DNA from: an uncultured Bacteroidota bacterium
GTDB lineage: Bacteria > Bacteroidota > Bacteroidia > Chitinophagales > Chitinophagaceae
Direction: 5' to 3'
DNA: 64,000 bases
NCBI GenBank assembly: GCA_903865435.1
Contig: CAIPJS010000023.1
Coordinates: forward strand, 1-64,000
Part shown: positions 1 through 64,000 of the stretch, in pieces
How the letters are laid out: each line of letters opens with the position of its first letter
Numbering within the stretch: position 1 is the stretch's first letter
Notes under the pieces: model-generated
Database searches by the model: none
The model's input: only the letters and a program-made list of their open reading frames with translations
What the model was told of the DNA's origin: nothing
Translations under genes and position numbers: made by a program

Positions 1-1866
1 AATAATAATTTGTTGGGTGGCGGGGTCTAAGAAAACATCATTGGGAATATAGTCTTGGTCCATAGCCAATGTTTTTTCAATTACGGGATGCCTTCCAGCA
101 GTAATATTTAAAATAGAGTCCTCTGTTAAACTAGGTTTGCAATATTTATTTTCTTTTGCAATTTGTGCAAAGCATAATAAACAATCCAAGGTTCCAATTA
201 ATTGTCCATTGTTTTGAATAGCGCCCATCTCTGTAAACACTTTGTCAAGTAAGTCTTGATACATTTCTTGTTCAAGACTTAAAATTTTATCTTCAGCGCC
301 CAATATTTTTTCTTCGTAAATTTTTAATTCAGGGGTAATATACCTTTCTGCGGTCGTTAAAGTTTGCTTGCGTATCCACTCGGCAGGTACTTTGTTTTTA
401 TGCACATGGGTTACTTCTAAATAATATCCATACACGTTATTGTATCCGATTTTTAAAGAAGAGATACCTGTAATTTCTGCTTCCTTATTTTGTATTTGGG
501 TTAAGAAGTCTTTGCCGCCACTGGATATATTTCTAAGTTCGTCTAAAGTACTAGAAACGCCTTCTTTAATAAAACCTCCTTTCACAGTAGTGGCTGGGGG
601 TTGCTCTTGTAATGTATTTAAAATGGCTTTCTTGCTTTTATCACAAACGGCTATCTCTTTTCCTATTTCTTGTAAAAAACTATTTCTTGATTTTAAAACT
701 TGTTCTTTAATAGTTGTCACCGCCTCTAATGATTTTGCTAACTGCATTAATTCACGAGGCTGAATTTTTCTAGTTGATAATTTACTTGCGAGTCGCTCTA
801 AATCCCCACAAGATGCTATCAACTCACCTAATTCACTACTGCCATTGCTATCTTCTAATAAACTTCCTACAGCGTCCAAGCGCTTATTAATTTGCGAAAT
901 AGATTGTAGTGGAAATATTAGCCATCTTTTTAATAACCTTGCACCCATGGGGCTCTTGGTGGCATCCATAATTTCAAGCAATCCTTTTCTATCCGCCCCA
1001 TTGCCTATTAATTCTAAATTGCGAATGGTAAATTTATCCATCCACAATATTTCTTCACGCACAATACTTTTAATTGTATGAATATGTTGAAGGTGTGGGT
1101 GCTCTGTTTCTTTTAAATAATGCAGTATAGCGCCAGCTGCCATGATACCCAATTTTTGTTCTGCAATGCCAAAGCCTTTTAAAGTACTTGTTTGAAATTG
1201 CTTTAATAATTGTTCGGTAGCAAAGGCTTCATCAAATATCCAGCTATCTAATCCATAGGTATAAAATCCATTCCCAAAACTTTCTTTAAAAGCGGCCTGA
1301 TAATTTTTAGGATGTAATATTTCCGCTGGTTGTAAGCTTTGTAATAATTTATCTAAATAATCCGTGCTGCCTTCTGCAATTAAAAATTCTCCGGTAGTAA
1401 TATCTAAAAAAGCAATGCCTCCTTTTTCATTTTCTACATAAATAGCTGCTAAAAAATTATTGTTTTTATGTTCTAATAATTTATCGTTGGTGGCAATGCC
1501 AGGCGTAAGCATATCAGTCACACCTCTTTTTACAATTCCTTTTACCGATTTAGGATCCTCTAACTGATCACAAATAGCTACACGGTGTCCCGCTTTCACT
1601 AATTTATGCAAATAAGTATCTAAGGAATGGTGAGGGAAACCTGCTAGTTCACTAGAAGAAGCTGCTCCATTATTTCTTTTGGTAAGAGTAATGCCTAGAA
1701 CTTTGGAGGCAACAATGGCATCTTCACCAAATGTCTCGTAAAAATCGCCCACGCGAAATAGCAAAATGGCATCGGGATATTTTTGCTTAATAGCCCGGTG
1801 TTGTTGCATGAGTGGCGTATCGGCACTTGATTTTGACATGGTGGACAAACCTACATAATTTTTCAT
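1..1866 (-). CDS. mutS: DNA mismatch repair protein MutS (N-terminal 622 codons; C-terminus outside window)
   Basis: MutS recognises mismatched bases and recruits repair. The minus-strand frame is open from the ATG at 1866 to the left edge. Residues 40-46 read GDFYETF, the mismatch-reading Phe-X-Glu loop of domain I (F42, E44), preceded by TPLMQQH and YPDAILLFRVG as in known MutS. The last visible residues are YIPNDVFLDP, the segment that directly precedes the Walker A loop in MutS, so the ATPase domain is just outside the window. A second in-frame ATG at 1839 (MSKSS) is an alternative start. It diverges from trmH with 19 bp between the two ATGs. The truncation is only a window effect. Confidence 0.96.
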   Translation of the reverse strand, partial: MKNYVGLSTMSKSSADTPLMQQHRAIKQKYPDAILLFRVGDFYETFGEDAIVASKVLGITLTKRNNGAASSSELAGFPHHSLDTYLHKLVKAGHRVAICDQLEDPKSVKGIVKRGVTDMLTPGIATNDKLLEHKNNNFLAAIYVENEKGGIAFLDITTGEFLIAEGSTDYLDKLLQSLQPAEILHPKNYQAAFKESFGNGFYTYGLDSWIFDEAFATEQLLKQFQTSTLKGFGIAEQKLGIMAAGAILHYLKETEHPHLQHIHTIKSIVREEILWMDKFTIRNLELIGNGADRKGLLEIMDATKSPMGARLLKRWLIFPLQSISQINKRLDAVGSLLEDSNGSSELGELIASCGDLERLASKLSTRKIQPRELMQLAKSLEAVTTIKEQVLKSRNSFLQEIGKEIAVCDKSKKAILNTLQEQPPATTVKGGFIKEGVSSTLDELRNISSGGKDFLTQIQNKEAEITGISSLKIGYNNVYGYYLEVTHVHKNKVPAEWIRKQTLTTAERYITPELKIYEEKILGAEDKILSLEQEMYQDLLDKVFTEMGAIQNNGQLIGTLDCLLCFAQIAKENKYCKPSLTEDSILNITAGRHPVIEKTLAMDQDYIPNDVFLDPATQQIII

Positions 1867-1874
1867 AAAAAGCC

Positions 1875-1882
1875 TACTTTTG
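1875..1882 (+). promoter_or_regulatory. -7 promoter box of trmH (TACTTTTG)
   Basis: This is an exact match to the Bacteroidota -7 consensus TAnnTTTG. The box ends 3 nt before the trmH ATG at 1886, so transcription should start at or next to that codon, giving a leaderless mRNA (inference). Confidence 0.6.
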
Positions 1883-1885
1883 CAT

Positions 1886-2428
1886 ATGCGCAAACTAAGC
1901 AAGGACGAGTTGGGACGAAAGTCGGTGGCCGACTTTAAATTGGCCGACAAAAAGCCCCTGGTGGTGGTCATGGACAATATCCGTAGCATGCACAATGTGG
2001 GCAGTGTTTTTAGAACCTCCGATGCTTTTTTAATTTCAGGTATTTGCCTTTGTGGTTTTACACCTCAGCCTCCTCATAGAGACATTCATAAAACAGCCTT
2101 AGGCGCCACTGAATCGGTAGACTGGGTCTATTATGAAAATACCTTTGATGCAGTCACTGCATTAAAAGAACAAGGGTATAAAGTATTTGCCATTGAACAA
2201 ACCCAGGGATCTATATCTTTGGAAAACTTCAAAACTTATATCAACGAAAATTCAAACATAGGTTTAAACAATTCACTTGCTTTTGTGTTTGGAAATGAAT
2301 TGGAAGGAGTGAGCGATCAGGTATTGGCTATTTGTGATGGAGCCATTGAAATTCCACAATACGGCATGAAGCATTCTTTAAATATTTCAGTAGCCGCGGC
2401 GATTGTTTTATGGGAAATGGTGAGATAG
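1886..2428 (+). CDS. TrmH/SpoU family RNA 2'-O-methyltransferase
   Basis: This SPOUT-fold enzyme would transfer a methyl group from S-adenosylmethionine to a ribose 2'-OH of tRNA or rRNA. Three SpoU motifs are visible in the 180-residue protein: the N-terminal NIRSMHNVGSVFRTSDAF (motif 1), FVFGNELEGVS (motif 2) and the C-terminal IPQYGMKHSLNISVAAAI (motif 3), which forms the knotted cofactor site. A TTG two codons upstream (1880) is also in frame, but it lies inside the promoter box, so ATG 1886 is preferred. The substrate cannot be deduced: the protein is short and has no extra RNA-binding domain. It is divergent from mutS. Confidence 0.92.
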   Translation: MRKLSKDELGRKSVADFKLADKKPLVVVMDNIRSMHNVGSVFRTSDAFLISGICLCGFTPQPPHRDIHKTALGATESVDWVYYENTFDAVTALKEQGYKVFAIEQTQGSISLENFKTYINENSNIGLNNSLAFVFGNELEGVSDQVLAICDGAIEIPQYGMKHSLNISVAAAIVLWEMVR

Positions 2429-2486
2429 GTATTACTAGAAATAAGTTAGGTATAGAAGAAATAGGATAGGTATAGATAGAAGAGTA
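2426..2486 (+). repeat. Three degenerate 20-21 bp tandem repeats starting TAGGTAT
   Basis: Copies of TAGGTAT begin at 2426, 2447 and 2467, each followed by a similar A/G-rich tail (AGAAATA, AGAAATA, AGAAGAG). The first copy contains the trmH stop codon and the array fills most of the 82 bp gap before ubiA. The spacing is two helical turns, which would suit an operator array. Replication slippage is the simpler explanation. Confidence 0.6.
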
Positions 2487-2510
2487 AATTATAATTAATA
2501 GAATTAAAAT

Positions 2511-3422
2511 ATGTCGGCAGTTAAAAATTATTTGAGCTTGGTTAAATTTTCGCATACCATTTTTGCATTACCATTTGCACTGATTGGCTTTGTGCTAGGC
2601 CTGAGAGCGCAGTGGATGGCTCAGTTGCCGGTAGAGCATTTTTTCTTAAAATTCTTTTTAGTATTGGTATGTATGGTAAGTGCGCGTTCAACTGCCATGG
2701 CATTCAACCGTTATTTAGACCGCCACTTTGATAAACTAAATCCACGAACAGCTATTAGAGAAATTCCAGCGGGTATTATTAAAGCAGAAAAAGCCTTGGT
2801 ATTTATTTTTATCAATATGGTGGTTTTTGTACTAGCTAGTTTTTTTATTAATTCAATATGTTTTTATTTATCGCCAGTAGCGCTGTTTGTTATTTTGTTT
2901 TATAGTTATACCAAGCGCTTCACTTATTTATGCCATTTGGTTTTAGGCATTGGACTTTCTTTAGCACCCATTGGTGCTTATTTAGCCGTGACAGGTAGCT
3001 TTGCTTTAGTTCCTTTACTATTTTCTTTTGCAGTTGTATTTTGGGTAAGTGGTTTTGATATTATTTACGCTTTGCAGGATATCGATTTTGATCAATCACA
3101 ATCGCTGTATTCCATTCCCAGTTATTGGGGTTTGAAAAAAGCTTTAAGTATTGCAAGGGTATTGCATGTATTTTCGGCTGCATTTGTTATAGCTGCTTAT
3201 TTTGTAGGGGGCTTTCATTTTGTTTATTTAATGGGGTTATTAGTTTTTGTGGGTATGCTATTGTATCAAAACAGTATTGTTAAACCTTATGATTTAAGTA
3301 AAGTAAACATTGCCTTTATGACGGCCAATGGTATTGCTAGTATTGTATTTAGTATTTTTGTGATTACTGCCATGGTGATAGAGATGATGCATTCTAATAA
3401 TAATTTTATTCATTTTAATTAA
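2511..3422 (+). CDS. UbiA-family prenyltransferase (4-hydroxybenzoate-type; MqnP candidate)
   Basis: This integral-membrane enzyme attaches a polyprenyl chain to an aromatic ring in quinone synthesis. The 303-residue protein is almost entirely hydrophobic with about eight to nine membrane segments. The first Asp-rich motif is N66-R-Y-L-D70-R-H-F-D74 and the second is the D183-I-I-Y-A-L-Q-D190-I-D-F-D194 region; both bind Mg-diphosphate in this family. Bacteroidota make menaquinone, and many use the futalosine route with an MqnP prenyltransferase and a UbiX/UbiD pair; a ubiX gene lies at 61 kb here. The exact acceptor is inferred, not shown. ruvX follows after 9 bp, so the two are probably cotranscribed. 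Confidence 0.88.
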   Translation: MSAVKNYLSLVKFSHTIFALPFALIGFVLGLRAQWMAQLPVEHFFLKFFLVLVCMVSARSTAMAFNRYLDRHFDKLNPRTAIREIPAGIIKAEKALVFIFINMVVFVLASFFINSICFYLSPVALFVILFYSYTKRFTYLCHLVLGIGLSLAPIGAYLAVTGSFALVPLLFSFAVVFWVSGFDIIYALQDIDFDQSQSLYSIPSYWGLKKALSIARVLHVFSAAFVIAAYFVGGFHFVYLMGLLVFVGMLLYQNSIVKPYDLSKVNIAFMTANGIASIVFSIFVITAMVIEMMHSNNNFIHFN

Positions 3423-3431
3423 ATAAAAACC

Positions 3432-3845
3432 TTGGCTAGAATAATTTGTATTGATTATGGTGGAAAAAGATGCGGCTTAGCAGTAACCGATCCTTTGCAA
3501 ATTATTGCAACAGCACTCACCACCGTGGATACAAAAAACCTATTCACTTTTTTAGCCGATTATTTTTCCAAAGAACACATTGAACTTATATTAATAGGAG
3601 AGCCGCTTAATTTAGATAATACACCCACCGATGCAACTCCTTTAGTGCAAAAAGCCATCATTGATTTAGCAAAGAAATTCCCCAACATTCCCATTCAAAC
3701 AGTAGATGAGCGTTATAGTTCTAAAAATGCTGTCAGAGCCATGGTAGAAATGGGCATGAAGAAAAACGATAGAAGAGACAAAAAAACCATTGATAGAGTG
3801 GCTGCTACCATGTTATTGCAGGAATATCTGAGTAACCGTTCGTAA
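3432..3845 (+). CDS. ruvX: RuvX/YqgF family Holliday junction resolvase-like RNase H-fold protein
   Basis: YqgF proteins are RNase H-fold nucleases implicated in 16S rRNA 5' maturation and proposed as Holliday junction resolvases. The 137-residue length is typical. Residues 7-20 read IDYGGKRCGLAVTD, the family signature with the first catalytic Asp (D8). VDERYSSKNA follows mid-protein and DRVAATMLLQEYL closes the fold. Translation must begin at the TTG at 3432, because no ATG lies between the ubiA stop 9 bp upstream and the conserved N-terminus. Confidence 0.93.
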   Translation: MARIICIDYGGKRCGLAVTDPLQIIATALTTVDTKNLFTFLADYFSKEHIELILIGEPLNLDNTPTDATPLVQKAIIDLAKKFPNIPIQTVDERYSSKNAVRAMVEMGMKKNDRRDKKTIDRVAATMLLQEYLSNRS

Positions 3846-3861
3846 AGCCATCTTTTATTGA

Positions 3862-3869
3862 TAACTTTG
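3862..3869 (+). promoter_or_regulatory. -7 promoter box of def (TAACTTTG)
   Basis: An exact TAnnTTTG match 38 bp before the def ATG. It implies a leader of about 35 nt and separates def from ruvX transcription. Confidence 0.55.
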
Positions 3870-3907
3870 CAGCCAATATCCCCTTTTTAGATTAATAATT
3901 TGATTCT

Positions 3908-4483
3908 ATGATTTTACCAATTGTTGCCTATGGTGCAGCTATTTTAAGAAAAATGAGTCCTGCTATTGAGGTAGACTATCCTGGCTTGGCTTTATTAATT
4001 GAAGACATGTGGGAAACCATGTATGAAAGTAATGGGGTGGGACTGGCTGCGCCGCAGATTAATAAGAACATTCGCTTATTTGTAATGGATAGTGAACAAA
4101 TTTTTGCTAATAGAGAAGAAGAGGATGAAGTATATCCAGACGCACCTGGTATTAAAAAAGTATTTATTAATGCCAAAGTGCTTGAAACAGGAGGAACCGA
4201 TTGGGTGTATAACGAAGGTTGTTTAAGCATTCCTAAAATTAGAGAAGATATTACCAGGGCTGAGACAGTTACCTTATCTTATATGGATGAAAACTTCAAA
4301 TCCTATACAGAAACTTTTAACGGTATGACGGCTAGAATTATTTTACACGAATACGACCATATCGAAGGAAAATTATTCATTGATTATTTAAAGCCACTGC
4401 GCCGAAAAATATTGCAAGGAAAATTAAATGATATTTCTAAGGGCAAAACCAAAGTGGATTATAAAATGATCCTACTTAAATAA
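3908..4483 (+). CDS. def: Peptide deformylase
   Basis: This metalloenzyme removes the N-formyl group from nascent polypeptides. All three family motifs are present in 191 residues: GVGLAAPQI (43-51), EGCLSIP with metal ligand C105, and HEYDH at 147-151, giving ligands H147 and H151 with catalytic E148. An acidic insertion (REEEDEVYPD, about 69-78) lies between motifs I and II, common in Bacteroidota deformylases. No methionyl-tRNA formyltransferase gene is seen beside it. The next gene starts 2 bp after the stop codon, so the two are likely one transcript. Confidence 0.97.
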   Translation: MILPIVAYGAAILRKMSPAIEVDYPGLALLIEDMWETMYESNGVGLAAPQINKNIRLFVMDSEQIFANREEEDEVYPDAPGIKKVFINAKVLETGGTDWVYNEGCLSIPKIREDITRAETVTLSYMDENFKSYTETFNGMTARIILHEYDHIEGKLFIDYLKPLRRKILQGKLNDISKGKTKVDYKMILLK

Positions 4484-4485
4484 TC

Positions 4486-5436
4486 ATGCACATTCAATTA
4501 AAAAATTATTGCTTATTTGTAAGCTTTCTGCTACTTGCAAATTTAAATTTATTTGCACAAGATTCTACCATTAATGAGCAAGGTCAAAAATTTACTTTAA
4601 CCGATGCCATTGTGCGCAATCACTTTGATTACAAAGCAATTTTACAAAGAATTAAAGAAGACACTAGTTTTTACAAAGCTTTTAAAACATTACGTACCAT
4701 TGGTTACAGTTCTTTCAATCATATCGAAATGAAAGACAAGAACGAGGCTGTAGTAGCTACTTTAAACAGCAAAACCAAACAAACACGAAAAGACAATTGC
4801 AGAAGCATGGAAGTGTTGGAAGAAACTACTACAGGTAATTTACGCAATGCCACTGGAGATTACAATTATTTAACGCCTTCTTTATATGCCAGTTTGTTTT
4901 TTACCAAAGGAACCATTTGTGGTGAAACCAATGTGGTAGCGGGTAAAAAAAGAGTGGTGCAGGGGACGTCTATGGAAAAAGCAAAAGAGCAATTGAAAAT
5001 GTTGTTTTTTAATCCCGGTAAAAAAATTCCAGGCATTCCTTTTGTAGGCAATAAATTAGATTTATACGACGAATCGGCGCATGAATTGTACGATTACAAA
5101 TTAGATTATGTCGATTACCATGGTCAATTGGCTTATGTTTTTGATGTGCAACCCAAACAAGATCTTGGTTTTTTCCAAAAAGACAAAGTAGTGGTAGATC
5201 AAATGATTACTTGGTTCAATCCTAAAACCTTAGAAGTATTGGGGCGCAATTATTCTTTAAGTTACAAAGCCGGCGTGTATGATTTTAATGTACAGATGGA
5301 AGTGGAGATGACTTATTTCAATGGACAATTGGTGCCTAAAATTTTAAGATACAAAGGCAATTGGGACATCATTTTAAAAAAGAGAGAAAGAGGTTTGTTT
5401 ACAGCTACTTTATTTGATTACAAAGCCGGCGAGTAG
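4486..5436 (+). CDS. Secreted protein of unknown function
   Basis: I do not recognise this family with confidence. The 316-residue protein starts with a clear signal peptide (hydrophobic stretch at about 9-22, cleavage near LFA|QDS). The mature part is soluble and rich in beta-type alternation. Segments such as GNKLDLYDESAHELYDYKLDY and AYVFDVQPKQDLGFF weakly recall the non-barrel part of DUF5686-type or outer-membrane lipoprotein-sorting-like Bacteroidota proteins, which is a loose resemblance only. It starts 2 bp after def and faces ybdK convergently across 21 bp. A periplasmic or envelope role is inferred from the signal peptide. Confidence 0.75.
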   Translation: MHIQLKNYCLFVSFLLLANLNLFAQDSTINEQGQKFTLTDAIVRNHFDYKAILQRIKEDTSFYKAFKTLRTIGYSSFNHIEMKDKNEAVVATLNSKTKQTRKDNCRSMEVLEETTTGNLRNATGDYNYLTPSLYASLFFTKGTICGETNVVAGKKRVVQGTSMEKAKEQLKMLFFNPGKKIPGIPFVGNKLDLYDESAHELYDYKLDYVDYHGQLAYVFDVQPKQDLGFFQKDKVVVDQMITWFNPKTLEVLGRNYSLSYKAGVYDFNVQMEVEMTYFNGQLVPKILRYKGNWDIILKKRERGLFTATLFDYKAGE

Positions 5437-5457
5437 TTAAGAACTTTACTTGTAATT

Positions 5458-6567
5458 TTAAACTTTTAAGAAACTCGTTTCAATATACTTCACTACTTCT
5501 ATCAAGCTTCCTGTTTCTTTAAACACGCGCAATTGTTGATCGGCACCGGTACCGTTGGTAAAGATATCTTTTACTTTTTCTAAATGCGTTCGGCTACCCA
5601 ATTCATCGGCGACACTGTCTACAAAATCTAATAGCTCATCAAATAAATCTTTCATGGGTACTTCTTTCTCTTTTCCAAAATCAATCAATTTTCCTTCTAT
5701 TCCATAACGACTCGATCTCCATTTATTTTCGTTGATTAAAGCGCGTTGATAATTGATGAAATTAATATTTTGTCTGCGCAGGCTATAAATTTTGGCACAG
5801 ATGGCTTGAAAAAAAGCTGCAATGGTAATGGTTTCTTGCACGGTCATCGGTACATCGCAAATTCTAAATTCTACTGTGTTGAATACAGGATGCACGCGCA
5901 AATCCCACCATATTTTTTTCCCATCATCAATACAATTGGTTTTAATTAGCAGTTGAATAAACTTTTCATAGGCTTCAATGCTTTCAAAAGTATCGGGAAT
6001 GCCGGTTCTAGGGAACTTATCAAACACTTTGCTTCGGTAAGATTTGTATCCGGTATTGCGTGTTTCCCAAAATGGAGAATTGGTACTTAATGCATAAATA
6101 TGTGGCAAAAAATACCTTGCAGTATTGGCAATTTGTATGGCCATGCTACGCTCCTCAATACCTACATGCACATGCAATCCAAAAATCAAATTGCTTCTGG
6201 CCGCTTGTTGCAATTCATTTAAGATGGCTTGATAACGGGATTGATCGGATACCAATTGTGTTTCCCATAAACTAAATGGATGGGTGCCCGATGCACCAAT
6301 GCTATAACCCAATCCGCCAGCCACTTCTGATACATGCGTTCTTAATTCTAAAATTTCTTGGTATGCTTCATCAACATTTTTACAAATGCCCGTTCCTACT
6401 TCTACCACCGCCTGATGCATTTCGGCCTTGATCTTATCTTTAAATTTTTTTTGTCCTTCGTTAACAATAGTTTGTTGATGGCTTTTTAATTCCTTGGTCG
6501 AAGGGTCTAGTACCATGTACTCTTCTTCTACCCCAATGGTAAATTGATTTAAGCTTTGTGTTGCCAT
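5458..6567 (-). CDS. Carboxylate-amine ligase of the YbdK / glutamate-cysteine ligase 2 family
   Basis: Members of this ATP-grasp-like family join an amino acid carboxylate to an amine; E. coli YbdK has weak gamma-glutamylcysteine ligase activity. The 369-residue length matches the family. Motifs seen are IGVEEEYMVLD (11-21), the metal and substrate-binding HQAVVEVGTG, and GLHVHVGIEE. It reads on minus directly downstream of phoH but is separated from it by a strong terminator, so it probably has its own promoter. The physiological substrate is unknown. Confidence 0.88.
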   Translation of the reverse strand: MATQSLNQFTIGVEEEYMVLDPSTKELKSHQQTIVNEGQKKFKDKIKAEMHQAVVEVGTGICKNVDEAYQEILELRTHVSEVAGGLGYSIGASGTHPFSLWETQLVSDQSRYQAILNELQQAARSNLIFGLHVHVGIEERSMAIQIANTARYFLPHIYALSTNSPFWETRNTGYKSYRSKVFDKFPRTGIPDTFESIEAYEKFIQLLIKTNCIDDGKKIWWDLRVHPVFNTVEFRICDVPMTVQETITIAAFFQAICAKIYSLRRQNINFINYQRALINENKWRSSRYGIEGKLIDFGKEKEVPMKDLFDELLDFVDSVADELGSRTHLEKVKDIFTNGTGADQQLRVFKETGSLIEVVKYIETSFLKV

Positions 6568-6603
6568 TTACATGAAATTACTTAATTTTTTTTGCAGTTT
6601 CTT

Positions 6604-6636
6604 CAAAAAAATACCCCGACACAGTGACGGGGTATT
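6604..6636 (-). terminator. Intrinsic terminator of phoH
   Basis: A perfect 7-bp stem TACCCCG/CGGGGTA (6612-6618 and 6628-6634) is followed, on the minus strand, by a run of seven T. It sits 41 bp downstream of the phoH stop. Confidence 0.85.
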
Positions 6637-6676
6637 AGAACTTGATTTATAAAGTGGCTAAGATTTTATGGCTGCT

Positions 6677-7657
6677 TTATCTATGGTAGGAATTTTCAGT
6701 CTCGTTTTCTCTTTCCTTATCGTAGGCTTTAATAATGGCTTTTACTAATTTATGTCTAACTACATCTTCCTCATCCAATTGAATATGTGCAATGCCTTCA
6801 ATATTTTGCAAAATTCTGGACGCTTTTTCCAAACCGCTTTTTTGATTCCTTGGTAAATCCACTTGGGTAGGGTCGCCCGTAATAATGGCTTTTGCATTGG
6901 AACCAATACGCGTCAAGAACATTTTAATTTGTAAATCATTGGCATTTTGCGATTCATCTAAAATAATAAAAGCATTGTCTAAGGTACGACCTCTCATATA
7001 GGCAAGTGGTGCAATTTCAATGGTGCGCGTAGTCATGTAATAACCCAATTTATCTGCAGGGATCATATCATCCAATGCATCATACAATGGACGTAAATAA
7101 GGATCAATTTTTTCTTTTAAATCACCTGGTAGAAATCCTAAACTTTCACCGGCTTCCACCGCGGGTCTTGTTAGAATAATTTTCTTCACTAATTTATTTT
7201 TCAAGGCCCTTACTGCCAAAGCTACTGCGGTATAAGTTTTACCAGTACCAGCGGGTCCAATGGCAAATACAATATCATTTTTGTCGGCAGCCTGTACCAT
7301 TTTTTTCTGGTTGGCTGTTCTGGCTCTAACCGTTTTCCCGTTAGGTCCAAATACCAATACTTCATTGGGATTTTTGTCAATAAAATTATCGATCACCTCT
7401 GCGTCATCGCCTCCTAAAATTTGTTCAAAATAGTTTTCACTCAAATGTCCATTGCGTTGCATGTATGCAATGATCAAGTCAATTTTTTCTTTGGCTAAAT
7501 CAATTTGCTCTGGCGCGCCGCTTAGTTTAATCTGAGTACCTCTTGATAAAATTTTGAGTAAGGGAAATTTCTTTTTTAAGATGTCGAACTTGTTGTTGTT
7601 AACGCCGAAAAATTCAATAGGGTTAACAGTTTCTAAATTGATGATGGTTTCTGTCAA
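6677..7657 (-). CDS. PhoH-like ATPase
   Basis: PhoH proteins are P-loop ATPases related to the helicase superfamily 1 core and linked to RNA metabolism and stress. In 326 residues one sees an N-terminal KH-like region (about 15-70), Walker A GPAGTGKT at 134-141, ILTRPAVEAGE (motif Ia), Walker B FIILDESQNAN at 230-240, and ITGDPTQVDLP as the sensor segment. The start is a TTG at 7657; no in-frame ATG or GTG lies nearby upstream. A 14-bp palindrome (AATGTA-gt-TACATT, 7656-7669) covers the start codon and may affect expression. Confidence 0.93.
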   Translation of the reverse strand: MTETIINLETVNPIEFFGVNNNKFDILKKKFPLLKILSRGTQIKLSGAPEQIDLAKEKIDLIIAYMQRNGHLSENYFEQILGGDDAEVIDNFIDKNPNEVLVFGPNGKTVRARTANQKKMVQAADKNDIVFAIGPAGTGKTYTAVALAVRALKNKLVKKIILTRPAVEAGESLGFLPGDLKEKIDPYLRPLYDALDDMIPADKLGYYMTTRTIEIAPLAYMRGRTLDNAFIILDESQNANDLQIKMFLTRIGSNAKAIITGDPTQVDLPRNQKSGLEKASRILQNIEGIAHIQLDEEDVVRHKLVKAIIKAYDKERENETENSYHR

Positions 7658-7744
7658 TGTAGTTACATTTAAGGGTTAGTATTTTATTTCATCAGCCTAA
7701 CATAAATTTAATTTATCTAAAAGAAAATAACAAGGATTAAATAC

Positions 7745-7756
7745 GCACATATGTGC
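7745..7756. promoter_or_regulatory. 12-bp perfect palindrome GCACATATGTGC between rpe and phoH
   Basis: The 210 bp between rpe (upstream on minus) and phoH hold no gene. This palindrome is the only clear element and may be an operator for a dimeric regulator (inference). Confidence 0.35.
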
Positions 7757-7867
7757 ATTACTTTAAATGATAACATGGGCTTAATCATTTGATAAAATAT
7801 GGTTAATCTTATAACTGTATTAAGCAAGGAAACCCTAAACAATAAGTGGATACTTTTTTTAGTAAAC

Positions 7868-8515
7868 TTACAATTGTTTTAAAGTTGCAATCATGGCAAT
7901 TGGATCGGCTGCTTTGAATACCGTAGTGCCCGCCACCAATACATCAGCACCAGCTGCAGTTAATGCGGCTGCATTGTTGGCATCTACTCCTCCATCTATT
8001 TCAATAAGGGTAGCAGCATGTGCATCTAAGATGATTTGCTTTAATGTTTTTACTTTCTCGTAGGTGGTTTCAATAAATTTTTGTCCTCCAAATCCAGGAT
8101 AGACGCTCATCACACAAACTAAGTCGATGTCTTTGATAAATGGTGTCAATACTGTTGCATCGGTATTGGGGTTAATGGCCACACCTGTCTTCATGCCCTC
8201 TGCTTTAATTTGAGCAAGGGTATTGGCTAGTTCAGAGCAAGTTTCATAATGCACGGTTAAAATATCGGCCCCTGCTTTTTTAAATGCTTCAATGTATTTT
8301 TCTGGATGCACAATCATTAAGTGTACATCACAAACTTTGGTAGTAGCTTTTCTTATTTGCTCAATCACAGGCAAGCCAAAACTTATATTGGGTACAAAAC
8401 TTCCATCCATCACATCCAAATGAAACCATGCCGCTTCACTTTCATTGAGCATGGCACAAGCTTTTCCCAATTCTAAAAAGTTAGCAGCTAGTAAAGAAGG
8501 TGCGATGATGGCCAT
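7868..8515 (-). CDS. rpe: Ribulose-phosphate 3-epimerase
   Basis: The enzyme interconverts ribulose 5-phosphate and xylulose 5-phosphate in the pentose phosphate pathway. It is a TIM barrel of 215 residues from the ATG at 8515. Visible motifs are IAPSLLAANFLELG at the start, HLDVMDGSFVPNISFG (metal-binding HxDxMDG), DVHLMIVHPE, VCVMSVYPGFGGQKF and IEIDGGVDANNA with the second catalytic Asp. The frame stays open 20 codons further upstream, but the conserved N-terminus begins right after this ATG. Confidence 0.97.
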   Translation of the reverse strand: MAIIAPSLLAANFLELGKACAMLNESEAAWFHLDVMDGSFVPNISFGLPVIEQIRKATTKVCDVHLMIVHPEKYIEAFKKAGADILTVHYETCSELANTLAQIKAEGMKTGVAINPNTDATVLTPFIKDIDLVCVMSVYPGFGGQKFIETTYEKVKTLKQIILDAHAATLIEIDGGVDANNAAALTAAGADVLVAGTTVFKAADPIAMIATLKQL

Positions 8516-8635
8516 AGGGTTAATTTGATACAAAGGTGTATTTTTTTTGAGGATTTTACAATTAATATGACCCATTTATGACATAAATAAGCAGCTAAAA
8601 TGATTAAAATTAGTTCGACCAATCATTTTAGTATT

Positions 8636-8643
8636 TACTTTTG
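8636..8643 (+). promoter_or_regulatory. -7 promoter box (TACTTTTG) of the beta-propeller gene
   Basis: An exact TAnnTTTG match 18 bp upstream of the ATG at 8662. A TTCG at 8614-8617 lies 18 bp upstream at the place of the -33 element. Confidence 0.55.
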
Positions 8644-8661
8644 CCTCCAATCAATCAACTT

Positions 8662-9726
8662 ATGAAACAAATAAGCTTTTTATTTTTCTTGGCCATCTTA
8701 GCCATTGAAGCGCATGCGCAAGACTCTGTTTTATTTGCAGGGGAAAAACATTTTAAAAACATTCATCAATTAACCAATGGCGGCGACAATGCCGAAGCCT
8801 ATTGGAGTTTTGATGGGAAGCGTATTACTTTTCAAAGAACCAATCCAAAAGAAGGACTTGATTGCGATCAAATTTTTATGGGTGTAGTGCCAACCAAAGC
8901 AACCGATACTTTTACCTATAAATTAATTAGTGGCGGCAAAGGCCGAACTTCTTGTTCTTATTTTACAAAAGATGGGGCACACATTATATATGCATCTACC
9001 AAAAATGGGGGAAATGGATGTCCGCCTGCAGTAGATCGTGCCAAGTACGGCAATAAATACATTTGGCCTTTGTACAGCAGCTATGATATTTTTATGGCAG
9101 ATACTACTGGAAAAATTATTAAGCAATTGACTAAGTCGGAAGGTTATGATGCCGAAGGCACTTTATCGCCCGATGGTAAAAAAATGATTTACTGCAGTGT
9201 GAAAGAGGGTGACTTGGATTTGTATGTGATGGAATTGGCTACTGGTAAAGAAATTAAAGTGACCCATACTTTGGGTTATGATGGTGGTGCTTGGTTTAGC
9301 CCAGATGGAAAGAAGATTGTTTGGAGAGCCAGTCGTCCAACTACGCCAGAAGAAATAGAAGAATATAAAAGTTTATTAAAAGAAGGGTTGGTGGCACCTA
9401 CTAAAATGGAAGTTTGGGTAGCGAATGCCGATGGCAGCAATGCCAAACAAATTACCAACTTAGGGAATGCCAATTGGGCACCTAATTTTACACCCGATGG
9501 CAAGCATATTATTTTTTGCAGCAACCATGAATACAAACGTGGATTTCCTTTTAATATGTATTTAATTGACCTTGATGGAAATCATTTAGAAAAAATTAGT
9601 CGTGATAAAGGATTTGATGCTTTCCCTATGTTTAGCCCAGATGGCAAAAAAATCATGTTCTCTTCCAATAGAAATAATGGGGGTGGACACGATACCAATT
9701 TATTTGTTGCGGATTGGGTTGATTAA
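8662..9726 (+). CDS. Secreted TolB-like PD40 beta-propeller protein
   Basis: The 354-residue protein starts with a signal peptide (MKQISFLFFLAILAIEAHA, cleavage before QDS). At least six PD40/WD40-like blades can be counted by their SPDGKKI-type turns: WSFDGKRITF, YFTKDGAHIIY, LSPDGKKMIY, FSPDGKKIVW, FTPDGKHIIF and FSPDGKKIMF. This is the propeller fold of TolB and of periplasmic sensors. There is no peptidase or other catalytic domain, so it probably binds a partner in the periplasm or at the surface. The frame extends upstream to a TTG inside the promoter box, so the ATG at 8662 is chosen. A small membrane protein follows after 25 bp. Confidence 0.9.
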   Translation: MKQISFLFFLAILAIEAHAQDSVLFAGEKHFKNIHQLTNGGDNAEAYWSFDGKRITFQRTNPKEGLDCDQIFMGVVPTKATDTFTYKLISGGKGRTSCSYFTKDGAHIIYASTKNGGNGCPPAVDRAKYGNKYIWPLYSSYDIFMADTTGKIIKQLTKSEGYDAEGTLSPDGKKMIYCSVKEGDLDLYVMELATGKEIKVTHTLGYDGGAWFSPDGKKIVWRASRPTTPEEIEEYKSLLKEGLVAPTKMEVWVANADGSNAKQITNLGNANWAPNFTPDGKHIIFCSNHEYKRGFPFNMYLIDLDGNHLEKISRDKGFDAFPMFSPDGKKIMFSSNRNNGGGHDTNLFVADWVD

Positions 9727-9751
9727 AAGATAAATTGAATATATTAGCACT

Positions 9752-10192
9752 ATGAATACAGGTTTATTGCATTTACACAATCTTTTAAGATGGGTGATTT
9801 TAATTACACTCATCCTATCTATAGCCAAGTTATTGACCAAGCAGGACGCCCTTAAAACAAGCAAAATCTTGTTAATTAGTGCGCATACCACTTTAGTACT
9901 TGGGCTTTATCAGTACTTTTTTGGTCCTGTGGGCTTCCATTTAGTGAGTCAAGCACCTGGTGGGATGAAAGAAGTCATGAAAGATGCTGCAGGTCGTTTT
10001 TGGGCCGTGGAGCACATCAGTTCTATGATTTTGGCCATCGTACTCATCACCATTGGGCATATTAAGTACAAAAAAGGGGGCAAGCCTGGCACTACCACCA
10101 TTTTATACCTGATTGCCTTGCTCCTAATTTTGTCCGCCATTCCTTGGCCCTTTAGGGCAGGTATTGGCCGTCCTTGGTTGCCGGGACTTTAA
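9752..10192 (+). CDS. Small four-helix membrane protein, cytochrome b-like in layout
   Basis: This 146-residue protein has four predicted membrane helices (about 12-29, 38-56, 89-107 and 117-134). It begins MNTGLLHLHNLLRWVIL, and histidines lie in or near the helices (H7, H9, AHTT in helix 2, VEHISS before helix 3, IGHIKY after it). The HNLLRW opening and histidine placement resemble small Bacteroidota proteins annotated as cytochrome b, but haem binding is not shown. It ends just before a bidirectional terminator and is probably cotranscribed with the beta-propeller gene. Confidence 0.7.
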   Translation: MNTGLLHLHNLLRWVILITLILSIAKLLTKQDALKTSKILLISAHTTLVLGLYQYFFGPVGFHLVSQAPGGMKEVMKDAAGRFWAVEHISSMILAIVLITIGHIKYKKGGKPGTTTILYLIALLLILSAIPWPFRAGIGRPWLPGL

Positions 10193-10222
10193 TTATCTAA
10201 CTAATTGATTATCAACATATAT

Positions 10223-10249
10223 AAAAGGAGAACGAGGCGTTCTCCTTTT
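10223..10249. terminator. Bidirectional hairpin terminator
   Basis: A 12-bp perfect stem AAAAGGAGAACG/CGTTCTCCTTTT with a very short loop, flanked by A and T runs. It insulates the upstream membrane-protein operon from the ribosomal operon. Confidence 0.88.
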
Positions 10250-10306
10250 ATTTTGCTTATTTCGCAATATTTCGGGGTGATTTTTTCATAATTCCATTCA
10301 TTTCCA

Positions 10307-10314
10307 TATCTTTG
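10307..10314 (+). promoter_or_regulatory. -7 promoter box of the infA-rplQ operon (TATCTTTG)
   Basis: An exact TAnnTTTG match 17 bp before the infA ATG, directly after a strong terminator. It is the only evident promoter for the alpha ribosomal operon in this window. Confidence 0.65.
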
Positions 10315-10330
10315 CAACCCCAAAATAAGT

Positions 10331-10549
10331 ATGTCAAAACAACCGCTGATTAAACAAGATGGAGTAATTATTGAAGCAATGAGCAACGCCATGTTCAGAG
10401 TTAAATTAGAAAATGGACATGAAATTTTGGCGACGATCTCTGGTAAAATGCGCATGCACTATATCAGAATTTTGCCGGGGGATAAAGTGGGTTTGGAAAT
10501 GAGTCCTTACGATTTAACAAGAGGAAGAATCAATTTCAGACACAAATAA
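10331..10549 (+). CDS. infA: Translation initiation factor IF-1
   Basis: IF-1 binds the A site of the 30S subunit during initiation. The 72-residue length is standard and the single S1/OB fold is complete: [43 protein letters not shown], ending in the basic RGRINFRHK. It is the first gene of the operon. In most bacteria secY and map precede it, but here unrelated genes do, so the spc-type cluster must lie elsewhere. Confidence 0.98.
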
Positions 10550-10593
10550 CAAGATAAAAAATTAGTAGGAAATAAATATTTAAAAACAAAAAG

Positions 10594-10710
10594 ATGAAAG
10601 TTAGAGCATCCATTAAAAAACGTAGTGCCGATTGCAAGATCGTGAAGCGTAAAGGTAAATTATACGTTATCAACAAAAAGAATCCTCGTTTTAAGCAAAG
10701 ACAAGGATAA
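10594..10710 (+). CDS. rpmJ: 50S ribosomal protein L36
   Basis: A 38-residue protein: it starts [20 protein letters not shown] and ends NPRFKQRQG. This is the zinc-ribbon L36 but with only one of the usual four ligands clearly present (C14; the later Cys/His positions are V, N or K), so it is the zinc-free C- type. It lies between infA and rpsM in the usual order, 44 bp after infA and 38 bp before rpsM. Confidence 0.96.
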
Positions 10711-10748
10711 TTATCAAAATACAAATAACAAAAAACCAGTTTTAAAAT

Positions 10749-11129
10749 ATGGCTCGTATTGCCGGTATAGACTTACCAAAAAACAAAAGAGGAGAGATAG
10801 GACTACAGTACATCTTCGGTATTGGACATTCAACTGCTCAGTACATCTTAAACAAAGCAAACATCAGTTACGATAAAAAAGTAAATGAGTGGAACGACGA
10901 TGAGCAAACTGCTATTCGTAATATCATCAACGCTGAATTTAAAGTAGAAGGTGCTTTACGTAGTGAAGTTTCTATGAGCATTAAGCGTTTGTTAGACATT
11001 GCTTGTTACCGTGGTTTACGTCACAGAAAAGGTTTACCTGTTCGTGGTCAACGTACTAAAACTAACTCACGTACGCGTAAGGGTAAGCGTAAGACAGTTG
11101 CTGGTAAGAAAAAAGTTGCTAAGAAATAA
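10749..11129 (+). CDS. rpsM: 30S ribosomal protein S13
   Basis: S13 sits in the head of the 30S subunit and contacts the P-site tRNA and the 50S bridge. The 126-residue protein is complete: [24 protein letters not shown] at the N-terminus, [26 protein letters not shown] near the end and a Lys-rich tail. It is the third gene of the alpha operon. Confidence 0.98.
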
Positions 11130-11237
11130 TTAGTCGCATAAAAAAATCGGATCCTACAAAAAAGTAGGGGAGATTTAAATTAAAAACCCGTTTCTATTAC
11201 AAGTAACAACAAGTAATAAAAACACACCTCAAAAAAA

Positions 11238-11648
11238 ATGGCAAAACCAATCAAAGCACAAAACAGTGCAAAAGCGGCTTCTAAAAAAAGAGTCGTGAAA
11301 ATTGATGCATCTGGAGAAGTTCGTATCAGTGCAACTTTCAACAATTTAATTATTGCTTTCACAAATAAAGCTGGTCAAGTGATTAGCTGGAGCAGTGCTG
11401 GTAAAATGGGCTTCAGAGGTTCTAAAAAGAACACGCCTTATGCAGCTCAAATGGCCGCAGCTGATGCAGCAAAAGTAGCCTCTGACGCTGGAGTTAAAAG
11501 AGTAGAAGTATTCGTTAAAGGTCCAGGTTCTGGACGTGAAGGCGCTATCCGTTCTATTTCACAATCAGGTATTGAAGTAATTGCAATTCGTGATGTAACG
11601 CCAATGCCACACAATGGTTGTCGTCCTCCAAAACAAAGAAGAGTTTAA
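11238..11648 (+). CDS. rpsK: 30S ribosomal protein S11
   Basis: S11 is a platform protein of the 30S subunit. The 136-residue sequence has the family core: [45 protein letters not shown] and the C-terminal [17 protein letters not shown]. It is preceded by a 108-bp gap with a short hairpin (CCTAC/GTAGG, 11153-11168) after rpsM. Confidence 0.98.
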
Positions 11649-11670
11649 TTTTTTTATATAACAAACAAGG

Positions 11671-11707
11671 GTGCATCATTCATTTTAGATTTTTACCGAT
11701 GATGCAT
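11671..11707 (+). promoter_or_regulatory. Hairpin in the rpsK-rpsD gap, candidate leader element of rpsD
   Basis: A 9-bp stem pairs GTGCATCAT (11671-11679) with ATGATGCAT (11699-11707) around a 19-nt loop, 29 nt before the rpsD start codon. No T run follows, so it is not a terminator. In E. coli S4 represses its own operon by binding a leader RNA, which makes an S4 site an attractive guess (inference). Confidence 0.5.
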
Positions 11708-11736
11708 CGACACTAAAAAATCACAATACAAGAATT

Positions 11737-12342
11737 ATGGCACGTTACACAGGCCCCAAAACCAAAATTTCCCGCATTTTCGGCGAACCTATTTTAGGAA
11801 ACGCAAAATGGTTGGGTAAAAACAGCAACCCTCCTGGTCAGCATGGCGCACAACGCAAGCGCAAGCAATTAGGTGAGTACGCTTTACAATTAAGAGAAAA
11901 ACAAAAAGCCAAATATACTTATGGTGTATTAGAGCGCCAATTTCGTAAAACATTTGAAGAAGCATCTCGTATTAAAGGTGTTACAGGTGAAAACTTGATC
12001 AAATTGTTGGAATCACGTTTAGACAATACCATTTTTAGAATGGGATTAGCAGCGAGTCGTCCCGAAGCACGTCAGTTAGTAGCACACAAACACATTACTG
12101 TAAACGGTGATGTTACCAATGTGCCTTCTTACACATGTCGTCCAGGTGATGTAATTGCTTACCGTCCTAAAAGTGCTCACAATACTTCTATTGTTGCTAA
12201 GCAACGTGGTAGAAATACTAAGTTTAGCTGGGTAGATTGGAATGAAACGACCAATACTGGTACTTTCATTACTATGCCAGAGCGTGAAGCGGTTCCTGAA
12301 AACATTAAGGAGCAACTAATCGTCGAATTGTATTCTAAGTAG
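11737..12342 (+). CDS. rpsD: 30S ribosomal protein S4
   Basis: S4 initiates assembly of the 16S rRNA 5' domain and in many bacteria represses its operon. The 201-residue protein has ARYTGPKTKISRIFGEPI at the N-terminus, no zinc-binding cysteines there (C- type), and the S4 RNA-binding domain with RLDNTIFRMGLAASRPEARQLVAHKHITVNGDVTNVPSY at about residues 92-130. A hairpin lies in the gap upstream. Confidence 0.98.
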   Translation: MARYTGPKTKISRIFGEPILGNAKWLGKNSNPPGQHGAQRKRKQLGEYALQLREKQKAKYTYGVLERQFRKTFEEASRIKGVTGENLIKLLESRLDNTIFRMGLAASRPEARQLVAHKHITVNGDVTNVPSYTCRPGDVIAYRPKSAHNTSIVAKQRGRNTKFSWVDWNETTNTGTFITMPEREAVPENIKEQLIVELYSK

Positions 12343-12407
12343 TAGTATATAATAGCAATTAACAAAATTTCTTCCTTGCAGAAGATTCAAATAAAAAATA
12401 AATTGAC

Positions 12408-13412
12408 ATGGCTATATTAAGTTTTCAAAAACCCGATAAAATTGTTTTACAAAAAGCAAATGACTTTGAAGGACAATTCGAATTCCGTCCATTAGAGCCA
12501 GGTTTTGGTTTAACATTAGGCAACGCTTTAAGAAGAGTTTTATTAAGCTCTTTAGAAGGGTTTGCTATTGTAGGTATTAAAATTGAAGGGGTAGACCACG
12601 AGTTTGCCACTTTAAAAGGTATCACAGAAGACGTTACTGAATTAATCTTAAACTTAAAGCAAGTTCGTTTTAAGCGTAAGGCCGATCAAGAAGTGAGTTC
12701 TGAAAAAATTACATTATCAATTAAAGGTAGCAGCGAATTTAACGCTGGTCATATTGGTGATGCTTCTCAACAATTCCAAGTAATGAACCCTGAATTGGTT
12801 ATTTGTACTATGGATTCAACTTCTAAATTAGAAATAGAATTAACGATTAGCAAAGGTCGTGGATACATTCCTGCTGAAGAGAATAAATTAAAAGAAATGC
12901 CATTTGGTTATATCGCAATTGATTCTATTCACACACCTATCAAAAACGTTAAATACGCTATTGAGAACTACCGTGTTGAACAAAGAACCGATTACGAAAA
13001 ATTAATTTTAGACGTTGCTACAGATGGTACGATCCATCCTGAAGATGCGGTAAAGCAAGCTTCTAGAATTTTGATTCAACATTTGATGATCATCACCGAT
13101 GAGAACATCACTTTTGATAATAAAGAAGATAAGAAAGAAGATGTAGTAGATGAGCAAGTATTGCAATTAAGAAAAGTTTTAAAAACGCCTTTGGAAGATT
13201 TAGACCTTTCTGTTCGTGCATTCAATTGTTTGAAAGCTGCTAAAATCAATAGCTTAAGCGAATTAGTTCAATATGAGCAAGAAGATTTGATGAAGTTTAG
13301 AAACTTTGGTCAAAAATCTTTATCTGAAATTGAGCAAGTTTTAATTGAAAGAGGATTAAGCTTTGGTATGGATTTGGGTAAATTAGGATTAGACAAATTA
13401 GATTTACAATAG
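12408..13412 (+). CDS. rpoA: RNA polymerase alpha subunit
   Basis: Alpha dimerises to scaffold RNA polymerase assembly. In 334 residues the N-terminal domain is shown by LEPGFGLTLGNALRRVLLSSLEGFAIVGIKIEGVDHEF and the C-terminal domain by LDLSVRAFNCLKAAKINSLSELVQYEQEDLMKFRNFGQKSLSEIEQVL. Both domains are complete and joined by an acidic linker (NKEDKKEDVVDEQ). It is the sixth gene in the alpha operon. Confidence 0.98.
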   Translation: MAILSFQKPDKIVLQKANDFEGQFEFRPLEPGFGLTLGNALRRVLLSSLEGFAIVGIKIEGVDHEFATLKGITEDVTELILNLKQVRFKRKADQEVSSEKITLSIKGSSEFNAGHIGDASQQFQVMNPELVICTMDSTSKLEIELTISKGRGYIPAEENKLKEMPFGYIAIDSIHTPIKNVKYAIENYRVEQRTDYEKLILDVATDGTIHPEDAVKQASRILIQHLMIITDENITFDNKEDKKEDVVDEQVLQLRKVLKTPLEDLDLSVRAFNCLKAAKINSLSELVQYEQEDLMKFRNFGQKSLSEIEQVLIERGLSFGMDLGKLGLDKLDLQ

Positions 13413-13446
13413 TTGACAACGATTTAAGTAAATCACTATTTATAAC

Positions 13447-13488
13447 GAGCGAAAGCTCAAACCTTACAATTCCTGACACGGTGTAAGG
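13447..13488 (+). promoter_or_regulatory. Two tandem hairpins in the rpoA-rplQ gap, candidate rplQ leader
   Basis: The first hairpin is GAGC-GAAA-GCTC (13447-13458), a stem closed by a GNRA-type tetraloop. The second pairs CCTTACA (13462-13468) with TGTAAGG (13482-13488) around 13 nt. The second ends 16 nt before the rplQ ATG and has no U tract, so control of translation is more likely than termination (inference). Confidence 0.5.
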
Positions 13489-13504
13489 ATAAAACTTAAA
13501 AGTC

Positions 13505-14047
13505 ATGCGTCACGGAGACAAACAAAACAACCTAGGTAGAAAGAAAGCACATAGAGATGCTTTATTAATGAATTTAGCTTGTCAAGTAATTACGCACAAG
13601 CGCATTGTTACTACATTAGCTAAAGCAAAAGCTTTAAGAACTTATGTAGAGCCATTAATTACCAAAACAAAGAAAACAGCTACTAAAGAAGAAATTAGCC
13701 ATAACCACAGAGTGGTTTTTAGCTATTTGAACGACAAAGCTGCTGTAAAAGAATTATTTACAGTGGTAGCACCTAAAATTGCTGCTCGTCCAGGTGGATA
13801 CACTCGTATCATCAAATTAGGCATTCGTCCAGGGGACAATGCTGAAAAAGCAATGATTGAGTTAGTCGATTTCAACGAAGTGTACGGTAATTCAATAGCT
13901 ACGGCTGGCGAACCTGCTAAGAAAACACGTCGTAGCAAATCAACTGCTACAGCTACTAAAAAAGCACCTAAAGCAAAGGCGGAAGCGCCAGCAGCTGAGG
14001 AGGCTACTGAAACTGCAACAGATTCACCTGAAACTGCTGCTGAATAA
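13505..14047 (+). CDS. rplQ: 50S ribosomal protein L17 with a long Ala/Glu/Lys tail
   Basis: The core is typical L17: [45 protein letters not shown], then [29 protein letters not shown]. At 180 residues it is about 50 longer than the usual 115-130. The extra part after about residue 137 starts [20 protein letters not shown] and ends acidic ([16 protein letters not shown]). It is low-complexity, probably disordered and of unknown role. It is the last gene of the operon and is followed by a strong terminator. Confidence 0.97.
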
Positions 14048-14071
14048 TGATTTTAATGAATTAACATACAA

Positions 14072-14100
14072 GGCAAGACTAACCGTCTTGCCTTTTTTTT
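14072..14100 (+). terminator. Terminator of the infA-rplQ operon
   Basis: A perfect 8-bp stem GGCAAGAC/GTCTTGCC with a 5-nt loop (14072-14092) is followed by eight T. It lies 24 bp after the rplQ stop. Confidence 0.92.
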
Positions 14101-14204
14101 GCGCTTTTTCGTCATTTCTTTTGATTCTGGCACAATGTTTAAAAGTTATTATGGAAAAGTAAAAAAATGTATCTTTTTTTGCATAACAAAACACGACAAC
14201 CCAA

Positions 14205-15299
14205 ATGAGCGCACAACCAGCAATTTTAGTTCTAGCCGATGGTCATGTATTTCACGGTCAAGCCTTTGGTAAAATTGGTACCACCACTGGAGAAATATGT
14301 TTTAATACCGGAATGACAGGGTATCAAGAAGTATTTACCGATCCTAGTTATACTGGACAAGTCATCATCATGAACAATGTGCACGTGGGCAATTATGGCG
14401 TTAGAAAAACCGATGTTGAAAGTAAGTCGGTTAAAATTCATGGGTTGATTGGTAGAAACTTAGAAGAAAAATACAGCCGTTTACTTGCCGATGGTAATTT
14501 GAATGAATACTTAATTGAGAATAATATTGTTTCTATAGAAGGTTTAGATACTAGAGCCTTAGTAATTCATGTGCGCAATTCAGGTGCTATGAACTGTATT
14601 ATTTCTTCAGACAACTTAGATGTAGATGCTTTAAAAGCGCAACTAGCGAAAGTACCTAGCATGGATGGATTAGAATTAGCAAGTACGGTAAGCACCAAAG
14701 AAATTTATGAACTAGGGGATACCAGTTCAAAAATTAAAGTTTCTGTTTTAGATTTTGGCGTGAAAGAACATATACTACAATGTTTGGTGGATAGAGGAGT
14801 GCATGTAAGAGTGCATCCCGCTAAAACCGATTTTGCCACTTTAAAAGCATTTAATCCAACAGGTTATTTTTTATCCAATGGTCCTGGAGATCCAGCGCCT
14901 ATGGACTACGCCATTAAAACCATCAAAGAAGTTTTAAAAGAAAAGAAACCTTTATTTGGTATTTGTTTAGGGCATCAATTACTTGCTTTAGCAAATGACA
15001 TTCCTACTTTCAAAATGCACCATGGACATCGTGGATTAAACCATCCGGTTAAAAATGTAATTACTGGTTTATGTGAAATTACTACACAGAACCATGGCTT
15101 TGGTGTAGATCCTGATGCAGTGCGCAAACATCCCAATGTAATTGTATCTCATGTGAATTTAAATGATGATTCTATTGAAGGCATTAAACTAAAAGACCGT
15201 CCTGCTTTTAGTGTACAATACCATCCTGAAGCAACACCCGGTCCGCACGATAGCAGGTACTTATTTGATGATTTCGTGTCTTTAATGAAATCGAATTAA
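14205..15299 (+). CDS. carA: Carbamoyl-phosphate synthase small (glutaminase) subunit
   Basis: CarA hydrolyses glutamine and passes ammonia to CarB for arginine and pyrimidine synthesis. The 364-residue protein has the N-terminal CarA domain (LVLADGHVFHGQAFG, ICFNTGMTGYQEVFTDPSYTGQ) and a class I amidotransferase domain with LSNGPGDP, the nucleophile C254 in GICLGHQ, and the catalytic His-Glu pair in QYHPEATPGP. carB is not in this window. aroQ starts 12 bp downstream, so the two are probably cotranscribed. Confidence 0.97.
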   Translation: MSAQPAILVLADGHVFHGQAFGKIGTTTGEICFNTGMTGYQEVFTDPSYTGQVIIMNNVHVGNYGVRKTDVESKSVKIHGLIGRNLEEKYSRLLADGNLNEYLIENNIVSIEGLDTRALVIHVRNSGAMNCIISSDNLDVDALKAQLAKVPSMDGLELASTVSTKEIYELGDTSSKIKVSVLDFGVKEHILQCLVDRGVHVRVHPAKTDFATLKAFNPTGYFLSNGPGDPAPMDYAIKTIKEVLKEKKPLFGICLGHQLLALANDIPTFKMHHGHRGLNHPVKNVITGLCEITTQNHGFGVDPDAVRKHPNVIVSHVNLNDDSIEGIKLKDRPAFSVQYHPEATPGPHDSRYLFDDFVSLMKSN

Positions 15300-15311
15300 T
15301 ATATTTATAGC

Positions 15312-15737
15312 ATGTTAGAAATAGCCATCATCAACGGACCAAACTTAAATCTATTAGGAAAAAGAGAACCTGATGTGTATGGCCATGCTAGTTTCGAAGA
15401 GTTTCTAGTACAATTGAAAAAAGATTTTCCTTCTGTCAATTTTACTTATTTCCAAAGCAATATCGAAGGGGAGATAGTACAAGCCATTCAATCACATGGT
15501 TTTAATAAAGCAGGTATTATTTTAAATCCAGCAGCCTATACCCATACCTCTGTTGCCATTGGTGATGCAGTAGCGGCTATTAAAACACCGGTGATAGAAG
15601 TTCATATTAGTAATGTACATGCTAGAGAGGATTTTAGAAAAATATCTCATGTTTCTGCTAAGTCGGTGGGTTCTATCGTAGGCCTTGGTTTAAAGGGCTA
15701 TGCGCTTGCTACTGAATGGTTTATAGCCAATAGCTAA
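15312..15737 (+). CDS. aroQ: Type II 3-dehydroquinate dehydratase
   Basis: This enzyme dehydrates 3-dehydroquinate to 3-dehydroshikimate in aromatic amino acid synthesis. The 141-residue length fits the dodecameric type II family. Residues 8-24 contain NGPNLNLLGKREPDVYG, with the flexible-loop Arg and catalytic Y23. The substrate-binding ILNPAAYTHTS and EVHISNVHAREDFR follow. The shikimate kinase gene is about 31 kb away in this window, so the pathway genes are scattered. Confidence 0.97.
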   Translation: MLEIAIINGPNLNLLGKREPDVYGHASFEEFLVQLKKDFPSVNFTYFQSNIEGEIVQAIQSHGFNKAGIILNPAAYTHTSVAIGDAVAAIKTPVIEVHISNVHAREDFRKISHVSAKSVGSIVGLGLKGYALATEWFIANS

Positions 15738-15847
15738 TCTATTCCATTATATTTCCTTACTTTAGTAGGAGTATTTTTTAACTTTTAACAAGTATATCGT
15801 TGGCTGTTTTTTTTGCAGCGCTTTATATTTTACAATAGATTGCGATT

Positions 15848-17410
15848 ATGGCCATTACCCCTGTGGTATATCAGAAAAAGCTTTGGTGGCTTATCGGTAT
15901 TTCGATGGTCATTAAAATTGTACTTTCTTATTTTTTTGAACTAGGTAATGATGAAGTATATTATTATACCTATGCGCTTCAACCCGATTGGAATCATTTT
16001 GATCATCCGCCCATGGTGGGATGGATGATTCGCGTTTTTACTTTTAATTTATATTGGTTGTCTGCATTGAGCATGCGCTTAGGCAGTTTAATAAGTGCAG
16101 CCATTGCAACCATTGTCATATTTGAATCAGGTACTTTATTAAAAAATGAAAAGGCAGGTTGGATTGCTGCATTGCTTTATAATCTTTCCATTTATACTTC
16201 TATCATTGCTGGTTTATTTGTACTACCCGATAGTCCTCAATTGTTGTTTTTTTCTTTGAGTATTTATTTAATGTTGAGTTGGGTAATAAAACCTCATTTT
16301 TTTAATTTATTCGATTGGATTTTATTAGGCTTATTTATAGGCTTGGCCACCATGAGCAAAGTGCATGGGCTTTACCTATGGGTGGGCTTTGGCTTATTTA
16401 TTTTATTCAATCAAATAAAAACCCTTCAACAAAAAGGATTTTATTTGGCAGTATTGGTTACCCTTATTTGTATTGTTCCTATTGTGTATTGGAATTTTCA
16501 AAACGATTTTATTACCTATAAGTTTCATTATAAAAGAGTTGCCCATACTGGTTTTACTTTTTCAAATTTTATTCAACAAATAGGAGGTGAGTTTTTCTAC
16601 CAAAATCCCATAGTGTATATTGCTATTTTAATTTCCTTATTGCGCATTAAAAAAGTAAAATTTCAATCAAAAAATGCATTGGCCATTAATTTACTACTAT
16701 GGTTGAGCATTCCCTTGATACTTATTTTTTGGAGCCTCTCGTTATTTAATTCTACATTGCCACATTGGACAGGCCCTGCGTTTATTTCCTTATTTTTAAT
16801 TGCAGGAGTGTATTGGTCCAGTTATTCCCGCAAAGCCATTCCTGTACTTTTAAAATGGGCCGTTGGATTTATGGGGATGGCAATTATTGGATTTCTGCTA
16901 CTTGTAAAAGTATTTCCAAAACAATTGGGTTCTAATAAATTGGAAAATTTAGGCGAATACAATCCTATTAATGATGTTACAGGTTGGACTTATTTTAGCA
17001 ATGAATTTTATAAAATTGTTGAGAAAGATAAGGCTGCAGGTAGGATGTCCAATAATGCGCCTATTGTGGTGCATAAATGGTTCCCAGCTGGGCATTTATT
17101 GTTTTATACAGCACCTTTGGTGCATGTCAGGACAATCGCCATTGGTGCCCTAGAGGACGTTCATAAATTTGCTTGGTTAAACGAAGTCCAAGCGCCATTA
17201 AAAATAGGGGAGGATGCTTATTGTATTGTGCCATCTAATTTACCCGCTAATCCTAAAGAATTGTATGGTGCCTATTTTACCAGTATTCAAGCACCCGATA
17301 CAATACCGATTATCAGTAAAGGAATATTGTTGAGAAATTTTTACGTGTATCGTTTAAAGGGTTGTAAATTAATCCCAGCTGCTATTCTTAACAAGTCTTT
17401 TTTAAAATAA
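15848..17410 (+). CDS. Membrane glycosyltransferase, GT39/ArnT-like (PMT_2 superfamily)
   Basis: Members transfer a sugar from a lipid-linked donor to an acceptor on the outer face of the inner membrane. The 520-residue protein has about ten to twelve hydrophobic segments. The first periplasmic loop holds GNDEVYYYTYALQPDWNHFDHPPMVGW, the DE-containing catalytic loop typical of GT-C enzymes (N34, D35, E36). A soluble C-terminal domain follows after about residue 355. The acceptor is unknown; lipid A, glycoprotein or exopolysaccharide modification are all possible. It faces tamB convergently. Confidence 0.87.
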   Translation: MAITPVVYQKKLWWLIGISMVIKIVLSYFFELGNDEVYYYTYALQPDWNHFDHPPMVGWMIRVFTFNLYWLSALSMRLGSLISAAIATIVIFESGTLLKNEKAGWIAALLYNLSIYTSIIAGLFVLPDSPQLLFFSLSIYLMLSWVIKPHFFNLFDWILLGLFIGLATMSKVHGLYLWVGFGLFILFNQIKTLQQKGFYLAVLVTLICIVPIVYWNFQNDFITYKFHYKRVAHTGFTFSNFIQQIGGEFFYQNPIVYIAILISLLRIKKVKFQSKNALAINLLLWLSIPLILIFWSLSLFNSTLPHWTGPAFISLFLIAGVYWSSYSRKAIPVLLKWAVGFMGMAIIGFLLLVKVFPKQLGSNKLENLGEYNPINDVTGWTYFSNEFYKIVEKDKAAGRMSNNAPIVVHKWFPAGHLLFYTAPLVHVRTIAIGALEDVHKFAWLNEVQAPLKIGEDAYCIVPSNLPANPKELYGAYFTSIQAPDTIPIISKGILLRNFYVYRLKGCKLIPAAILNKSFLK

Positions 17411-17432
17411 AAGCTTGCTGTTTTATTTTAAA
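17401..17432. terminator. AT-only 12-bp inverted repeat between convergent genes
   Basis: TTTAAAATAAAA (17401-17412) and its exact reverse complement (17421-17432) flank an 8-nt loop and overlap the glycosyltransferase stop codon. Both strands place a T-rich arm last, so it could end transcripts from either side, although an AT-only stem is weak. Confidence 0.5.
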
Positions 17433-17478
17433 ACAATTGCAAAAATACTATTGATTCATTCATTCATCTTGGGAAGAT

Positions 17479-20400
17479 TTACCAACTAAATTCATCAAAA
17501 TCTTTTCGATAAGAGATACTAACTCCCTGTCGGTTTCTTCTACCCAAACTACTTCCACTAATGTCTAAGCTATTTCGATTAAATATAATGGCTCTTAATT
17601 TTCGGTCATCAGAAAGGATAAATTCAATATTTAAATCGGGCAACCATTGAAAATTTCCATTTTGAATATTGGTGCTGTTTTGTACATTAAAATCTAAATC
17701 ACCGCCTACATTCACAATTATTTTATCGTTTAAAAAGCTACGGCCTAATTTCAAGTTTACTCTTTGACGATCAATTTTATTGGCATTGATAGGGATGCCT
17801 GCTCCAGAGGGATCGAGTAGGTTGGCACTATTGTATACCGAAGAACCTACGTCAAATCTTAAACTTTTATCGCCTGTAACTTTGTTTAAAATATTGGTGA
17901 TGGATTTATTTATTTCTTTAGTCAATAAATGAGAGATGGTATTGATGCCAATAGAAGTAACTGTATAGGCATTGCTATTGTTCCCGTTGGCATTGCTAAA
18001 TCCTACTGGAGCGAATGAATTGAATACGATTAAAAAAGATACTTGTTTTAAAATTTCATTGTCGTCACGTTCTAGTCGGGAAATAAATTGTGAAAATTCA
18101 TTATCGGAACTAATGGGGTTGCCCTGAGGGAAGGCCAATGAAAATTTTATATCGGGTTGCATTAATTTATTTCGGAGTGCTGCAATCACATATACATTGC
18201 CTCTATATGTTTTAACTGCATTGCTAAAGTTGGAGGAGCCCACCAATTCATTTAAACTTACTCTTTCGGCAGTATATCTTGCATCAATATGAATGTCTGC
18301 TTGATTGGGATTGCCTGTCCATTCTATATAATTTCCAGCTTCTGGAATCAATTCAAATGGTTTCTTTATAAAGGATTGAAAATTAAAATCGTATTTCCCA
18401 GCTTCGATATTATACTTGCCTCGAATGGTCAAAGGCTCAATATTTCCAGCCCTTATTTTAATTCGACCATTGCCCACTGCTTTAATAACATCTCCTGTAA
18501 GCTCATCCAGAATAACATCTATTTGTGTTTTATTATTAGCGCTTACTTCTAAATCTACCACTAAATTGAACGTGGGTACATCGGCACTTTGTATGGCAGT
18601 TTTACCAAATTTTTTAAATAGGATATAGTCCGATTTGCCACTTTCTTTGCTGGTGGAATTGGGTAAATAAATATGGGAACTATCATTGATATCAGCATTA
18701 ATAACCATTTTTATGTTTTCTTCGGGCCCCTTAATGGTCATAGCCGCTTTCCCTACAGCATGCCCATAAAAATTCGAGTTGTCTATTGGGTCTGTATTTA
18801 ATACTTCAATTTTTGGGCTACTCATTTCCATATCATAAATCAAATGCTTGAAACCTTGGTTCAAAATTTTACCTTTAAAAATAGCAGGTCTATGTTGGGC
18901 ATCTCTTAAGGCAACAGTTCCAAAATCTAATCCTTCCTCGGTAAATCTGATGCTACTGGAATCTATAAAATATTTAACCTTGGTATAATCTACTACAAAT
19001 GAACTTTTTTGAATTGTCGCTGCTCCTAGTAAATACGGATGTTCAATTCTACCTCCAAAATGTATTTGTCCACTTGCTTTTCCGTCTAAGTTGGTTAAGA
19101 CGCCATCAATAAATTGTTGTACCAAGCTAAATTTTGAATCGTTTAAATACAAAGTAGCATCTAATGGATTTACACTATCCTTGATATTGTATTTACCATT
19201 CGCACTTAAATTGTAAGTGGAATTAGGACAAGTAAAGGAGAAGGGGACTATGCCTTTTGAATTTTGATAGCCGGTATTCAATAGCGTAATGCCAATGGAG
19301 TCGTTGTTGAATCTAAATTGATTTATTTTTAAATCGGCATTCATTTCAAAATCTTGTACAATATTTTTAAATTGTATTTTACCGTTGGTTAGGCCTTCCA
19401 ATTTTGGGTAATCGAAAAATAATTTTGTAAAGTCACCTAAAATAATATTTTTCAATTCTAATTGAATACCGTTTTCCTGATTGGTAGAATTAGAAAAAAC
19501 AAATTCTTGTAAGCCTTGTGTAAACTTGAAATTGGTGGCACTGGTATTGCTTTTTCTTAAAACCAATACACCATTTTCATTGATGGCCCACTTTTTTTGA
19601 TTTAATACAAAGTAAGAAGGTTTCCATTGCACGGAGATGCCATCTGCATAAGTATGTACAATACTATTTAAATCAACTTGATTTAAGGCATTTTTACTAA
19701 ACGCAGACAAGTGCACATTGGAAATATCTTTACTGCTGTGGATAGATAAATTCGCCCTGGTATATACATTGCTATCAGAAAAATTAAAGGCATCTGCAGT
19801 CAAAAGTAAATGCAAGGAATCCTGAGTTCCAATACTGTTTAAGTCGCCACCCCTTATGGCATAAGTATTCCAACTGGCATAAGGAAACTTGCCTTTTAAT
19901 TGAATGCTTTGATTTTCGGTATTGATGTATCCACTAAGTGTGCTATTGTTAAATCCAGAAAAGGATTTATCAAAAAGTCGAATATAAGGCTCGAAATAAT
20001 TGGTTTTAACTTGAATATTAAATACTTGATTGCTTGGTGTATTTTTTGGGGCAGGAATATAGGTAGGCAAATAACGCTGCATAAAGTACTGAACACTGGC
20101 TGGTAAGCTTACAATATTAAATTTTCCTTCAATGCTTGCTTGAATGGCATCACTTGCGATGGTTATTTTTTTAATGCCTTTTACGCTACTAGATTGTATG
20201 TTTAATGAGTCAAAATTAACAGATGTAGTGGGAGACTTTAATTTTCCATTGTAAAACTTTGCATAACCTATAAAGTTGTCAATATTATCTCCTTCAAAAT
20301 TGATGTCTAACAAGCCTGTGAGTTGGGTATTGTTATTGGCAATATTTAATTTTTCTAAATTGGCATACAACAAATCACCTACTGCATTGATCTTAGGCTT

Positions 20401-22173
20401 GCCCTGGTTAAAAATTAATTCTACATTGCTAATAAAACTAATATTAGGATCTTTTATATTAAGCATGCCAATAAAACTTCTTTTTTGAAAAACCCCATTG
20501 GTGCTAATATTGGAATAAGTATAATGGTTAAATTGTATAGAATCTACATTCCCTTGAATATTGGTTTTTAATTTATCCAAGTTAAAAGAGCTTCCTGCTA
20601 TAGTTCCTTTAAAGTTCAAAAATCCTAAACTGTTTACGTTTAATAATTTACCAATGTTCAAATGATGGGTGGTGAGGGAGCCTTCGTAACTGGGCTCTGC
20701 ATTTTCTGGAAATTTTAATCTAATTTCTGTTGCCAAAGATCCCAATGGGAATTCAACTTGTCCTTTAGTAACAAAGTCGAAAAAAGTTCCTTTAAAATCG
20801 CCTTTGAAATTTAAGTTGTTAATATTGTCCACATTAATATCCTGCGTTATTTTTAATTCTGGCAACCAGCTGCTTAGGTCGGCATAATTGGTTTTAGCTA
20901 CTACATTATTAAAATTGATTTGCGCATTTCTCATGGCAGGGATGCCTTGCATCGTAAAGCTACAATTTACTATAGAGTTATTGTATTTGGCATAAAAATC
21001 CTTGGTTTCAAAATTAGCTACGGTTCCATTAAAATGGAAGCTGGTGGTAAGTTGTTTGTGAAAGGAAGACATGGTGGGTGTGAAATAGGCAATATCATCT
21101 GTTGCAACAAAGGCATTGGTTAGATGCGCTTTCATTGTAACCCTTTCGATGTAGTTTTTAAAATCGGCACTAAAGTTTTTGTATTCCATAGCATAATAGT
21201 TCTCTATATTGCTATTATTGGTTTTCAAATGCAGGGCACTAAACTCCATAATTTCTGGAGTTAATTTAAAATTGGTCAATAGTTTTTTTATTTCAAAACC
21301 AGATTGCTCTTTCACACCTAAACTTACTTTTGCTTGAATGGTGTCTTTAATAAATGAAACATCTTTTAAACTGGAATTGATATCGTGCATACGAATATGA
21401 TCTCCATCAAAATAACTAGTTGGTTTATTGTAGCCATTTTCTATCCAAAATTTCCCTTTAACAACTTGAACTTCGTTGGCCCATAGATAAATACTAGTTG
21501 GATTAAAATAGAGTTCTCCTTTTTTACGTTGTTTTACAATTTCTTTGGTCGGTGGAGCCTTCCCTTTATAAGATTGTATTAAATAGTCGGGTTTGTTTAA
21601 AATGATTTGATCAATTAGGATGCTGTCTTTTGAAAATGATTTCAAATTTGCCAATATATTTTTTGCAAAAAAATCCATGTTTTGTCCTTCCCAATGATCT
21701 TCTTGAGTAAAATGTAAGTTTGAAAAATCTAATTTTTGAAGATCAAAATTTTTCCCTTTTTTATTTTCTTTGGAAGTGGAATTTATATAGTCTTGGATAA
21801 ATGCATAATTCCATTGGCTATTGTTTCGACTTAAATGAATTCTGGTATTGGTTAGGCCCAAATATTTAATACTGGGCGAAGCGCTTGAAAAGATAAGATC
21901 GCTGATGCGTAATTTTAAAGAGGAAGTAAACAGTAAAGTATCTTTTTGCTGATCTCTTATGAGCAAGTCTTGAATATCAAGTTTGTCAAACAAAGAAAAG
22001 CGTACTTGACCCAATTTGACTTCGGTACCAATGGCTTTTGAAAAACGATTGGCTAGGGTGGTAGCAATTTTATTTTGAATGGCAGGTACAAGTAATAATA
22101 AATAAGCAAGTAGGAATAACCCAACTAAGGCAGAGACAATAATTCTTAGTAAAGACAGCTTATTTTTTAACAA
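17479..22173 (-). CDS. tamB: TamB/YtfN-family translocation and assembly module protein
   Basis: TamB-type proteins span the periplasm and help move outer-membrane components (beta-barrels or phospholipids) between membranes. The 1564-residue protein has one N-terminal membrane anchor (about 10-30), long AsmA-like beta-taco repeats and a C-terminal TamB domain (DUF490) with LGRSFLNDKIIVNVGGDLDF and NIEFILSDDRKLRAIIFNR near the end. Bacteroidota homologues usually pair with a TamA/BamA-like barrel, which is not adjacent here. The start appears to be a TTG at 22173, since no ATG precedes the membrane anchor. It lies downstream of ggt on the same strand with an 81-bp gap. Confidence 0.92.
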   Translation of the reverse strand: MLKNKLSLLRIIVSALVGLFLLAYLLLLVPAIQNKIATTLANRFSKAIGTEVKLGQVRFSLFDKLDIQDLLIRDQQKDTLLFTSSLKLRISDLIFSSASPSIKYLGLTNTRIHLSRNNSQWNYAFIQDYINSTSKENKKGKNFDLQKLDFSNLHFTQEDHWEGQNMDFFAKNILANLKSFSKDSILIDQIILNKPDYLIQSYKGKAPPTKEIVKQRKKGELYFNPTSIYLWANEVQVVKGKFWIENGYNKPTSYFDGDHIRMHDINSSLKDVSFIKDTIQAKVSLGVKEQSGFEIKKLLTNFKLTPEIMEFSALHLKTNNSNIENYYAMEYKNFSADFKNYIERVTMKAHLTNAFVATDDIAYFTPTMSSFHKQLTTSFHFNGTVANFETKDFYAKYNNSIVNCSFTMQGIPAMRNAQINFNNVVAKTNYADLSSWLPELKITQDINVDNINNLNFKGDFKGTFFDFVTKGQVEFPLGSLATEIRLKFPENAEPSYEGSLTTHHLNIGKLLNVNSLGFLNFKGTIAGSSFNLDKLKTNIQGNVDSIQFNHYTYSNISTNGVFQKRSFIGMLNIKDPNISFISNVELIFNQGKPKINAVGDLLYANLEKLNIANNNTQLTGLLDINFEGDNIDNFIGYAKFYNGKLKSPTTSVNFDSLNIQSSSVKGIKKITIASDAIQASIEGKFNIVSLPASVQYFMQRYLPTYIPAPKNTPSNQVFNIQVKTNYFEPYIRLFDKSFSGFNNSTLSGYINTENQSIQLKGKFPYASWNTYAIRGGDLNSIGTQDSLHLLLTADAFNFSDSNVYTRANLSIHSSKDISNVHLSAFSKNALNQVDLNSIVHTYADGISVQWKPSYFVLNQKKWAINENGVLVLRKSNTSATNFKFTQGLQEFVFSNSTNQENGIQLELKNIILGDFTKLFFDYPKLEGLTNGKIQFKNIVQDFEMNADLKINQFRFNNDSIGITLLNTGYQNSKGIVPFSFTCPNSTYNLSANGKYNIKDSVNPLDATLYLNDSKFSLVQQFIDGVLTNLDGKASGQIHFGGRIEHPYLLGAATIQKSSFVVDYTKVKYFIDSSSIRFTEEGLDFGTVALRDAQHRPAIFKGKILNQGFKHLIYDMEMSSPKIEVLNTDPIDNSNFYGHAVGKAAMTIKGPEENIKMVINADINDSSHIYLPNSTSKESGKSDYILFKKFGKTAIQSADVPTFNLVVDLEVSANNKTQIDVILDELTGDVIKAVGNGRIKIRAGNIEPLTIRGKYNIEAGKYDFNFQSFIKKPFELIPEAGNYIEWTGNPNQADIHIDARYTAERVSLNELVGSSNFSNAVKTYRGNVYVIAALRNKLMQPDIKFSLAFPQGNPISSDNEFSQFISRLERDDNEILKQVSFLIVFNSFAPVGFSNANGNNSNAYTVTSIGINTISHLLTKEINKSITNILNKVTGDKSLRFDVGSSVYNSANLLDPSGAGIPINANKIDRQRVNLKLGRSFLNDKIIVNVGGDLDFNVQNSTNIQNGNFQWLPDLNIEFILSDDRKLRAIIFNRNSLDISGSSLGRRNRQGVSISYRKDFDEFSW

Positions 22174-22254
22174 GAATTGGGTTTTTGTAAAAATACAAAA
22201 ATGCTATCGAATTATAGGTATAAAATGGTTGTTAAAGTATGCCAATAATTAGGT

Positions 22255-23994
22255 TTAGTAGCCTGCTACGCTATCGTCCCCGCGTTTATCACCTGCAGCA
22301 ATTCTTTTGCCATCGGCTGAAATTTGAACACCATCCATTCTACCAAAATGACCTCTTCTCATGGTGGTATAACCCATTGCTTTTAATGCTAGTTCAGTTG
22401 CTTCAGGAAAATCTGATTCTAGCATGATGGTGTCAGGAATCCATTGATGATGAAATCTAGGACCATCAATGGACTGTTTCAATGACATTTTAAGATCTAT
22501 CATGTCTACCAATCCTTCATAAACTTGATTAGGTATGGTTGTGCCTCCTGGAGTTCCAATACTTAAATAAGGTTTGTTATTTAAAGTTACTAAAGTGGGG
22601 GTCATAGAACTTAACATTCTTTTTCCAGCTTGAATGGAATTGGCTTCGCCACCCACTGCGCCATACATATTAGGAACACCTGGCTTAATACTAAAGTCAT
22701 CCATTTCATTGTTTAAAATGAATCCTGCTCCAGCTACAATAGTTTTATTGCCATAAGAATCATTCAAGGTGGTGGTAATGGCTACCATATTGCCTTCATT
22801 GTCTATTACACTAAAATGGGTAGTTTGTTCGCTTTCGTGAATCTGACCTGCATTGGTTATTTTACTACTTCCTTTTACACCTTCTTGATAATCACTCATT
22901 CTTTGTTTTGCATACGCATCGCTGATTAGAGTTTTGGTAGGTACTTTCCAATAATCTGGATCGCCCATATGTTCTGCCCGATCTGCATAAGCTCTACGTT
23001 GCGCTTCTACCATCAAACTTACTTCAGCAGCTGTATTGTTGCCTAATTTACTAATATCATACGGTGCAATCATCTTCATCATTTGAGCCAATAAAATTCC
23101 TCCACTAGAAGGGGGTGCAAAACCTATGATATGATGCCCTTTGTAATCAAATTCAAGGGGCTTTCTAAATTTAGGTTTGTAATTTTTTAAATCTTCTAAT
23201 GATATGATGCCACCACTATTTGCCATTTCTTTTACAATATAATTTGCAGTAGGCCCTTCATAAAATCCAGCAGCGCCTTTTTCTTGAATTCTTTTTAAGG
23301 TTTGTGCCAATTCGGGTTGAAATAAAGTATCACCTGCTTTCCAATTTTCTTTTTTAGTCAATGCACTTGCAGCAGAACTAAATTTTGTAAAATTATTTCT
23401 ATTGGTATTTAATCCTTTTGCTTCACTTTCTGAAAGTACAAAACCAAATTCGGCTAGTTCAATAGCCGGTTCAATTAATTTAGCAAAGGGAAGTTTTGCA
23501 TAAGCATGTGTACCAAACATTCCTGCAATACTGCCTGGAATGCCAGAAGCAGCGGCACCCCTAGTTGATTTTTCTGGATAAGGATTTCCTTTTTCATCCA
23601 AATACATATCACGTGATGCTTTGGATGGTGCTGCTTCTCTATAATCAATGCCTATTAATTCGCCATTTGCTTTTCTAGCCAACATAAATCCACCGCCTCC
23701 AATATTTCCTGCTTCTGGAAATACCACGGCTAAACTTAATTGAACTGCAATGGCTGCATCAAAAGCATTGCCGCCTTCTTGCATCATTGCTGCACCCACC
23801 ATGCTTGCCAAGGCATTTGCAGAGGAAACTGCTGCATGATCAAAGCTCTTTTCTTTGGTGACTTCATAATGGTAAGGATTGATTTGGGGATGCGCCTTAA
23901 AAAAAGGTTGACCAAATACTGTATTGCTAAATAAGCAAACAAAAATTAAAGCTAGGCTTAGAAATAATGAAGACGAAGGAATGCTTTTGTTCAT
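22255..23994 (-). CDS. ggt: Gamma-glutamyltransferase (glutathione hydrolase), secreted
   Basis: The enzyme cleaves the gamma-glutamyl bond of glutathione and transfers or hydrolyses the glutamyl group in the periplasm. The 579-residue precursor has a signal peptide (about 1-28) and self-cleaves to give a small subunit starting at the nucleophile in TTHFSVIDNEGNMVAITTTLN (T391). Other conserved parts are GGNAFDAAIAVQLSLAVVFPEAGNIGGGGFML, REAAPSKASRDMY and SSMTPTLV, which form the substrate pocket. Nothing essential appears missing. Confidence 0.96.
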   Translation of the reverse strand: MNKSIPSSSLFLSLALIFVCLFSNTVFGQPFFKAHPQINPYHYEVTKEKSFDHAAVSSANALASMVGAAMMQEGGNAFDAAIAVQLSLAVVFPEAGNIGGGGFMLARKANGELIGIDYREAAPSKASRDMYLDEKGNPYPEKSTRGAAASGIPGSIAGMFGTHAYAKLPFAKLIEPAIELAEFGFVLSESEAKGLNTNRNNFTKFSSAASALTKKENWKAGDTLFQPELAQTLKRIQEKGAAGFYEGPTANYIVKEMANSGGIISLEDLKNYKPKFRKPLEFDYKGHHIIGFAPPSSGGILLAQMMKMIAPYDISKLGNNTAAEVSLMVEAQRRAYADRAEHMGDPDYWKVPTKTLISDAYAKQRMSDYQEGVKGSSKITNAGQIHESEQTTHFSVIDNEGNMVAITTTLNDSYGNKTIVAGAGFILNNEMDDFSIKPGVPNMYGAVGGEANSIQAGKRMLSSMTPTLVTLNNKPYLSIGTPGGTTIPNQVYEGLVDMIDLKMSLKQSIDGPRFHHQWIPDTIMLESDFPEATELALKAMGYTTMRRGHFGRMDGVQISADGKRIAAGDKRGDDSVAGY

Positions 23995-24159
23995 AGAAAG
24001 TTAATTTGAACAACCAATTTACTTAAATATTTATTATTCAACAAATTAGCCCAAGACATTGTGCAAAACTAGTTGCCAATTGAACTTATTTGAACGCAAA
24101 CTTTCTTATTTTTATAAACATAAAAACTGTACATTTTACGTGTATTAAATAAATAAAAT

Positions 24160-26658
24160 ATGAGCCGTTTTAAACTTAATTTAAGTGTTATTCTTCTTGC
24201 TATTTTGCCATTTTGTGGCATGTCTCAATCTGCCTTGCAAAGCCCTTCTAGTTTTTTAGGCTATACTATTGGGACTAAATTTACTAGGCACCATCAAATT
24301 GTGGCCTACTTTAATGCAGTAGCGCAAGCCAATCCTGCAATGGTTAAATTAATCAATTATGGCAAGACCAATGAAGGCCGTGATTTATTAGTGGCAGCTA
24401 TCGGACTTCCAGAAAATATTGCACAACTTGAAAAAATTAGAAAACACAATAATGGTTTGGTAGATGGTTCTATTGAAGATTTAAATCAACCAGGTATTGT
24501 TTGGTTAAATTACAATGTGCATGGCAATGAACCAGCTTCTTCGGAAGCTTCTATGTTAACATTATTTGCTTTGGTAGATCCTACCAACTCCAAAACAAAA
24601 GAGTGGTTAAAAAATACCATTGTGATGATTGATCCTTGTATCAATCCGGATGGAAGAGATAGATATGTGAATTGGTACAATAATGCGGTTGGGGTGAATA
24701 ATAATGTAGACCCATTTGCGAGAGAACACATGGAACCTTGGCCTGCAGGCAGAACCAATCATTATAATTTTGATTTGAATCGCGACTGGGCTTGGCAAAC
24801 TCAAATTGAAAGCAGACAAAGAGTAGCATTGTTTCAACAATGGTATCCTCAAGTAGTGGTCGATTTTCATGAGCAAAGTTATAACCAGCCTTATTTCTTT
24901 ACACCTACTTCTGAACCCATTCATGATGTAATAACTAGTTTTCAAAAAGAATTTCAAGTTAAGATTGGGAAGAACAATGCTAAATATTTTGATCAAAATC
25001 ATTGGTTATTTTTTACCAAAGAAAGATTTGATATGTTGTATCCGTCCTATGGGGATTCTTACCCCATGTACAATGGAGCTATTGGGATGACTTTTGAACA
25101 AGGAGGGATTAGTGCCGGTCTTGGGGTAATCGATAACCAATTAGATACCATAACATTAGTGGCAAGAGCAACGCATCATTTTACAACAGGTCTTTCAACC
25201 ATTGAAATTAGTTCACAGAATAGAGAAAGTTTATTATCAGCTTTTAAAAAGTATTACGATAATAGTAGAACAGGTAGCATCTCTTCTTATAAGACCTTTG
25301 TAATGACGGCGCCCAATGCCAATGCTTTAGAAGCTTTGGCTGGTTTGCTGCAAAAAAATAATATTCAATATGGTGTTTTAGCGGCAGGTGCTGGTTTTAA
25401 AGGCTTTGATTATTACACAAAAAAAGAAAGTGATTTTGTGAACGAAGGCTATACCTTGGCAGTGAATGCTGCCCAAGCGCATGGTGTATTGGCGCGCGTT
25501 TTATTAGAACCCATTACACAAGTAAATGATTCAAATACCTATGACATTACCACTTGGTCTTTGCCCTATGCTTATGGAGTGCATGGTTATGCAAGTAAAG
25601 AAAAATTAGCTATAACTGCTGGATTTACCGCTCCTAAAGTAGATATTGCTGCGAGTGAATATGGTTATGTGATTCCTTACAATTCATTTAAATCGTCCAA
25701 GGCATTAGCACATTTATTGCAAAAAAACATTAAAGTGAGGTATGCCGAAAAAGCCTTTGTAGTAAACGGTAAAAAAATGGAGGCAGGTACTTTAATAGTT
25801 TTAAAAACCAGCAATCAAGACAATTGGGCCAGAGATACAAAATTGGTTTGTGATCAATTACAATTAGATGCAATGCCAGTAATTTCAGGTTGGGTAGAAT
25901 CGGGTGCTGATTTTGGTTCACCTTATGATAAAATAATTAACCATGCACCAAAAGTGGGCTTGTTTACAGGTGAAAATGTTTCTGCACTTGCTGCAGGAGA
26001 AGTGTGGAGTTATTTTGATCAGGAATTAAATTATCCGATCACTCAATTAAACTATTCATTTATTAGTAGAATGGATATTAATAAGTATGATGTCATTATT
26101 GCACCCGAAGGTGCTTACAAGGACTTAAATAGCAAACCAATTGCAGAAAAATTACAAGCTTTTGTTAGAAAAGGGGGAGTGTTGATTGCATTTGAAACGG
26201 CTGCACAACAATTGGCGGGCAATGTAGATTGGGGTTTTAAAATGAAAGAAATTGTGAAGAATGAAAAAGCGGATATCAATAAAACCAGTAAGTATGGCGA
26301 CAAAGTGGTGGATGACTTAGAAAGTTCTATTCCCGGGGCTATTTATAAAGTATATTTAGATGCCACACATCCAATTGGGTTTGGTACCAATGGAATTTTC
26401 TTTGATTTAAAACAAGACATGGTTTCATTTGAACCGAATAATGATGCTTGGAATGTAGGGGTCATTAAAAAAGACAGTTACATGAATGGCTTTGCAGGCA
26501 TTAAAGCCAAAGCAGCTTTGCAAGAAGGCGTGGTGATTGGTGTCAAAGAAATTGGCACTGGTAAATTAGTATATATGGCCGACGATCCTATTTTTAGAAA
26601 TTTTTGGGAAAATGGAAAGTTGGTATTGGCCAATGCGATCTTTTTTAATGGTAAATAA
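24160..26658 (+). CDS. Secreted M14-family zinc carboxypeptidase-like protein
   Basis: The 832-residue protein starts with a signal peptide (about 1-22). Its M14 domain spans about residues 35-350. The zinc ligands are H121 and E124 in HGNEP and H237 in VVDFHEQ, with INPDGRDRY and substrate-binding FDLNRDW between them and TFEQGG downstream. A C-terminal glutamine-amidotransferase-like Rossmann region (ISRMDINKYDVIIAPEGAY, FVRKGGVLIAFE) has no obvious catalytic Cys. It probably trims peptides in the periplasm or medium. The gene is followed after 15-24 bp by the LmbE-like gene, whose C-terminus has a similar fold. Confidence 0.9.
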   Translation: MSRFKLNLSVILLAILPFCGMSQSALQSPSSFLGYTIGTKFTRHHQIVAYFNAVAQANPAMVKLINYGKTNEGRDLLVAAIGLPENIAQLEKIRKHNNGLVDGSIEDLNQPGIVWLNYNVHGNEPASSEASMLTLFALVDPTNSKTKEWLKNTIVMIDPCINPDGRDRYVNWYNNAVGVNNNVDPFAREHMEPWPAGRTNHYNFDLNRDWAWQTQIESRQRVALFQQWYPQVVVDFHEQSYNQPYFFTPTSEPIHDVITSFQKEFQVKIGKNNAKYFDQNHWLFFTKERFDMLYPSYGDSYPMYNGAIGMTFEQGGISAGLGVIDNQLDTITLVARATHHFTTGLSTIEISSQNRESLLSAFKKYYDNSRTGSISSYKTFVMTAPNANALEALAGLLQKNNIQYGVLAAGAGFKGFDYYTKKESDFVNEGYTLAVNAAQAHGVLARVLLEPITQVNDSNTYDITTWSLPYAYGVHGYASKEKLAITAGFTAPKVDIAASEYGYVIPYNSFKSSKALAHLLQKNIKVRYAEKAFVVNGKKMEAGTLIVLKTSNQDNWARDTKLVCDQLQLDAMPVISGWVESGADFGSPYDKIINHAPKVGLFTGENVSALAAGEVWSYFDQELNYPITQLNYSFISRMDINKYDVIIAPEGAYKDLNSKPIAEKLQAFVRKGGVLIAFETAAQQLAGNVDWGFKMKEIVKNEKADINKTSKYGDKVVDDLESSIPGAIYKVYLDATHPIGFGTNGIFFDLKQDMVSFEPNNDAWNVGVIKKDSYMNGFAGIKAKAALQEGVVIGVKEIGTGKLVYMADDPIFRNFWENGKLVLANAIFFNGK

Positions 26659-26682
26659 GTTCAAATAATTTGAATGCGCAGT

Positions 26683-29043
26683 ATGAAAAAAAATATAGTT
26701 TACTTTTTGGTTCTTTTATTGATTCAGCAAAATGTAAGTGCTCAAAAATCGAGTGCCGAAATTTTGGCACAAATTAATAAGTTAAAAGTAGTAGGGAGCG
26801 TTTTATACATTGCAGCGCATCCCGATGATGAGAACAATAGTTTTTTGCCTTATTTGACCAAACAAAGAATGTTACGAACTGCCTATTTAAGTTTGACAAG
26901 GGGAGATGGCGGACAAAATTTAATTGGTAAAGAACAAGGAATTGAATTGGGGATGATTCGCACCCAAGAACTTTTGGCCGCTCGAAGAATTGATGGAGCT
27001 GAGCAATATTTTTCAACTGCTTATGAATTTGGTTTTAGTAAATCATCAGACGAAGCTTTGCGCATTTGGGATCATGAGAAAGTATTAAGTGATGCTGTGC
27101 TGGTAATTCGAAAATTTCAACCAGACATTATCATTACGCGTTTTCCAAGAGATGCGCGTGCGGGACATGGCCATCATTCTGCTTCAGCCATTATTGCCAA
27201 CGAAGCTTATTTGGCTGCAGCAGATCCAACCAAATTTCCTGAACAAATTAAGTTAGGATATAAAGCTTGGAAAGCAAAAAGGATACTTTGGAATACATTT
27301 AATTTTGGCACCATCAATACGACCAATGAGAATCAATTAAAACTAGAAGTAGGTGGATACAATGCCTTATTAGGGAAAAGTTATGGCGAGATAGGTGCAG
27401 AAGCAAGAACCATGCATAAAAGCCAAGGTGAAGGCAGACCACGTCGCAGAGGCGCTATGTATGAATTTTTTGAATTGACTGGTGGAGAAGCTGCAAAAGA
27501 GGACATCATGGAAGGCGTTAATCTTAGTTGGAATAGAATTGCCGCCAATGATAAAGAGGGCGCTGCTATTGAAGTTGAAATTATCAATATTGCTAAAGCT
27601 TTCAGTACAGAAAATCCAGCCGCATCTGTTGCGGCACTGGTTAATCTTTACAAACACATTCAATCTATTCCTGATTCCAAATGGCGTGCCTATAAGCTAA
27701 ATGAACTAAAATCAATCATCAAAGAATGTGCAGGATTATTTTTTGAAGCAACCACCCAACAACAACAAGTAGTGCCAGGTGAAAATATCAAGTTTCAATT
27801 TTTTCTAAATCAAAGATCTATCATTGATTCAAAATTAGCAATGCTTCATTTCCCATTGGGTGCAGATTCTGCTATGAATAAAACACTTACTTACAATGAG
27901 AATGTTCAGTATGATAATGCATTCAAAGTACCCATTAATTTTCCCATTTCACAACCATATTGGTTGGTTCAGCCAAAAACAGAAGGGATGTTTCAAGTGA
28001 CCAATCAAACATTAATTGGAGACGCCGAAAATGCACCTGCTTTTACCATGCAATTGGATCTGCAACTATATGGTCAGTCATTTAATTATACCATTCCTAT
28101 CCAATATAAATTCACCGATCCCACCAAAGGGGATGTTTACCAACCCATTGCCGTAATACCTAGTCATGAAATTAAATACGATAAAGAAGTATATTTAAAA
28201 CCAGTAGGTCAAAACATTACAATTGGATATCAGGATTTTACTCAAGGTATAGCAAAGCAATTTAAAACGGAAATACAATCAACCACTGCAAGTTTACCAA
28301 CATCAGATAAAGATGTTTATACTAAGACCATTCAGTATGACCATATTCCTACATTAACTTATTTCCCTACAGCTTCCACAAAAATTGTGGAAGCCAATGT
28401 CATTTCAAAACCTGCCAAAGTGGGTTATATAGATGGTGCTGGAGATAAATTACCTGAAGCCTTAACCGAATTAGGTTATCAAGTAAGCCTGCTTAAAGAA
28501 TCAGACATTAGTTTGGAAAAATTAAAGCAATTTGATGCGATTGTGGTAGGTATTCGTGCTTATAATATGTTCGATTTTTTAACGGATAAAAACGATATCA
28601 TGAACGCCTACATGGAACAAGGAGGCAACCTAATCGTTCAATATTTAAAAAGCAATCAAGTAGGTTTAAAGAAAGTAAAAGTGGGGCCTTATGCTTTTAC
28701 AGTGAATAGTGGCCGAAGAGTAACGCAAGAAGAAGTGCCTGTGCAATTTGTTTTACCCAACCATTCGGTACTGAATTTTCCTAATAAAATTACGTTGCAG
28801 GATTTTGATGGATGGGTACAAGAAAGAAGTACCTACCAAGCAGAAAATACAGATGCGCATTTTGAAGCGCCTTTGGCCATGAGCGACAAAGGGGAACCCA
28901 TTTCAAATGGTAGTTTAATCATTGCGCCCTATGGCAAAGGCAATATGGTGTATTTGAGTTTGGTTTTATTTAGACAACTTCCTGCTGGAAATGCAGGGGC
29001 CTATAAATTATTATCTAATCTAATTTCCTTACCTAAGCATTAA
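26683..29043 (+). CDS. Secreted PIG-L/LmbE-family deacetylase with C-terminal GATase-like domain
   Basis: PIG-L enzymes are zinc hydrolases that deacetylate N-acetylglucosamine-containing substrates. From the ATG at 26683 a signal peptide (about 1-20) precedes the catalytic AAHPDDE motif (H46, D48, D49), then SLTRGDGGQN and RDARAGHGHHSASA, carrying the third metal ligand. The middle holds beta-rich domains and the C-terminus a Rossmann-like GATase1 fold (DAIVVGIRAYNMFDF, YMEQGGNLIVQY). An ATG three codons earlier (26674) is an alternative. Tight coupling to the M14 gene suggests both act on the same extracellular material. Confidence 0.9.
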   Translation: MKKNIVYFLVLLLIQQNVSAQKSSAEILAQINKLKVVGSVLYIAAHPDDENNSFLPYLTKQRMLRTAYLSLTRGDGGQNLIGKEQGIELGMIRTQELLAARRIDGAEQYFSTAYEFGFSKSSDEALRIWDHEKVLSDAVLVIRKFQPDIIITRFPRDARAGHGHHSASAIIANEAYLAAADPTKFPEQIKLGYKAWKAKRILWNTFNFGTINTTNENQLKLEVGGYNALLGKSYGEIGAEARTMHKSQGEGRPRRRGAMYEFFELTGGEAAKEDIMEGVNLSWNRIAANDKEGAAIEVEIINIAKAFSTENPAASVAALVNLYKHIQSIPDSKWRAYKLNELKSIIKECAGLFFEATTQQQQVVPGENIKFQFFLNQRSIIDSKLAMLHFPLGADSAMNKTLTYNENVQYDNAFKVPINFPISQPYWLVQPKTEGMFQVTNQTLIGDAENAPAFTMQLDLQLYGQSFNYTIPIQYKFTDPTKGDVYQPIAVIPSHEIKYDKEVYLKPVGQNITIGYQDFTQGIAKQFKTEIQSTTASLPTSDKDVYTKTIQYDHIPTLTYFPTASTKIVEANVISKPAKVGYIDGAGDKLPEALTELGYQVSLLKESDISLEKLKQFDAIVVGIRAYNMFDFLTDKNDIMNAYMEQGGNLIVQYLKSNQVGLKKVKVGPYAFTVNSGRRVTQEEVPVQFVLPNHSVLNFPNKITLQDFDGWVQERSTYQAENTDAHFEAPLAMSDKGEPISNGSLIIAPYGKGNMVYLSLVLFRQLPAGNAGAYKLLSNLISLPKH

Positions 29044-29045
29044 CC

Positions 29046-29186
29046 ATGAGACGCAATGTGAGCATTTTTACTTTATTGGTAATTGGTTTAGCCCTAGGAT
29101 GGATGATCAAGAATGTAAAAATTGGATTAATTATTGGTCTTGTATTTGGCCTATTGATTAGCGGCATCGGGACTAGAAGTAAATAA
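29046..29186 (+). CDS. 46-residue two-helix Gly-rich membrane peptide
   Basis: An unannotated small frame begins 2 bp after the LmbE-like stop. It starts MRRNVSIFTLLVIGLALGWM, continues with a second hydrophobic stretch KIGLIIGLVFGLLISGIG and ends TRSK. Two short helices with regular glycines (IGLALG, GLIIGLVFGLLISGIG) resemble a glycine-zipper hairpin. Its last 36 bp overlap the 3' end of the convergent permease gene. The tight junction, A-rich start context and good membrane topology support a real gene. The function is unknown. Confidence 0.6.
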   Translation: MRRNVSIFTLLVIGLALGWMIKNVKIGLIIGLVFGLLISGIGTRSK

Positions 29187-30551
29187 AGGAGCTGCATCTT
29201 GGTTTGCTATGGGGTTTACCACTTCTGCACCAATCCATTTCATTTTTCTGGCAATAAAATAAGCGATCAGTCCCAAACTAATTACAACCAATCCACTCAA
29301 CATCATTTTAGTACCTGTTGAAAAAAAGATGCCGCCCCAAATGATGATGGCTAAGAAAAGAGGTATTGGATACATTGGCATTTTCCATGGGAAAAAATCT
29401 TTTCCCTTTCTTTTGTATAAAAATAATAGACCTATTGCCTGTCCAATGAATTGAATTAAAATACGCATGGCCAAAATAGCATCAATCACTTCTTTCAATC
29501 TAAACAACAAACTAAACACAAAGGCAATACCTCCTAAGACCAATAATGACCTATGTGGGAAATGCAATTTTGGATGCACGGCACCAAAGAAAGAAAAGAA
29601 GGACTTGTTTTGTGCGGCAGCAAATGGAATTCTACTATAACCTAAAGTTGCCGAAAATAAAGAGGAGAAAGCCACCAATAAAATCAATACTGTTGCAAAA
29701 GCACCTGCAGTGGGGCCATATAAAGCTTTGATATAATCGCTTACAACAAATTTACTCGTTATAATGGTTTGAAAGGGGAGCACACTGGCCACACTCACAT
29801 TCATGGCTAAATATAAAATAGCAATTCCTGTAATAGAAATAAACATACTCCTTGGAATATTTTTACTTGGATTTTTTATTTCGCCACCCAAATGACACAC
29901 ATTGTAATAACCTAAATAACTATAAATGGTTTTGACACTGGCAAAACCTAAGGCAGCTACAAATCCATGTTCTAAACTAAATCCATCATTAATGTGTCGG
30001 ATGGGTTCCATAAAATGTCCATGCATCACCCCTCCAATAATAATCCATGCCATGGTACCTAACACACCTACCCATAAAAAAACTGATATCTTGCCAATAG
30101 ATTCAATTTTTCGGTACAATAAAATAATCACTAAAATAACTACTAGTCCACTCAAAGCTTTTTCTTCAAAAAAAGACAAGTGGAAAAAATAGTTAGCGTA
30201 TTGGGAAAACCCAATGGCAGCAGATGCAATTACTAAGGGGGCTTGTATCATAGTTTGCCATACAAATAAAAAGCTCATCAAGGATCCTGCTTTTTCTCCG
30301 TAACCTTCTTTTAAAAAATGGAAACTTCCACCTGCTCTAGGTAAAGCCGAACCCAATTGACTCCAAACCATCGCGTCTAAATAAGATAAAAGCGCACCAG
30401 CAATCCAAGCGTATAAAAAATAAGGCCCTCCCATAATCTGCGCCACCACACTCAACACCACAAATGGACCGATGCCCACCATATCAATCATGTTAATGGC
30501 GGTTGCATGTAAAAGACTTAATTTGCGTTCTAAATTTGGTGTTTGGCTCAT
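29151..30551 (-). CDS. APC-superfamily amino acid permease
   Basis: The 466-residue protein, counted from ATG 30551, has about twelve membrane segments. The N-terminal NMIDMVGIGPFVVLSVVAQIMGGPY matches the unwound helix 1 of APC transporters, and QLGSALPRAGGSFHFLKEGYG matches helices 2-3. The substrate is not evident. An upstream ATG at 30587 would overlap the divergent GH13 gene and adds residues without similarity, so 30551 is chosen. Its 3' end overlaps the small membrane peptide gene. Confidence 0.9.
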   Translation of the reverse strand: MSQTPNLERKLSLLHATAINMIDMVGIGPFVVLSVVAQIMGGPYFLYAWIAGALLSYLDAMVWSQLGSALPRAGGSFHFLKEGYGEKAGSLMSFLFVWQTMIQAPLVIASAAIGFSQYANYFFHLSFFEEKALSGLVVILVIILLYRKIESIGKISVFLWVGVLGTMAWIIIGGVMHGHFMEPIRHINDGFSLEHGFVAALGFASVKTIYSYLGYYNVCHLGGEIKNPSKNIPRSMFISITGIAILYLAMNVSVASVLPFQTIITSKFVVSDYIKALYGPTAGAFATVLILLVAFSSLFSATLGYSRIPFAAAQNKSFFSFFGAVHPKLHFPHRSLLVLGGIAFVFSLLFRLKEVIDAILAMRILIQFIGQAIGLLFLYKRKGKDFFPWKMPMYPIPLFLAIIIWGGIFFSTGTKMMLSGLVVISLGLIAYFIARKMKWIGAEVVNPIANQDAAPLFTSSPDAANQ

Positions 30552-30586
30552 AAAGTAGGTAGACAAGATAATAAAAAAAGTATACA

Positions 30587-31858
30587 ATGGATGTGAATTT
30601 TAAAACTGTACCATGGGCCAATACTATTTCTATATATGAAGTTAATATCAGGCAATACACGCCCGAAGGAACTTTTAAAGCATTTCAAAATCATCTTCCC
30701 CGCTTACAAGAGATGGGTGTGAATGTTTTATGGTTGATGCCCATCACCACCATTAGTAGAGAAGGTCGTAAAGGGAATTTGGGCAGCTATTATGCTTGTA
30801 ACAGTTACACCAAAATAAATCCTGAATTTGGCAATGAACAAGACTTGATTGATTTGATAAACTTGGCCCATCAACTGGGTATGAAAGTAATGATAGATTG
30901 GGTAGCCAATCATACCGGCAGGCAACACGAATGGATGCAAAATCATCCAGCATGGTTTACAAGAGATGAAGATGGTAATTTTACTGAACGCAATGGTTGG
31001 GACGATGTGGTAGATTTAAATTATCACAACAAGGAAATGCGTGCTGCATTAATTGGTGCCATGCAGTATTGGGTGCAATCTTTTAAGATTGATGGATTTA
31101 GATGTGATATGGCACATTTGGTGCCTTTGGATTTTTGGAAAGCCGCAAGAACCGCTTGTGAAACCATTCAGCCTTTGTTTTGGTTGGCAGAATGTGAAGT
31201 GGCCGCCTACCATGAAGTTTTTGATGCAAGCTATGCATGGGATTGGATGCACGTGAGCGAAAAATTAACCAAAGGTGATGCCAATATAAATGATGTATAC
31301 AATGTATTGCATCATTACAATCAATATCCAGTAGGGGCTTTAAAATTATTCTTTACTTCCAATCACGATGAGAATTCTTGGAATGGAACAGAGTATGAAA
31401 AATTTGGACCTGCGGCCAAACCATGGGCTGTATTTTGTTTTACTTGGACTGGCATGCCTTTAATATACAGTGGTCAGGAATTGCCCAATTATAAACGGCT
31501 GGCCTTTTTTGATAAAGATTTTATTGATTGGACCCCTGCACCTCAACTGCATGATTTTTATAAAATACTTACTACCTTAAGAAAGTCTTTTACCTGGCTA
31601 TGTAATGGCGCTACTTTTAATTTGCCCACCCAAGCAGAAAAAACCATGGCTTATTTAAGGTATGATGCCATTGATGATTCAAAAGAAATTATTTTGGTGG
31701 CACTTAATTTAGGAGACCAACCGCAAAAAATAAGCTTTGCGCATGATTTGCTGGTAGGGGAGTTTAAAAATATTTTCTCTGGCCTAAGCTTTCATTTCAA
31801 TCAAGAACTTACCTTCGAATTGATGCCGGGCGACTATTTTGTATATGTCAAAATTTAG
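30587..31858 (+). CDS. Cytoplasmic GH13 alpha-amylase-family glycosidase
   Basis: The TIM-barrel enzyme cleaves or rearranges alpha-glucosidic bonds. In 423 residues all four GH13 regions are present: DWVANHTG (I), GFRCDMAHL with nucleophile D174 (II), WLAECE with acid/base E202 (III) and SNHDEN with D261 (IV). There is no signal peptide, so it acts inside the cell on imported or stored maltodextrin or glycogen. It diverges from the permease with 35 bp between the starts, and its stop overlaps the polX stop by 4 bp. Confidence 0.93.
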   Translation: MDVNFKTVPWANTISIYEVNIRQYTPEGTFKAFQNHLPRLQEMGVNVLWLMPITTISREGRKGNLGSYYACNSYTKINPEFGNEQDLIDLINLAHQLGMKVMIDWVANHTGRQHEWMQNHPAWFTRDEDGNFTERNGWDDVVDLNYHNKEMRAALIGAMQYWVQSFKIDGFRCDMAHLVPLDFWKAARTACETIQPLFWLAECEVAAYHEVFDASYAWDWMHVSEKLTKGDANINDVYNVLHHYNQYPVGALKLFFTSNHDENSWNGTEYEKFGPAAKPWAVFCFTWTGMPLIYSGQELPNYKRLAFFDKDFIDWTPAPQLHDFYKILTTLRKSFTWLCNGATFNLPTQAEKTMAYLRYDAIDDSKEIILVALNLGDQPQKISFAHDLLVGEFKNIFSGLSFHFNQELTFELMPGDYFVYVKI

Positions 31859-33528
31859 GCTCTCTTGGATTGTTGAAATTCTACAAACTCAATCATTTCT
31901 TCTAAGCTAAAGCTGCTTAAATTTTGAGCAGCAGTCAATCCTGCTTTTTGCGCCACCAAAACACCATATTTACAATCATCATATCCTTCCACCGCATGGG
32001 CATCTGGATTAATGGAAATAAGAACGTCTTTCTTTAAAGCAGCAGGAATAAAACGCCAGTCCATATCTAATCTTCTGGGATGGGCATTCAGTTCAATTAC
32101 CACATCATTATTTGCACAGGCTTCTATAATGGCTTCGTGATTTACAGGGTATCCTTTTCTACTTAATAACAAACGGCTGGTAAGATGGCCTAAGATGCTT
32201 GTATAGGGATTGTTGACGGCATTTAACAAACGCATCATGGCTTTCTCCTCGGTCATTTTTAAATTAGAGTGAATGGAAGCAATCACGATATCAAAACTGG
32301 CCAGCACTTCATCGGGGTAGTCCAAGCTGCCATCATTTAATACATCCGATTCAATACTTTTAAAAATAACAAAGGGGGCTAATTTTTTATTGAGGGCATC
32401 AATTTCTTTATGTTGTGCCTGTATGCGATCCAATTGCAAACCATTTGCATAGAAGGCCGATTTGGAATGGTCGCTAATCACTAAATATTCATATCCTTTT
32501 TCTATGGCAGCAAGGGCCATTTGTTCTATAGTATGTACCCCATCGCTCCAAGTACTATGCGAATGAATGATTCCTTTGATGTCTTTTATTTGAATGGTTT
32601 CTTTGAGCGGTTGTTTTAAAACTTGTTCAATAATTGCTGGATCCTCTCTTTGGGCTGGGGGGATGTAAGCAATCCCCAATTGTTCAAAGATGGCCTGTGG
32701 AAAAATAAATTTAAAATTTTTCTGAAAAAGAGGATTTTCGACCCATTTTTTCAAAAATTCGGGCGAACAGGACAAACTAAAATCGGTCCAATGGAACAGT
32801 TCTTGGGTGGTCAAATACCATCTAATTTCAAAATTATCGCTCCCTTTTGAACTTAAATAGGCATCACTTTTTATAACAGTAAATTCTTTTTCTATCAACC
32901 AATTGATTAATTCTTTTTCACTACAAGTACTTACAATTTCTAAAAACTCCAAACTTTCCATTTGTCTTTTGAATGCGCCCACTACCTCATGCATTGCATT
33001 GGGAAATTTATTTTCTAAAGATTCTTTTAAAGCAATTACTAAACTTTCTACTTGCTGGTACAAATAACTTCCTTGATGTTGTAAATAATACGCTAAACTC
33101 TCTTGTATATTTTTTTGTGTCTTCGCACCAAAACCTTTGTAGTTGATTAATCTATTTTCTTCGCATGCATAAAGTAGTTCACCAATGCTTTCAATTTCTA
33201 ATTCTTTCCAAATGGTTCTAATTTTTTTAGGACCCAATCCTTTTATTTTTATCAATTCAATGATACCAGAAGGTGTTTTTTCTAGATAAGTTTCTAATAA
33301 CGTAAACTGCTTATTTTCAATGAGTTGTAATATCTTTTGACCAATCGCTTCTCCAATGCCACGTTGTGCAAACAATTCACTTGGAGACATATCCATTACA
33401 GGATCTGTAAGTTTATCTAATGTAAATGCAGCATTTGCATAAGACTTAATTTTGAATTCATTCTCACCATGAATGTCCATGAGTTTACTCAGCAAAGAAA
33501 AATATTCTGCGATTTCGTAATTATGCAT
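31855..33528 (-). CDS. PolX-like protein: HhH domain, degenerate polymerase domain and intact PHP nuclease domain
   Basis: Bacterial PolX enzymes are repair DNA polymerases with a C-terminal PHP 3'-5' exonuclease. In 557 residues the order is 8-kDa-like domain (1-80), helix-hairpin-helix repeats (FAQRGIGEAIGQKI, IKGLGPKKIRTIW, YKGFGAKTQKNI), a palm-like region, and a PHP domain. In the palm, the place of the catalytic Asp-x-Asp reads LEFLEIV, so both aspartates seem lost. The PHP ligands are complete: IHSHSTWSDG, ISDHSKS, SIESDVLNDGSLDY, ASIHSNL, GHLTSRLL, ELNAHPRRLDM and INPDAHA. It therefore likely acts as a nuclease. The frame runs 10 codons upstream to a TTG, but ATG 33528 is preferred. 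Confidence 0.9.
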   Translation of the reverse strand: MHNYEIAEYFSLLSKLMDIHGENEFKIKSYANAAFTLDKLTDPVMDMSPSELFAQRGIGEAIGQKILQLIENKQFTLLETYLEKTPSGIIELIKIKGLGPKKIRTIWKELEIESIGELLYACEENRLINYKGFGAKTQKNIQESLAYYLQHQGSYLYQQVESLVIALKESLENKFPNAMHEVVGAFKRQMESLEFLEIVSTCSEKELINWLIEKEFTVIKSDAYLSSKGSDNFEIRWYLTTQELFHWTDFSLSCSPEFLKKWVENPLFQKNFKFIFPQAIFEQLGIAYIPPAQREDPAIIEQVLKQPLKETIQIKDIKGIIHSHSTWSDGVHTIEQMALAAIEKGYEYLVISDHSKSAFYANGLQLDRIQAQHKEIDALNKKLAPFVIFKSIESDVLNDGSLDYPDEVLASFDIVIASIHSNLKMTEEKAMMRLLNAVNNPYTSILGHLTSRLLLSRKGYPVNHEAIIEACANNDVVIELNAHPRRLDMDWRFIPAALKKDVLISINPDAHAVEGYDDCKYGVLVAQKAGLTAAQNLSSFSLEEMIEFVEFQQSKRA

Positions 33529-33556
33529 TGGATATGTAAAGTATAAAAAATTATTC

Positions 33557-33590
33557 AAAAAAAAATCCCCCCCGTAAACGGGGAGGACTT
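33557..33590 (-). terminator. Terminator of the rplU-rpmA and KAP-repeat gene block
   Basis: Read on minus, a TCCTCCCCGTTTACGGGGGGA-type hairpin (33566-33588) is followed by nine T (33557-33565). It lies just before the polX start, ending transcription from the upstream minus genes. Confidence 0.85.
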
Positions 33591-33642
33591 CAAATCTATT
33601 TTTGCTAAAAGCAAAAAAGACGATTTAATTATCTTGCGATAA

Positions 33643-33819
33643 TTATTTCTTTTTAGCAGCCTTCTTTTTTGCAGCTTTCTTCTTAGGAGCAGCTTTTTTA
33701 GCAGCTTTCTTAGGAGCAGCTTTTTTAGCGGCTTTCTTTGCAGCTTTTTTCTTAGGAGCAGCTTTTTTTGCAGCTTTTTTTGGAGCAGCTTTTTTAGCGG
33801 CTTTTTTTGCAGTTGCCAT
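33643..33819 (-). CDS. Histone H1-like Lys/Ala/Pro repeat protein
   Basis: The 58-residue protein begins MATAKKAAKKAAPKKAAKK and is almost wholly made of KKAA and KKAAPKK units, with only Lys, Ala and Pro after residue 4. This composition matches the basic tails of bacterial histone H1-like (HctA/Hc1, AlgP-like) DNA-binding proteins, so it probably binds nucleic acid. There is no globular domain. It has its own -7 box, lies downstream of rplU-rpmA, and is followed by a terminator. Codons for Lys and Ala alternate between synonyms, arguing that selection preserves the protein despite its repeats. Confidence 0.8.
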   Translation of the reverse strand: MATAKKAAKKAAPKKAAKKAAPKKKAAKKAAKKAAPKKAAKKAAPKKKAAKKKAAKKK

Positions 33820-33880
33820 GTTTTTTAGATTTAATGGTTAGTAAATATGAATTAAAAATAAAAAACTTTTATTATATCTG

Positions 33881-33888
33881 CAAAATTA
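33881..33888 (-). promoter_or_regulatory. -7 promoter box of the KAP-repeat gene (TAATTTTG)
   Basis: Exact TAnnTTTG on minus, 61 bp upstream of the ATG at 33819 and just after the rpmA stop. It gives the basic-repeat gene an independent promoter with a leader of nearly 60 nt. Confidence 0.5.
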
Positions 33889-33893
33889 TTTTT

Positions 33894-34160
33894 TTAAGCG
33901 ACTGTTTCTACGGGTAAAATGGATACTGTAGAACGGTTGTTTCTGCCTTTTTTAAATTCAACAATACCATTGGTAAGTGCGAATAAGGTAAAGTCAGAGC
34001 CAACTCCAACGTTTTTACCAGGATGGTAAACAGTACCTCTTTGGCGTATAATGATGTTGCCAGATAAGGCTGGTTGACCACCATAAATTTTAACACCTAA
34101 GCGTTTGCTTTGTGAATCACGGCCGTTTTTTACGGAACCTTCTCCTTTTTTGTGTGCCAT
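33894..34160 (-). CDS. rpmA: 50S ribosomal protein L27
   Basis: L27 reaches into the peptidyl-transferase centre. The 88-residue protein begins [20 protein letters not shown], without the cleaved N-terminal extension of Firmicutes, so the conserved AHKKG tail is free after Met removal. [36 protein letters not shown] completes the fold. It lies 57 bp downstream of rplU, the usual pair. Confidence 0.98.
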
Positions 34161-34217
34161 AGTATATTCTTTTTTCTAGCTTATTATTAACTTGAAAACA
34201 ATCAATTAGCCCTTTGA

Positions 34218-34517
34218 CTAAGCGATATTTTCGATTTTGATCTGTGTATAATGAGTTCTGTGACCGTGTTTCTTGCGGAAACCCTTTCTTCTCTTCATTT
34301 TAAAAGCGATCACTTTGTCACCTTGAACTAAGTCGTTTGTAATCTCAGCCTTCACTTTTACCTTAGAAGTAAAAGAAATGCTTCCATTATTATCAACGAA
34401 TAATACATCGTTGAATTCAACTTTATCTCCAGTTTTACCTTGCAGGTGAGGTACATACAAGCTATCTCCTGCTTGTACTTTAAATTGTTGTCCTGCGATT
34501 TTTACTACTGCTAGCAT
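34218..34517 (-). CDS. rplU: 50S ribosomal protein L21
   Basis: L21 binds domain II of 23S rRNA. From the ATG at 34517 the protein is 99 residues, the normal length, starting MLAVVKIAGQQFKVQAGDSLYVPHL and ending KKHGHRTHYTQIKIENIA. The frame continues 17 codons upstream, but that part contains the -7 promoter box (34538-34545), so it is not translated. Confidence 0.98.
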   Translation of the reverse strand: MLAVVKIAGQQFKVQAGDSLYVPHLQGKTGDKVEFNDVLFVDNNGSISFTSKVKVKAEITNDLVQGDKVIAFKMKRRKGFRKKHGHRTHYTQIKIENIA

Positions 34518-34537
34518 ATTGTCCAAAATTAGGACGG

Positions 34538-34545
34538 CAAAGGTA
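34538..34545 (-). promoter_or_regulatory. -7 promoter box of rplU-rpmA (TACCTTTG)
   Basis: Exact TAnnTTTG on minus ending 20 bp before the rplU ATG. The implied leader is about 15 nt, too short for an L21-type leader structure. Confidence 0.65.
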
Positions 34546-34647
34546 ATTATTATTATCCCAATTTGCAAGTAATTCTCAAAAAATAATCAAGTAGGCTACA
34601 ATTAGTCCTATTCTTCACATTTAATTGACTTTTAAGGCCTAAAGTAG

Positions 34648-34679
34648 TTTGATGATCCATAAATAAGTACCTAATTTTG
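34648..34679 (+). promoter_or_regulatory. Complete promoter of the GH3 gene (TTTG, 20-bp spacer, TAATTTTG)
   Basis: TTTG at 34648-34651 and TAATTTTG at 34672-34679 match both Bacteroidota promoter elements with near-canonical spacing. The ATG is 31 bp downstream. Confidence 0.7.
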
Positions 34680-34710
34680 TCCAGCTTTAAACGCTTCAAT
34701 CGCTCCTGAT

Positions 34711-36210
34711 ATGATTAATGTCAAATCTTTACTGGCCAAACCTTTTGCAGGAGTGATCCATCGTCAAATCCAAAGGGAGCGTAAAACAGCCCTGGCTGAC
34801 CAACAATCTATTCTAAATCAATTGATTAAGGTGGGTAAAACCACCGTTTTTGGAAAAGAACACCATTTTGATATGATTAAAGACTATGCTGGGTTTCAAC
34901 AAGCAGTGCCTTTAAGAGATTATGAACAGTTTAAGGAATACATTGAGCAAATCAAAAAAGGTACCCAAAATGTGCTTTGGAAGGGTCGACCCTTGTATTT
35001 TGCTAAAACCAGTGGTACGACGAGCGGGGTAAAATACATTCCAATCACCAAAGATTCCATCAGTAATCATATAAATGGGGCAAGAGATGCCTTATTGGTG
35101 TACATGTCCTTAACTGGGTCTACCCAATTTGCAGGGGGTAAAATGATATTTTTAAGCGGCTCTCCCGAATTGGAAAGAGTGGGTGGTATCCCAACCGGTC
35201 GTTTAAGTGGAATTGTGAACCACCATATTCCCAAATATTTAAGAGGAAATCAATTGCCTAGCTATGAAACCAATTGCATAGAAGAGTGGGAAGAGAAATT
35301 GGATAAGATGGTAGAAGAGACCTATAATAAAGACTTGACTTTAATTGGGGGCATACCGCCATGGATTCAAATGTATTTGGATAGATTGATTGAAAAAACG
35401 GGCAAACCCATTAAAGAGCTATTCCCTAATTTACAAGTGATGGTGCAGGGCGGTGTCAATTTTGAACCCTATCAATCAAAATTATTTGAGACCATTGGCA
35501 AAAGCATCGACACCATTGAATTGTTCCCTGCAAGCGAAGGTTTTTTTGCCTATCAAGACAGCCTGGACCAACAAGGTTTACTATTAAATACCAATAGCGG
35601 CATTTTTTATGAGTTTGTTCCATTAGCTCAAGTGCATCAAGAAAATCCAACTCGATTAAGTTTGGCTGAGGTACAATTGGGCGAACAATATGCTTTAATC
35701 ATCAATAGCAATGCAGGTTTATGGGGATACAGTATTGGAGATACGGTTAAATTTGTGAGCATCGATCCTTACCGAATTATTGTAACTGGAAGAATCAAAC
35801 ATTTTATTTCGGCCTTTGGAGAACATGTTATTGGAGAAGAAGTAGAACAAGCTTTATTGCAAGTGACTAGCGAAATGAAGGTGATGGTGGTGGAATTTAC
35901 CGTCGCACCATTAATTCAGCAAGGGGAGGGAAAAAGTTACCATGAATGGTTTATCGAATTTGAAAAAGCACCCGCCGATATGGCTTTGTTTTGTAAAAAA
36001 CTAGATCAATATTTGTGTGCAAAAAATGTATACTACCAAGATTTAATTCAAGGGAATATTTTAGAACCATTGCGTGTACAAGCACTTCAAAAAAATGCAT
36101 TTATCAATTATATGAGAGATGAAGGAAAGCTGGGAGGGCAAAATAAAGTACCCCGCCTTAGCAACGATCGAAACATAGTCAATGCATTGGTTCAATATAT
36201 TTCGAATTAA
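34711..36210 (+). CDS. GH3-family acyl-adenylating/amide synthetase-like protein
   Basis: Plant GH3 enzymes adenylate a carboxylic acid (auxin, jasmonate) and join it to an amino acid; the role of bacterial members is mostly unknown. The 499-residue protein shows the ATP-binding loop YFAKTSGTTSGVKYIPIT (about 99-116), FPASEGFFAYQ (acyl/nucleotide pocket), and YSIGDTVKFVSIDPYRIIVTGRIKHFISAFGEHV, the adenylate-forming hinge. It has its own promoter. dxr follows 41 bp downstream, with no terminator between them. Confidence 0.9.
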   Translation: MINVKSLLAKPFAGVIHRQIQRERKTALADQQSILNQLIKVGKTTVFGKEHHFDMIKDYAGFQQAVPLRDYEQFKEYIEQIKKGTQNVLWKGRPLYFAKTSGTTSGVKYIPITKDSISNHINGARDALLVYMSLTGSTQFAGGKMIFLSGSPELERVGGIPTGRLSGIVNHHIPKYLRGNQLPSYETNCIEEWEEKLDKMVEETYNKDLTLIGGIPPWIQMYLDRLIEKTGKPIKELFPNLQVMVQGGVNFEPYQSKLFETIGKSIDTIELFPASEGFFAYQDSLDQQGLLLNTNSGIFYEFVPLAQVHQENPTRLSLAEVQLGEQYALIINSNAGLWGYSIGDTVKFVSIDPYRIIVTGRIKHFISAFGEHVIGEEVEQALLQVTSEMKVMVVEFTVAPLIQQGEGKSYHEWFIEFEKAPADMALFCKKLDQYLCAKNVYYQDLIQGNILEPLRVQALQKNAFINYMRDEGKLGGQNKVPRLSNDRNIVNALVQYISN

Positions 36211-36251
36211 ATAAATAATAACGTATTTTTAATTTTTAAGAAAACATTTGG

Positions 36252-37409
36252 ATGAAGCAGAAAAGAATTGCCATTTTTGGATCTACAGGCTCTATTGGGA
36301 AACAAACACTCGAGGTAATAGCTGCGCACCCGGAATTATTTGTTGCTGAAATTTTAACAGCGCAATCCAACGACTCCCTTTTAATTGAACAAGCTTTACA
36401 GTTTTTGCCCAATATAGTGGTCATCGGAGATCTTACTAAATATGCCAATGTAAAAAAAGCTTTAGAGGGTAAGCCAATTAAAGTTTTTGCAGGTGTAGAA
36501 GCATTGGAGCAGGTAGCTGCTATGGATTGTTATGATTTTATGATGGCAGGCATTGTTGGCTTTGCAGGTTTAAAACCTACTTTAAATGCTGTTGAAAATG
36601 GGAAAGCCATAGGGCTTGCTAATAAAGAAACTTTAGTTGTGGCAGGTGATATTGTAATGCGTAAAGCAAAAGAATTCAAAGCTGCCATTATACCAGTGGA
36701 TAGTGAACACTCTGCCATATTTCAATGCTTGGTAGGTGAAGACAGCAATCCTATTGAAAAAATTATTCTAACGGCAAGTGGGGGTCCTTTCTTAGGAAAG
36801 AAACCCAATTTCTTGGTAAATGTTAAAAGAGACCATGCATTGCAACATCCCAATTGGTCCATGGGGGCAAAAATTTCTATCGATTCCGCTACTTTAATGA
36901 ATAAGGGTTTAGAGATGATTGAAGCAAAGTGGTTATTTAATTTAGCACCGCATCAAATTAAAGTTGTGGTTCATTCGCAAAGCATCATTCATAGTATGGT
37001 GCAATTTGAAGATGGCAGTATTAAAGCGCAGATGGGCTTGCCAGATATGAAATTGCCTATTCAATACGCAATGGCATTTCCACAAAGACTAAAAAATAAT
37101 TTTCCTAGATATTTATTTGACAAGCCCAATCAATTAAATTTCGACGAACCTGATTTAAGAACTTTTAGAAATTTATATTTAGCCACAGAAGCTTTACGCA
37201 AAGGAGGCAATACACCTTGTGTTTTAAATGCTGCCAATGAAATTGCAGTGTATGCTTTTTTAAGAAACAGAATTGGATTTTTAGACATGACAGAACTGAT
37301 CGAAAAAACTTTAGAAAAAATTGAATACATAGCAGATCCAAGTTTGGATGATTATTTTGAAACCGACGGCGAGGCGCGTAATTTTGCAGCCTCTTTAATA
37401 CAATTATAA
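36252..37409 (+). CDS. dxr: 1-deoxy-D-xylulose-5-phosphate reductoisomerase
   Basis: The enzyme makes 2-C-methyl-D-erythritol 4-phosphate, the first committed step of the MEP isoprenoid pathway. The 385-residue protein has the NADPH loop FGSTGSIGKQTL (9-20), the metal-binding PVDSEHSAIFQCL, ASGGPF and KISIDSATLMNKGLEMIEAKWLF. All expected parts are present. rseP follows after 5 bp, the same order as in many bacteria. Confidence 0.97.
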   Translation: MKQKRIAIFGSTGSIGKQTLEVIAAHPELFVAEILTAQSNDSLLIEQALQFLPNIVVIGDLTKYANVKKALEGKPIKVFAGVEALEQVAAMDCYDFMMAGIVGFAGLKPTLNAVENGKAIGLANKETLVVAGDIVMRKAKEFKAAIIPVDSEHSAIFQCLVGEDSNPIEKIILTASGGPFLGKKPNFLVNVKRDHALQHPNWSMGAKISIDSATLMNKGLEMIEAKWLFNLAPHQIKVVVHSQSIIHSMVQFEDGSIKAQMGLPDMKLPIQYAMAFPQRLKNNFPRYLFDKPNQLNFDEPDLRTFRNLYLATEALRKGGNTPCVLNAANEIAVYAFLRNRIGFLDMTELIEKTLEKIEYIADPSLDDYFETDGEARNFAASLIQL

Positions 37410-37414
37410 ATTAT

Positions 37415-38764
37415 ATGTACATTTTAGCAATCAATTTTGCATCAGTGGGTGTAAAGGCAGCTCAATTTATTTTATCATTTTCTATATTGGTGGTCTTGCA
37501 TGAGTTGGGACATTTTATTCCTGCACGTTTATTCAAAACCAGAGTAGAAAAATTTTATTTATTTTTTAATCCAGGCTTTAGTCTTTGGAAAAAGAAAATT
37601 GGAGAAACTGAATACGGTATTGGATGGATACCTTTTGGAGGCTATGTAAAAATTGCTGGGATGATTGATGAGAGCATGGACAAAGAACAAATGCAATTGC
37701 CTCCAGAAAATTGGGAGCTAAGATCAAAGCCTGCTTATCAAAGATTGATTGTAATGTTGGGTGGGGTGATTGTAAATATTTTATTAGCCATTGTTATATT
37801 TATTGGGCTTTCATTTTATTGGGGCGAAGATACTTTGCCAGCAAAAAATGTTATTTATGGAGTACACCCTAGTGAATTGGCGAGCAATATGGGCATCCAA
37901 GAAGGCGATATTATTGTTTCCTTAGATAAAAAAGAATTGGAAAATTTTGATGCATTGGAAAGTAAATTAATCTTAACCAGTCCTAAAACCTTAGAAGTTA
38001 AAAGAGGGGATAGTTTGGTGTCTTTAAATATACCCGCTTCTTTATCTAGTGCCATTGCTAAGTTTAAAAAAACAGCGCCATTTGTTACACCGCGTGTGCC
38101 CGTGATTGTTGATTCTGTTGGAAAATCGGCAGTTGTTTTACAAGGCGCTATTAATAAAGACGATACTTTATTAAAAATCAACAATACGAGTATTCAATAT
38201 CAGTATCAATTTTTAGAAGTAAAAAATAAATTCGCAGATTCTATTGTGATGGTAACTGCTAAAAGAGGGAATGATACGGTTTATTTTAAAACCCTAATTA
38301 ACAGTACAGGTCAATTGGGCATTTTTGTTAAACTCCCTTATGCTTTGTTTGCAACCGTGCATAAGAATTTTTCTTTTATGGCATCTATCCCTGAAGGTAT
38401 AAACAGATGTTACACTACATTAGACAATTACATTACAGGCATCAAACAAATATTTACAGGTAAAGTAAAAGCAAGTGATTCTTTAGGAAGTTTAATTAGT
38501 ATTGGTAATACCTTTCCTTCAAATTGGGATTGGGAAAAATTCTGGACTTTAACCGCTATTTTTTCTATCATATTGGCATTTATGAATGTACTTCCTATTC
38601 CTGCTTTGGACGGGGGACATGCCTTGTTTATTTTGGTAGAAATGATAACAGGAAGAAAGCCAAGTGATAAGTTTATGGAATATGCTCAATTGGTTGGAAT
38701 GTTCCTATTGTTCGGCTTAATGTTTTACGCTTTAGGTTTAGACTTTTGGCGTTTGTTTAAGTAA
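37415..38764 (+). CDS. rseP: RIP metalloprotease RseP (site-2 protease)
   Basis: This zinc protease cleaves transmembrane substrates, releasing stress sigma factors or clearing signal peptides. In 449 residues the HELGH active site is at 29-33 within the first membrane helix, and the third zinc ligand is D399 in PALDGGH. Two PDZ-like domains lie between (about 145-220 and 225-300), fitting the tandem PDZ arrangement. About four helices are visible. It is translationally close to dxr. The next feature is tmRNA. Confidence 0.95.
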   Translation: MYILAINFASVGVKAAQFILSFSILVVLHELGHFIPARLFKTRVEKFYLFFNPGFSLWKKKIGETEYGIGWIPFGGYVKIAGMIDESMDKEQMQLPPENWELRSKPAYQRLIVMLGGVIVNILLAIVIFIGLSFYWGEDTLPAKNVIYGVHPSELASNMGIQEGDIIVSLDKKELENFDALESKLILTSPKTLEVKRGDSLVSLNIPASLSSAIAKFKKTAPFVTPRVPVIVDSVGKSAVVLQGAINKDDTLLKINNTSIQYQYQFLEVKNKFADSIVMVTAKRGNDTVYFKTLINSTGQLGIFVKLPYALFATVHKNFSFMASIPEGINRCYTTLDNYITGIKQIFTGKVKASDSLGSLISIGNTFPSNWDWEKFWTLTAIFSIILAFMNVLPIPALDGGHALFILVEMITGRKPSDKFMEYAQLVGMFLLFGLMFYALGLDFWRLFK

Positions 38765-38779
38765 TCCAAGAATTAGTTG

Positions 38780-38787
38780 TAATTTTG
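38780..38787 (+). promoter_or_regulatory. -7 promoter box of ssrA (TAATTTTG)
   Basis: Exact TAnnTTTG 37 bp upstream of the mature tmRNA 5' end, leaving a precursor leader of about 30 nt for RNase P to remove. Confidence 0.6.
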
Positions 38788-38823
38788 TAGGTTCGAAATA
38801 AGTTTAGTTCTTCTGATACAATT

Positions 38824-39194
38824 GGGGTCGTATGGTTTTGACAGCAGTCGTAGCAGTTGGGGTAAGCATGCAGTGCGTTGGGTAATTAGCACTTTAATCT
38901 GAATACCAAACAATCAAAAGGCGAAGCAAATTTTGCCATGGCTGCTTAATTCAGTGAATTAACTTCCATTTTGGTCGAGAGAGAAGGCAGGCCTGTTGCC
39001 CGCTCCTCAGCCTAATTAAAAACAAAACAGGATGCGATAAATGTAGGCTGTGCCATTTATTTAAGTACCATTCAGCTAAGCGAATAATTGGTTTGTGTTT
39101 TTCCTGCTATGCGCCGACAAGTAATAAAACAATAAGCATGTAGAAGACCAATGGTAACATTGTTTGGACAGGGGTTCGACTCCCCTCGACTCCA
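38824..39194 (+). ncRNA. ssrA: Transfer-messenger RNA (tmRNA), tag GEANFAMAA
   Basis: tmRNA rescues stalled ribosomes and tags the nascent chain for proteolysis. The 5' GGGGTCGTATGGTTTTGACAG and the 3' tRNA-like part GGGGTTCGACTCCCCTCGACTCCA pair as an acceptor stem (GGGGTCG with CGACTCC). The discriminator A is at 39194; the CCA end is not encoded. The tag frame starts at 38920: GGC GAA GCA AAT TTT GCC ATG GCT GCT TAA, giving GEANFAMAA. This is close to the GExxYALAA type usual in Bacteroidota, with Phe and Met variants. It is a standard one-piece form. Confidence 0.96.
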
Positions 39195-39214
39195 CAAGTA
39201 GCTCAATTGATTAG

Positions 39215-39248
39215 GCGCCCTTGCATAAAATGCTCGGGCGCTTTTTTT
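39215..39248 (+). terminator. Terminator after tmRNA
   Basis: GCGCCC pairs with GGGCGC and, inside, GCAT with ATGC (39215-39241); seven T follow. It lies about 20 bp after the tmRNA 3' end. Confidence 0.9.
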
Positions 39249-39451
39249 ATCCTATATTTTTCTTACCTGATTTGCTTCACTAAAAATTTAACTAGTATCA
39301 AAAAAATACCAATGTGCTAAAAAGATTTTTTCCCAACTCCATGTCCAATGATTTATTTTCAATATAGCAGCATACCAATCATATAATTTTAGCTTTTTCA
39401 ACTTCATTTTAATTTAAAAAATTGTAATTTACCTTACTTAAAAAAATAGTT
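39249..39451. other. AT-rich intergenic DNA
   Basis: About 200 bp between the tmRNA terminator and the DUF1080 gene. I see no open frame, hairpin or exact promoter box; TAATTTAC at 39425-39432 is a one- to two-mismatch -7 candidate. Confidence 0.4.
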
Positions 39452-40402
39452 ATGAAAAAATATATCCAATTTGGAATGCTGCTATTTGCTGTTTTATGCT
39501 ATACCATCGCAATGGCTTCTAATGATCCTGAATTTTCTGCACCTGTAGAAGGTAGATGGGATTTAACAGTAAATATGGGTGGCGGCCGCATAGCTGCTTC
39601 TTGGTTGGAAGTAAGACATTCTGGAGTGAATGGTTTAACTGGTCGTTTTGTAGGGGATGGAGGAAGTGCTAGACCCATTTCTTCCGTTTCATTTAAAGAG
39701 GGTAAAGTGAGTTTTCATATCCCAGCACAATGGGAAAAAACAGATAGAGAAATGATTTTTGAAGGCAATTACAAAGATGATAAATTGGAAGGAACGATTA
39801 TCAATACATTGGGTAAAACCTATACTTTCACAGGGGTGCGTGCACCAAAGTTAATAAGAGAAAAAGCGCCTGTATGGGGATCACCCATTCATTTATTTAA
39901 TGGAAAAAATTTAGAGGGTTGGATGCCACTAGGTAAAAACAATCAATGGGTAGTTGAAAATGGAATTTTAAAAAGCCCGCAATCTGGTGTGAACATTAGA
40001 ACTACTAAAACTTTTGATGATTTTAAATTGCACATTGAGTTCCGTTATCCAAAAGAAAGTAACAGTGGTGTTTATTTAAGAGGCAGGTATGAAGTGCAAG
40101 TAGAAGACAGTAAAGGCAAAGAACCCATTAATATTTATTTAGGGGGCGTATATGGTTTTATAGATCCACTATGGATGATGGCAAAAGAAGCAGGTGAATG
40201 GCAATCCTATGACATTACTTTAATAGGTCGATTGGTTACTGTGGTAGTAAATGGTAAAAAAGTAATTGAGCAGCAACCCATCCCTGGTGTTACAGGAGGT
40301 GCTTTAGATGCCAATGAATCAGAGCCAGGTCCGATTATGATGCAAGGTGATCACGGGCCAATAGAATACAGAAACATCATTGTAACACCTGCTAGAAAGT
40401 GA
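39452..40402 (+). CDS. Secreted DUF1080 (3-keto-disaccharide hydrolase-like) protein
   Basis: The 316-residue protein has a signal peptide (about 1-22), a small N-terminal beta domain (about 30-135, EGRWDLTVNMGGG...) and a C-terminal DUF1080 domain starting at IHLFNGKNLEGW. DUF1080 is a jelly-roll fold; some members hydrolyse 3-keto-glucosides after a dehydrogenase oxidises the sugar. Typical parts seen are WVVENGILKS, FDDFKLHIEFRYP, SNSGVYLRGRYEVQV and GPIEYRNIIV. No partner dehydrogenase lies nearby, so the substrate is open. Confidence 0.9.
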   Translation: MKKYIQFGMLLFAVLCYTIAMASNDPEFSAPVEGRWDLTVNMGGGRIAASWLEVRHSGVNGLTGRFVGDGGSARPISSVSFKEGKVSFHIPAQWEKTDREMIFEGNYKDDKLEGTIINTLGKTYTFTGVRAPKLIREKAPVWGSPIHLFNGKNLEGWMPLGKNNQWVVENGILKSPQSGVNIRTTKTFDDFKLHIEFRYPKESNSGVYLRGRYEVQVEDSKGKEPINIYLGGVYGFIDPLWMMAKEAGEWQSYDITLIGRLVTVVVNGKKVIEQQPIPGVTGGALDANESEPGPIMMQGDHGPIEYRNIIVTPARK

Positions 40403-40440
40403 TTCACAAAAAAGGGATCATTTAAAAATATACATTCATA

Positions 40441-40467
40441 AAAGCTTCCAAAATTTGGGGCTTTTTT
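40441..40467 (+). terminator. Terminator of the DUF1080 gene
   Basis: AAAGCTTC pairs with GGGGCTTT (two G-U pairs) around an 8-nt loop, followed by a T run. It lies two bases before the end of the convergent nitroreductase gene. Confidence 0.7.
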
Positions 40468-40468
40468 A

Positions 40469-41191
40469 TTAGCGTTCAAAAACTACTTCCTCATAAGGCA
40501 ATCTAAATCTTGGTCCCCAAATACCCTGTTCGGTGCCTTTGCCCACCGCAACAATCATATTAATTTCAGCACCTGCTGGGAGTTGCAATGCTTTTTTTAC
40601 TCTTACTTCATCAAAGCCTTCCATAGGACAAGATTCAAAACCTTCTGCTGCAATAGACAACATAAATGTTTGTGCTGCTAATGCACATGATTTATGTACG
40701 GTCACTCTTTGGTCTGCCTTGCCACCAAAACGCATAAATGGTTTGCTAAGCCCCATAAAAAAACTAAGGCATCTTCTTACAAAAGCCATTATTCCAAAAA
40801 TATCAGAACGATAGGCGAGTGGCATTAATTTTCCATAATAATCTAAGCCTCTTTTTTCAAGTTTATTGGGTTCGCCATTGATACCAGCTTTCAATCTATC
40901 ATAATTCCATTTGGCATGTTTTTTCCATAAGTCTTTTCGAGTAACAAAGACCACAATTTCCTTAGCAGTTTTAGCAGCGTTCTGTCCTAAACAAAGTGCT
41001 TCATATTTCTTTTTTTCCTCTTCTGATCGAATCCAATAGAATTCCCAAAGCTGCATATTGCTGCTATTGGGCGCTAGAATGGCTCTTTCTAAACTTCTTT
41101 TAATTACCTCTTCTGGCACTTCTACCAAGGGGTCAAATTTGCGATTCGATCTACGACGGTCAATTATTGCTTGAAATTCGCTTGAATACAT
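40469..41191 (-). CDS. Nitroreductase-family flavoprotein
   Basis: These FMN enzymes reduce nitro compounds, quinones or enones with NAD(P)H. The 240-residue protein has the FMN-binding N-terminus IIDRRRSNRKFDPLVEVPEEVIKRSLERAILAPNSSNMQLWEFYWI and the C-terminal GFESCPMEGFDE and MIVAVGKGTE strands. An insertion around residues 95-145 with two hydrophobic segments makes it longer than the minimal fold. The physiological substrate is unknown. Confidence 0.9.
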   Translation of the reverse strand: MYSSEFQAIIDRRRSNRKFDPLVEVPEEVIKRSLERAILAPNSSNMQLWEFYWIRSEEEKKKYEALCLGQNAAKTAKEIVVFVTRKDLWKKHAKWNYDRLKAGINGEPNKLEKRGLDYYGKLMPLAYRSDIFGIMAFVRRCLSFFMGLSKPFMRFGGKADQRVTVHKSCALAAQTFMLSIAAEGFESCPMEGFDEVRVKKALQLPAGAEINMIVAVGKGTEQGIWGPRFRLPYEEVVFER

Positions 41192-41226
41192 TTTATTACA
41201 GTTAATTTATTTAATTTTATAGGGTG

Positions 41227-41240
41227 GTTTCTCTAGAAAC
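41227..41240. promoter_or_regulatory. Interrupted palindrome GTTTCT-ct-AGAAAC between divergent genes
   Basis: Six-bp arms sit midway in the 80-bp gap between nitroreductase and serine-hydrolase starts, a typical operator position. No consensus -7 box was found for either gene. Confidence 0.35.
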
Positions 41241-41271
41241 AACTTGCAAATAAACCAAAACTTTTCTTCAT

Positions 41272-42420
41272 ATGCTAAAAAAAATACTACTCGGCTTTGC
41301 TTTTATCATGCTTGTTTTGATAGGGCTTAGCTATACCCCGCAATTGGCGCACTTAAAAAATTTCGCACTATGGGGCAAACATACCATTCATGATTATAAA
41401 ACACATCCAACGCGTTTGGTGGCCAGTGGGAATAAACCACAATTTTGGCCTTTGGATAGTAATTACAATAAAGGCGTAATAGCAGATTCTCTTTTAGCCA
41501 TTATGGACTCTAATGATACCCATGCTTTTTTAGTCATTCAAGATGGAAAATTAGTGTATGAAAGATATTGGGATGGGTATAATGCTAAAACTTTAAGTGG
41601 TTCTTTTTCTGCCGCAAAAAGTATAATATCCTTATTAATAGGAATTGCTGTTGATGAAGGCAAGATTAAATCATTAGAAGAACCCGTAGGCAATTATGTA
41701 CCTCATTTTAAAACCAGTGGATTAGAGAAAGTGCGTATCAAAGATTTATTAACCATGAGTTCGGGCACCAACTATAAAGAATCAGATAAGGGTTATTTTA
41801 GTTTGAATGCATATGGCTATTATGGAGATGATGAAGAATTTATGGTAAATAAAATGGAATACAAAGAACCATCAGGTGTGCATTGGGAATACCGCAGCGG
41901 AGATACACAAGTATTAGGGCTTATTGTTGAAAAAGTATTTGGTCAAAATATTTCAACGCTAGTTTCTGAAAGATTTATGCAGCCTATGGGCGCAGAAGCA
42001 GATGCAGTTTGGCTTTTAGACGGTGCTAAAAAACATGAAAAAGCATTTTGCTGTTTCAATGGAGTAGCCCGCGACTATGCTAGGTTTGGCCAATTGGTTT
42101 TACAAAATGGCAAATGGGGTGAAAAACAAATTGTATCAAGCAATTATGTACAAACGGCTACTACACCAGCAACTTATTTAAAAGATGCTTATGAAAATGA
42201 AAACCCGGTTGATTTTTATGGGTATCAATATTGGATGTTTAAAGAACAAGGGCATGATATTGTTGCACAAAACGGATTGTTTGGGCAGTATGTGTATATT
42301 ATTCGTGATAAAAATGCAGTGGTAGTTCGATTAGGAGAATCTAAAGTGACTAAACCTATTCACCATCATCAGCCAGAAGTTTTCACTTATGCGGCGGCGG
42401 CACTTTCGGTGTTAAAATAA
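41272..42420 (+). CDS. Serine beta-lactamase-fold hydrolase (class C/esterase-like)
   Basis: The 382-residue protein has an N-terminal membrane anchor or signal (about 4-20). The active-site SxxK motif is S113-A-A-K116 in GSFSAAKSIISLL. The second motif normally YxN appears as Y-R-S in WEYRSGDTQVLG, and the third box is the weak GLFGQ. This pattern is more like an esterase or D-aminopeptidase-type S12 protein than a drug-hydrolysing beta-lactamase. A resistance role is unsupported. It is divergent from the nitroreductase gene. Confidence 0.88.
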   Translation: MLKKILLGFAFIMLVLIGLSYTPQLAHLKNFALWGKHTIHDYKTHPTRLVASGNKPQFWPLDSNYNKGVIADSLLAIMDSNDTHAFLVIQDGKLVYERYWDGYNAKTLSGSFSAAKSIISLLIGIAVDEGKIKSLEEPVGNYVPHFKTSGLEKVRIKDLLTMSSGTNYKESDKGYFSLNAYGYYGDDEEFMVNKMEYKEPSGVHWEYRSGDTQVLGLIVEKVFGQNISTLVSERFMQPMGAEADAVWLLDGAKKHEKAFCCFNGVARDYARFGQLVLQNGKWGEKQIVSSNYVQTATTPATYLKDAYENENPVDFYGYQYWMFKEQGHDIVAQNGLFGQYVYIIRDKNAVVVRLGESKVTKPIHHHQPEVFTYAAAALSVLK

Positions 42421-42492
42421 AGAATTCATTTTTAAAAGTAGAAGGAAAAAATAGAAGAGAAATAGAGTTGAAAAAAATAAATGCTGCTTATA

Positions 42493-42533
42493 AAAAAAAG
42501 ACCCGTTCTAAAATCTAGAGCGGGTCTTTTTTT
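42493..42533. terminator. Bidirectional hairpin terminator
   Basis: AGACCCGTTCT and the mostly complementary AGAGCGGGTCT (42500-42526) form a long stem flanked by A8 and T7, serving the serine hydrolase on plus and the small membrane gene on minus. Confidence 0.9.
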
Positions 42534-42563
42534 GAAATATATTGAAAGGACTAATTTAATGAG

Positions 42564-42725
42564 CTAGAAAAGGTCCATTGCTTTTGCAAAATAGGTAAAA
42601 GTGCCAGGAAGTGCTAACCAAAAGAATTCTCTTTTATAAATAATTAAGGCCACTAAAATTACAGTCCATATAAAACAAATTGCCCAGTATTTTTTTGTAT
42701 TTTTTTGTGCTTCCATTGTTGACAT
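42564..42725 (-). CDS. 53-residue membrane protein
   Basis: A small gene too short for routine detection. The protein starts MSTMEAQKNTKKYWAICFIW, has one clear helix (WAICFIWTVILVALIIY) and a second hydrophobic segment FFWLALPGTFTYFA, and ends KAMDLF. It has an exact -7 box (TATATTTG, 42760-42767) at a normal distance upstream and a strong terminator downstream, so it looks like an independent transcript. No known family is recognised. Confidence 0.65.
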   Translation of the reverse strand: MSTMEAQKNTKKYWAICFIWTVILVALIIYKREFFWLALPGTFTYFAKAMDLF

Positions 42726-42759
42726 TGGTATGGTTGTTTAAAGATGTTTTAATAGAGTG

Positions 42760-42767
42760 CAAATATA
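42760..42767 (-). promoter_or_regulatory. -7 promoter box of the 53-residue gene (TATATTTG)
   Basis: Exact TAnnTTTG on minus, 34 bp upstream of the ATG at 42725. Confidence 0.55.
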
Positions 42768-42783
42768 CATTTTTTTGCTTTAT

Positions 42784-43197
42784 TTATTGAATGCTATAGG
42801 TATATTTTAAGTCTACTTTCCAGCCAGTTGGGGTATTGATTACTTTAATTTGGTGGGGAATTTTGTCCAAAGAGCTTTGGTAATTGATGACAGTTTGGTT
42901 GCTGTCTAAAGCCTGCAATTCATTAATTTGAAGGGATGCTTGTCTTAATTCTTGCCTTCCTTCTTTATCCAATGCAAAATACTTGGTGGAAATGGCTTTA
43001 AAATAGTTTTGATTATCGGGATTGTCCAATAGGTAATTTTTGGCTTTATTAAAATCGCCTTGGTTGCAGTGCTCTAGAAAATACCGACCACCATCAAGGG
43101 CATTGTCGGCCTTTTCTATATTGGAATCCCCACAAGCAAAGAATAAGGTGATTAGGCCAAATAAGAATACGGCTTTTAAATTTAGATTTCCGATCAT
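42784..43197 (-). CDS. Small lipoprotein of unknown function
   Basis: From the ATG at 43197 the 137-residue protein begins MIGNLNLKAVFLFGLITLFFACGDS: a short charged start, a hydrophobic stretch and a lipobox LFFAC with the modified Cys22. The mature part holds a helix-rich first half (DNALDGGRYFLEHCNQGDFNKAKNYLL) and a beta-type C-terminus (VINYQSSLDKIPHQIKVINTPTGWKVDLKY), the layout of DUF4878-like or NTF2-like lipoproteins; that is only a loose match. The frame continues 11 codons upstream, but the -7 box lies in that stretch. Confidence 0.75.
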   Translation of the reverse strand: MIGNLNLKAVFLFGLITLFFACGDSNIEKADNALDGGRYFLEHCNQGDFNKAKNYLLDNPDNQNYFKAISTKYFALDKEGRQELRQASLQINELQALDSNQTVINYQSSLDKIPHQIKVINTPTGWKVDLKYTYSIQ

Positions 43198-43200
43198 GTG

Positions 43201-43208
43201 CAAAGTTA
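43201..43208 (-). promoter_or_regulatory. -7 promoter box of the lipoprotein gene (TAACTTTG)
   Basis: Exact TAnnTTTG on minus, ending 3 nt before the ATG at 43197, so the mRNA is likely leaderless. Confidence 0.55.
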
Positions 43209-43246
43209 AGCCTATTTGTAGAATTGGCATCTTGGATGCTTTATAT

Positions 43247-43254
43247 TAATTTTG
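43247..43254 (+). promoter_or_regulatory. -7 promoter box of pyrF (TAATTTTG)
   Basis: Exact TAnnTTTG 22 bp before the pyrF ATG; TTG at 43224-43226 is 20 bp upstream, a fitting -33 element. Confidence 0.62.
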
Positions 43255-43276
43255 TTTCAATGACAAAAGCCCAAGC

Positions 43277-44083
43277 ATGACAAAGGAAAAATTGGTTCAA
43301 GCAATTACAGCAAAACAATCTTATTTATGCGTGGGATTAGATACGGATATTGAAAAACTTCCCGCTGGTTTGCCCAAAACCACTCAGGGTGTAATTGATT
43401 TTAACAAAGCCATCATAGATTCCACTGCTCCTTATTGTGTAAGTTACAAAATCAATACTGCTTTTTACGAATCACAAGGCATTAAAGGTTGGCAAGCCAT
43501 GGAGGAAACTTTAGCGCATATTCCTAGCACGCATTTTACCATTGCGGATGCAAAAAGAGGAGACATTGGCAATACATCGGCACATTATGCCAAAACATTT
43601 TTTGAAGTAATGCCTTTTGATGCGATTACCGTTGCACCCTATATGGGCAAGGATAGCATTGAACCTTTTTTAGCGTATACCAATAAATGCACCATTGTAC
43701 TTGGACTCACTTCCAATATGGGTAGCCAAAATTTTGAACAACAAAAATTACAAAGTGGTCAATTTTTATATGAATCTGTTTTAGAACAAGTGGCAACTTG
43801 GGGTACGGCCGATCAAATTATGTTTGTGGTAGGCGCTACCAAAGCAAAAGAATTTGAAAGCATTCGTAAAATCATACCTGCACATTTCATATTGGTACCA
43901 GGGGTGGGTGCGCAAGGAGGTAGCTTAGAAGAAGTAACTAAATATGGTAAGAACAAAGAAGTTGGTTTATTGATTAACGCAAGCAGGGCCATTATTTTTG
44001 CAAGCAATGAAAATGACTTTGCCGAAAAGGCAGCCATGGTTGCTAAGGAATATGCAGTGGAAATGAAATCCTTATTAATCTAA
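43277..44083 (+). CDS. pyrF: Orotidine 5'-phosphate decarboxylase (type 2)
   Basis: This enzyme makes UMP, the last step of de novo pyrimidine synthesis. The 268-residue length and motif place it in the longer PyrF type 2 group: CVGLDTDIEKLP near the start, catalytic DAKRGDIGNTSAHYAKTFF (D91, K93, D96) and VPGVGAQGG for phosphate binding. Its 3' end overlaps the convergent symporter gene by 9 bp. A six-codon frame (43260-43280) ends over its start codon. Confidence 0.96.
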   Translation: MTKEKLVQAITAKQSYLCVGLDTDIEKLPAGLPKTTQGVIDFNKAIIDSTAPYCVSYKINTAFYESQGIKGWQAMEETLAHIPSTHFTIADAKRGDIGNTSAHYAKTFFEVMPFDAITVAPYMGKDSIEPFLAYTNKCTIVLGLTSNMGSQNFEQQKLQSGQFLYESVLEQVATWGTADQIMFVVGATKAKEFESIRKIIPAHFILVPGVGAQGGSLEEVTKYGKNKEVGLLINASRAIIFASNENDFAEKAAMVAKEYAVEMKSLLI

Positions 44084-45250
44084 CTGGATCGTTTCTCCTT
44101 CCGATTTTGCTATGACTAAAGTGGCTGCACTGTTTCCTATAATATTTGTGATTGCACGTGCTTCACTCATAAATTTATCTACACCTAATAAAAACGCAAG
44201 CCCTTCAATAGGAATTTTTTGAAGTGTAGCAAGGGTAGAGGCCAGTACAATAAATCCACTTCCTGTAACGCCTGCAGCGCCTTTTGATGTAAGCATTAAA
44301 ATTAAAAGCATGGTTACAATTTCTGCAACACTCAATTGCACATTGTATAACTGTGCAATAAAAATAACCGCCATGGATAAATAAATAGAAGTACCATCTA
44401 AATTAAAAGAATAGCCAGTGGGAACAACTAAACCCACTACCGATTTTGAGCAGCCCATCTTTTCCAATTTATTCATTAGCGATGGCATGGCTGGCTCAGA
44501 TGAAGAAGTTCCAAATACAATAAGTAATTCTTCTTTTATATTTTTGATTAGTTTAAAAATAGAAAGTTGATAATATTTTAAAATAAGTCCAAGTACAATT
44601 ATAATAAATAAAATCATCGTCAAATACATGGTACCCATTAATTTACCTAATGGAATTAATGTTTTTAGTCCGTATTTGCCAATGGCAAATGACATACCAC
44701 CCAATGCACCCATTGGTGCTAAGTACATTACATATTTAAGTGCTACAAATACAAAATGGGTTAATCTGCCCAATTGATGAATGTATTTTTCACGTTGCTT
44801 TAAAAAGTTCAAAGTAAATCCTAAAATAATAGCCAGTAATAAAATTTGCAAATTGGTATTTTGTTGAACAATGGACCATAAATTAAATGCAGTGGCCTTG
44901 GTATATTTAGAAGGATCTTGCATTTGTAATCCATCTTTATTAATATTTCCTGGCTGAATCCATAAAGCCATAACAACACCAATGGCCAAAGAAAGGGTGC
45001 TTACAATTTCAAAATAGACCAATGATTTGATGCCAATGCGTCCTACTTTTTTTAAATCGCCCATGCTGGCAATTCCTAAAGAAACGGTAAGAAAAATAAT
45101 CGGGTAAGTAAAAATTTTAATCAGGCTAATAAAGTTTTTAGCAAGGGGCTCCAATTGTACGGCTGTGGCTGGGTAATAGATGCCCAAGATAATGCCTGCA
45201 ATAATGGCAAGTAAAACGTAGAAACTTAAGTGGGTGATTACTTTTCTCAT
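44075..45250 (-). CDS. Dicarboxylate/amino acid:cation symporter (DAACS family)
   Basis: The family takes up glutamate, aspartate or C4-dicarboxylates with Na+ or H+. The 391-residue protein has eight helices and two re-entrant loops. Diagnostic parts are FGTSSSEPAMPSLMNKL (HP1, Ser-rich), PTGYSFNLDGTSIYLSMA (TM7), LMLTSKGAAGVTGSGFIVLASTL (HP2) and the terminal DKFMSEARAITNIIGNSAATLVIAK (TM8). Substrate preference cannot be read from sequence. Its promoter is back-to-back with that of the acyl-CoA dehydrogenase gene. Confidence 0.95.
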   Translation of the reverse strand: MRKVITHLSFYVLLAIIAGIILGIYYPATAVQLEPLAKNFISLIKIFTYPIIFLTVSLGIASMGDLKKVGRIGIKSLVYFEIVSTLSLAIGVVMALWIQPGNINKDGLQMQDPSKYTKATAFNLWSIVQQNTNLQILLLAIILGFTLNFLKQREKYIHQLGRLTHFVFVALKYVMYLAPMGALGGMSFAIGKYGLKTLIPLGKLMGTMYLTMILFIIIVLGLILKYYQLSIFKLIKNIKEELLIVFGTSSSEPAMPSLMNKLEKMGCSKSVVGLVVPTGYSFNLDGTSIYLSMAVIFIAQLYNVQLSVAEIVTMLLILMLTSKGAAGVTGSGFIVLASTLATLQKIPIEGLAFLLGVDKFMSEARAITNIIGNSAATLVIAKSEGETIQLD

Positions 45251-45266
45251 ATGAATTATTGTTATT

Positions 45267-45274
45267 CAAATATA
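45267..45274 (-). promoter_or_regulatory. -7 promoter box of the symporter gene (TATATTTG)
   Basis: Exact TAnnTTTG on minus, 17 bp before the ATG at 45250. Confidence 0.6.
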
Positions 45275-45295
45275 CTTTTTTACTGTCGTTTCTGC

Positions 45296-45303
45296 TACCT
45301 TTG
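45296..45303 (+). promoter_or_regulatory. -7 promoter box of the acyl-CoA dehydrogenase gene (TACCTTTG)
   Basis: Exact TAnnTTTG 34 bp before the ATG at 45337, only 22 bp from the divergent symporter box. Confidence 0.58.
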
Positions 45304-45336
45304 TACTAGATTGTTTATTACCTAAAATTATCCATT

Positions 45337-46521
45337 ATGGCAGTTAGAACCGACTTGTTTGAATCGCCCGATTATTATCAATTGGATGAATTGCTTTCTG
45401 AAGAGCAACGAATGGTTCGTTCTGCAATAAGAGATTATGTAAAGAAAGAAATTTCTCCCATCATCGAAGACCATGCGCAAAAAGCAATCTTCCCGATACA
45501 AATTGTAAAACAATTAGGTGACCTAGGATGTTTTGGTCCAACAGTGCCAGTAGAATATGGTGGTGGTGGCTTGGATTATATTAGTTATGGCATCATGATG
45601 CAAGAATTAGAAAGAGGGGACAGTGGTGTTAGAAGTACAGCAAGTGTGCAAGGTTCTTTGGTGATGTTTCCAATTTATGCATATGGAAATGAAGCACAAA
45701 AGAAAAAATATTTACCCAAATTGGCATCGGGCGAATGGTTGGGTTGTTTTGGTTTGACCGAACCTGATCATGGTTCAGATCCATCCAGCATGTTGACCAA
45801 TATTAAAGACGCAGGCGACCATGTTCTTTTAAATGGTGCTAAAATGTGGATCAGCAATGCGCCTTTTGCTCAAGTGGCTGTGGTTTGGGCAAAAAATGAA
45901 GCAGGAGAAATTATTGGGATCATTGTGGAAAGAGAAATGGAAGGTTTTTCTACTCCTACTACACATGGCAAATGGAGTTTGAGAGCCAGTGCAACGGGTG
46001 AATTGGTATTTGACAATGTGAAAGTGCCCAAAGAAAATATATTGCCTAATGTTAAAGGATTGAAAGGTCCTTTGGGTTGTTTAAGTAAAGCAAGATATGG
46101 GATTGCTTGGGGTGCATTGGGTGCGGCTATGGATTGTTACGATACTGCTTTGCGTTATAGTAAAGAGCGAATCCAATTTGGAAAACCAATTGGGGCTTTT
46201 CAATTGCAACAAAAAAAATTAGCCGAAATGGTGACTGAAATTACCAAAGCCCAATTGATGGTTTGGAGGTTGGGCGTGTTGATGAATGAGGGCCGAGCCA
46301 CACCACAACAAATTAGTATGGCCAAAAGAAATAGTTGTGAAATAGCTGCACAAATTGCAAGAGACGCTCGACAAATATTAGGTGGGATGGGCATTACAGG
46401 AGAGTATTCCATCATGAGACATATGATGAATTTAGAAAGTGTAATTACCTACGAAGGGACACATGACATTCATTTATTAATTACGGGCATGGACATTACT
46501 GGTTTTAATGCGTTTAAATAG
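45337..46521 (+). CDS. Acyl-CoA dehydrogenase, glutaryl-CoA dehydrogenase-like
   Basis: These FAD enzymes oxidise acyl-CoA; the glutaryl-CoA branch also decarboxylates to crotonyl-CoA in lysine and tryptophan breakdown. The 394-residue protein has FGLTEPDHGSDPSSM and KMWISNAPFAQVAVVWA for FAD and substrate, and the catalytic base E373 in VITYEGTHDIHLLITG. The EGTHDIH motif is typical of glutaryl-CoA dehydrogenases. No lysine-degradation neighbours are seen. aroK follows after 11 bp. Confidence 0.93.
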   Translation: MAVRTDLFESPDYYQLDELLSEEQRMVRSAIRDYVKKEISPIIEDHAQKAIFPIQIVKQLGDLGCFGPTVPVEYGGGGLDYISYGIMMQELERGDSGVRSTASVQGSLVMFPIYAYGNEAQKKKYLPKLASGEWLGCFGLTEPDHGSDPSSMLTNIKDAGDHVLLNGAKMWISNAPFAQVAVVWAKNEAGEIIGIIVEREMEGFSTPTTHGKWSLRASATGELVFDNVKVPKENILPNVKGLKGPLGCLSKARYGIAWGALGAAMDCYDTALRYSKERIQFGKPIGAFQLQQKKLAEMVTEITKAQLMVWRLGVLMNEGRATPQQISMAKRNSCEIAAQIARDARQILGGMGITGEYSIMRHMMNLESVITYEGTHDIHLLITGMDITGFNAFK

Positions 46522-46532
46522 GATTTAAAAAG

Positions 46533-47051
46533 ATGGCAGCTGAAAAAATATTTTTAATTGGGATGATGGGTTCTGGAAAAACTTTCTGGACAAAAAAAAT
46601 AGCCAAGTGGATTAAATCGGCTGGCTATGATTTAGATGATTTGATTGAAATGACCGAAGAAAAAACCATCGCAGAAATTTTTGAAGAAGATGGGGAAGAA
46701 TATTTTAGAAAATCAGAAGCTAAAATTTTAAGGTGGTTTAAAGAGAAAAAAAAATTTGTATTGGCTACCGGTGGCGGCACGCCTTGTTTTATGGAGAATA
46801 TGGCTTGGATGAAAAAGGAAGGCATTGTAATTTGGCTGGATGAATCTGTTGAAATTCTGGTACAAAGATTGTTGGCCGAGAAAGCACATCGTCCTTTAAT
46901 TGCGAATTTATCTGATGAAGCGATAACCAATTTCATTCAGCAAAAGTTAGTCGAAAGACATGCTTTTTATCAACAAGCCAATTATCGTTTAAGCTCAGAT
47001 CAAATCACCGAAGCGGGTTTAAAAAAACTAATCTCAAAACATGCATCGTAA
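46533..47051 (+). CDS. aroK: Shikimate kinase
   Basis: AroK phosphorylates shikimate in aromatic amino acid synthesis. The 172-residue P-loop protein has Walker A GMMGSGKT (10-17), the shikimate-binding GYDLDDLIE (D33, D35, D36), EEYFRKSEAKIL with the substrate Arg, and ATGGGTPC as the Walker B loop; the lid contains EKAHRPLI. Its last 11 bp overlap the DUF423 gene, so the two are translationally linked. Confidence 0.95.
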   Translation: MAAEKIFLIGMMGSGKTFWTKKIAKWIKSAGYDLDDLIEMTEEKTIAEIFEEDGEEYFRKSEAKILRWFKEKKKFVLATGGGTPCFMENMAWMKKEGIVIWLDESVEILVQRLLAEKAHRPLIANLSDEAITNFIQQKLVERHAFYQQANYRLSSDQITEAGLKKLISKHAS

Positions 47052-47454
47052 AATATTAATGGGGGGTTTGTGTTTTTGTTTTTTAGCAGTTTTGCTGGGT
47101 GCTTTTGGGGCGCATGCTTTAAAATCAATGGTATTGCCCGATCGCTTAGTCCTATTTGAAACAGGGGTAAGGTATCAGTTTATGCATGGAATGGCTTTGA
47201 TTGCTTTGTCCATTTATGGAAGTCAAAATCATGCAAAATTAGGCGAGCAAAAAGGTATAGAATGGGCTTTTATTTTTTTTATTTCAGGTATCATTTTTTT
47301 TAGCGGATCCTTATATTTATTGGTTTTAGCAACCATTTTAAACGGGACTTGGTCCAATTTTGTAGGACCCATAACACCTTTGGGTGGATTGTTTTTTATG
47401 CTGGGTTGGATAAGTTGGTTTAGGGTTGTTTTTAAAGATAAAGTGGATAAGTAG
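47041..47454 (+). CDS. DUF423 (YgdD-like) inner-membrane protein
   Basis: The 137-residue protein has four hydrophobic segments and the DUF423 signature: LLGAFGAHALKSMV, then FETGVRYQFMHGMALIALS, and GSLYLLVLA with TPLGGLFFMLGWISW. The biochemical role of this widespread family is unknown. It starts inside the end of aroK in a different frame. ftsK follows after 75 bp with its own promoter. Confidence 0.92.
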   Translation: MHRKILMGGLCFCFLAVLLGAFGAHALKSMVLPDRLVLFETGVRYQFMHGMALIALSIYGSQNHAKLGEQKGIEWAFIFFISGIIFFSGSLYLLVLATILNGTWSNFVGPITPLGGLFFMLGWISWFRVVFKDKVDK

Positions 47455-47496
47455 CCTAGTCCTTTTTCAATTTTACACATTTACTCAAATTCCTTT

Positions 47497-47524
47497 TTGG
47501 TCCTATGCAGATAACTTATATTTG
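47497..47524 (+). promoter_or_regulatory. Promoter of ftsK (TTG, 17-bp spacer, TATATTTG)
   Basis: TTG at 47497-47499 and TATATTTG at 47517-47524 fit both promoter elements. The ATG at 47530 is 5 nt past the box, implying a leaderless transcript. Confidence 0.65.
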
Positions 47525-47529
47525 TTATC

Positions 47530-50022
47530 ATGGCAAATACGCTTAGAAGCAAAAAAGAACCCAAGGTTTCCGTGGATGCACTTAACCCAGACAAAGAATC
47601 AGATGTGTCCGTTACGGAAGTAGTGAAGGATGAACGTACTTCTAAGATATTTGGAGCAATAAGTTTACTCATTACTTTATTTTTATTTGTTGCCTTTACT
47701 TCCTATTTATTTACTTGGCAAGAAGACCAAGACATGGTGCAACTTTGGCGCACCCATTTGTTTACAGTGAACGATTTAAAGGCCAATAATTTAATGGGTT
47801 ATTTTGGTGCTTTTGTTGCCTATCAAATTATTTTCAATGGATTTGGTATTCCCGCTTATATACTATGCTCCTTCTTTTTTGTATTAGGAGTGAATTTATT
47901 TTTTACCAAACCCATATTTAGTTTGTGGAGAAACCTGCGTTATGTAATCATAGGTTTATTGGTATTGAGTACTTCTTTTGCATTTGCAACACAAGGCGCT
48001 TTATTTTCTTGGGGTGGGGCACTGGGGGAATATAGTAGTAGCTGGTTAATTAAATGGATTGGTAGTTTTGGGACGGGAGCTTTATTATTGGTCGCAGGAT
48101 TTAGTTATGTGATTTGGAGATTTAATCCAAGTTTTAATGTGCCAAGTTTTAATTTTCTAAAACCTAAATTAAAAGAAGAAGCATTTGTTTCAGAGGATAC
48201 TGAAGAAGCAGTGAAACAAGAATGGGATTTGAATGCGCCTGAAAATAAAATAGATACTTTTAGTGCCAATACTTTAAAAAATGATTCAGTGGTAGAGCCA
48301 TTAACCAATGAAACATCCTTTGATGAAATTGATTTAGTAGAAGAGTCTAATAATATTCCACATATCGAATTGGCACCCACTTTAAAAGAAGAGCCTGTTG
48401 AAATTCTACAACCAAAAACTAATATTGAAGATTTAAATGGAGAGCTATTAGAAGATTTAGATTTAGAAATTAAAGATTTAGCAAAAGAGGTGATTGTTCC
48501 ACTGGGTAGTATAGGTACACAGTATGATGCTACTTTGGATTTAAAAAATTACAAGTATCCCCATTTAAATTTATTAGAAACACATGGCTCCGAAAAAATT
48601 GTGCAAGATCCTGAAGAATTAGAAACGCACAAGAATCAAATTATTGCTACCCTTAAAAATTATGATATTGCCATTCAAAGAATAGCCGCTACGGTGGGGC
48701 CTACGGTTACTTTGTATGAAATTGTTCCTGCACCAGGGGTACGCATTAGTCGTATTAAAAATTTGGAAGATGATATTGCCTTAAGCTTAGCAGCATTAGG
48801 TATTCGTATCATAGCACCCATTCCTGGAAAAGGTACGATTGGTATTGAAGTGCCCAATATTCGCAAGTCGGTGGTGAGTATGAAAACATTATTGGCCAGT
48901 GAGAAATTCCAAACCAGTAAATTTTCTTTACCTATTGCCATTGGTAAAAAAATTGACAATGAAAATTTCATCGTTGATTTGGCCAGCATGCCGCACTTGT
49001 TAATGGCAGGCGCTACCGGTCAAGGAAAGTCGGTGGGTTTGAATGCAATTTTAGTTTCTTTATTATATAAGAAGCATCCTTCACAATTGAAATTTGTTTT
49101 AGTAGATCCTAAAAAAGTAGAGTTGAGTTTGTACCGTGTCATTGAGAAACATTTTTTAGCAAAATTACCTGGCGAAGAAGATGCCATTATTACAGATACT
49201 AAAAAAGTAATCAATACATTAAATGCATTGTGTATTGAAATGGACAATAGGTATGATTTATTAAAAGAAGCAGGGTGTAGAAATATTAAAGAGTACAATG
49301 AAAAATTTACTTCGCGTAAATTGAATCCTGAAAAAGGGCATCAATTTTTACCATTCATTGTTTTGGTAGTGGATGAGTTTGCCGATTTAATAATGACTGC
49401 AGGCAAAGAAGTAGAAATGCCGATAGCACGTTTGGCGCAGTTGGCTAGAGCCGTTGGCATTCACTTAATCATTGCTACACAAAGACCAAGTGTGAATATC
49501 ATTACTGGAACCATCAAAGCCAATTTTCCTGCGCGTATTGCCTTTAAAGTTTCTAGTAAAATAGATAGTAGAACTATTTTAGATGCGGGTGGTGCCGAAC
49601 AATTGATTGGTAAAGGAGATATGTTGGTGAGTTATAATGGAGAAATCACCCGTTTGCAGTGTGCTTTCGTAGATACCCCTGAAGTGGATCGAGTTTGTTC
49701 TTTTATTGCCGATCAAAAAGGCTACCCACAAGCCTTTTTATTGCCAGAATATATAGATGAAAAAGAAATGGATGCAGGCAATTTTGATGCAGGCGCAAGA
49801 GATGTCTTATTTGAGGAAGCTGCAAAATTGATTGTGCATGCACAAATGGGATCTACTTCCTTAATACAAAGAAGAATGAAATTGGGATACAATAGAGCGG
49901 GTAGGTTGATGGATCAATTGGAATCGGCTGGTTTAGTAGGACCAAGTCAGGGAAGTAAGCCAAGAGAGGTTTTATACAAGACAGAAGCAGAACTGAATGT
50001 TTTTTTACAAAAGAACCTATAG
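47530..50022 (+). CDS. ftsK: DNA translocase FtsK
   Basis: FtsK pumps DNA at the septum and activates dimer resolution. The 830-residue protein has about four N-terminal membrane helices (35-200), an acidic linker (about 215-320), and a motor with Walker A in ATGQGKS (K500) and Walker B VVDEFADL (D615). The C-terminal gamma winged helix that reads KOPS sites is complete (FEEAAKLIVHAQMGSTSLIQRRMKLGYNRAGRLMDQLESAGLVG). The linker is short compared with E. coli FtsK, as in many bacteria. Confidence 0.96.
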   Translation: MANTLRSKKEPKVSVDALNPDKESDVSVTEVVKDERTSKIFGAISLLITLFLFVAFTSYLFTWQEDQDMVQLWRTHLFTVNDLKANNLMGYFGAFVAYQIIFNGFGIPAYILCSFFFVLGVNLFFTKPIFSLWRNLRYVIIGLLVLSTSFAFATQGALFSWGGALGEYSSSWLIKWIGSFGTGALLLVAGFSYVIWRFNPSFNVPSFNFLKPKLKEEAFVSEDTEEAVKQEWDLNAPENKIDTFSANTLKNDSVVEPLTNETSFDEIDLVEESNNIPHIELAPTLKEEPVEILQPKTNIEDLNGELLEDLDLEIKDLAKEVIVPLGSIGTQYDATLDLKNYKYPHLNLLETHGSEKIVQDPEELETHKNQIIATLKNYDIAIQRIAATVGPTVTLYEIVPAPGVRISRIKNLEDDIALSLAALGIRIIAPIPGKGTIGIEVPNIRKSVVSMKTLLASEKFQTSKFSLPIAIGKKIDNENFIVDLASMPHLLMAGATGQGKSVGLNAILVSLLYKKHPSQLKFVLVDPKKVELSLYRVIEKHFLAKLPGEEDAIITDTKKVINTLNALCIEMDNRYDLLKEAGCRNIKEYNEKFTSRKLNPEKGHQFLPFIVLVVDEFADLIMTAGKEVEMPIARLAQLARAVGIHLIIATQRPSVNIITGTIKANFPARIAFKVSSKIDSRTILDAGGAEQLIGKGDMLVSYNGEITRLQCAFVDTPEVDRVCSFIADQKGYPQAFLLPEYIDEKEMDAGNFDAGARDVLFEEAAKLIVHAQMGSTSLIQRRMKLGYNRAGRLMDQLESAGLVGPSQGSKPREVLYKTEAELNVFLQKNL

Positions 50023-50077
50023 AAAGTTATTATTTTATTAAAAAATTGATCCTCCACTTCATTAGACCTTAATTCGT

Positions 50078-50085
50078 TATTTTTG
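50078..50085 (+). promoter_or_regulatory. -7 promoter box of lolA (TATTTTTG)
   Basis: Exact TAnnTTTG 30 bp before the ATG at 50116. The frame upstream of this ATG runs into the box, which supports the downstream start. Confidence 0.5.
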
Positions 50086-50115
50086 TCCTACGTAGACTTG
50101 CTTAAAATATACCTA

Positions 50116-50739
50116 ATGAGATTATTATACCTATTCTTTGCTTTTTTATCTGTTTTCACTGCCTCTGCTCAAAAAGACAGTCAAGCCAAGGCTATTTTAG
50201 ATCAAATTGGCGCTAAAGTAAAGGCAGCGAAAGGTATTTTAGTAAGTATTGAGCTGGTATCCAAAAACAGCAGCGGGAAGGCATTGGGTACCAAATCTAT
50301 TAATTTAAAGATGAAAGGCGATAAATACCTTTTAAAACAAGGTGCGACAGAGATCCTTTGTGATGGCAGCATTATTTATAATTTTGATGGCGTAAACACC
50401 ATATCAAAATCGAATGTTTCTGAGTCAGATCAAACCCTAAGTCCTCAAAAATTATTATCAGGTAACTACGATAAAGACTTCAGTTACAGCATATTAAGTC
50501 AAAATAATAACCAGGCTACCATTGAGCTTATTCCTATTGACAAGCGCAAGAGTTTTCAAAAAGTTACCTTGGTCATTGACAAGCTAAAATCGGCACTTTC
50601 TACCGCCAACATATTGGACAAAAGCAATAATAGCACTTTTGTTAAAGTAGTGTCTATCAACTACTCCGCCGTATTGGTTGATAAAATATTCCTATTTGAT
50701 CGAGCCAAATACCCAAAAAACGTCGAAATTTTTGATTGA
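50116..50739 (+). CDS. LolA-like outer-membrane lipoprotein carrier
   Basis: LolA ferries lipoproteins across the periplasm. From ATG 50116 the 207-residue protein has a signal peptide ending TASA|QKDS and the single LolA beta-sandwich: AILDQIGAKVKAAKGILVSIELVSKNSSGKALGTKSINLKMKGDKYLL, then LCDGSIIYNFDG and QNNNQATIELIPIDKRKSFQKVTLVIDK. Sequence similarity within this family is low, so the assignment rests on the domain pattern. ftsK directly precedes it, a common order in Bacteroidota (and ftsK-lolA in proteobacteria). Confidence 0.85.
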   Translation: MRLLYLFFAFLSVFTASAQKDSQAKAILDQIGAKVKAAKGILVSIELVSKNSSGKALGTKSINLKMKGDKYLLKQGATEILCDGSIIYNFDGVNTISKSNVSESDQTLSPQKLLSGNYDKDFSYSILSQNNNQATIELIPIDKRKSFQKVTLVIDKLKSALSTANILDKSNNSTFVKVVSINYSAVLVDKIFLFDRAKYPKNVEIFD

Positions 50740-50756
50740 TTTACGCCTTTTCCACG

Positions 50757-50764
50757 TATCTTCG
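50757..50764 (+). promoter_or_regulatory. -7 promoter box variant of rpsO (TATCTTCG)
   Basis: One mismatch to TAnnTTTG (TTCG ending). The same TTCG variant precedes the 55151 gene and dnaG. TTTG at 50731-50734 could be the -33 element. Confidence 0.45.
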
Positions 50765-50788
50765 CAGCCGAAATAAAAAAATAAAACC

Positions 50789-50807
50789 GTAGTTAACAGT
50801 TAACTAC
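50789..50807 (+). promoter_or_regulatory. Hairpin in the rpsO leader
   Basis: GTAGTTAA and TTAACTAC form a perfect 8-bp stem with a 3-nt loop, 19 nt before the rpsO start. S15 represses its own mRNA in several bacteria by binding leader structures, so autoregulation is possible (inference). Confidence 0.5.
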
Positions 50808-50826
50808 AAAAAAAGAAGTTTTTACA

Positions 50827-51099
50827 ATGGCTACATTAACAAAAGAAAAAAAAGCAGGCATATTTGCCGAATTTGGCGGTAAAGCAAACAATACTGGTTC
50901 TATCGAAGGACAAGTAGCTTTATTAACCGAGCGTATTGCGCACATCTCAGGACATCTGAAAGCAAACCACAAAGACCATTCAACTCAAAGAGGTTTAATG
51001 CAATTAGTGGGTCAGCGTAAGCGTTTATTGGTTTATTTACAAAAACATAACCTAACTGGTTACCGCGCTCTAATTGAGAAATTAGGTTTAAGAAAATAA
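50827..51099 (+). CDS. rpsO: 30S ribosomal protein S15
   Basis: S15 binds the central domain of 16S rRNA early in assembly. The 90-residue protein has the four-helix form: [68 protein letters not shown] and [13 protein letters not shown]. It precedes pnp, the almost universal rpsO-pnp order, with a hairpin in the gap. Confidence 0.98.
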
Positions 51100-51125
51100 T
51101 TCAAGAAGAACTTATTAATAAGCTG

Positions 51126-51150
51126 TCCCAACTGCACAACACGGTTGGGA
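51126..51150 (+). terminator. Weak hairpin between rpsO and pnp
   Basis: TCCCAAC (51126-51132) pairs with GTTGGGA (51144-51150) around 11 nt. Only scattered T follow, so it would terminate poorly; it may be a partial terminator or an RNase processing site, as in E. coli rpsO-pnp. Confidence 0.55.
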
Positions 51151-51208
51151 TTAGTTGTTTATATACTTTCAGTTTTTCCTTGCGAAAAATTGTATAAAAA
51201 AAATTAAA

Positions 51209-53362
51209 ATGTTAGTACAACCCAAATCGGTAAAATTCGAAATAAATCCTGGTCAGGAGGTATTTATTGAAACCGGAAAATTAGCCCGTCAAGCTGACGG
51301 TGCTGTTACTGTTAGACAAGGCAATTGTATTTTACTCGCCACCGTTGTTGCGAATAAAGATCCAAAAGAGGGGCAAGATTTTTTCCCATTAAGTGTAGAC
51401 TACCAAGAAAAATTTGCATCTGCAGGTCGTATTCCAGGTTCTTTCTTTAAAAGAGAGGCGCGCTTAAACGATTATGAAATATTAACCAGTCGTTTAATTG
51501 ACCGTGCATTGCGTCCTTTGTTCCCTGAAGATTATTTATGTGATGTACAAGTATTAATTTCTTTGATATCAAGTGATGTAAATGTAATGCCCGATTCATT
51601 AGCATGTCTTGCAGCTTCTGCAGCATTAGCCGTTTCTAATATTCCTATTAAAGAAATTATTTCTGAAGTACGTATTGGTCGCATCAAAGGAGAATTTATT
51701 ATTAATCCTTCTAAAGCACAATTGGCTATTTCTGATTTTGAATTTTTAATTGCTGCTACTGAAAAGAATTTGATGATGGTGGAAGGAGAAGCAAAAGAAT
51801 GTTCTGAAGAAGAATTGGTTCAATGTTTAGAAATTGCTCACGAAGCCATTCGCAAACAAATTAAAGCGCAAGCAGAATTAAGAAAAGTAGTAGGTATCAC
51901 TGAAGTGCGTGAGTATAAAAAACCAGAACAAGACGAAGCCATTAAAGAAAAAGTGTACGCTTTTGCAAAAACAAAAGTAAATGCGATTGCTGAAATGGGT
52001 TCTGCTAAGCATGAAAGAAGCGATGCATTCACTGCTTTGAAAAAAGAAATTATCGAACATTTAGGAACTGAAATAACCGACTTGCAAAAGAAATTAGCAG
52101 GAAAGTATTATGAAGATTTGAAATGGGAGGTAGTAAGAGATATGATGGTAGACAAACGCATTCGTTTGGATGGTCGTCAATTAGACCAAGTGCGCCCATT
52201 AGCCATGGAAGTAGATCCATTGCCAACACCGCATGGTTCTTCTTTATTTACTAGGGGAGAAACGCAATCTTTAACAACAGTTACTTTAGGTACAAAGTTG
52301 GATGAGTTGATGCAAGAAACTGCAGCAAGTGCAGAATACACTAAATTTTTCTTACACTATAATTTTCCTCCTTTCTCTACAGGTGAAGTGAAGATGATGC
52401 GTGGTGTAGGTCGTCGTGAAGTGGGTCATGGTAATTTAGCCATGCGTTCTTTAAAACAAATGTTACCAGATAGTACGGTGTTCCCTTATACTTTAAGAGT
52501 TGTTTCTGATGTATTAGAATCTAATGGTTCTTCTTCAATGGCAACAGTTTGTGCTGGTTCATTGGCGCTTATGGATGCGGGTGTGCCTGTGCCGAAGCAC
52601 GTGAGTGGTGTGGCCATGGGATTGATTTCAAGAGAAGATGGTAAGTATGCCATTTTAACGGACATCTTAGGCGATGAAGATCATTTAGGAGATATGGATT
52701 TTAAAGTAACAGGTACACGCGATGGTATTTGCGGCGTGCAAATGGATATTAAAGTAGACGGTTTAAGTATGGACATTATGCGTGAAGCATTGTCTCAAGC
52801 TAAAAAAGGACGCTTACATATATTAGATGCCATGTATGCTTGTATGCCAGCTGCCCGTGCAGATGTGAAACCACATGCACCTAGAATGGTGAAGTTGATT
52901 ATTGATAAAGAATATATCGGCGCCGTAATCGGGCCAGGTGGTAAAATCATCCAAGAGATGCAAAGAACTACTGGTGCAACGATTAATATTGAGGAAGTGG
53001 GCAACCATGGTGAAGTAAGTATCTTCTCTGCAAACAAAGACAGTTTAGATGCTGCTGTAAAATGGATCAATGGTATTGTTGCCGTTCCAGAAATTGGAGA
53101 TGAATACGAAGGGGTAGTGAAAGGGGTGAAAGAATTTGGTGCCTTTGTAGAATTCATGCCAGGCAAACAAGGTTTATTACACATTAGTGAAATAAGCTGG
53201 AAGCGTTTGGAAACCATGGATGGAATCTTTAACGAAGGTGATGTAGTAAAAGTGAAATTGGTTGGTTTGGATCCTAAAACAGGCAAGTTCAAATTAAGTC
53301 ATAAAGCTTTATTGCCTCGTCCAGAGCAAGCGCCTCGTGAAGACAGAGGTCCTCAACAATAG
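51209..53362 (+). CDS. pnp: Polyribonucleotide nucleotidyltransferase (PNPase)
   Basis: PNPase degrades RNA 3'-5' phosphorolytically. From ATG 51209 the protein has 717 residues: the first RNase PH domain (PGQEVFIETGKLARQADGAVTV), an alpha-helical linker, the catalytic second RNase PH domain (FTRGETQSL, GDEDHLGDMDFKVTGT), KH (EYIGAVIGPGGKIIQEMQRTTGA) and S1 (EYEGVVKGVKEFGAFVEFMPGKQGLLHISE). The frame continues 18 codons upstream into the intergenic hairpin region without similarity. Confidence 0.97.
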   Translation: MLVQPKSVKFEINPGQEVFIETGKLARQADGAVTVRQGNCILLATVVANKDPKEGQDFFPLSVDYQEKFASAGRIPGSFFKREARLNDYEILTSRLIDRALRPLFPEDYLCDVQVLISLISSDVNVMPDSLACLAASAALAVSNIPIKEIISEVRIGRIKGEFIINPSKAQLAISDFEFLIAATEKNLMMVEGEAKECSEEELVQCLEIAHEAIRKQIKAQAELRKVVGITEVREYKKPEQDEAIKEKVYAFAKTKVNAIAEMGSAKHERSDAFTALKKEIIEHLGTEITDLQKKLAGKYYEDLKWEVVRDMMVDKRIRLDGRQLDQVRPLAMEVDPLPTPHGSSLFTRGETQSLTTVTLGTKLDELMQETAASAEYTKFFLHYNFPPFSTGEVKMMRGVGRREVGHGNLAMRSLKQMLPDSTVFPYTLRVVSDVLESNGSSSMATVCAGSLALMDAGVPVPKHVSGVAMGLISREDGKYAILTDILGDEDHLGDMDFKVTGTRDGICGVQMDIKVDGLSMDIMREALSQAKKGRLHILDAMYACMPAARADVKPHAPRMVKLIIDKEYIGAVIGPGGKIIQEMQRTTGATINIEEVGNHGEVSIFSANKDSLDAAVKWINGIVAVPEIGDEYEGVVKGVKEFGAFVEFMPGKQGLLHISEISWKRLETMDGIFNEGDVVKVKLVGLDPKTGKFKLSHKALLPRPEQAPREDRGPQQ

Positions 53363-53383
53363 AATTTAGATAGATACAATATA

Positions 53384-53416
53384 AATGCCCTGCTACTAAC
53401 GCGGGGCATTTTTTGT
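53384..53416 (+). terminator. Terminator of pnp
   Basis: AATGCCC-t-GC and GC-g-GGGCATT form a long stem (53384-53411) followed by a T run. Confidence 0.9.
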
Positions 53417-53419
53417 TGC

Positions 53420-53427
53420 TAACTTTG
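53420..53427 (+). promoter_or_regulatory. -7 promoter box of prmA (TAACTTTG)
   Basis: Exact TAnnTTTG right after the pnp terminator. The ATG at 53504 is 76 bp further, giving a leader of about 70 nt. Confidence 0.55.
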
Positions 53428-53503
53428 CAAAGTGTTCTTATGTTCAAGTGAAATTGGAGTAAGTATTTATTCCAATTACTTCACTCAACTTAAAATAAAA
53501 CCT

Positions 53504-54400
53504 ATGTCTAAAGAATACATACAAATAGCCTTCAATTTTGAGCGGCAGGACCAATTTGAAATAATCGTGGCTCAATTGTCTGCCCTTGGATTTGAGGGCT
53601 TTAATGAAGAAGAGCTGGGTCATGGCATCAATGATGGAGTGAAAATGTCTAATATGCTTGGGGAAGGCGCAGGGCATTGCAAAACTTTTATATTGGCAAC
53701 TGATTTCGAAGCTAATTTAGTACAAAATAATTTAGACAATATATTTAAACAACATAGTTTAACTTACTCTAAATCAATTATTAAAGAACAAAATTGGAAT
53801 GCTGTTTGGGAATCTAATTTTGAACCTGTAAGGGTGGGTGATTTTGTGGGTATTCGGGCTCATTTTCATCCAAGTTTCGAACCTAAAGTGCAATACGAAC
53901 TTGCTATTACACCTAAGATGAGCTTTGGTACGGGGCACCATGCCACGACATTTTCTGTGATTGAATTAATGGAGGGCATAGATTTTAAAGGAAAGTCGGT
54001 CTATGACTTTGGAACTGGTACCGGAATTTTGGCCATCCTTGCCCACAAATTAGGGGCAGCATCGGTCCTGGCAGTAGACAATGACGATTGGTGTATTGAA
54101 AATGCTATCGAAAATATAGAAAACAATCAAGCTGCAAATATCCGAGTCGAAAAAGTGGATGCTGCAGGTCAAAACCAGCTTTTTGACGTGATTTTAGCCA
54201 ATGTCAATAGGCATATCATTGAGGCTAATTTTGAAGCCCTTTCCCAATGTGCTAAGCCAAGCTCTAATTTAGTGTTAAGTGGATTACTCATTGAAGATCA
54301 ATCTGATATGATCATTTTGGGTACAAAATTCAACTGGAATTTTATTAAAGCACAGCCCTTAAATGGCTGGGTTAGTTTAATGTTCACTAGCCATTGTTAA
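53504..54400 (+). CDS. prmA: Ribosomal protein L11 methyltransferase
   Basis: PrmA trimethylates lysines and the N-terminus of L11 using S-adenosylmethionine. The 298-residue protein has an N-terminal substrate domain (about 1-95), then the Rossmann methyltransferase core: KMSFGTGHHATTFSVIELM, VYDFGTGTGILAILAHKLGA (motif I), AVDNDDWCIENAIENI, and ILANVNRHII (motif IV). The frame extends 24 codons upstream from the ATG used, but those residues are not conserved. Confidence 0.95.
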   Translation: MSKEYIQIAFNFERQDQFEIIVAQLSALGFEGFNEEELGHGINDGVKMSNMLGEGAGHCKTFILATDFEANLVQNNLDNIFKQHSLTYSKSIIKEQNWNAVWESNFEPVRVGDFVGIRAHFHPSFEPKVQYELAITPKMSFGTGHHATTFSVIELMEGIDFKGKSVYDFGTGTGILAILAHKLGAASVLAVDNDDWCIENAIENIENNQAANIRVEKVDAAGQNQLFDVILANVNRHIIEANFEALSQCAKPSSNLVLSGLLIEDQSDMIILGTKFNWNFIKAQPLNGWVSLMFTSHC

Positions 54401-54423
54401 CAAAACATTAATTTTTTTTGGCT

Positions 54424-54431
54424 TATATTTG
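54424..54431 (+). promoter_or_regulatory. -7 promoter box of plsY (TATATTTG)
   Basis: Exact TAnnTTTG 28 bp before the plsY ATG at 54460. Confidence 0.55.
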
Positions 54432-54459
54432 CACCCTAAGGAAAAACTAAGAAACAGTT

Positions 54460-55095
54460 ATGACCGAAATCATTCTTATTATTTTAGCTTATTTAATTGG
54501 TTCTATACCCACAGCGGTTTGGATTAGTAAGTCCGTTTTTGGGATTGACATTAGAGAATATGGTAGTGGAAATTCAGGGGCTACCAATACATTTAGAATT
54601 TTAGGCTCCAAATGGGGTAGTATCGTGATGCTGGTAGATGTGACCAAGGGCATTATTGCTACTTCTTTATACATTTTTATTCCTTTCTATTTGACCAACG
54701 AACTAGCAAGAACCAATTTTATGATTGCACTTGGTATGGTGGCTATTCTGGGCCATATTTTCCCTATCTGGGCAAATTTTAGAGGTGGAAAAGGGGTGGC
54801 AACATTATTAGGCATGGCTTTGGCCATTCAACCTATGGTGGCTTTAATTTGTTTAGGGGTATTTTTAATTACTTTATTCTCTACCCGTTTTGTATCCTTA
54901 AGTTCTATGTTGGCAGGCGTTGCTTTCATGGTGCTTATTTTGTTCATCTTTAATGAAAGGGAAACCGTATATCGCCTTTTCGCTATTATAGTGGCTTTGA
55001 TGGTGGTCATCACCCATCAGAAAAACATCGGCAGATTGCTCAATGGCACAGAGAACAAAGTGCCTAGCTTCAAAAACAGGTTAAAACGCAATTAA
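54460..55095 (+). CDS. plsY: Glycerol-3-phosphate acyltransferase PlsY
   Basis: PlsY transfers an acyl group from acyl-phosphate to glycerol 3-phosphate, starting phospholipid synthesis. The 211-residue membrane protein has about five to seven helices and the three conserved cytoplasmic or periplasmic motifs: GSIPTAVWISK, EYGSGNSGATNTFRILG and GHIFPIWANFRGGKGVAT (acyl-phosphate binding). The basic C-terminus FKNRLKRN is typical. Confidence 0.96.
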   Translation: MTEIILIILAYLIGSIPTAVWISKSVFGIDIREYGSGNSGATNTFRILGSKWGSIVMLVDVTKGIIATSLYIFIPFYLTNELARTNFMIALGMVAILGHIFPIWANFRGGKGVATLLGMALAIQPMVALICLGVFLITLFSTRFVSLSSMLAGVAFMVLILFIFNERETVYRLFAIIVALMVVITHQKNIGRLLNGTENKVPSFKNRLKRN

Positions 55096-55119
55096 CCCTT
55101 CTTTTCCAGTAGAATTTCG

Positions 55120-55127
55120 TAACTTCG
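55120..55127 (+). promoter_or_regulatory. -7 promoter box variant (TAACTTCG)
   Basis: TTCG-ending variant 23 bp before the ATG at 55151. Confidence 0.4.
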
Positions 55128-55150
55128 TCGTCCTTTTAAAATTAACAATT

Positions 55151-55819
55151 ATGTCAGGTAATCAGAACATTTTGGAGAAATTGCAGTTGAAAGATGAGAA
55201 AAATTTACTGGTTCAAGGGTTACCATCTTCTGTCGAAAAGCAATTTGCTAAATTATCTTACAACAAGAACTTAACCCCCTTGTTAAAGGCCCGCAAAATT
55301 GATTTTGCACTCATTTTTGCGATCAATCAATTGCAATTGAACAATATTTTAAAAGAAGTTTTTTCCGCTTTGCACCCAGAAAGTAAATTATGGATTGCTT
55401 ACCCAAAAACAACTTCTAAAATTGTTTCTGATTTAAATAGAGATGCCAGCTGGGAGATTTTACCTAAGAACGAATACGAAGCAGTAAGACAGGTTACTTT
55501 AGACCATGTTTGGACAGCCATGCGTTTTAAGAAATTAGATCAAATACCCAATAGAAATAGAACTTTTGTAGAGTTTAAATCGGCGGATATCAAAGTGGAC
55601 GATTTTGAAAAAAGATTGATTGCCCTTCCCATTGAATTGGATAAATTATTTGCAGCACACGAAGAAGCTAGAGAATTTTTTACTTCTTTGTCTATTTTGA
55701 ATCAAAAAGAATATTTAAGTTGGATTCAAGGTGCGAAGAAAGTGGAAACCAAACAAAAGCGTTTGGAAGCTACTTTGGAAAAATTATTGGCAGGGAAGAA
55801 CAACCCATCCGAGAAGTAA
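55151..55819 (+). CDS. Two-domain protein: DUF3052-like N-terminus and YdeI/OmdA-like C-terminus
   Basis: The 222-residue cytoplasmic protein has two parts. The N-terminal half (about 1-120, LLVQGLPSSVEKQFAKL... WIAYPKTTSKI) resembles DUF3052-type domains. The C-terminal 85 residues have the OmdA/YdeI signature EFFTSLSILNQKEYLSWIQGAKKVETKQKRLEATLEKLLAG, from the YdeI/OmpD-associated family linked to peptide or bacteriocin resistance in some reports. The molecular role is unknown. It ends 13 bp before the convergent dnaG end. Confidence 0.75.
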   Translation: MSGNQNILEKLQLKDEKNLLVQGLPSSVEKQFAKLSYNKNLTPLLKARKIDFALIFAINQLQLNNILKEVFSALHPESKLWIAYPKTTSKIVSDLNRDASWEILPKNEYEAVRQVTLDHVWTAMRFKKLDQIPNRNRTFVEFKSADIKVDDFEKRLIALPIELDKLFAAHEEAREFFTSLSILNQKEYLSWIQGAKKVETKQKRLEATLEKLLAGKNNPSEK

Positions 55820-55832
55820 TTTTTCCCGCTAA

Positions 55833-57761
55833 TTATTTTAAGATCACTGTTCCAATGCCTTGGGTCAATGCTCGCTCCACCTCCTTTAAATGTTTGTGTA
55901 TTTGCAACAATTGAATTTGTTCTTTATCAGGAGCTGTTTCTAAATCCAATTGATTTTGAACAATCATCTTTTTAACTTTCCTAAGTTTAAAATACATCAA
56001 GCCAATTTCAATTTCAAGAATATAATTTTTTTCTTCAGTACGTTCTGGTTTGCCTAATTTTTCATTCCATCTTTGACTCAGTTCATGTTCTGGCTCAAAT
56101 AAATTCACTACCCATTTTTGAACGCGTTCGTCCTCGTGGTATTGCAAGGTTTTGCTATTGGCTATTTTACCTTCCCTAGTCCATTTTTTATAGGCGTCCA
56201 TTAAATAAATCATATCTGCATTTTCTAATGGGAAGGATTCGATTTCTTCAAAAACCCAATCTGCTATTTTCTTATCATTAGCTCCCGGCTCATTGCCATA
56301 TTCCACCACCAAACGCACTAAGTTTTTTTCATGGGTCAAATCTCTGTCTACGAATAAATCGTTGTCATTGTCTGTATCGGTTTCTTTAGGGAAACTTGGC
56401 ATTAATATGGCCGCCTCGTCATAAGACATTTTCTTTTCTTCTTTTACTATCTTATCACGCTTAAACTTATTCACCAGTTGTGTTAAGCCTGTTTCGTCAA
56501 TACGGAGTAGGGAAGCGCATTTTCTAACATATTCTTGCAGCTTGGTAAAGTCTTCGGGTTTATTTATTTTACTCAAAGTTTCTGCAATTTGATTCACCAA
56601 GGCATTTTTCTTATTCAAGTCTCCGCCCACTTCTTTTAACTGCACTTCTAATTGAAAGAGTACAAAATCTTTTTTAGCCGATTGTACAAATGCGCTGAAA
56701 GCGTCTGGACCCACTTTGTTTACATAACTATCTGGATCTTCTTTATCTGGAATTAAAACCAATTGCACATTCAAACCTTCTTCTAAGGCCATGTCTAGTC
56801 CACGCAAGGCAGCCTTCACACCCGCTGCATCTCCATCATAAATAATGGTAAGGTTCTGCGTATATTTTTTGATAAGCCTTAACTGATCAATGGTTAAGGA
56901 TGTTCCTCCACTAGCCACTACATTTTCAATACCTGCTTGATGCAAACTCACTACATCGGTATAACCTTCAACCAATAAACATTCATTTAATTTATCTATA
57001 GATGTTCTTGCAAAATAAGAACCATATAAAATTTTACTCTTTACATAAATTTCATTCTCGGGCGAATTGATGTATTTAGGTGACTTGTCGTTTTTGGCAA
57101 TCTGTCTTGCCCCAAAGCCAATAATTTTTCCGGTGGTATTGTGAATGGGGAAAATAATACGGTCTCTGTAATTATCTTGCCATTCGCCATTACGTTCAAC
57201 TACTAAACCTGTTTTGGCAAAAAGTTCAGGATTGAATTGGTTTTGAATTAAAGCCTTGGCCAAACTATCTCTATCGGAAGGGTTGTACCCAATTTTAAAT
57301 TTTTCTACAATGGGTTTTAAAAAACCTCTATGTTGCATATAGCTTTGCGCAATGCTTTCGCCCGCTTCAGTATCCCAGTATTGTTTTGCGAAAAAATCCA
57401 TTGCGAACTTATTAATCGCATATAAACTATCGGCTACTTGTTGTGCTATTTTTTGAGCAGGGCTGCTTTCTGTTTCTTCAATTTCAATATTATATCTTGC
57501 TGCCAACCATCTTAAAGACTCTACATAACTGTACTTTTCATGCTCCATTAAAAAAGTAATGGTATTGCCACTTTTGCCACAGCCAAAACATTTGTAAATT
57601 TCTTTTGCAGGGGAAACGGTAAAAGAAGGAGATTTTTCGTTGTGAAAAGGACAATTGCCAATATAATTGGTGCCTCTCTTTTTCAATTTCACAAATTCAC
57701 CCACTACATCAATGATGTCAATTCGGCTGGTGATTTGTTGTATGGTTTGAGAGGTAATCAT
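55833..57761 (-). CDS. dnaG: DNA primase
   Basis: DnaG makes RNA primers at the replication fork. The 642-residue protein starts with the CHC2 zinc domain (C37, H40, C58, C61 in CPFH...CFGC), then the Toprim core with E265 in LLVEGYTDV and the D309-G-D311 metal site in IYDGDAAG. A C-terminal helicase-interaction domain follows with low conservation, normal for this protein. rpsU and rpoD, often adjacent elsewhere, are not here. Its stop lies 13 bp from the convergent OmdA-like gene. Confidence 0.96.
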   Translation of the reverse strand: MITSQTIQQITSRIDIIDVVGEFVKLKKRGTNYIGNCPFHNEKSPSFTVSPAKEIYKCFGCGKSGNTITFLMEHEKYSYVESLRWLAARYNIEIEETESSPAQKIAQQVADSLYAINKFAMDFFAKQYWDTEAGESIAQSYMQHRGFLKPIVEKFKIGYNPSDRDSLAKALIQNQFNPELFAKTGLVVERNGEWQDNYRDRIIFPIHNTTGKIIGFGARQIAKNDKSPKYINSPENEIYVKSKILYGSYFARTSIDKLNECLLVEGYTDVVSLHQAGIENVVASGGTSLTIDQLRLIKKYTQNLTIIYDGDAAGVKAALRGLDMALEEGLNVQLVLIPDKEDPDSYVNKVGPDAFSAFVQSAKKDFVLFQLEVQLKEVGGDLNKKNALVNQIAETLSKINKPEDFTKLQEYVRKCASLLRIDETGLTQLVNKFKRDKIVKEEKKMSYDEAAILMPSFPKETDTDNDNDLFVDRDLTHEKNLVRLVVEYGNEPGANDKKIADWVFEEIESFPLENADMIYLMDAYKKWTREGKIANSKTLQYHEDERVQKWVVNLFEPEHELSQRWNEKLGKPERTEEKNYILEIEIGLMYFKLRKVKKMIVQNQLDLETAPDKEQIQLLQIHKHLKEVERALTQGIGTVILK

Positions 57762-57766
57762 GACGG

Positions 57767-57774
57767 CGAAAATA
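57767..57774 (-). promoter_or_regulatory. -7 promoter box variant of dnaG (TATTTTCG)
   Basis: TTCG-ending variant on minus, 5 nt before the dnaG ATG at 57761, which would make this transcript leaderless. Read-through from the STAS-like gene just upstream is also possible. Confidence 0.4.
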
Positions 57775-57797
57775 ACTAATATTGACCGATTCTAGGC

Positions 57798-58196
57798 CTA
57801 TTCTTGGGTCGAAAACTCCATATCATCGCTGTCCAGCAGCTCGCGCTCAATTTCTTCCATCTGTACAATGTCCCAGGCCTCGGATTCGGTAGGGGTCATA
57901 TTCATCACTTCGGCATAATCTGTCAAATCTAGCACATCTTGAAGGCTATCTGACAAGCAGCAAATGACAAATGAGGTATTATTATCATAAAAAGCTTGTT
58001 GGGCATTGGCCAATTGTTCAATGACGGGTAGCTCCCATTGGGTCACCTTAGAAAAGTTAAGTACCAGATTTTTAGGGGCTTCAGCACCAATTTTAGTAGT
58101 TAATTCGGCCAATTCTGGCACGAGATTTGAACTAAGACTATTCTCAAGAAGGGTAATGACTGTAAACTTCTCCTTTTGTTCGGTTTTGTATTGCAT
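57798..58196 (-). CDS. STAS-domain protein lacking the usual phospho-acceptor serine
   Basis: STAS proteins such as SpoIIAA and RsbV bind anti-sigma factors and are switched by Ser phosphorylation. This 132-residue protein has the domain layout (FTVITLLENSLSSNLVPELAEL..., PKNLVLNFSKVTQWELPVIEQLANAQQAFYDNNTSFVICCLSDSLQDVLDLT). At the position of the DSSGL motif it reads WELPV, so the acceptor Ser is absent. An acidic tail (EEIERELLDSDDMEF) follows. A scaffold or constitutive binder is one reading (inference). It precedes dnaG by 36 bp. Confidence 0.72.
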   Translation of the reverse strand: MQYKTEQKEKFTVITLLENSLSSNLVPELAELTTKIGAEAPKNLVLNFSKVTQWELPVIEQLANAQQAFYDNNTSFVICCLSDSLQDVLDLTDYAEVMNMTPTESEAWDIVQMEEIERELLDSDDMEFSTQE

Positions 58197-58289
58197 TGGG
58201 GTTATAATAAAAAGGTTAATAACAAGTAATACTGAACATACTTTAGGTCAAAAATATTCGTTATTCTTGTAACAGCTCTAATTAATTCT

Positions 58290-60872
58290 ATGGATAATAA
58301 TTTTTCAACACAAGTTAAGGAAATCATCTCTTATAGTCGTGAAGAGGCTTTGAGATTAGGTAATGACTTTATAGGGGCCGAGCATTTAATGCTTGGACTT
58401 ATTAGAGATCAAGAAAATACGGCCATTAAGGTATTAAAGCAATTGAATGTGAATCTTGCCGAACTAAGAAAAGAAATTGAAATGGCGGTTAAGGATAAGT
58501 CGGGTAAAAATGTAGCCAATATTAATAGTTTGCCTTTAACCAAACAGGCAGAGAAAGTAATCCGAGTTACCGTACTTGAGGCCAAGGCTTTAAAAAGCCC
58601 CATGGTCGAAACCGAGCATTTGCTATTAAGCATCTTAAAAAACAAAGAAAACATAGCCACTCAAATCCTAAATCAATTTGATATTGACTATGATTTATTT
58701 AGAACTGAGTTAGGCATTATTGGTACGAGTGCTGAACCCATCAATCCGCCAAGTGCAGAATTTCCTGAAGAAGGAGAGGATGAATTCGAAGAAGAAAAAA
58801 GAGGTGGATCGGGTGCCTATGGTGCAGCGGCAAAAGCAAAACCAGCCACGCCTAATAAATCTAAGACACCTGTACTAGATAATTTTGGTCGTGATATTAC
58901 AAAGCTTGCCGAAATGGATGCCTTAGATCCAATTGTAGGGCGTGAGGCAGAAATAGAAAGAGTGAGTCAAATTTTAAGTAGACGAAAAAAGAACAATCCT
59001 ATTTTAATTGGGGAACCTGGGGTGGGTAAGACCGCCATTGTAGAAGGTTTGGCACTTCGTATTGTACAAAGAAAAGTATCAAGAGTATTATTTGATAAGC
59101 GTGTCATATCATTGGATTTGGCTGCTTTAGTAGCAGGTACAAAATACAGAGGTCAGTTTGAAGAGCGTATGAAAGCCATCATGACCGAATTAGAAAAAAA
59201 CAGAGACGTTATTTTATTTATTGATGAAATACATACTATAGTTGGAGCTGGTGGTGCAAGCGGTTCATTAGATGCATCTAATATATTTAAGCCTGCCTTA
59301 GCGCGTGGTGAATTACAATGTATTGGTGCTTCTACATTAGATGAATACAGAATGCATATTGAAAAAGATGGTGCATTGGATAGACGTTTCCAAAAAGTAA
59401 TCATTGAACCACCAAGTGTTGCAGATACCATAATCATCTTAAACAATATCAAGTCTAAATATGAGGATTACCATAGCGTAGTATATGATCAAGAAGCGAT
59501 CGAAGCTTGTGTTAAATTAAGCGATCGTTATATGACGGATCGTTTACTTCCAGACAAAGCCATTGATGTATTAGATGAAGTGGGTGCAAGAGTACATTTG
59601 AAAAACATCAATGTGCCTTTGGATATTGTTGATTTAGAAAAACAAATCGAAGAAGTTAAGAACGAAAAAAACAGAGTCGTAAAAAGCCAACGTTTTGAAG
59701 AAGCGGCTAGCTTAAGAGATACAGAAAAGAAATTAGGAGAGGCTTTAGAAAAGGCAAAAACCAATTGGGAGGAAGAAAGCAAGAACAAACGTTTCCCAAT
59801 TAATGAAGAAAATATTGCCGAAGTAGTGAGTATGATGACCGGTATTCCTGTAAAAAGAATGGTGGAAGCAGAAACGACTAAGTTGAAAAAAATGACCGAG
59901 GAAATGAAGACCGAGGTAATTGGACAAGACGAAGCTTTAGGCAAAGTGGTGAAAGCCATTCAAAGAAATAGAGTGGGCTTAAAAGATCCCAAAAAACCTA
60001 TTGGTACTTTTATTTTCTTAGGTCCCACTGGAGTAGGTAAAACGGAGTTAGCCAGAGCCTTGGCTAGAAATTTATTTGACTCAGAAGATTCTTTAATTAG
60101 AATTGACATGAGTGAGTACATGGAAAAGTTTTCGGTAAGCCGTTTAATTGGAGCGCCTCCTGGTTATGTGGGCTATGAAGAAGGCGGGCAATTAACAGAA
60201 AAAGTGCGCCGTAAGCCATACTGTGTCATACTCTTAGACGAAATTGAAAAAGCACATCCAGATATTTACAATATTTTATTACAAGTATTGGATGATGGTA
60301 TTTTAACAGATGGCTTGGGTAGAAAAGTAGATTTTAAAAATACTTTAATCATCATGACTTCTAATATTGGCGCGCGCCAATTGAAAGAGTTTGGGGATGG
60401 GGTAGGATTTGCTACGGCTACTAGAGTGCAACAAACCGACGAGAACAACAGATCGGTGATTGAAAAAGCATTAAAAAGAACTTTCTCTCCTGAGTTTTTA
60501 AATAGAGTAGACGATGTGGTGGTATTTAATTCATTGACCAAGGAAAATATTTTCTTGATCATTGACATCATCATGAAAAATGTTTTGAGTCGTTTGGTGA
60601 ATTTAGGATTGAATTTAGTTTTATCGGAGGAAGCCAAAGGTTTTATTGCCGATAAAGGCTATGATGTTCAATTTGGAGCTAGACCTTTACATAGAGCCAT
60701 TCAAAAATATATCGAAGATCCTTTAGCAGAAGAAATATTAAACCATAGTGTTAAAGAAGGTGATACTTTAATGGGGGATTTAGATAAAGAAAATGGGAAG
60801 TTGGTTTTTACTTTACAAAAAAAGGAAAAAGAAAAAGCACCCAAGGCCCCTAAAGAACCTAAAGAAGACTAA
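58290..60872 (+). CDS. clpC: ClpC/ClpB-type AAA+ ATPase, ClpC-like
   Basis: ClpC unfolds proteins for the ClpP protease. The 860-residue protein has the Clp N-domain repeats ([31 protein letters not shown]), AAA1 with [15 protein letters not shown] (K247), an UVR-type middle segment ([18 protein letters not shown]) and AAA2 with [15 protein letters not shown] (K584). The short UVR middle region and not a long ClpB coiled coil identify ClpC. The end is Lys/Glu-rich. A -7 box variant, TATTCTTG at 58262-58269, may be its promoter. Confidence 0.95.
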
Positions 60873-60888
60873 GTCTTGAAATATAATT

Positions 60889-60920
60889 AAAAAAGCCTCC
60901 TAGACTAGGGGGCTTTTTTT
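60889..60920 (+). terminator. Terminator of clpC
   Basis: AAAAAAGCCTCC and GGGGGCTTTTTTT form a strong stem with an A/T-run frame. Confidence 0.9.
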
Positions 60921-60995
60921 TAGGAGATAATGTAAGATCTAATAGTATGCTAGCCTCTAGGCTTTAGTACTCGTCTTAATTATTTTTAATATTAG

Positions 60996-61559
60996 TTATT
61001 TGTTATTACCCCAACGATAACTATTTGCTTTTAATCCTGCTAAATCAAGTATGCGGTGCACTATAGTATAAGCTAGTTCTTCAATGGTTTGAGGCTTGCT
61101 ATAAAAACTTGGAGTGGCCGGACAAACTATACCACCTGCTAAAGTGATTGTTTCCATGTTTTTAATATGAATTAAGTTATAAGGTGTTTCACGCGCCACT
61201 AGTATGAGCTTTCTTCTTTCTTTTAAAATTACATCGGCAGCCCTAGTGACTAAATCATCACTCATACCACTTGCAATACGGCCCAAAGTACCCATACTGC
61301 AAGGAACAATAATCATAGTATTATATTGAGCCGAGCCTGAAGCGAAGGGGGCGTTAAAATCGTTTTTTTGGTAAAAATGAAAGGGGTATTTAGTATAGTC
61401 TTGATTGCCTAATTCTGTCTCCCATACTATTTTTGCATTATCACTCATAACAATGCCTACCGACTCAATTTGGTCCTGCATTTGACTTAAACTATCCAAT
61501 AAGCATTTTGCGTAAATAGCGCCACTGGCGCCTGTAATAGCTACTACAATTTTATTCAT
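60996..61559 (-). CDS. ubiX: Flavin prenyltransferase UbiX
   Basis: UbiX attaches dimethylallyl to FMN, making the prenyl-FMN cofactor that UbiD-type decarboxylases need. The 187-residue protein has VVAITGASGAIYAKCLLDSL at the N-terminus (FMN binding), PCSMGTLGRIASGMSDDLVTRAADVILKERRKLILVARETP (prenyl and FMN site) and METITLAGGIVCPATPSFY. A UbiD partner is not in the window. With the UbiA-type gene at 2.5 kb this fits menaquinone synthesis. Confidence 0.95.
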   Translation of the reverse strand: MNKIVVAITGASGAIYAKCLLDSLSQMQDQIESVGIVMSDNAKIVWETELGNQDYTKYPFHFYQKNDFNAPFASGSAQYNTMIIVPCSMGTLGRIASGMSDDLVTRAADVILKERRKLILVARETPYNLIHIKNMETITLAGGIVCPATPSFYSKPQTIEELAYTIVHRILDLAGLKANSYRWGNNK

Positions 61560-61569
61560 ATACTATTAA

Positions 61570-61577
61570 CAAAAATA
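61570..61577 (-). promoter_or_regulatory. -7 promoter box of ubiX (TATTTTTG)
   Basis: Exact TAnnTTTG on minus, 11 bp before the ubiX ATG; the leader would be about 7 nt. Confidence 0.5.
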
Positions 61578-61668
61578 GGCACTAATTGTTGAATTATAAA
61601 CTGCCTATGTATTTAGGGTCTAAATCTTGCTTAAGATGGATATTTATAATTAATTTACAGCAACGAAA

Positions 61669-62508
61669 ATGAAGGCCAATATGCGAAGTCAAGAGCAGGA
61701 TTTATTTACACTGAAAAATAAAGTTATTGTAGTGACTGGTGCCACCGGGGTATTAGGAGGCAGTTTTGTAGAGGCTATCTCTAAGCATGGGGCCACAGTT
61801 ATTTTAATTGGTCAAAACGAGGTAGTAGGTGAACAGCGTGCTGCATTTATTAGAAGCCAAGGAGGAGAAGCCCTATTTTTAAAAGCCAATGTATTAGTGG
61901 AAGCGGAACTAGAAGCCGCCAAGAATAAAGCAGTTGAAAAATATGGTTTCCTACATGGGCTCGTAAATGGTGCAGGAGGTAATTTACCTGAAGGGGTATT
62001 GTCACCAGACCAAGATGTTTTTACAATGAATATGGAGGGGATGAAAAAAACAATGGACTTAAATGTTTGGGGAACTTTATTACCGGTGCAAGTTTTTGGT
62101 CCTGCCATTGCAAAATCGGGTGCAGGAAGTATTGTCAATATTTCTTCTGTGAATGCTAAAAGAACTGTTACCCGTGGACTAGGTTATAGCATGGGAAAAG
62201 CAGCTATTGATTTATATACAAAATGGTTTGCAGTTGAAATGGCCAATAGATATGGCGATACTGTAAGAATTAATTCCATCATGCCTGGTTTTTTTCTTAC
62301 TAAACAGAATAAAAGTTTATTAACTAAAGAAGATGGAAGCTTAACGGATAGAGGAAATTTAATTATTAAAAACACTCCTTTTAAAAGATTTGGAAGTCCA
62401 GATGAATTAACGGGAGCTTTAATATGGTTATTAAGCGACGCTTCGAAATTTGTAACAGGTATGGATATTGGTGTTGATGGAGGTTTTACCATTAACACTG
62501 GTGTCTAA
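61669..62508 (+). CDS. SDR-family D-mannonate oxidoreductase (fructuronate reductase-like)
   Basis: The 279-residue short-chain dehydrogenase has the cofactor loop VTGATGVLGGSF, NGAGG for the adenine pocket, a Ser in NISSV and the catalytic YSMGK (Tyr and Lys), and ends in VDGGFTINTGV. Directly downstream is mannonate dehydratase, and SDR-type mannonate oxidoreductases replace the classical UxuB in many Bacteroidota. The role is therefore reduction of fructuronate to mannonate, mainly inferred from context. Of the two near Mets, 61669 is given; 61681 is possible. Confidence 0.88.
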   Translation: MKANMRSQEQDLFTLKNKVIVVTGATGVLGGSFVEAISKHGATVILIGQNEVVGEQRAAFIRSQGGEALFLKANVLVEAELEAAKNKAVEKYGFLHGLVNGAGGNLPEGVLSPDQDVFTMNMEGMKKTMDLNVWGTLLPVQVFGPAIAKSGAGSIVNISSVNAKRTVTRGLGYSMGKAAIDLYTKWFAVEMANRYGDTVRINSIMPGFFLTKQNKSLLTKEDGSLTDRGNLIIKNTPFKRFGSPDELTGALIWLLSDASKFVTGMDIGVDGGFTINTGV

Positions 62509-62534
62509 TTAAATTATAAAAAGGGTTGCCCTAA

Positions 62535-63743
62535 ATGCTCATGAATCAATTTCCTTCTTATGCGAATATTGAATACAGCATGGAACATACCATGCGTTGG
62601 TTTGGTCCATCTGACCCTGTTTCATTAGCCAATATTAGGCAAGCAGGTTGCACAGGAGTGGTTACAGCCCTGCATCATATTCCCAATGGAGCAATTTGGA
62701 CAGTAGATGAAATTAATACTAGAAAAAAATTAATTGAAGCCAGCGGATTAAATTGGTCGGTGGTGGAGAGTGTGCCTGTACATGAATTTATTAAAACACA
62801 GAAGGGAGATTTTAAAAAATATATAGAAAACTATAAAACAAGCCTTCGAAATTTAAGCACTGCTGGTATTAAAGTAGTGACCTATAATTTTATGCCTGTT
62901 GTAGATTGGACTAGAACAAATTTAGCCTTTCAAATGCCAGATGGTTCTTTGGCTTTGCGATTTGAAAAATTAGCACTGATAGCTTTTGATGTATTTATAT
63001 TAAAAAGAGCCGGTGCTGAAGCTAATTATACAAAGGAAGAAATGGCTGCTGCTCAAATTCGATTTACTGAAATGTCTACGGCTGAGAAAAATCAATTACA
63101 AGCCAATATTATTAAAGGACTTCCAGGGAGTGAAGAAAGTTTTTCTTTAGAACAATTTGCTGAAGCTTTAAAAACATATGAGGGTATTGGAGAAAAGGAA
63201 TTAAGAAAACATTTAATTTATTTTTTGGAACAAATAGTGCCAGTGGCAGATGAATGCGGTGTTCAATTAGCTATACACCCCGATGACCCACCTTATTCTA
63301 TATTGGGACTGCCCAGGGTAGTAAGTACTGCTGCAGACATTCAAGCTTTAATAGAGGCAGTACCTTCATTGAATAATGGACTTTGTTTTTGTACGGGTTC
63401 TTTTGGTGTTAGGCCCGATAATAATTTACCTGCCATGATTCAAGCATTTGGTAGTAGAATACATTTTCTTCATTTAAGAAATACAAGAAGAAATGAAAAA
63501 GGAGATTTTTTTGAAGACAATCATTTAGAAGGAGATGTAGATATGGTGGCAGTGATTAAGGAAATTGTTTTATTAATGCAGCAAAGAAAAAAAAAGCTAC
63601 CTATGCGTCCCGATCATGGGCATCAGATGTTGGATGATTTAAATAAAAATACAAATCCTGGTTATTCAGCTATTGGGCGTTTGCGTGGTTTGGCTGAATT
63701 AAGAGGGGTGGAGTTGGGTGTTGCTAGAAGCTTAATAGTTTAA
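62535..63743 (+). CDS. uxuA: Mannonate dehydratase
   Basis: UxuA removes water from D-mannonate, giving 2-keto-3-deoxygluconate in hexuronate catabolism. The 402-residue TIM-barrel protein shows [48 protein letters not shown], the metal-binding [24 protein letters not shown] and FLHLRNT, and the C-terminal MRPDHGHQM with His ligands. All key parts are present. The start may be 62535 or the second Met at 62541. Confidence 0.97.
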
Positions 63744-63755
63744 TGAAGCTTCTAG
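63724..63755 (+). repeat. Perfect 10-bp inverted repeat across the uxuA stop codon
   Basis: CTAGAAGCTT (63724-63733) and AAGCTTCTAG (63746-63755) flank a 12-nt loop that includes the TAA stop. No T run follows, so it is not a normal terminator; an RNA-stability or processing element is possible. Confidence 0.6.
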
Positions 63756-63763
63756 TAAAATAA

Positions 63764-63788
63764 AGTAAAGTATAGTATAGTATAGTAA
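63764..63788 (+). repeat. Pentanucleotide repeat (AGTAA/AGTAT, five units)
   Basis: Units run AGTAA, AGTAT, AGTAT, AGTAT, AGTAA in the 91-bp uxuA-uxaC gap. It is a simple-sequence tract that could change length by slippage. Confidence 0.7.
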
Positions 63789-63834
63789 ATGAATTAATAA
63801 TTGTTTAAAGTGTAAATAGATAAACGAGTATACA

Positions 63835-64000
63835 ATGAAAAAAGGAACAACTGCAACCATATTTAATGATACATTTTTATTGGGAACTAAATTAGCCAAT
63901 ACATTATATCATAGTTATGCAGCAGGCCTTCCTATCATTGATTACCATAATCATTTATCGCCTAAGGCTATTGCCAAAAATTCATCCTACGATACCTTAA
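63835..64000 (+). CDS. uxaC: Glucuronate isomerase, N-terminal 55 residues (cut by window edge)
   Basis: UxaC isomerises glucuronate to fructuronate (and galacturonate to tagaturonate). The visible part contains NDTFLLGTKLANTLYH and the metal-binding PIIDYHNHLSP, typical of the UxaC N-terminus. With uxuA and the SDR gene it forms the three steps from glucuronate to 2-keto-3-deoxygluconate. The rest is outside the window. Confidence 0.92.
   Translation, partial: MKKGTTATIFNDTFLLGTKLANTLYHSYAAGLPIIDYHNHLSPKAIAKNSSYDTL

Follow-up and report, generated by a model that had tools for sequence, protein, structure and literature searches.

Comparison of related genomes identifies a hairpin in the gap between rpoA and rplQ, the gene of ribosomal protein bL17, whose loop covaries with the bases at the rplQ start codon and which keeps a constant place before rplQ. 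From these sequences we infer that the loop pairs with the start codon in the cell, that the pairing represses rplQ, and that bL17 acts as the ligand. With slightly better than even confidence, the element can be read as a bL17 feedback switch in which the hairpin loop captures the A of AUG together with the three preceding bases, and as the first L17 leader described in Bacteroidota. It is most likely of a known kind, the ribosomal-protein leader, with bL17 binding putative. In the window (the whole stretch of 64,000 nucleotides that was analysed) the end of the operon is presumably rpsM, rpsK, rpsD, rpoA and rplQ, names that we take from the sequence, and the rpoA-rplQ gap is 92 nt long. The window belongs to a Bacteroidota genome. 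Among named records, its L17 matches a 'Chitinophagaceae bacterium' best (99% identity), with records of Sediminibacterium and Chitinophagaceae next. The parts of the locus are as follows.

12408-13412, + strand: rpoA (RNA polymerase alpha), the upstream gene; an open reading frame named from sequence and used as tblastn query
13447-13458, + strand: first hairpin, GAGC-GAAA-GCTC; variable, outside the conserved core
13462-13468, + strand: 5' strand of stem S1, CCTTACA, outer 7 bp; covariation in 7/7 pairs
13469-13471, + strand: bulge AUU, 3 nt (AAU in some relatives), from comparison of relatives
13472-13473, + strand: CC, 5' side of the inner pairs; invariant across 105 rows
13474-13479, + strand: hexaloop UGACAC; its bases UGAC (13474-13477) would form the 5' side of the proposed pseudoknot helix S2
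13480-13481, + strand: GG, 3' side of the inner pairs, from the alignment of 105 sequences
13482-13488, + strand: 3' strand of S1, TGTAAGG, from the alignment of 105 sequences
13489-13501, + strand: A-rich linker, which would be the pseudoknot's third loop, from sequence
13502-13505, + strand: GUC plus the A of AUG, proposed 3' strand of S2 (rplQ -3 to +1), from GGC/GCC covariation
13505-14047, + strand: rplQ (ribosomal protein bL17), the downstream gene; an open reading frame with relatives found
14070-14094, + strand: terminator-like hairpin with T run after rplQ, from a consensus scan

In the proposed mechanism, the gap would encode an RNA leader that acts in cis on rplQ. Its hairpin of 9 bp (7 outer pairs, a 3-nt bulge and 2 inner C-G pairs) would display the hexaloop UGACAC, and its UGAC would pair with GUCA at -3 to +1 of rplQ, giving an H-type pseudoknot closed over the start codon. 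The helix S2, of 3-4 bp, is expected to be weak by itself; excess bL17 would bind the hairpin or the pseudoknot and stabilise it, and initiation on bL17's own mRNA would be lowered until rRNA takes the protein up. The structure with its pseudoknot is very probable, and repression of rplQ by the leader is likely. That a bL17-stabilised start-codon pseudoknot represses rplQ translation seems reasonably probable, and the identification of bL17 as the ligand is held with fair confidence.

An initial annotation, made from the window, had proposed a structured rplQ leader of two hairpins, the second lying 3 nt past the first and 16 nt ahead of the ATG. Both stems are found at these spacings and at the positions listed above, and both appear in the minimum-free-energy and centroid folds of the window sequence. 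As a single sequence the leader has unremarkable stability (z -0.88; equalled or bettered by 36 of 200 shuffles). The annotation had named conservation of the stems as its check, and on this point the two hairpins part: compensatory changes preserve the second stem, which bears out a structured leader, and the first hairpin is not conserved. The loops of the latter in close relatives are GAAA, AAAA, UUUCG or UUCG, and other relatives have unrelated hairpins in this segment or, by the criterion applied, none. As a signature, the GNRA loop and the tandem arrangement, offered as typical of protein-binding leaders, are thus not supported, and the first hairpin, whose arms and loops change or disappear in relatives, was rejected as a conserved part and lies outside the conserved element. 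Of 202 distinct segments ahead of the conserved hairpin, 105 contain some hairpin, a threefold excess over the 33.5 expected from mononucleotide shuffles. The earlier reading is therefore partly supported; it missed the near-invariant interior and the covarying partner at the start codon, and this loop-start pairing is the important part of the finding.

Within the same genus, the second stem compensates from gap to gap (CCTTACA/TGTAAGG, ATCTTGT/ACAAGAT, CTCCACA/TGTGGAG and CTTCACA/TGTGAAG) around a nearly fixed interior, and unconstrained RNAalifold recovered the 9-pair hairpin with double changes in 6 pairs. Pair counts rest on 188 loci with 105 distinct sequences. They leave out 32 of 220 rows because the interior has another length (17 CTTGACACGG, 9 CCTTGACACGG, 3 CTGACACGG, 1 CCGACACGG, 1 CCTGACAACGG and L036); L023 was excluded from A2 and L034 from A1-A3. 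Among the 105 distinct sequences, pairing holds in 99.5% of second-stem cells. Double changes occur in each of the 7 outer pairs, in between 1 and 56 rows depending on the pair (one pair's double change resting on a single sequence), and the 2 inner C-G pairs are invariant. Free variation of the outer stem contrasts with an interior, AWU-CC-UGACAC-GG, that hardly varies. Over the 13 modelled pairs of the same set, 8 have changes on both sides and 98.2% of cells are paired. The covariation score of 0.536 was reached by none of 500 shuffles, and with partners slid by 1-3 columns just 29-44% of all structure cells pair. Sums from the pair table give 44 G-U or U-G cells in S1 against 4 unpaired ones, and since the 44 would be A-C mismatches on the opposite strand, the rplQ-sense strand is taken as the folding strand. 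Judged from these alignments, the second stem is a real RNA element conserved beyond chance, and it combines conserved structure with compensatory changes as ribosomal-protein leaders do.

A covariance model of the hairpin alone (27 nt) gave 109 matches across 396 order genomes, never more than one to a genome. The window's family, coded f1 and equated here with Chitinophagaceae by inference, holds 108 of them, all inside the rpoA-rplQ gap, which places the element consistently upstream of a ribosomal-protein gene (108 of 109 matches); the remaining match, in another family, has an E value of 7.7e-4 and no L17 within 800 nt. From stem end to AUG the 108 loci span 14-100 nt, with a median of 17. 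These matches come from 108 of 133 sampled f1 genomes. Of the 25 without a match, 20 were examined: 17 have a variant hairpin, mostly with a UUGACAC loop and in one case with a stem mismatch, and the other 3, all of genus g24, have no element. The model matched 6 of 395 genomes in a sample of the class, all of them f1, in a search whose filters lose weak matches. Similar hairpins, with the loop UGAUAC, stand ahead of rplQ in three order-sample genomes that belong to a different family, f4. The element belongs to the window's family, perhaps with an older root. The f4 leader (L034, L037, L357-L359) reads TTGCA-TA-CC-TGATAC-GG-TGCAA or close to it and has no partner before AUG. A pattern for AGA-coded L17 starts matched 4 of 396 order genomes, three of them f4.

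The loop bases UGAC are complementary to GUC and the A of AUG. After one of 220 distinct loci was set aside (L036, a false match outside the family), 219 distinct family loci remained, with bases -3 to -1 of rplQ being GUC in 188, GCC in 13 and GUU in 3, the last retaining the pairing by wobble. The loop GGC goes with the start GCC in 13 of 13 distinct loci, whereas the loop GAC is found with GCC in 0 of 206 (Fisher p 3e-21, with relatedness ignored). When 160 further family genomes were searched with a pattern that left loop and start bases free, 112 matched, 13 of them GGC/GCC and none mixed; 10 of these 13 were already among the 13 loci and 3 are extra, bringing the GGC/GCC genomes to 16. 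A FastTree phylogeny built from RpoA and L17 (212 of the 219 loci, 7 having been dropped for short proteins) requires at least 5 changes for the loop and at least 5 for the start. Supported branches offer 3 independent pairs, and in all 3 the two change together, with a sign test p of 0.25 that could not reach 0.05 given the few joint changes. Genus g42 contains both states (genome G212 versus G351 and G541).

In several loci GUCA is displaced, as GUCAA-AUG (L212, L256), as GUCAUC-AUG (L214) or at least 10 nt upstream (L219, L326, L327), and by their sequences these loci preserve complementarity rather than start-codon context. Of the 219 loci, 210 have a partner in the interval from stem to AUG, where shuffled linkers give 26.8. 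Column shuffles back S2 by its paired cells, its cells with double changes and its score (0 of 500 in each case); they do not back it by the number of pairs or pair types, because only one S2 pair has a double change (12 of 105 rows). The third and fourth S2 pairs have no double change, and the U14-A(+1) pair is lost where the loop is CGGC. Covariation of loop and downstream bases, which marks an H-type pseudoknot at the start, is present in this set. No canonical partner was found in 9 of the 219 hairpin loci (L119, L163, L164, L166, L189, L203, L239, L254 and L297), which include genera with the UUGAC loop. Four of these (L119, L163, L164 and L297) combine the UUGAC loop and a lack of GUC with a UCAA in the linker, perhaps a pairing that has shifted. 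Part of the conservation of the start triplet may have another cause, since 7 of the 20 order genomes from other families have GUC, GCC or AUC ahead of the L17 AUG without this hairpin (L032, L036, L045, L046, L048, L049 and L051).

A second GUCA lies near the start (13505-13516), where L17 codons 2-4 are CGU CAC GG in most family loci viewed. It was rejected as loop partner: CGUCAC is unchanged in the GGC/GCC loci and therefore does not covary with the loop. A search of 394 family genomes with the pattern CATGRCN{14,44}CCGTGYC was discarded as too loose, its reversed control giving an equal match count.

The order of the elements (S1 5' strand, S2 loop strand, S1 3' strand, A-rich linker, S2 start strand) is that of an H-type pseudoknot, and some loci hold extra linker sequence, up to about 100 nt. 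The linker would be long enough for a workable pseudoknot geometry. As free duplexes, UGAC/GUCA reaches -2.1 kcal/mol and GGC/GCC -4.2 kcal/mol, a weakness that is expected if a ligand is needed. The available text of PMC6847099 describes Flavobacterium johnsoniae, of the same phylum, as initiating without a Shine-Dalgarno sequence, preferring low structure around AUG, and favouring A at -3. Given these preferences, the G found at -3 in 204 of 219 loci, paired with an upstream loop, should cost initiation unless control is served.

Gene order guides the choice of ligand. The terminator-like site after rplQ, beyond which an unrelated open reading frame begins at 14205, leaves rplQ as the sole ribosomal-protein gene downstream, and the 'Only' rule, by which a ligand is named after such a sole downstream gene (in the available part of PMC7247131), makes bL17 the first choice. 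The main rival is uS4, on account of an earlier proposal that E. coli has a second uS4 site ahead of rplQ; encoded two genes upstream, uS4 would bind the same pseudoknot before rplQ and repress it. In E. coli uS4 represses bL17, and the second site was put forward in 1984 without strong evidence (both from the accessible text of PMC10931766), while uS4 leaders have been predicted in Bacteroidia and Flavobacteria (accessible part of PMC7247131). The position of rplQ as the only downstream ribosomal-protein gene and the lack of an Alpha_RBS match in the rpoA-rplQ gap both speak against uS4, which we regard as unlikely. It is likewise rather improbable that the element has no protein ligand at all, with the hairpin and a weak pseudoknot fixing rplQ initiation below that of rpoA or coupling it to rpoA translation. 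Messenger structure near the start does tune initiation in F. johnsoniae (available text of PMC6847099), and S2 is short, with its free UGAC/GUCA duplex at the low value given above; such fixed tuning, however, would not require a near-invariant AWU-CC-UGACAC-GG amid a freely changing outer stem.

Alternatively, bL17 or some other factor could bind the hairpin as its conserved site, with the loop-start pairing minor or absent. The 9 partnerless family loci and the 3 f4 genomes, which have the hairpin and no partner at AUG, fit such a site, but the split of GGC/GCC (13 of 13 against 0 of 206) and the displaced GUCA of several loci do not, and we consider it very improbable. The chance that the inverted repeat, which does sit in an intergenic gap, is a transcription attenuator or a DNA-level repeat is close to nil: no T run follows the hairpin, a terminator scan of the + strand found none in the gap, and the G-U pairs and start-codon pairing point to RNA. 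A terminator or attenuator identity was rejected on the same two grounds of T run and scan.

The start-codon pseudoknot with bL17 as ligand, which remains the preferred reading, has a known counterpart. In the E. coli rpsO leader, an H-type pseudoknot near the start codon is stabilised by the encoded ribosomal protein S15; the rplQ element would share this kind of pseudoknot and its placement but differs in gene, sequence and phylum, and in the rplQ leader bases -3 to +1 would pair and no Shine-Dalgarno sequence is used. The uS4 pseudoknot of the E. coli alpha operon (RF00140, Alpha_RBS) likewise contains a translation start and lies in the same operon (accessible text of PMC10931766), but it stands before rpsM and binds uS4, and Alpha_RBS did not match in the rpoA-rplQ gap. 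Separately, a sub-threshold Alpha_RBS match (20 bits, cut-off 38, E 0.15) was seen over the rpsM start at 10708-10781, where E. coli has its uS4 pseudoknot.

Among the leaders named for L17, the available part of PMC7247131 lists one only for Actinobacteria and Proteobacteria. Like the present element, it is a predicted structured RNA ahead of rplQ, with no other gene under its control; it belongs to other phyla, and the comparison is by description. The same source, in that part, lists S4 leaders for Bacteroidia and Flavobacteria; these hairpin leaders too belong to the phylum's alpha operon, but they are listed for rpsD, rpoA and rplQ together and not for the rpoA-rplQ gap. The L17 downstream element (RF01708), described in the accessible text of PMC2864571, is tied to the L17 gene with feedback suggested, but in Lactobacillales and Listeria it follows the gene on the 3' side, whereas the window element lies 5' of rplQ and gave no RF01708 match in the Rfam scan. 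No family of Rfam 15 matched in the rpoA-rplQ gap. The main text of PMC11109978 mentions neither L17 nor rplQ nor any word in Bacteroid-, and no L17 leader in Bacteroidota or Chitinophaga was found in the open-licence literature (supplements and subscription papers being outside this scope), in agreement with the initial annotation, which knew of none in the phylum.

Many leaders hide a Shine-Dalgarno site. Bacteroidota are without such sites, and since the Shine-Dalgarno sequence is absent, control by hiding it is impossible in these bacteria. If the proposed mechanism is true, start-codon capture would be a form of ribosomal-protein control suited to bacteria of this kind. The element offers a compact, testable answer as to how initiation may be blocked, by pairing of bases -3 to +1, and the natural A-U to G-C swap supplies mutants with which compensation could be tested. 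The element would also bring in a ligand, bL17, for which one predicted leader has been reported, in other phyla (available part of PMC7247131).

The leader was also considered as a possible mimic of 23S rRNA. Compared with 23S rRNA stretches from two genomes of the same genus, parts of which were masked and which left the L17 contact site outside the comparison, the core of the element had a best likeness of 3 mismatches in 12, none of the likenesses being convincing; the window's own genome gave no 23S match. Elsewhere in the window, a tmRNA gene lies at 38824-39197 (Rfam RF00023, 114.7 bits).
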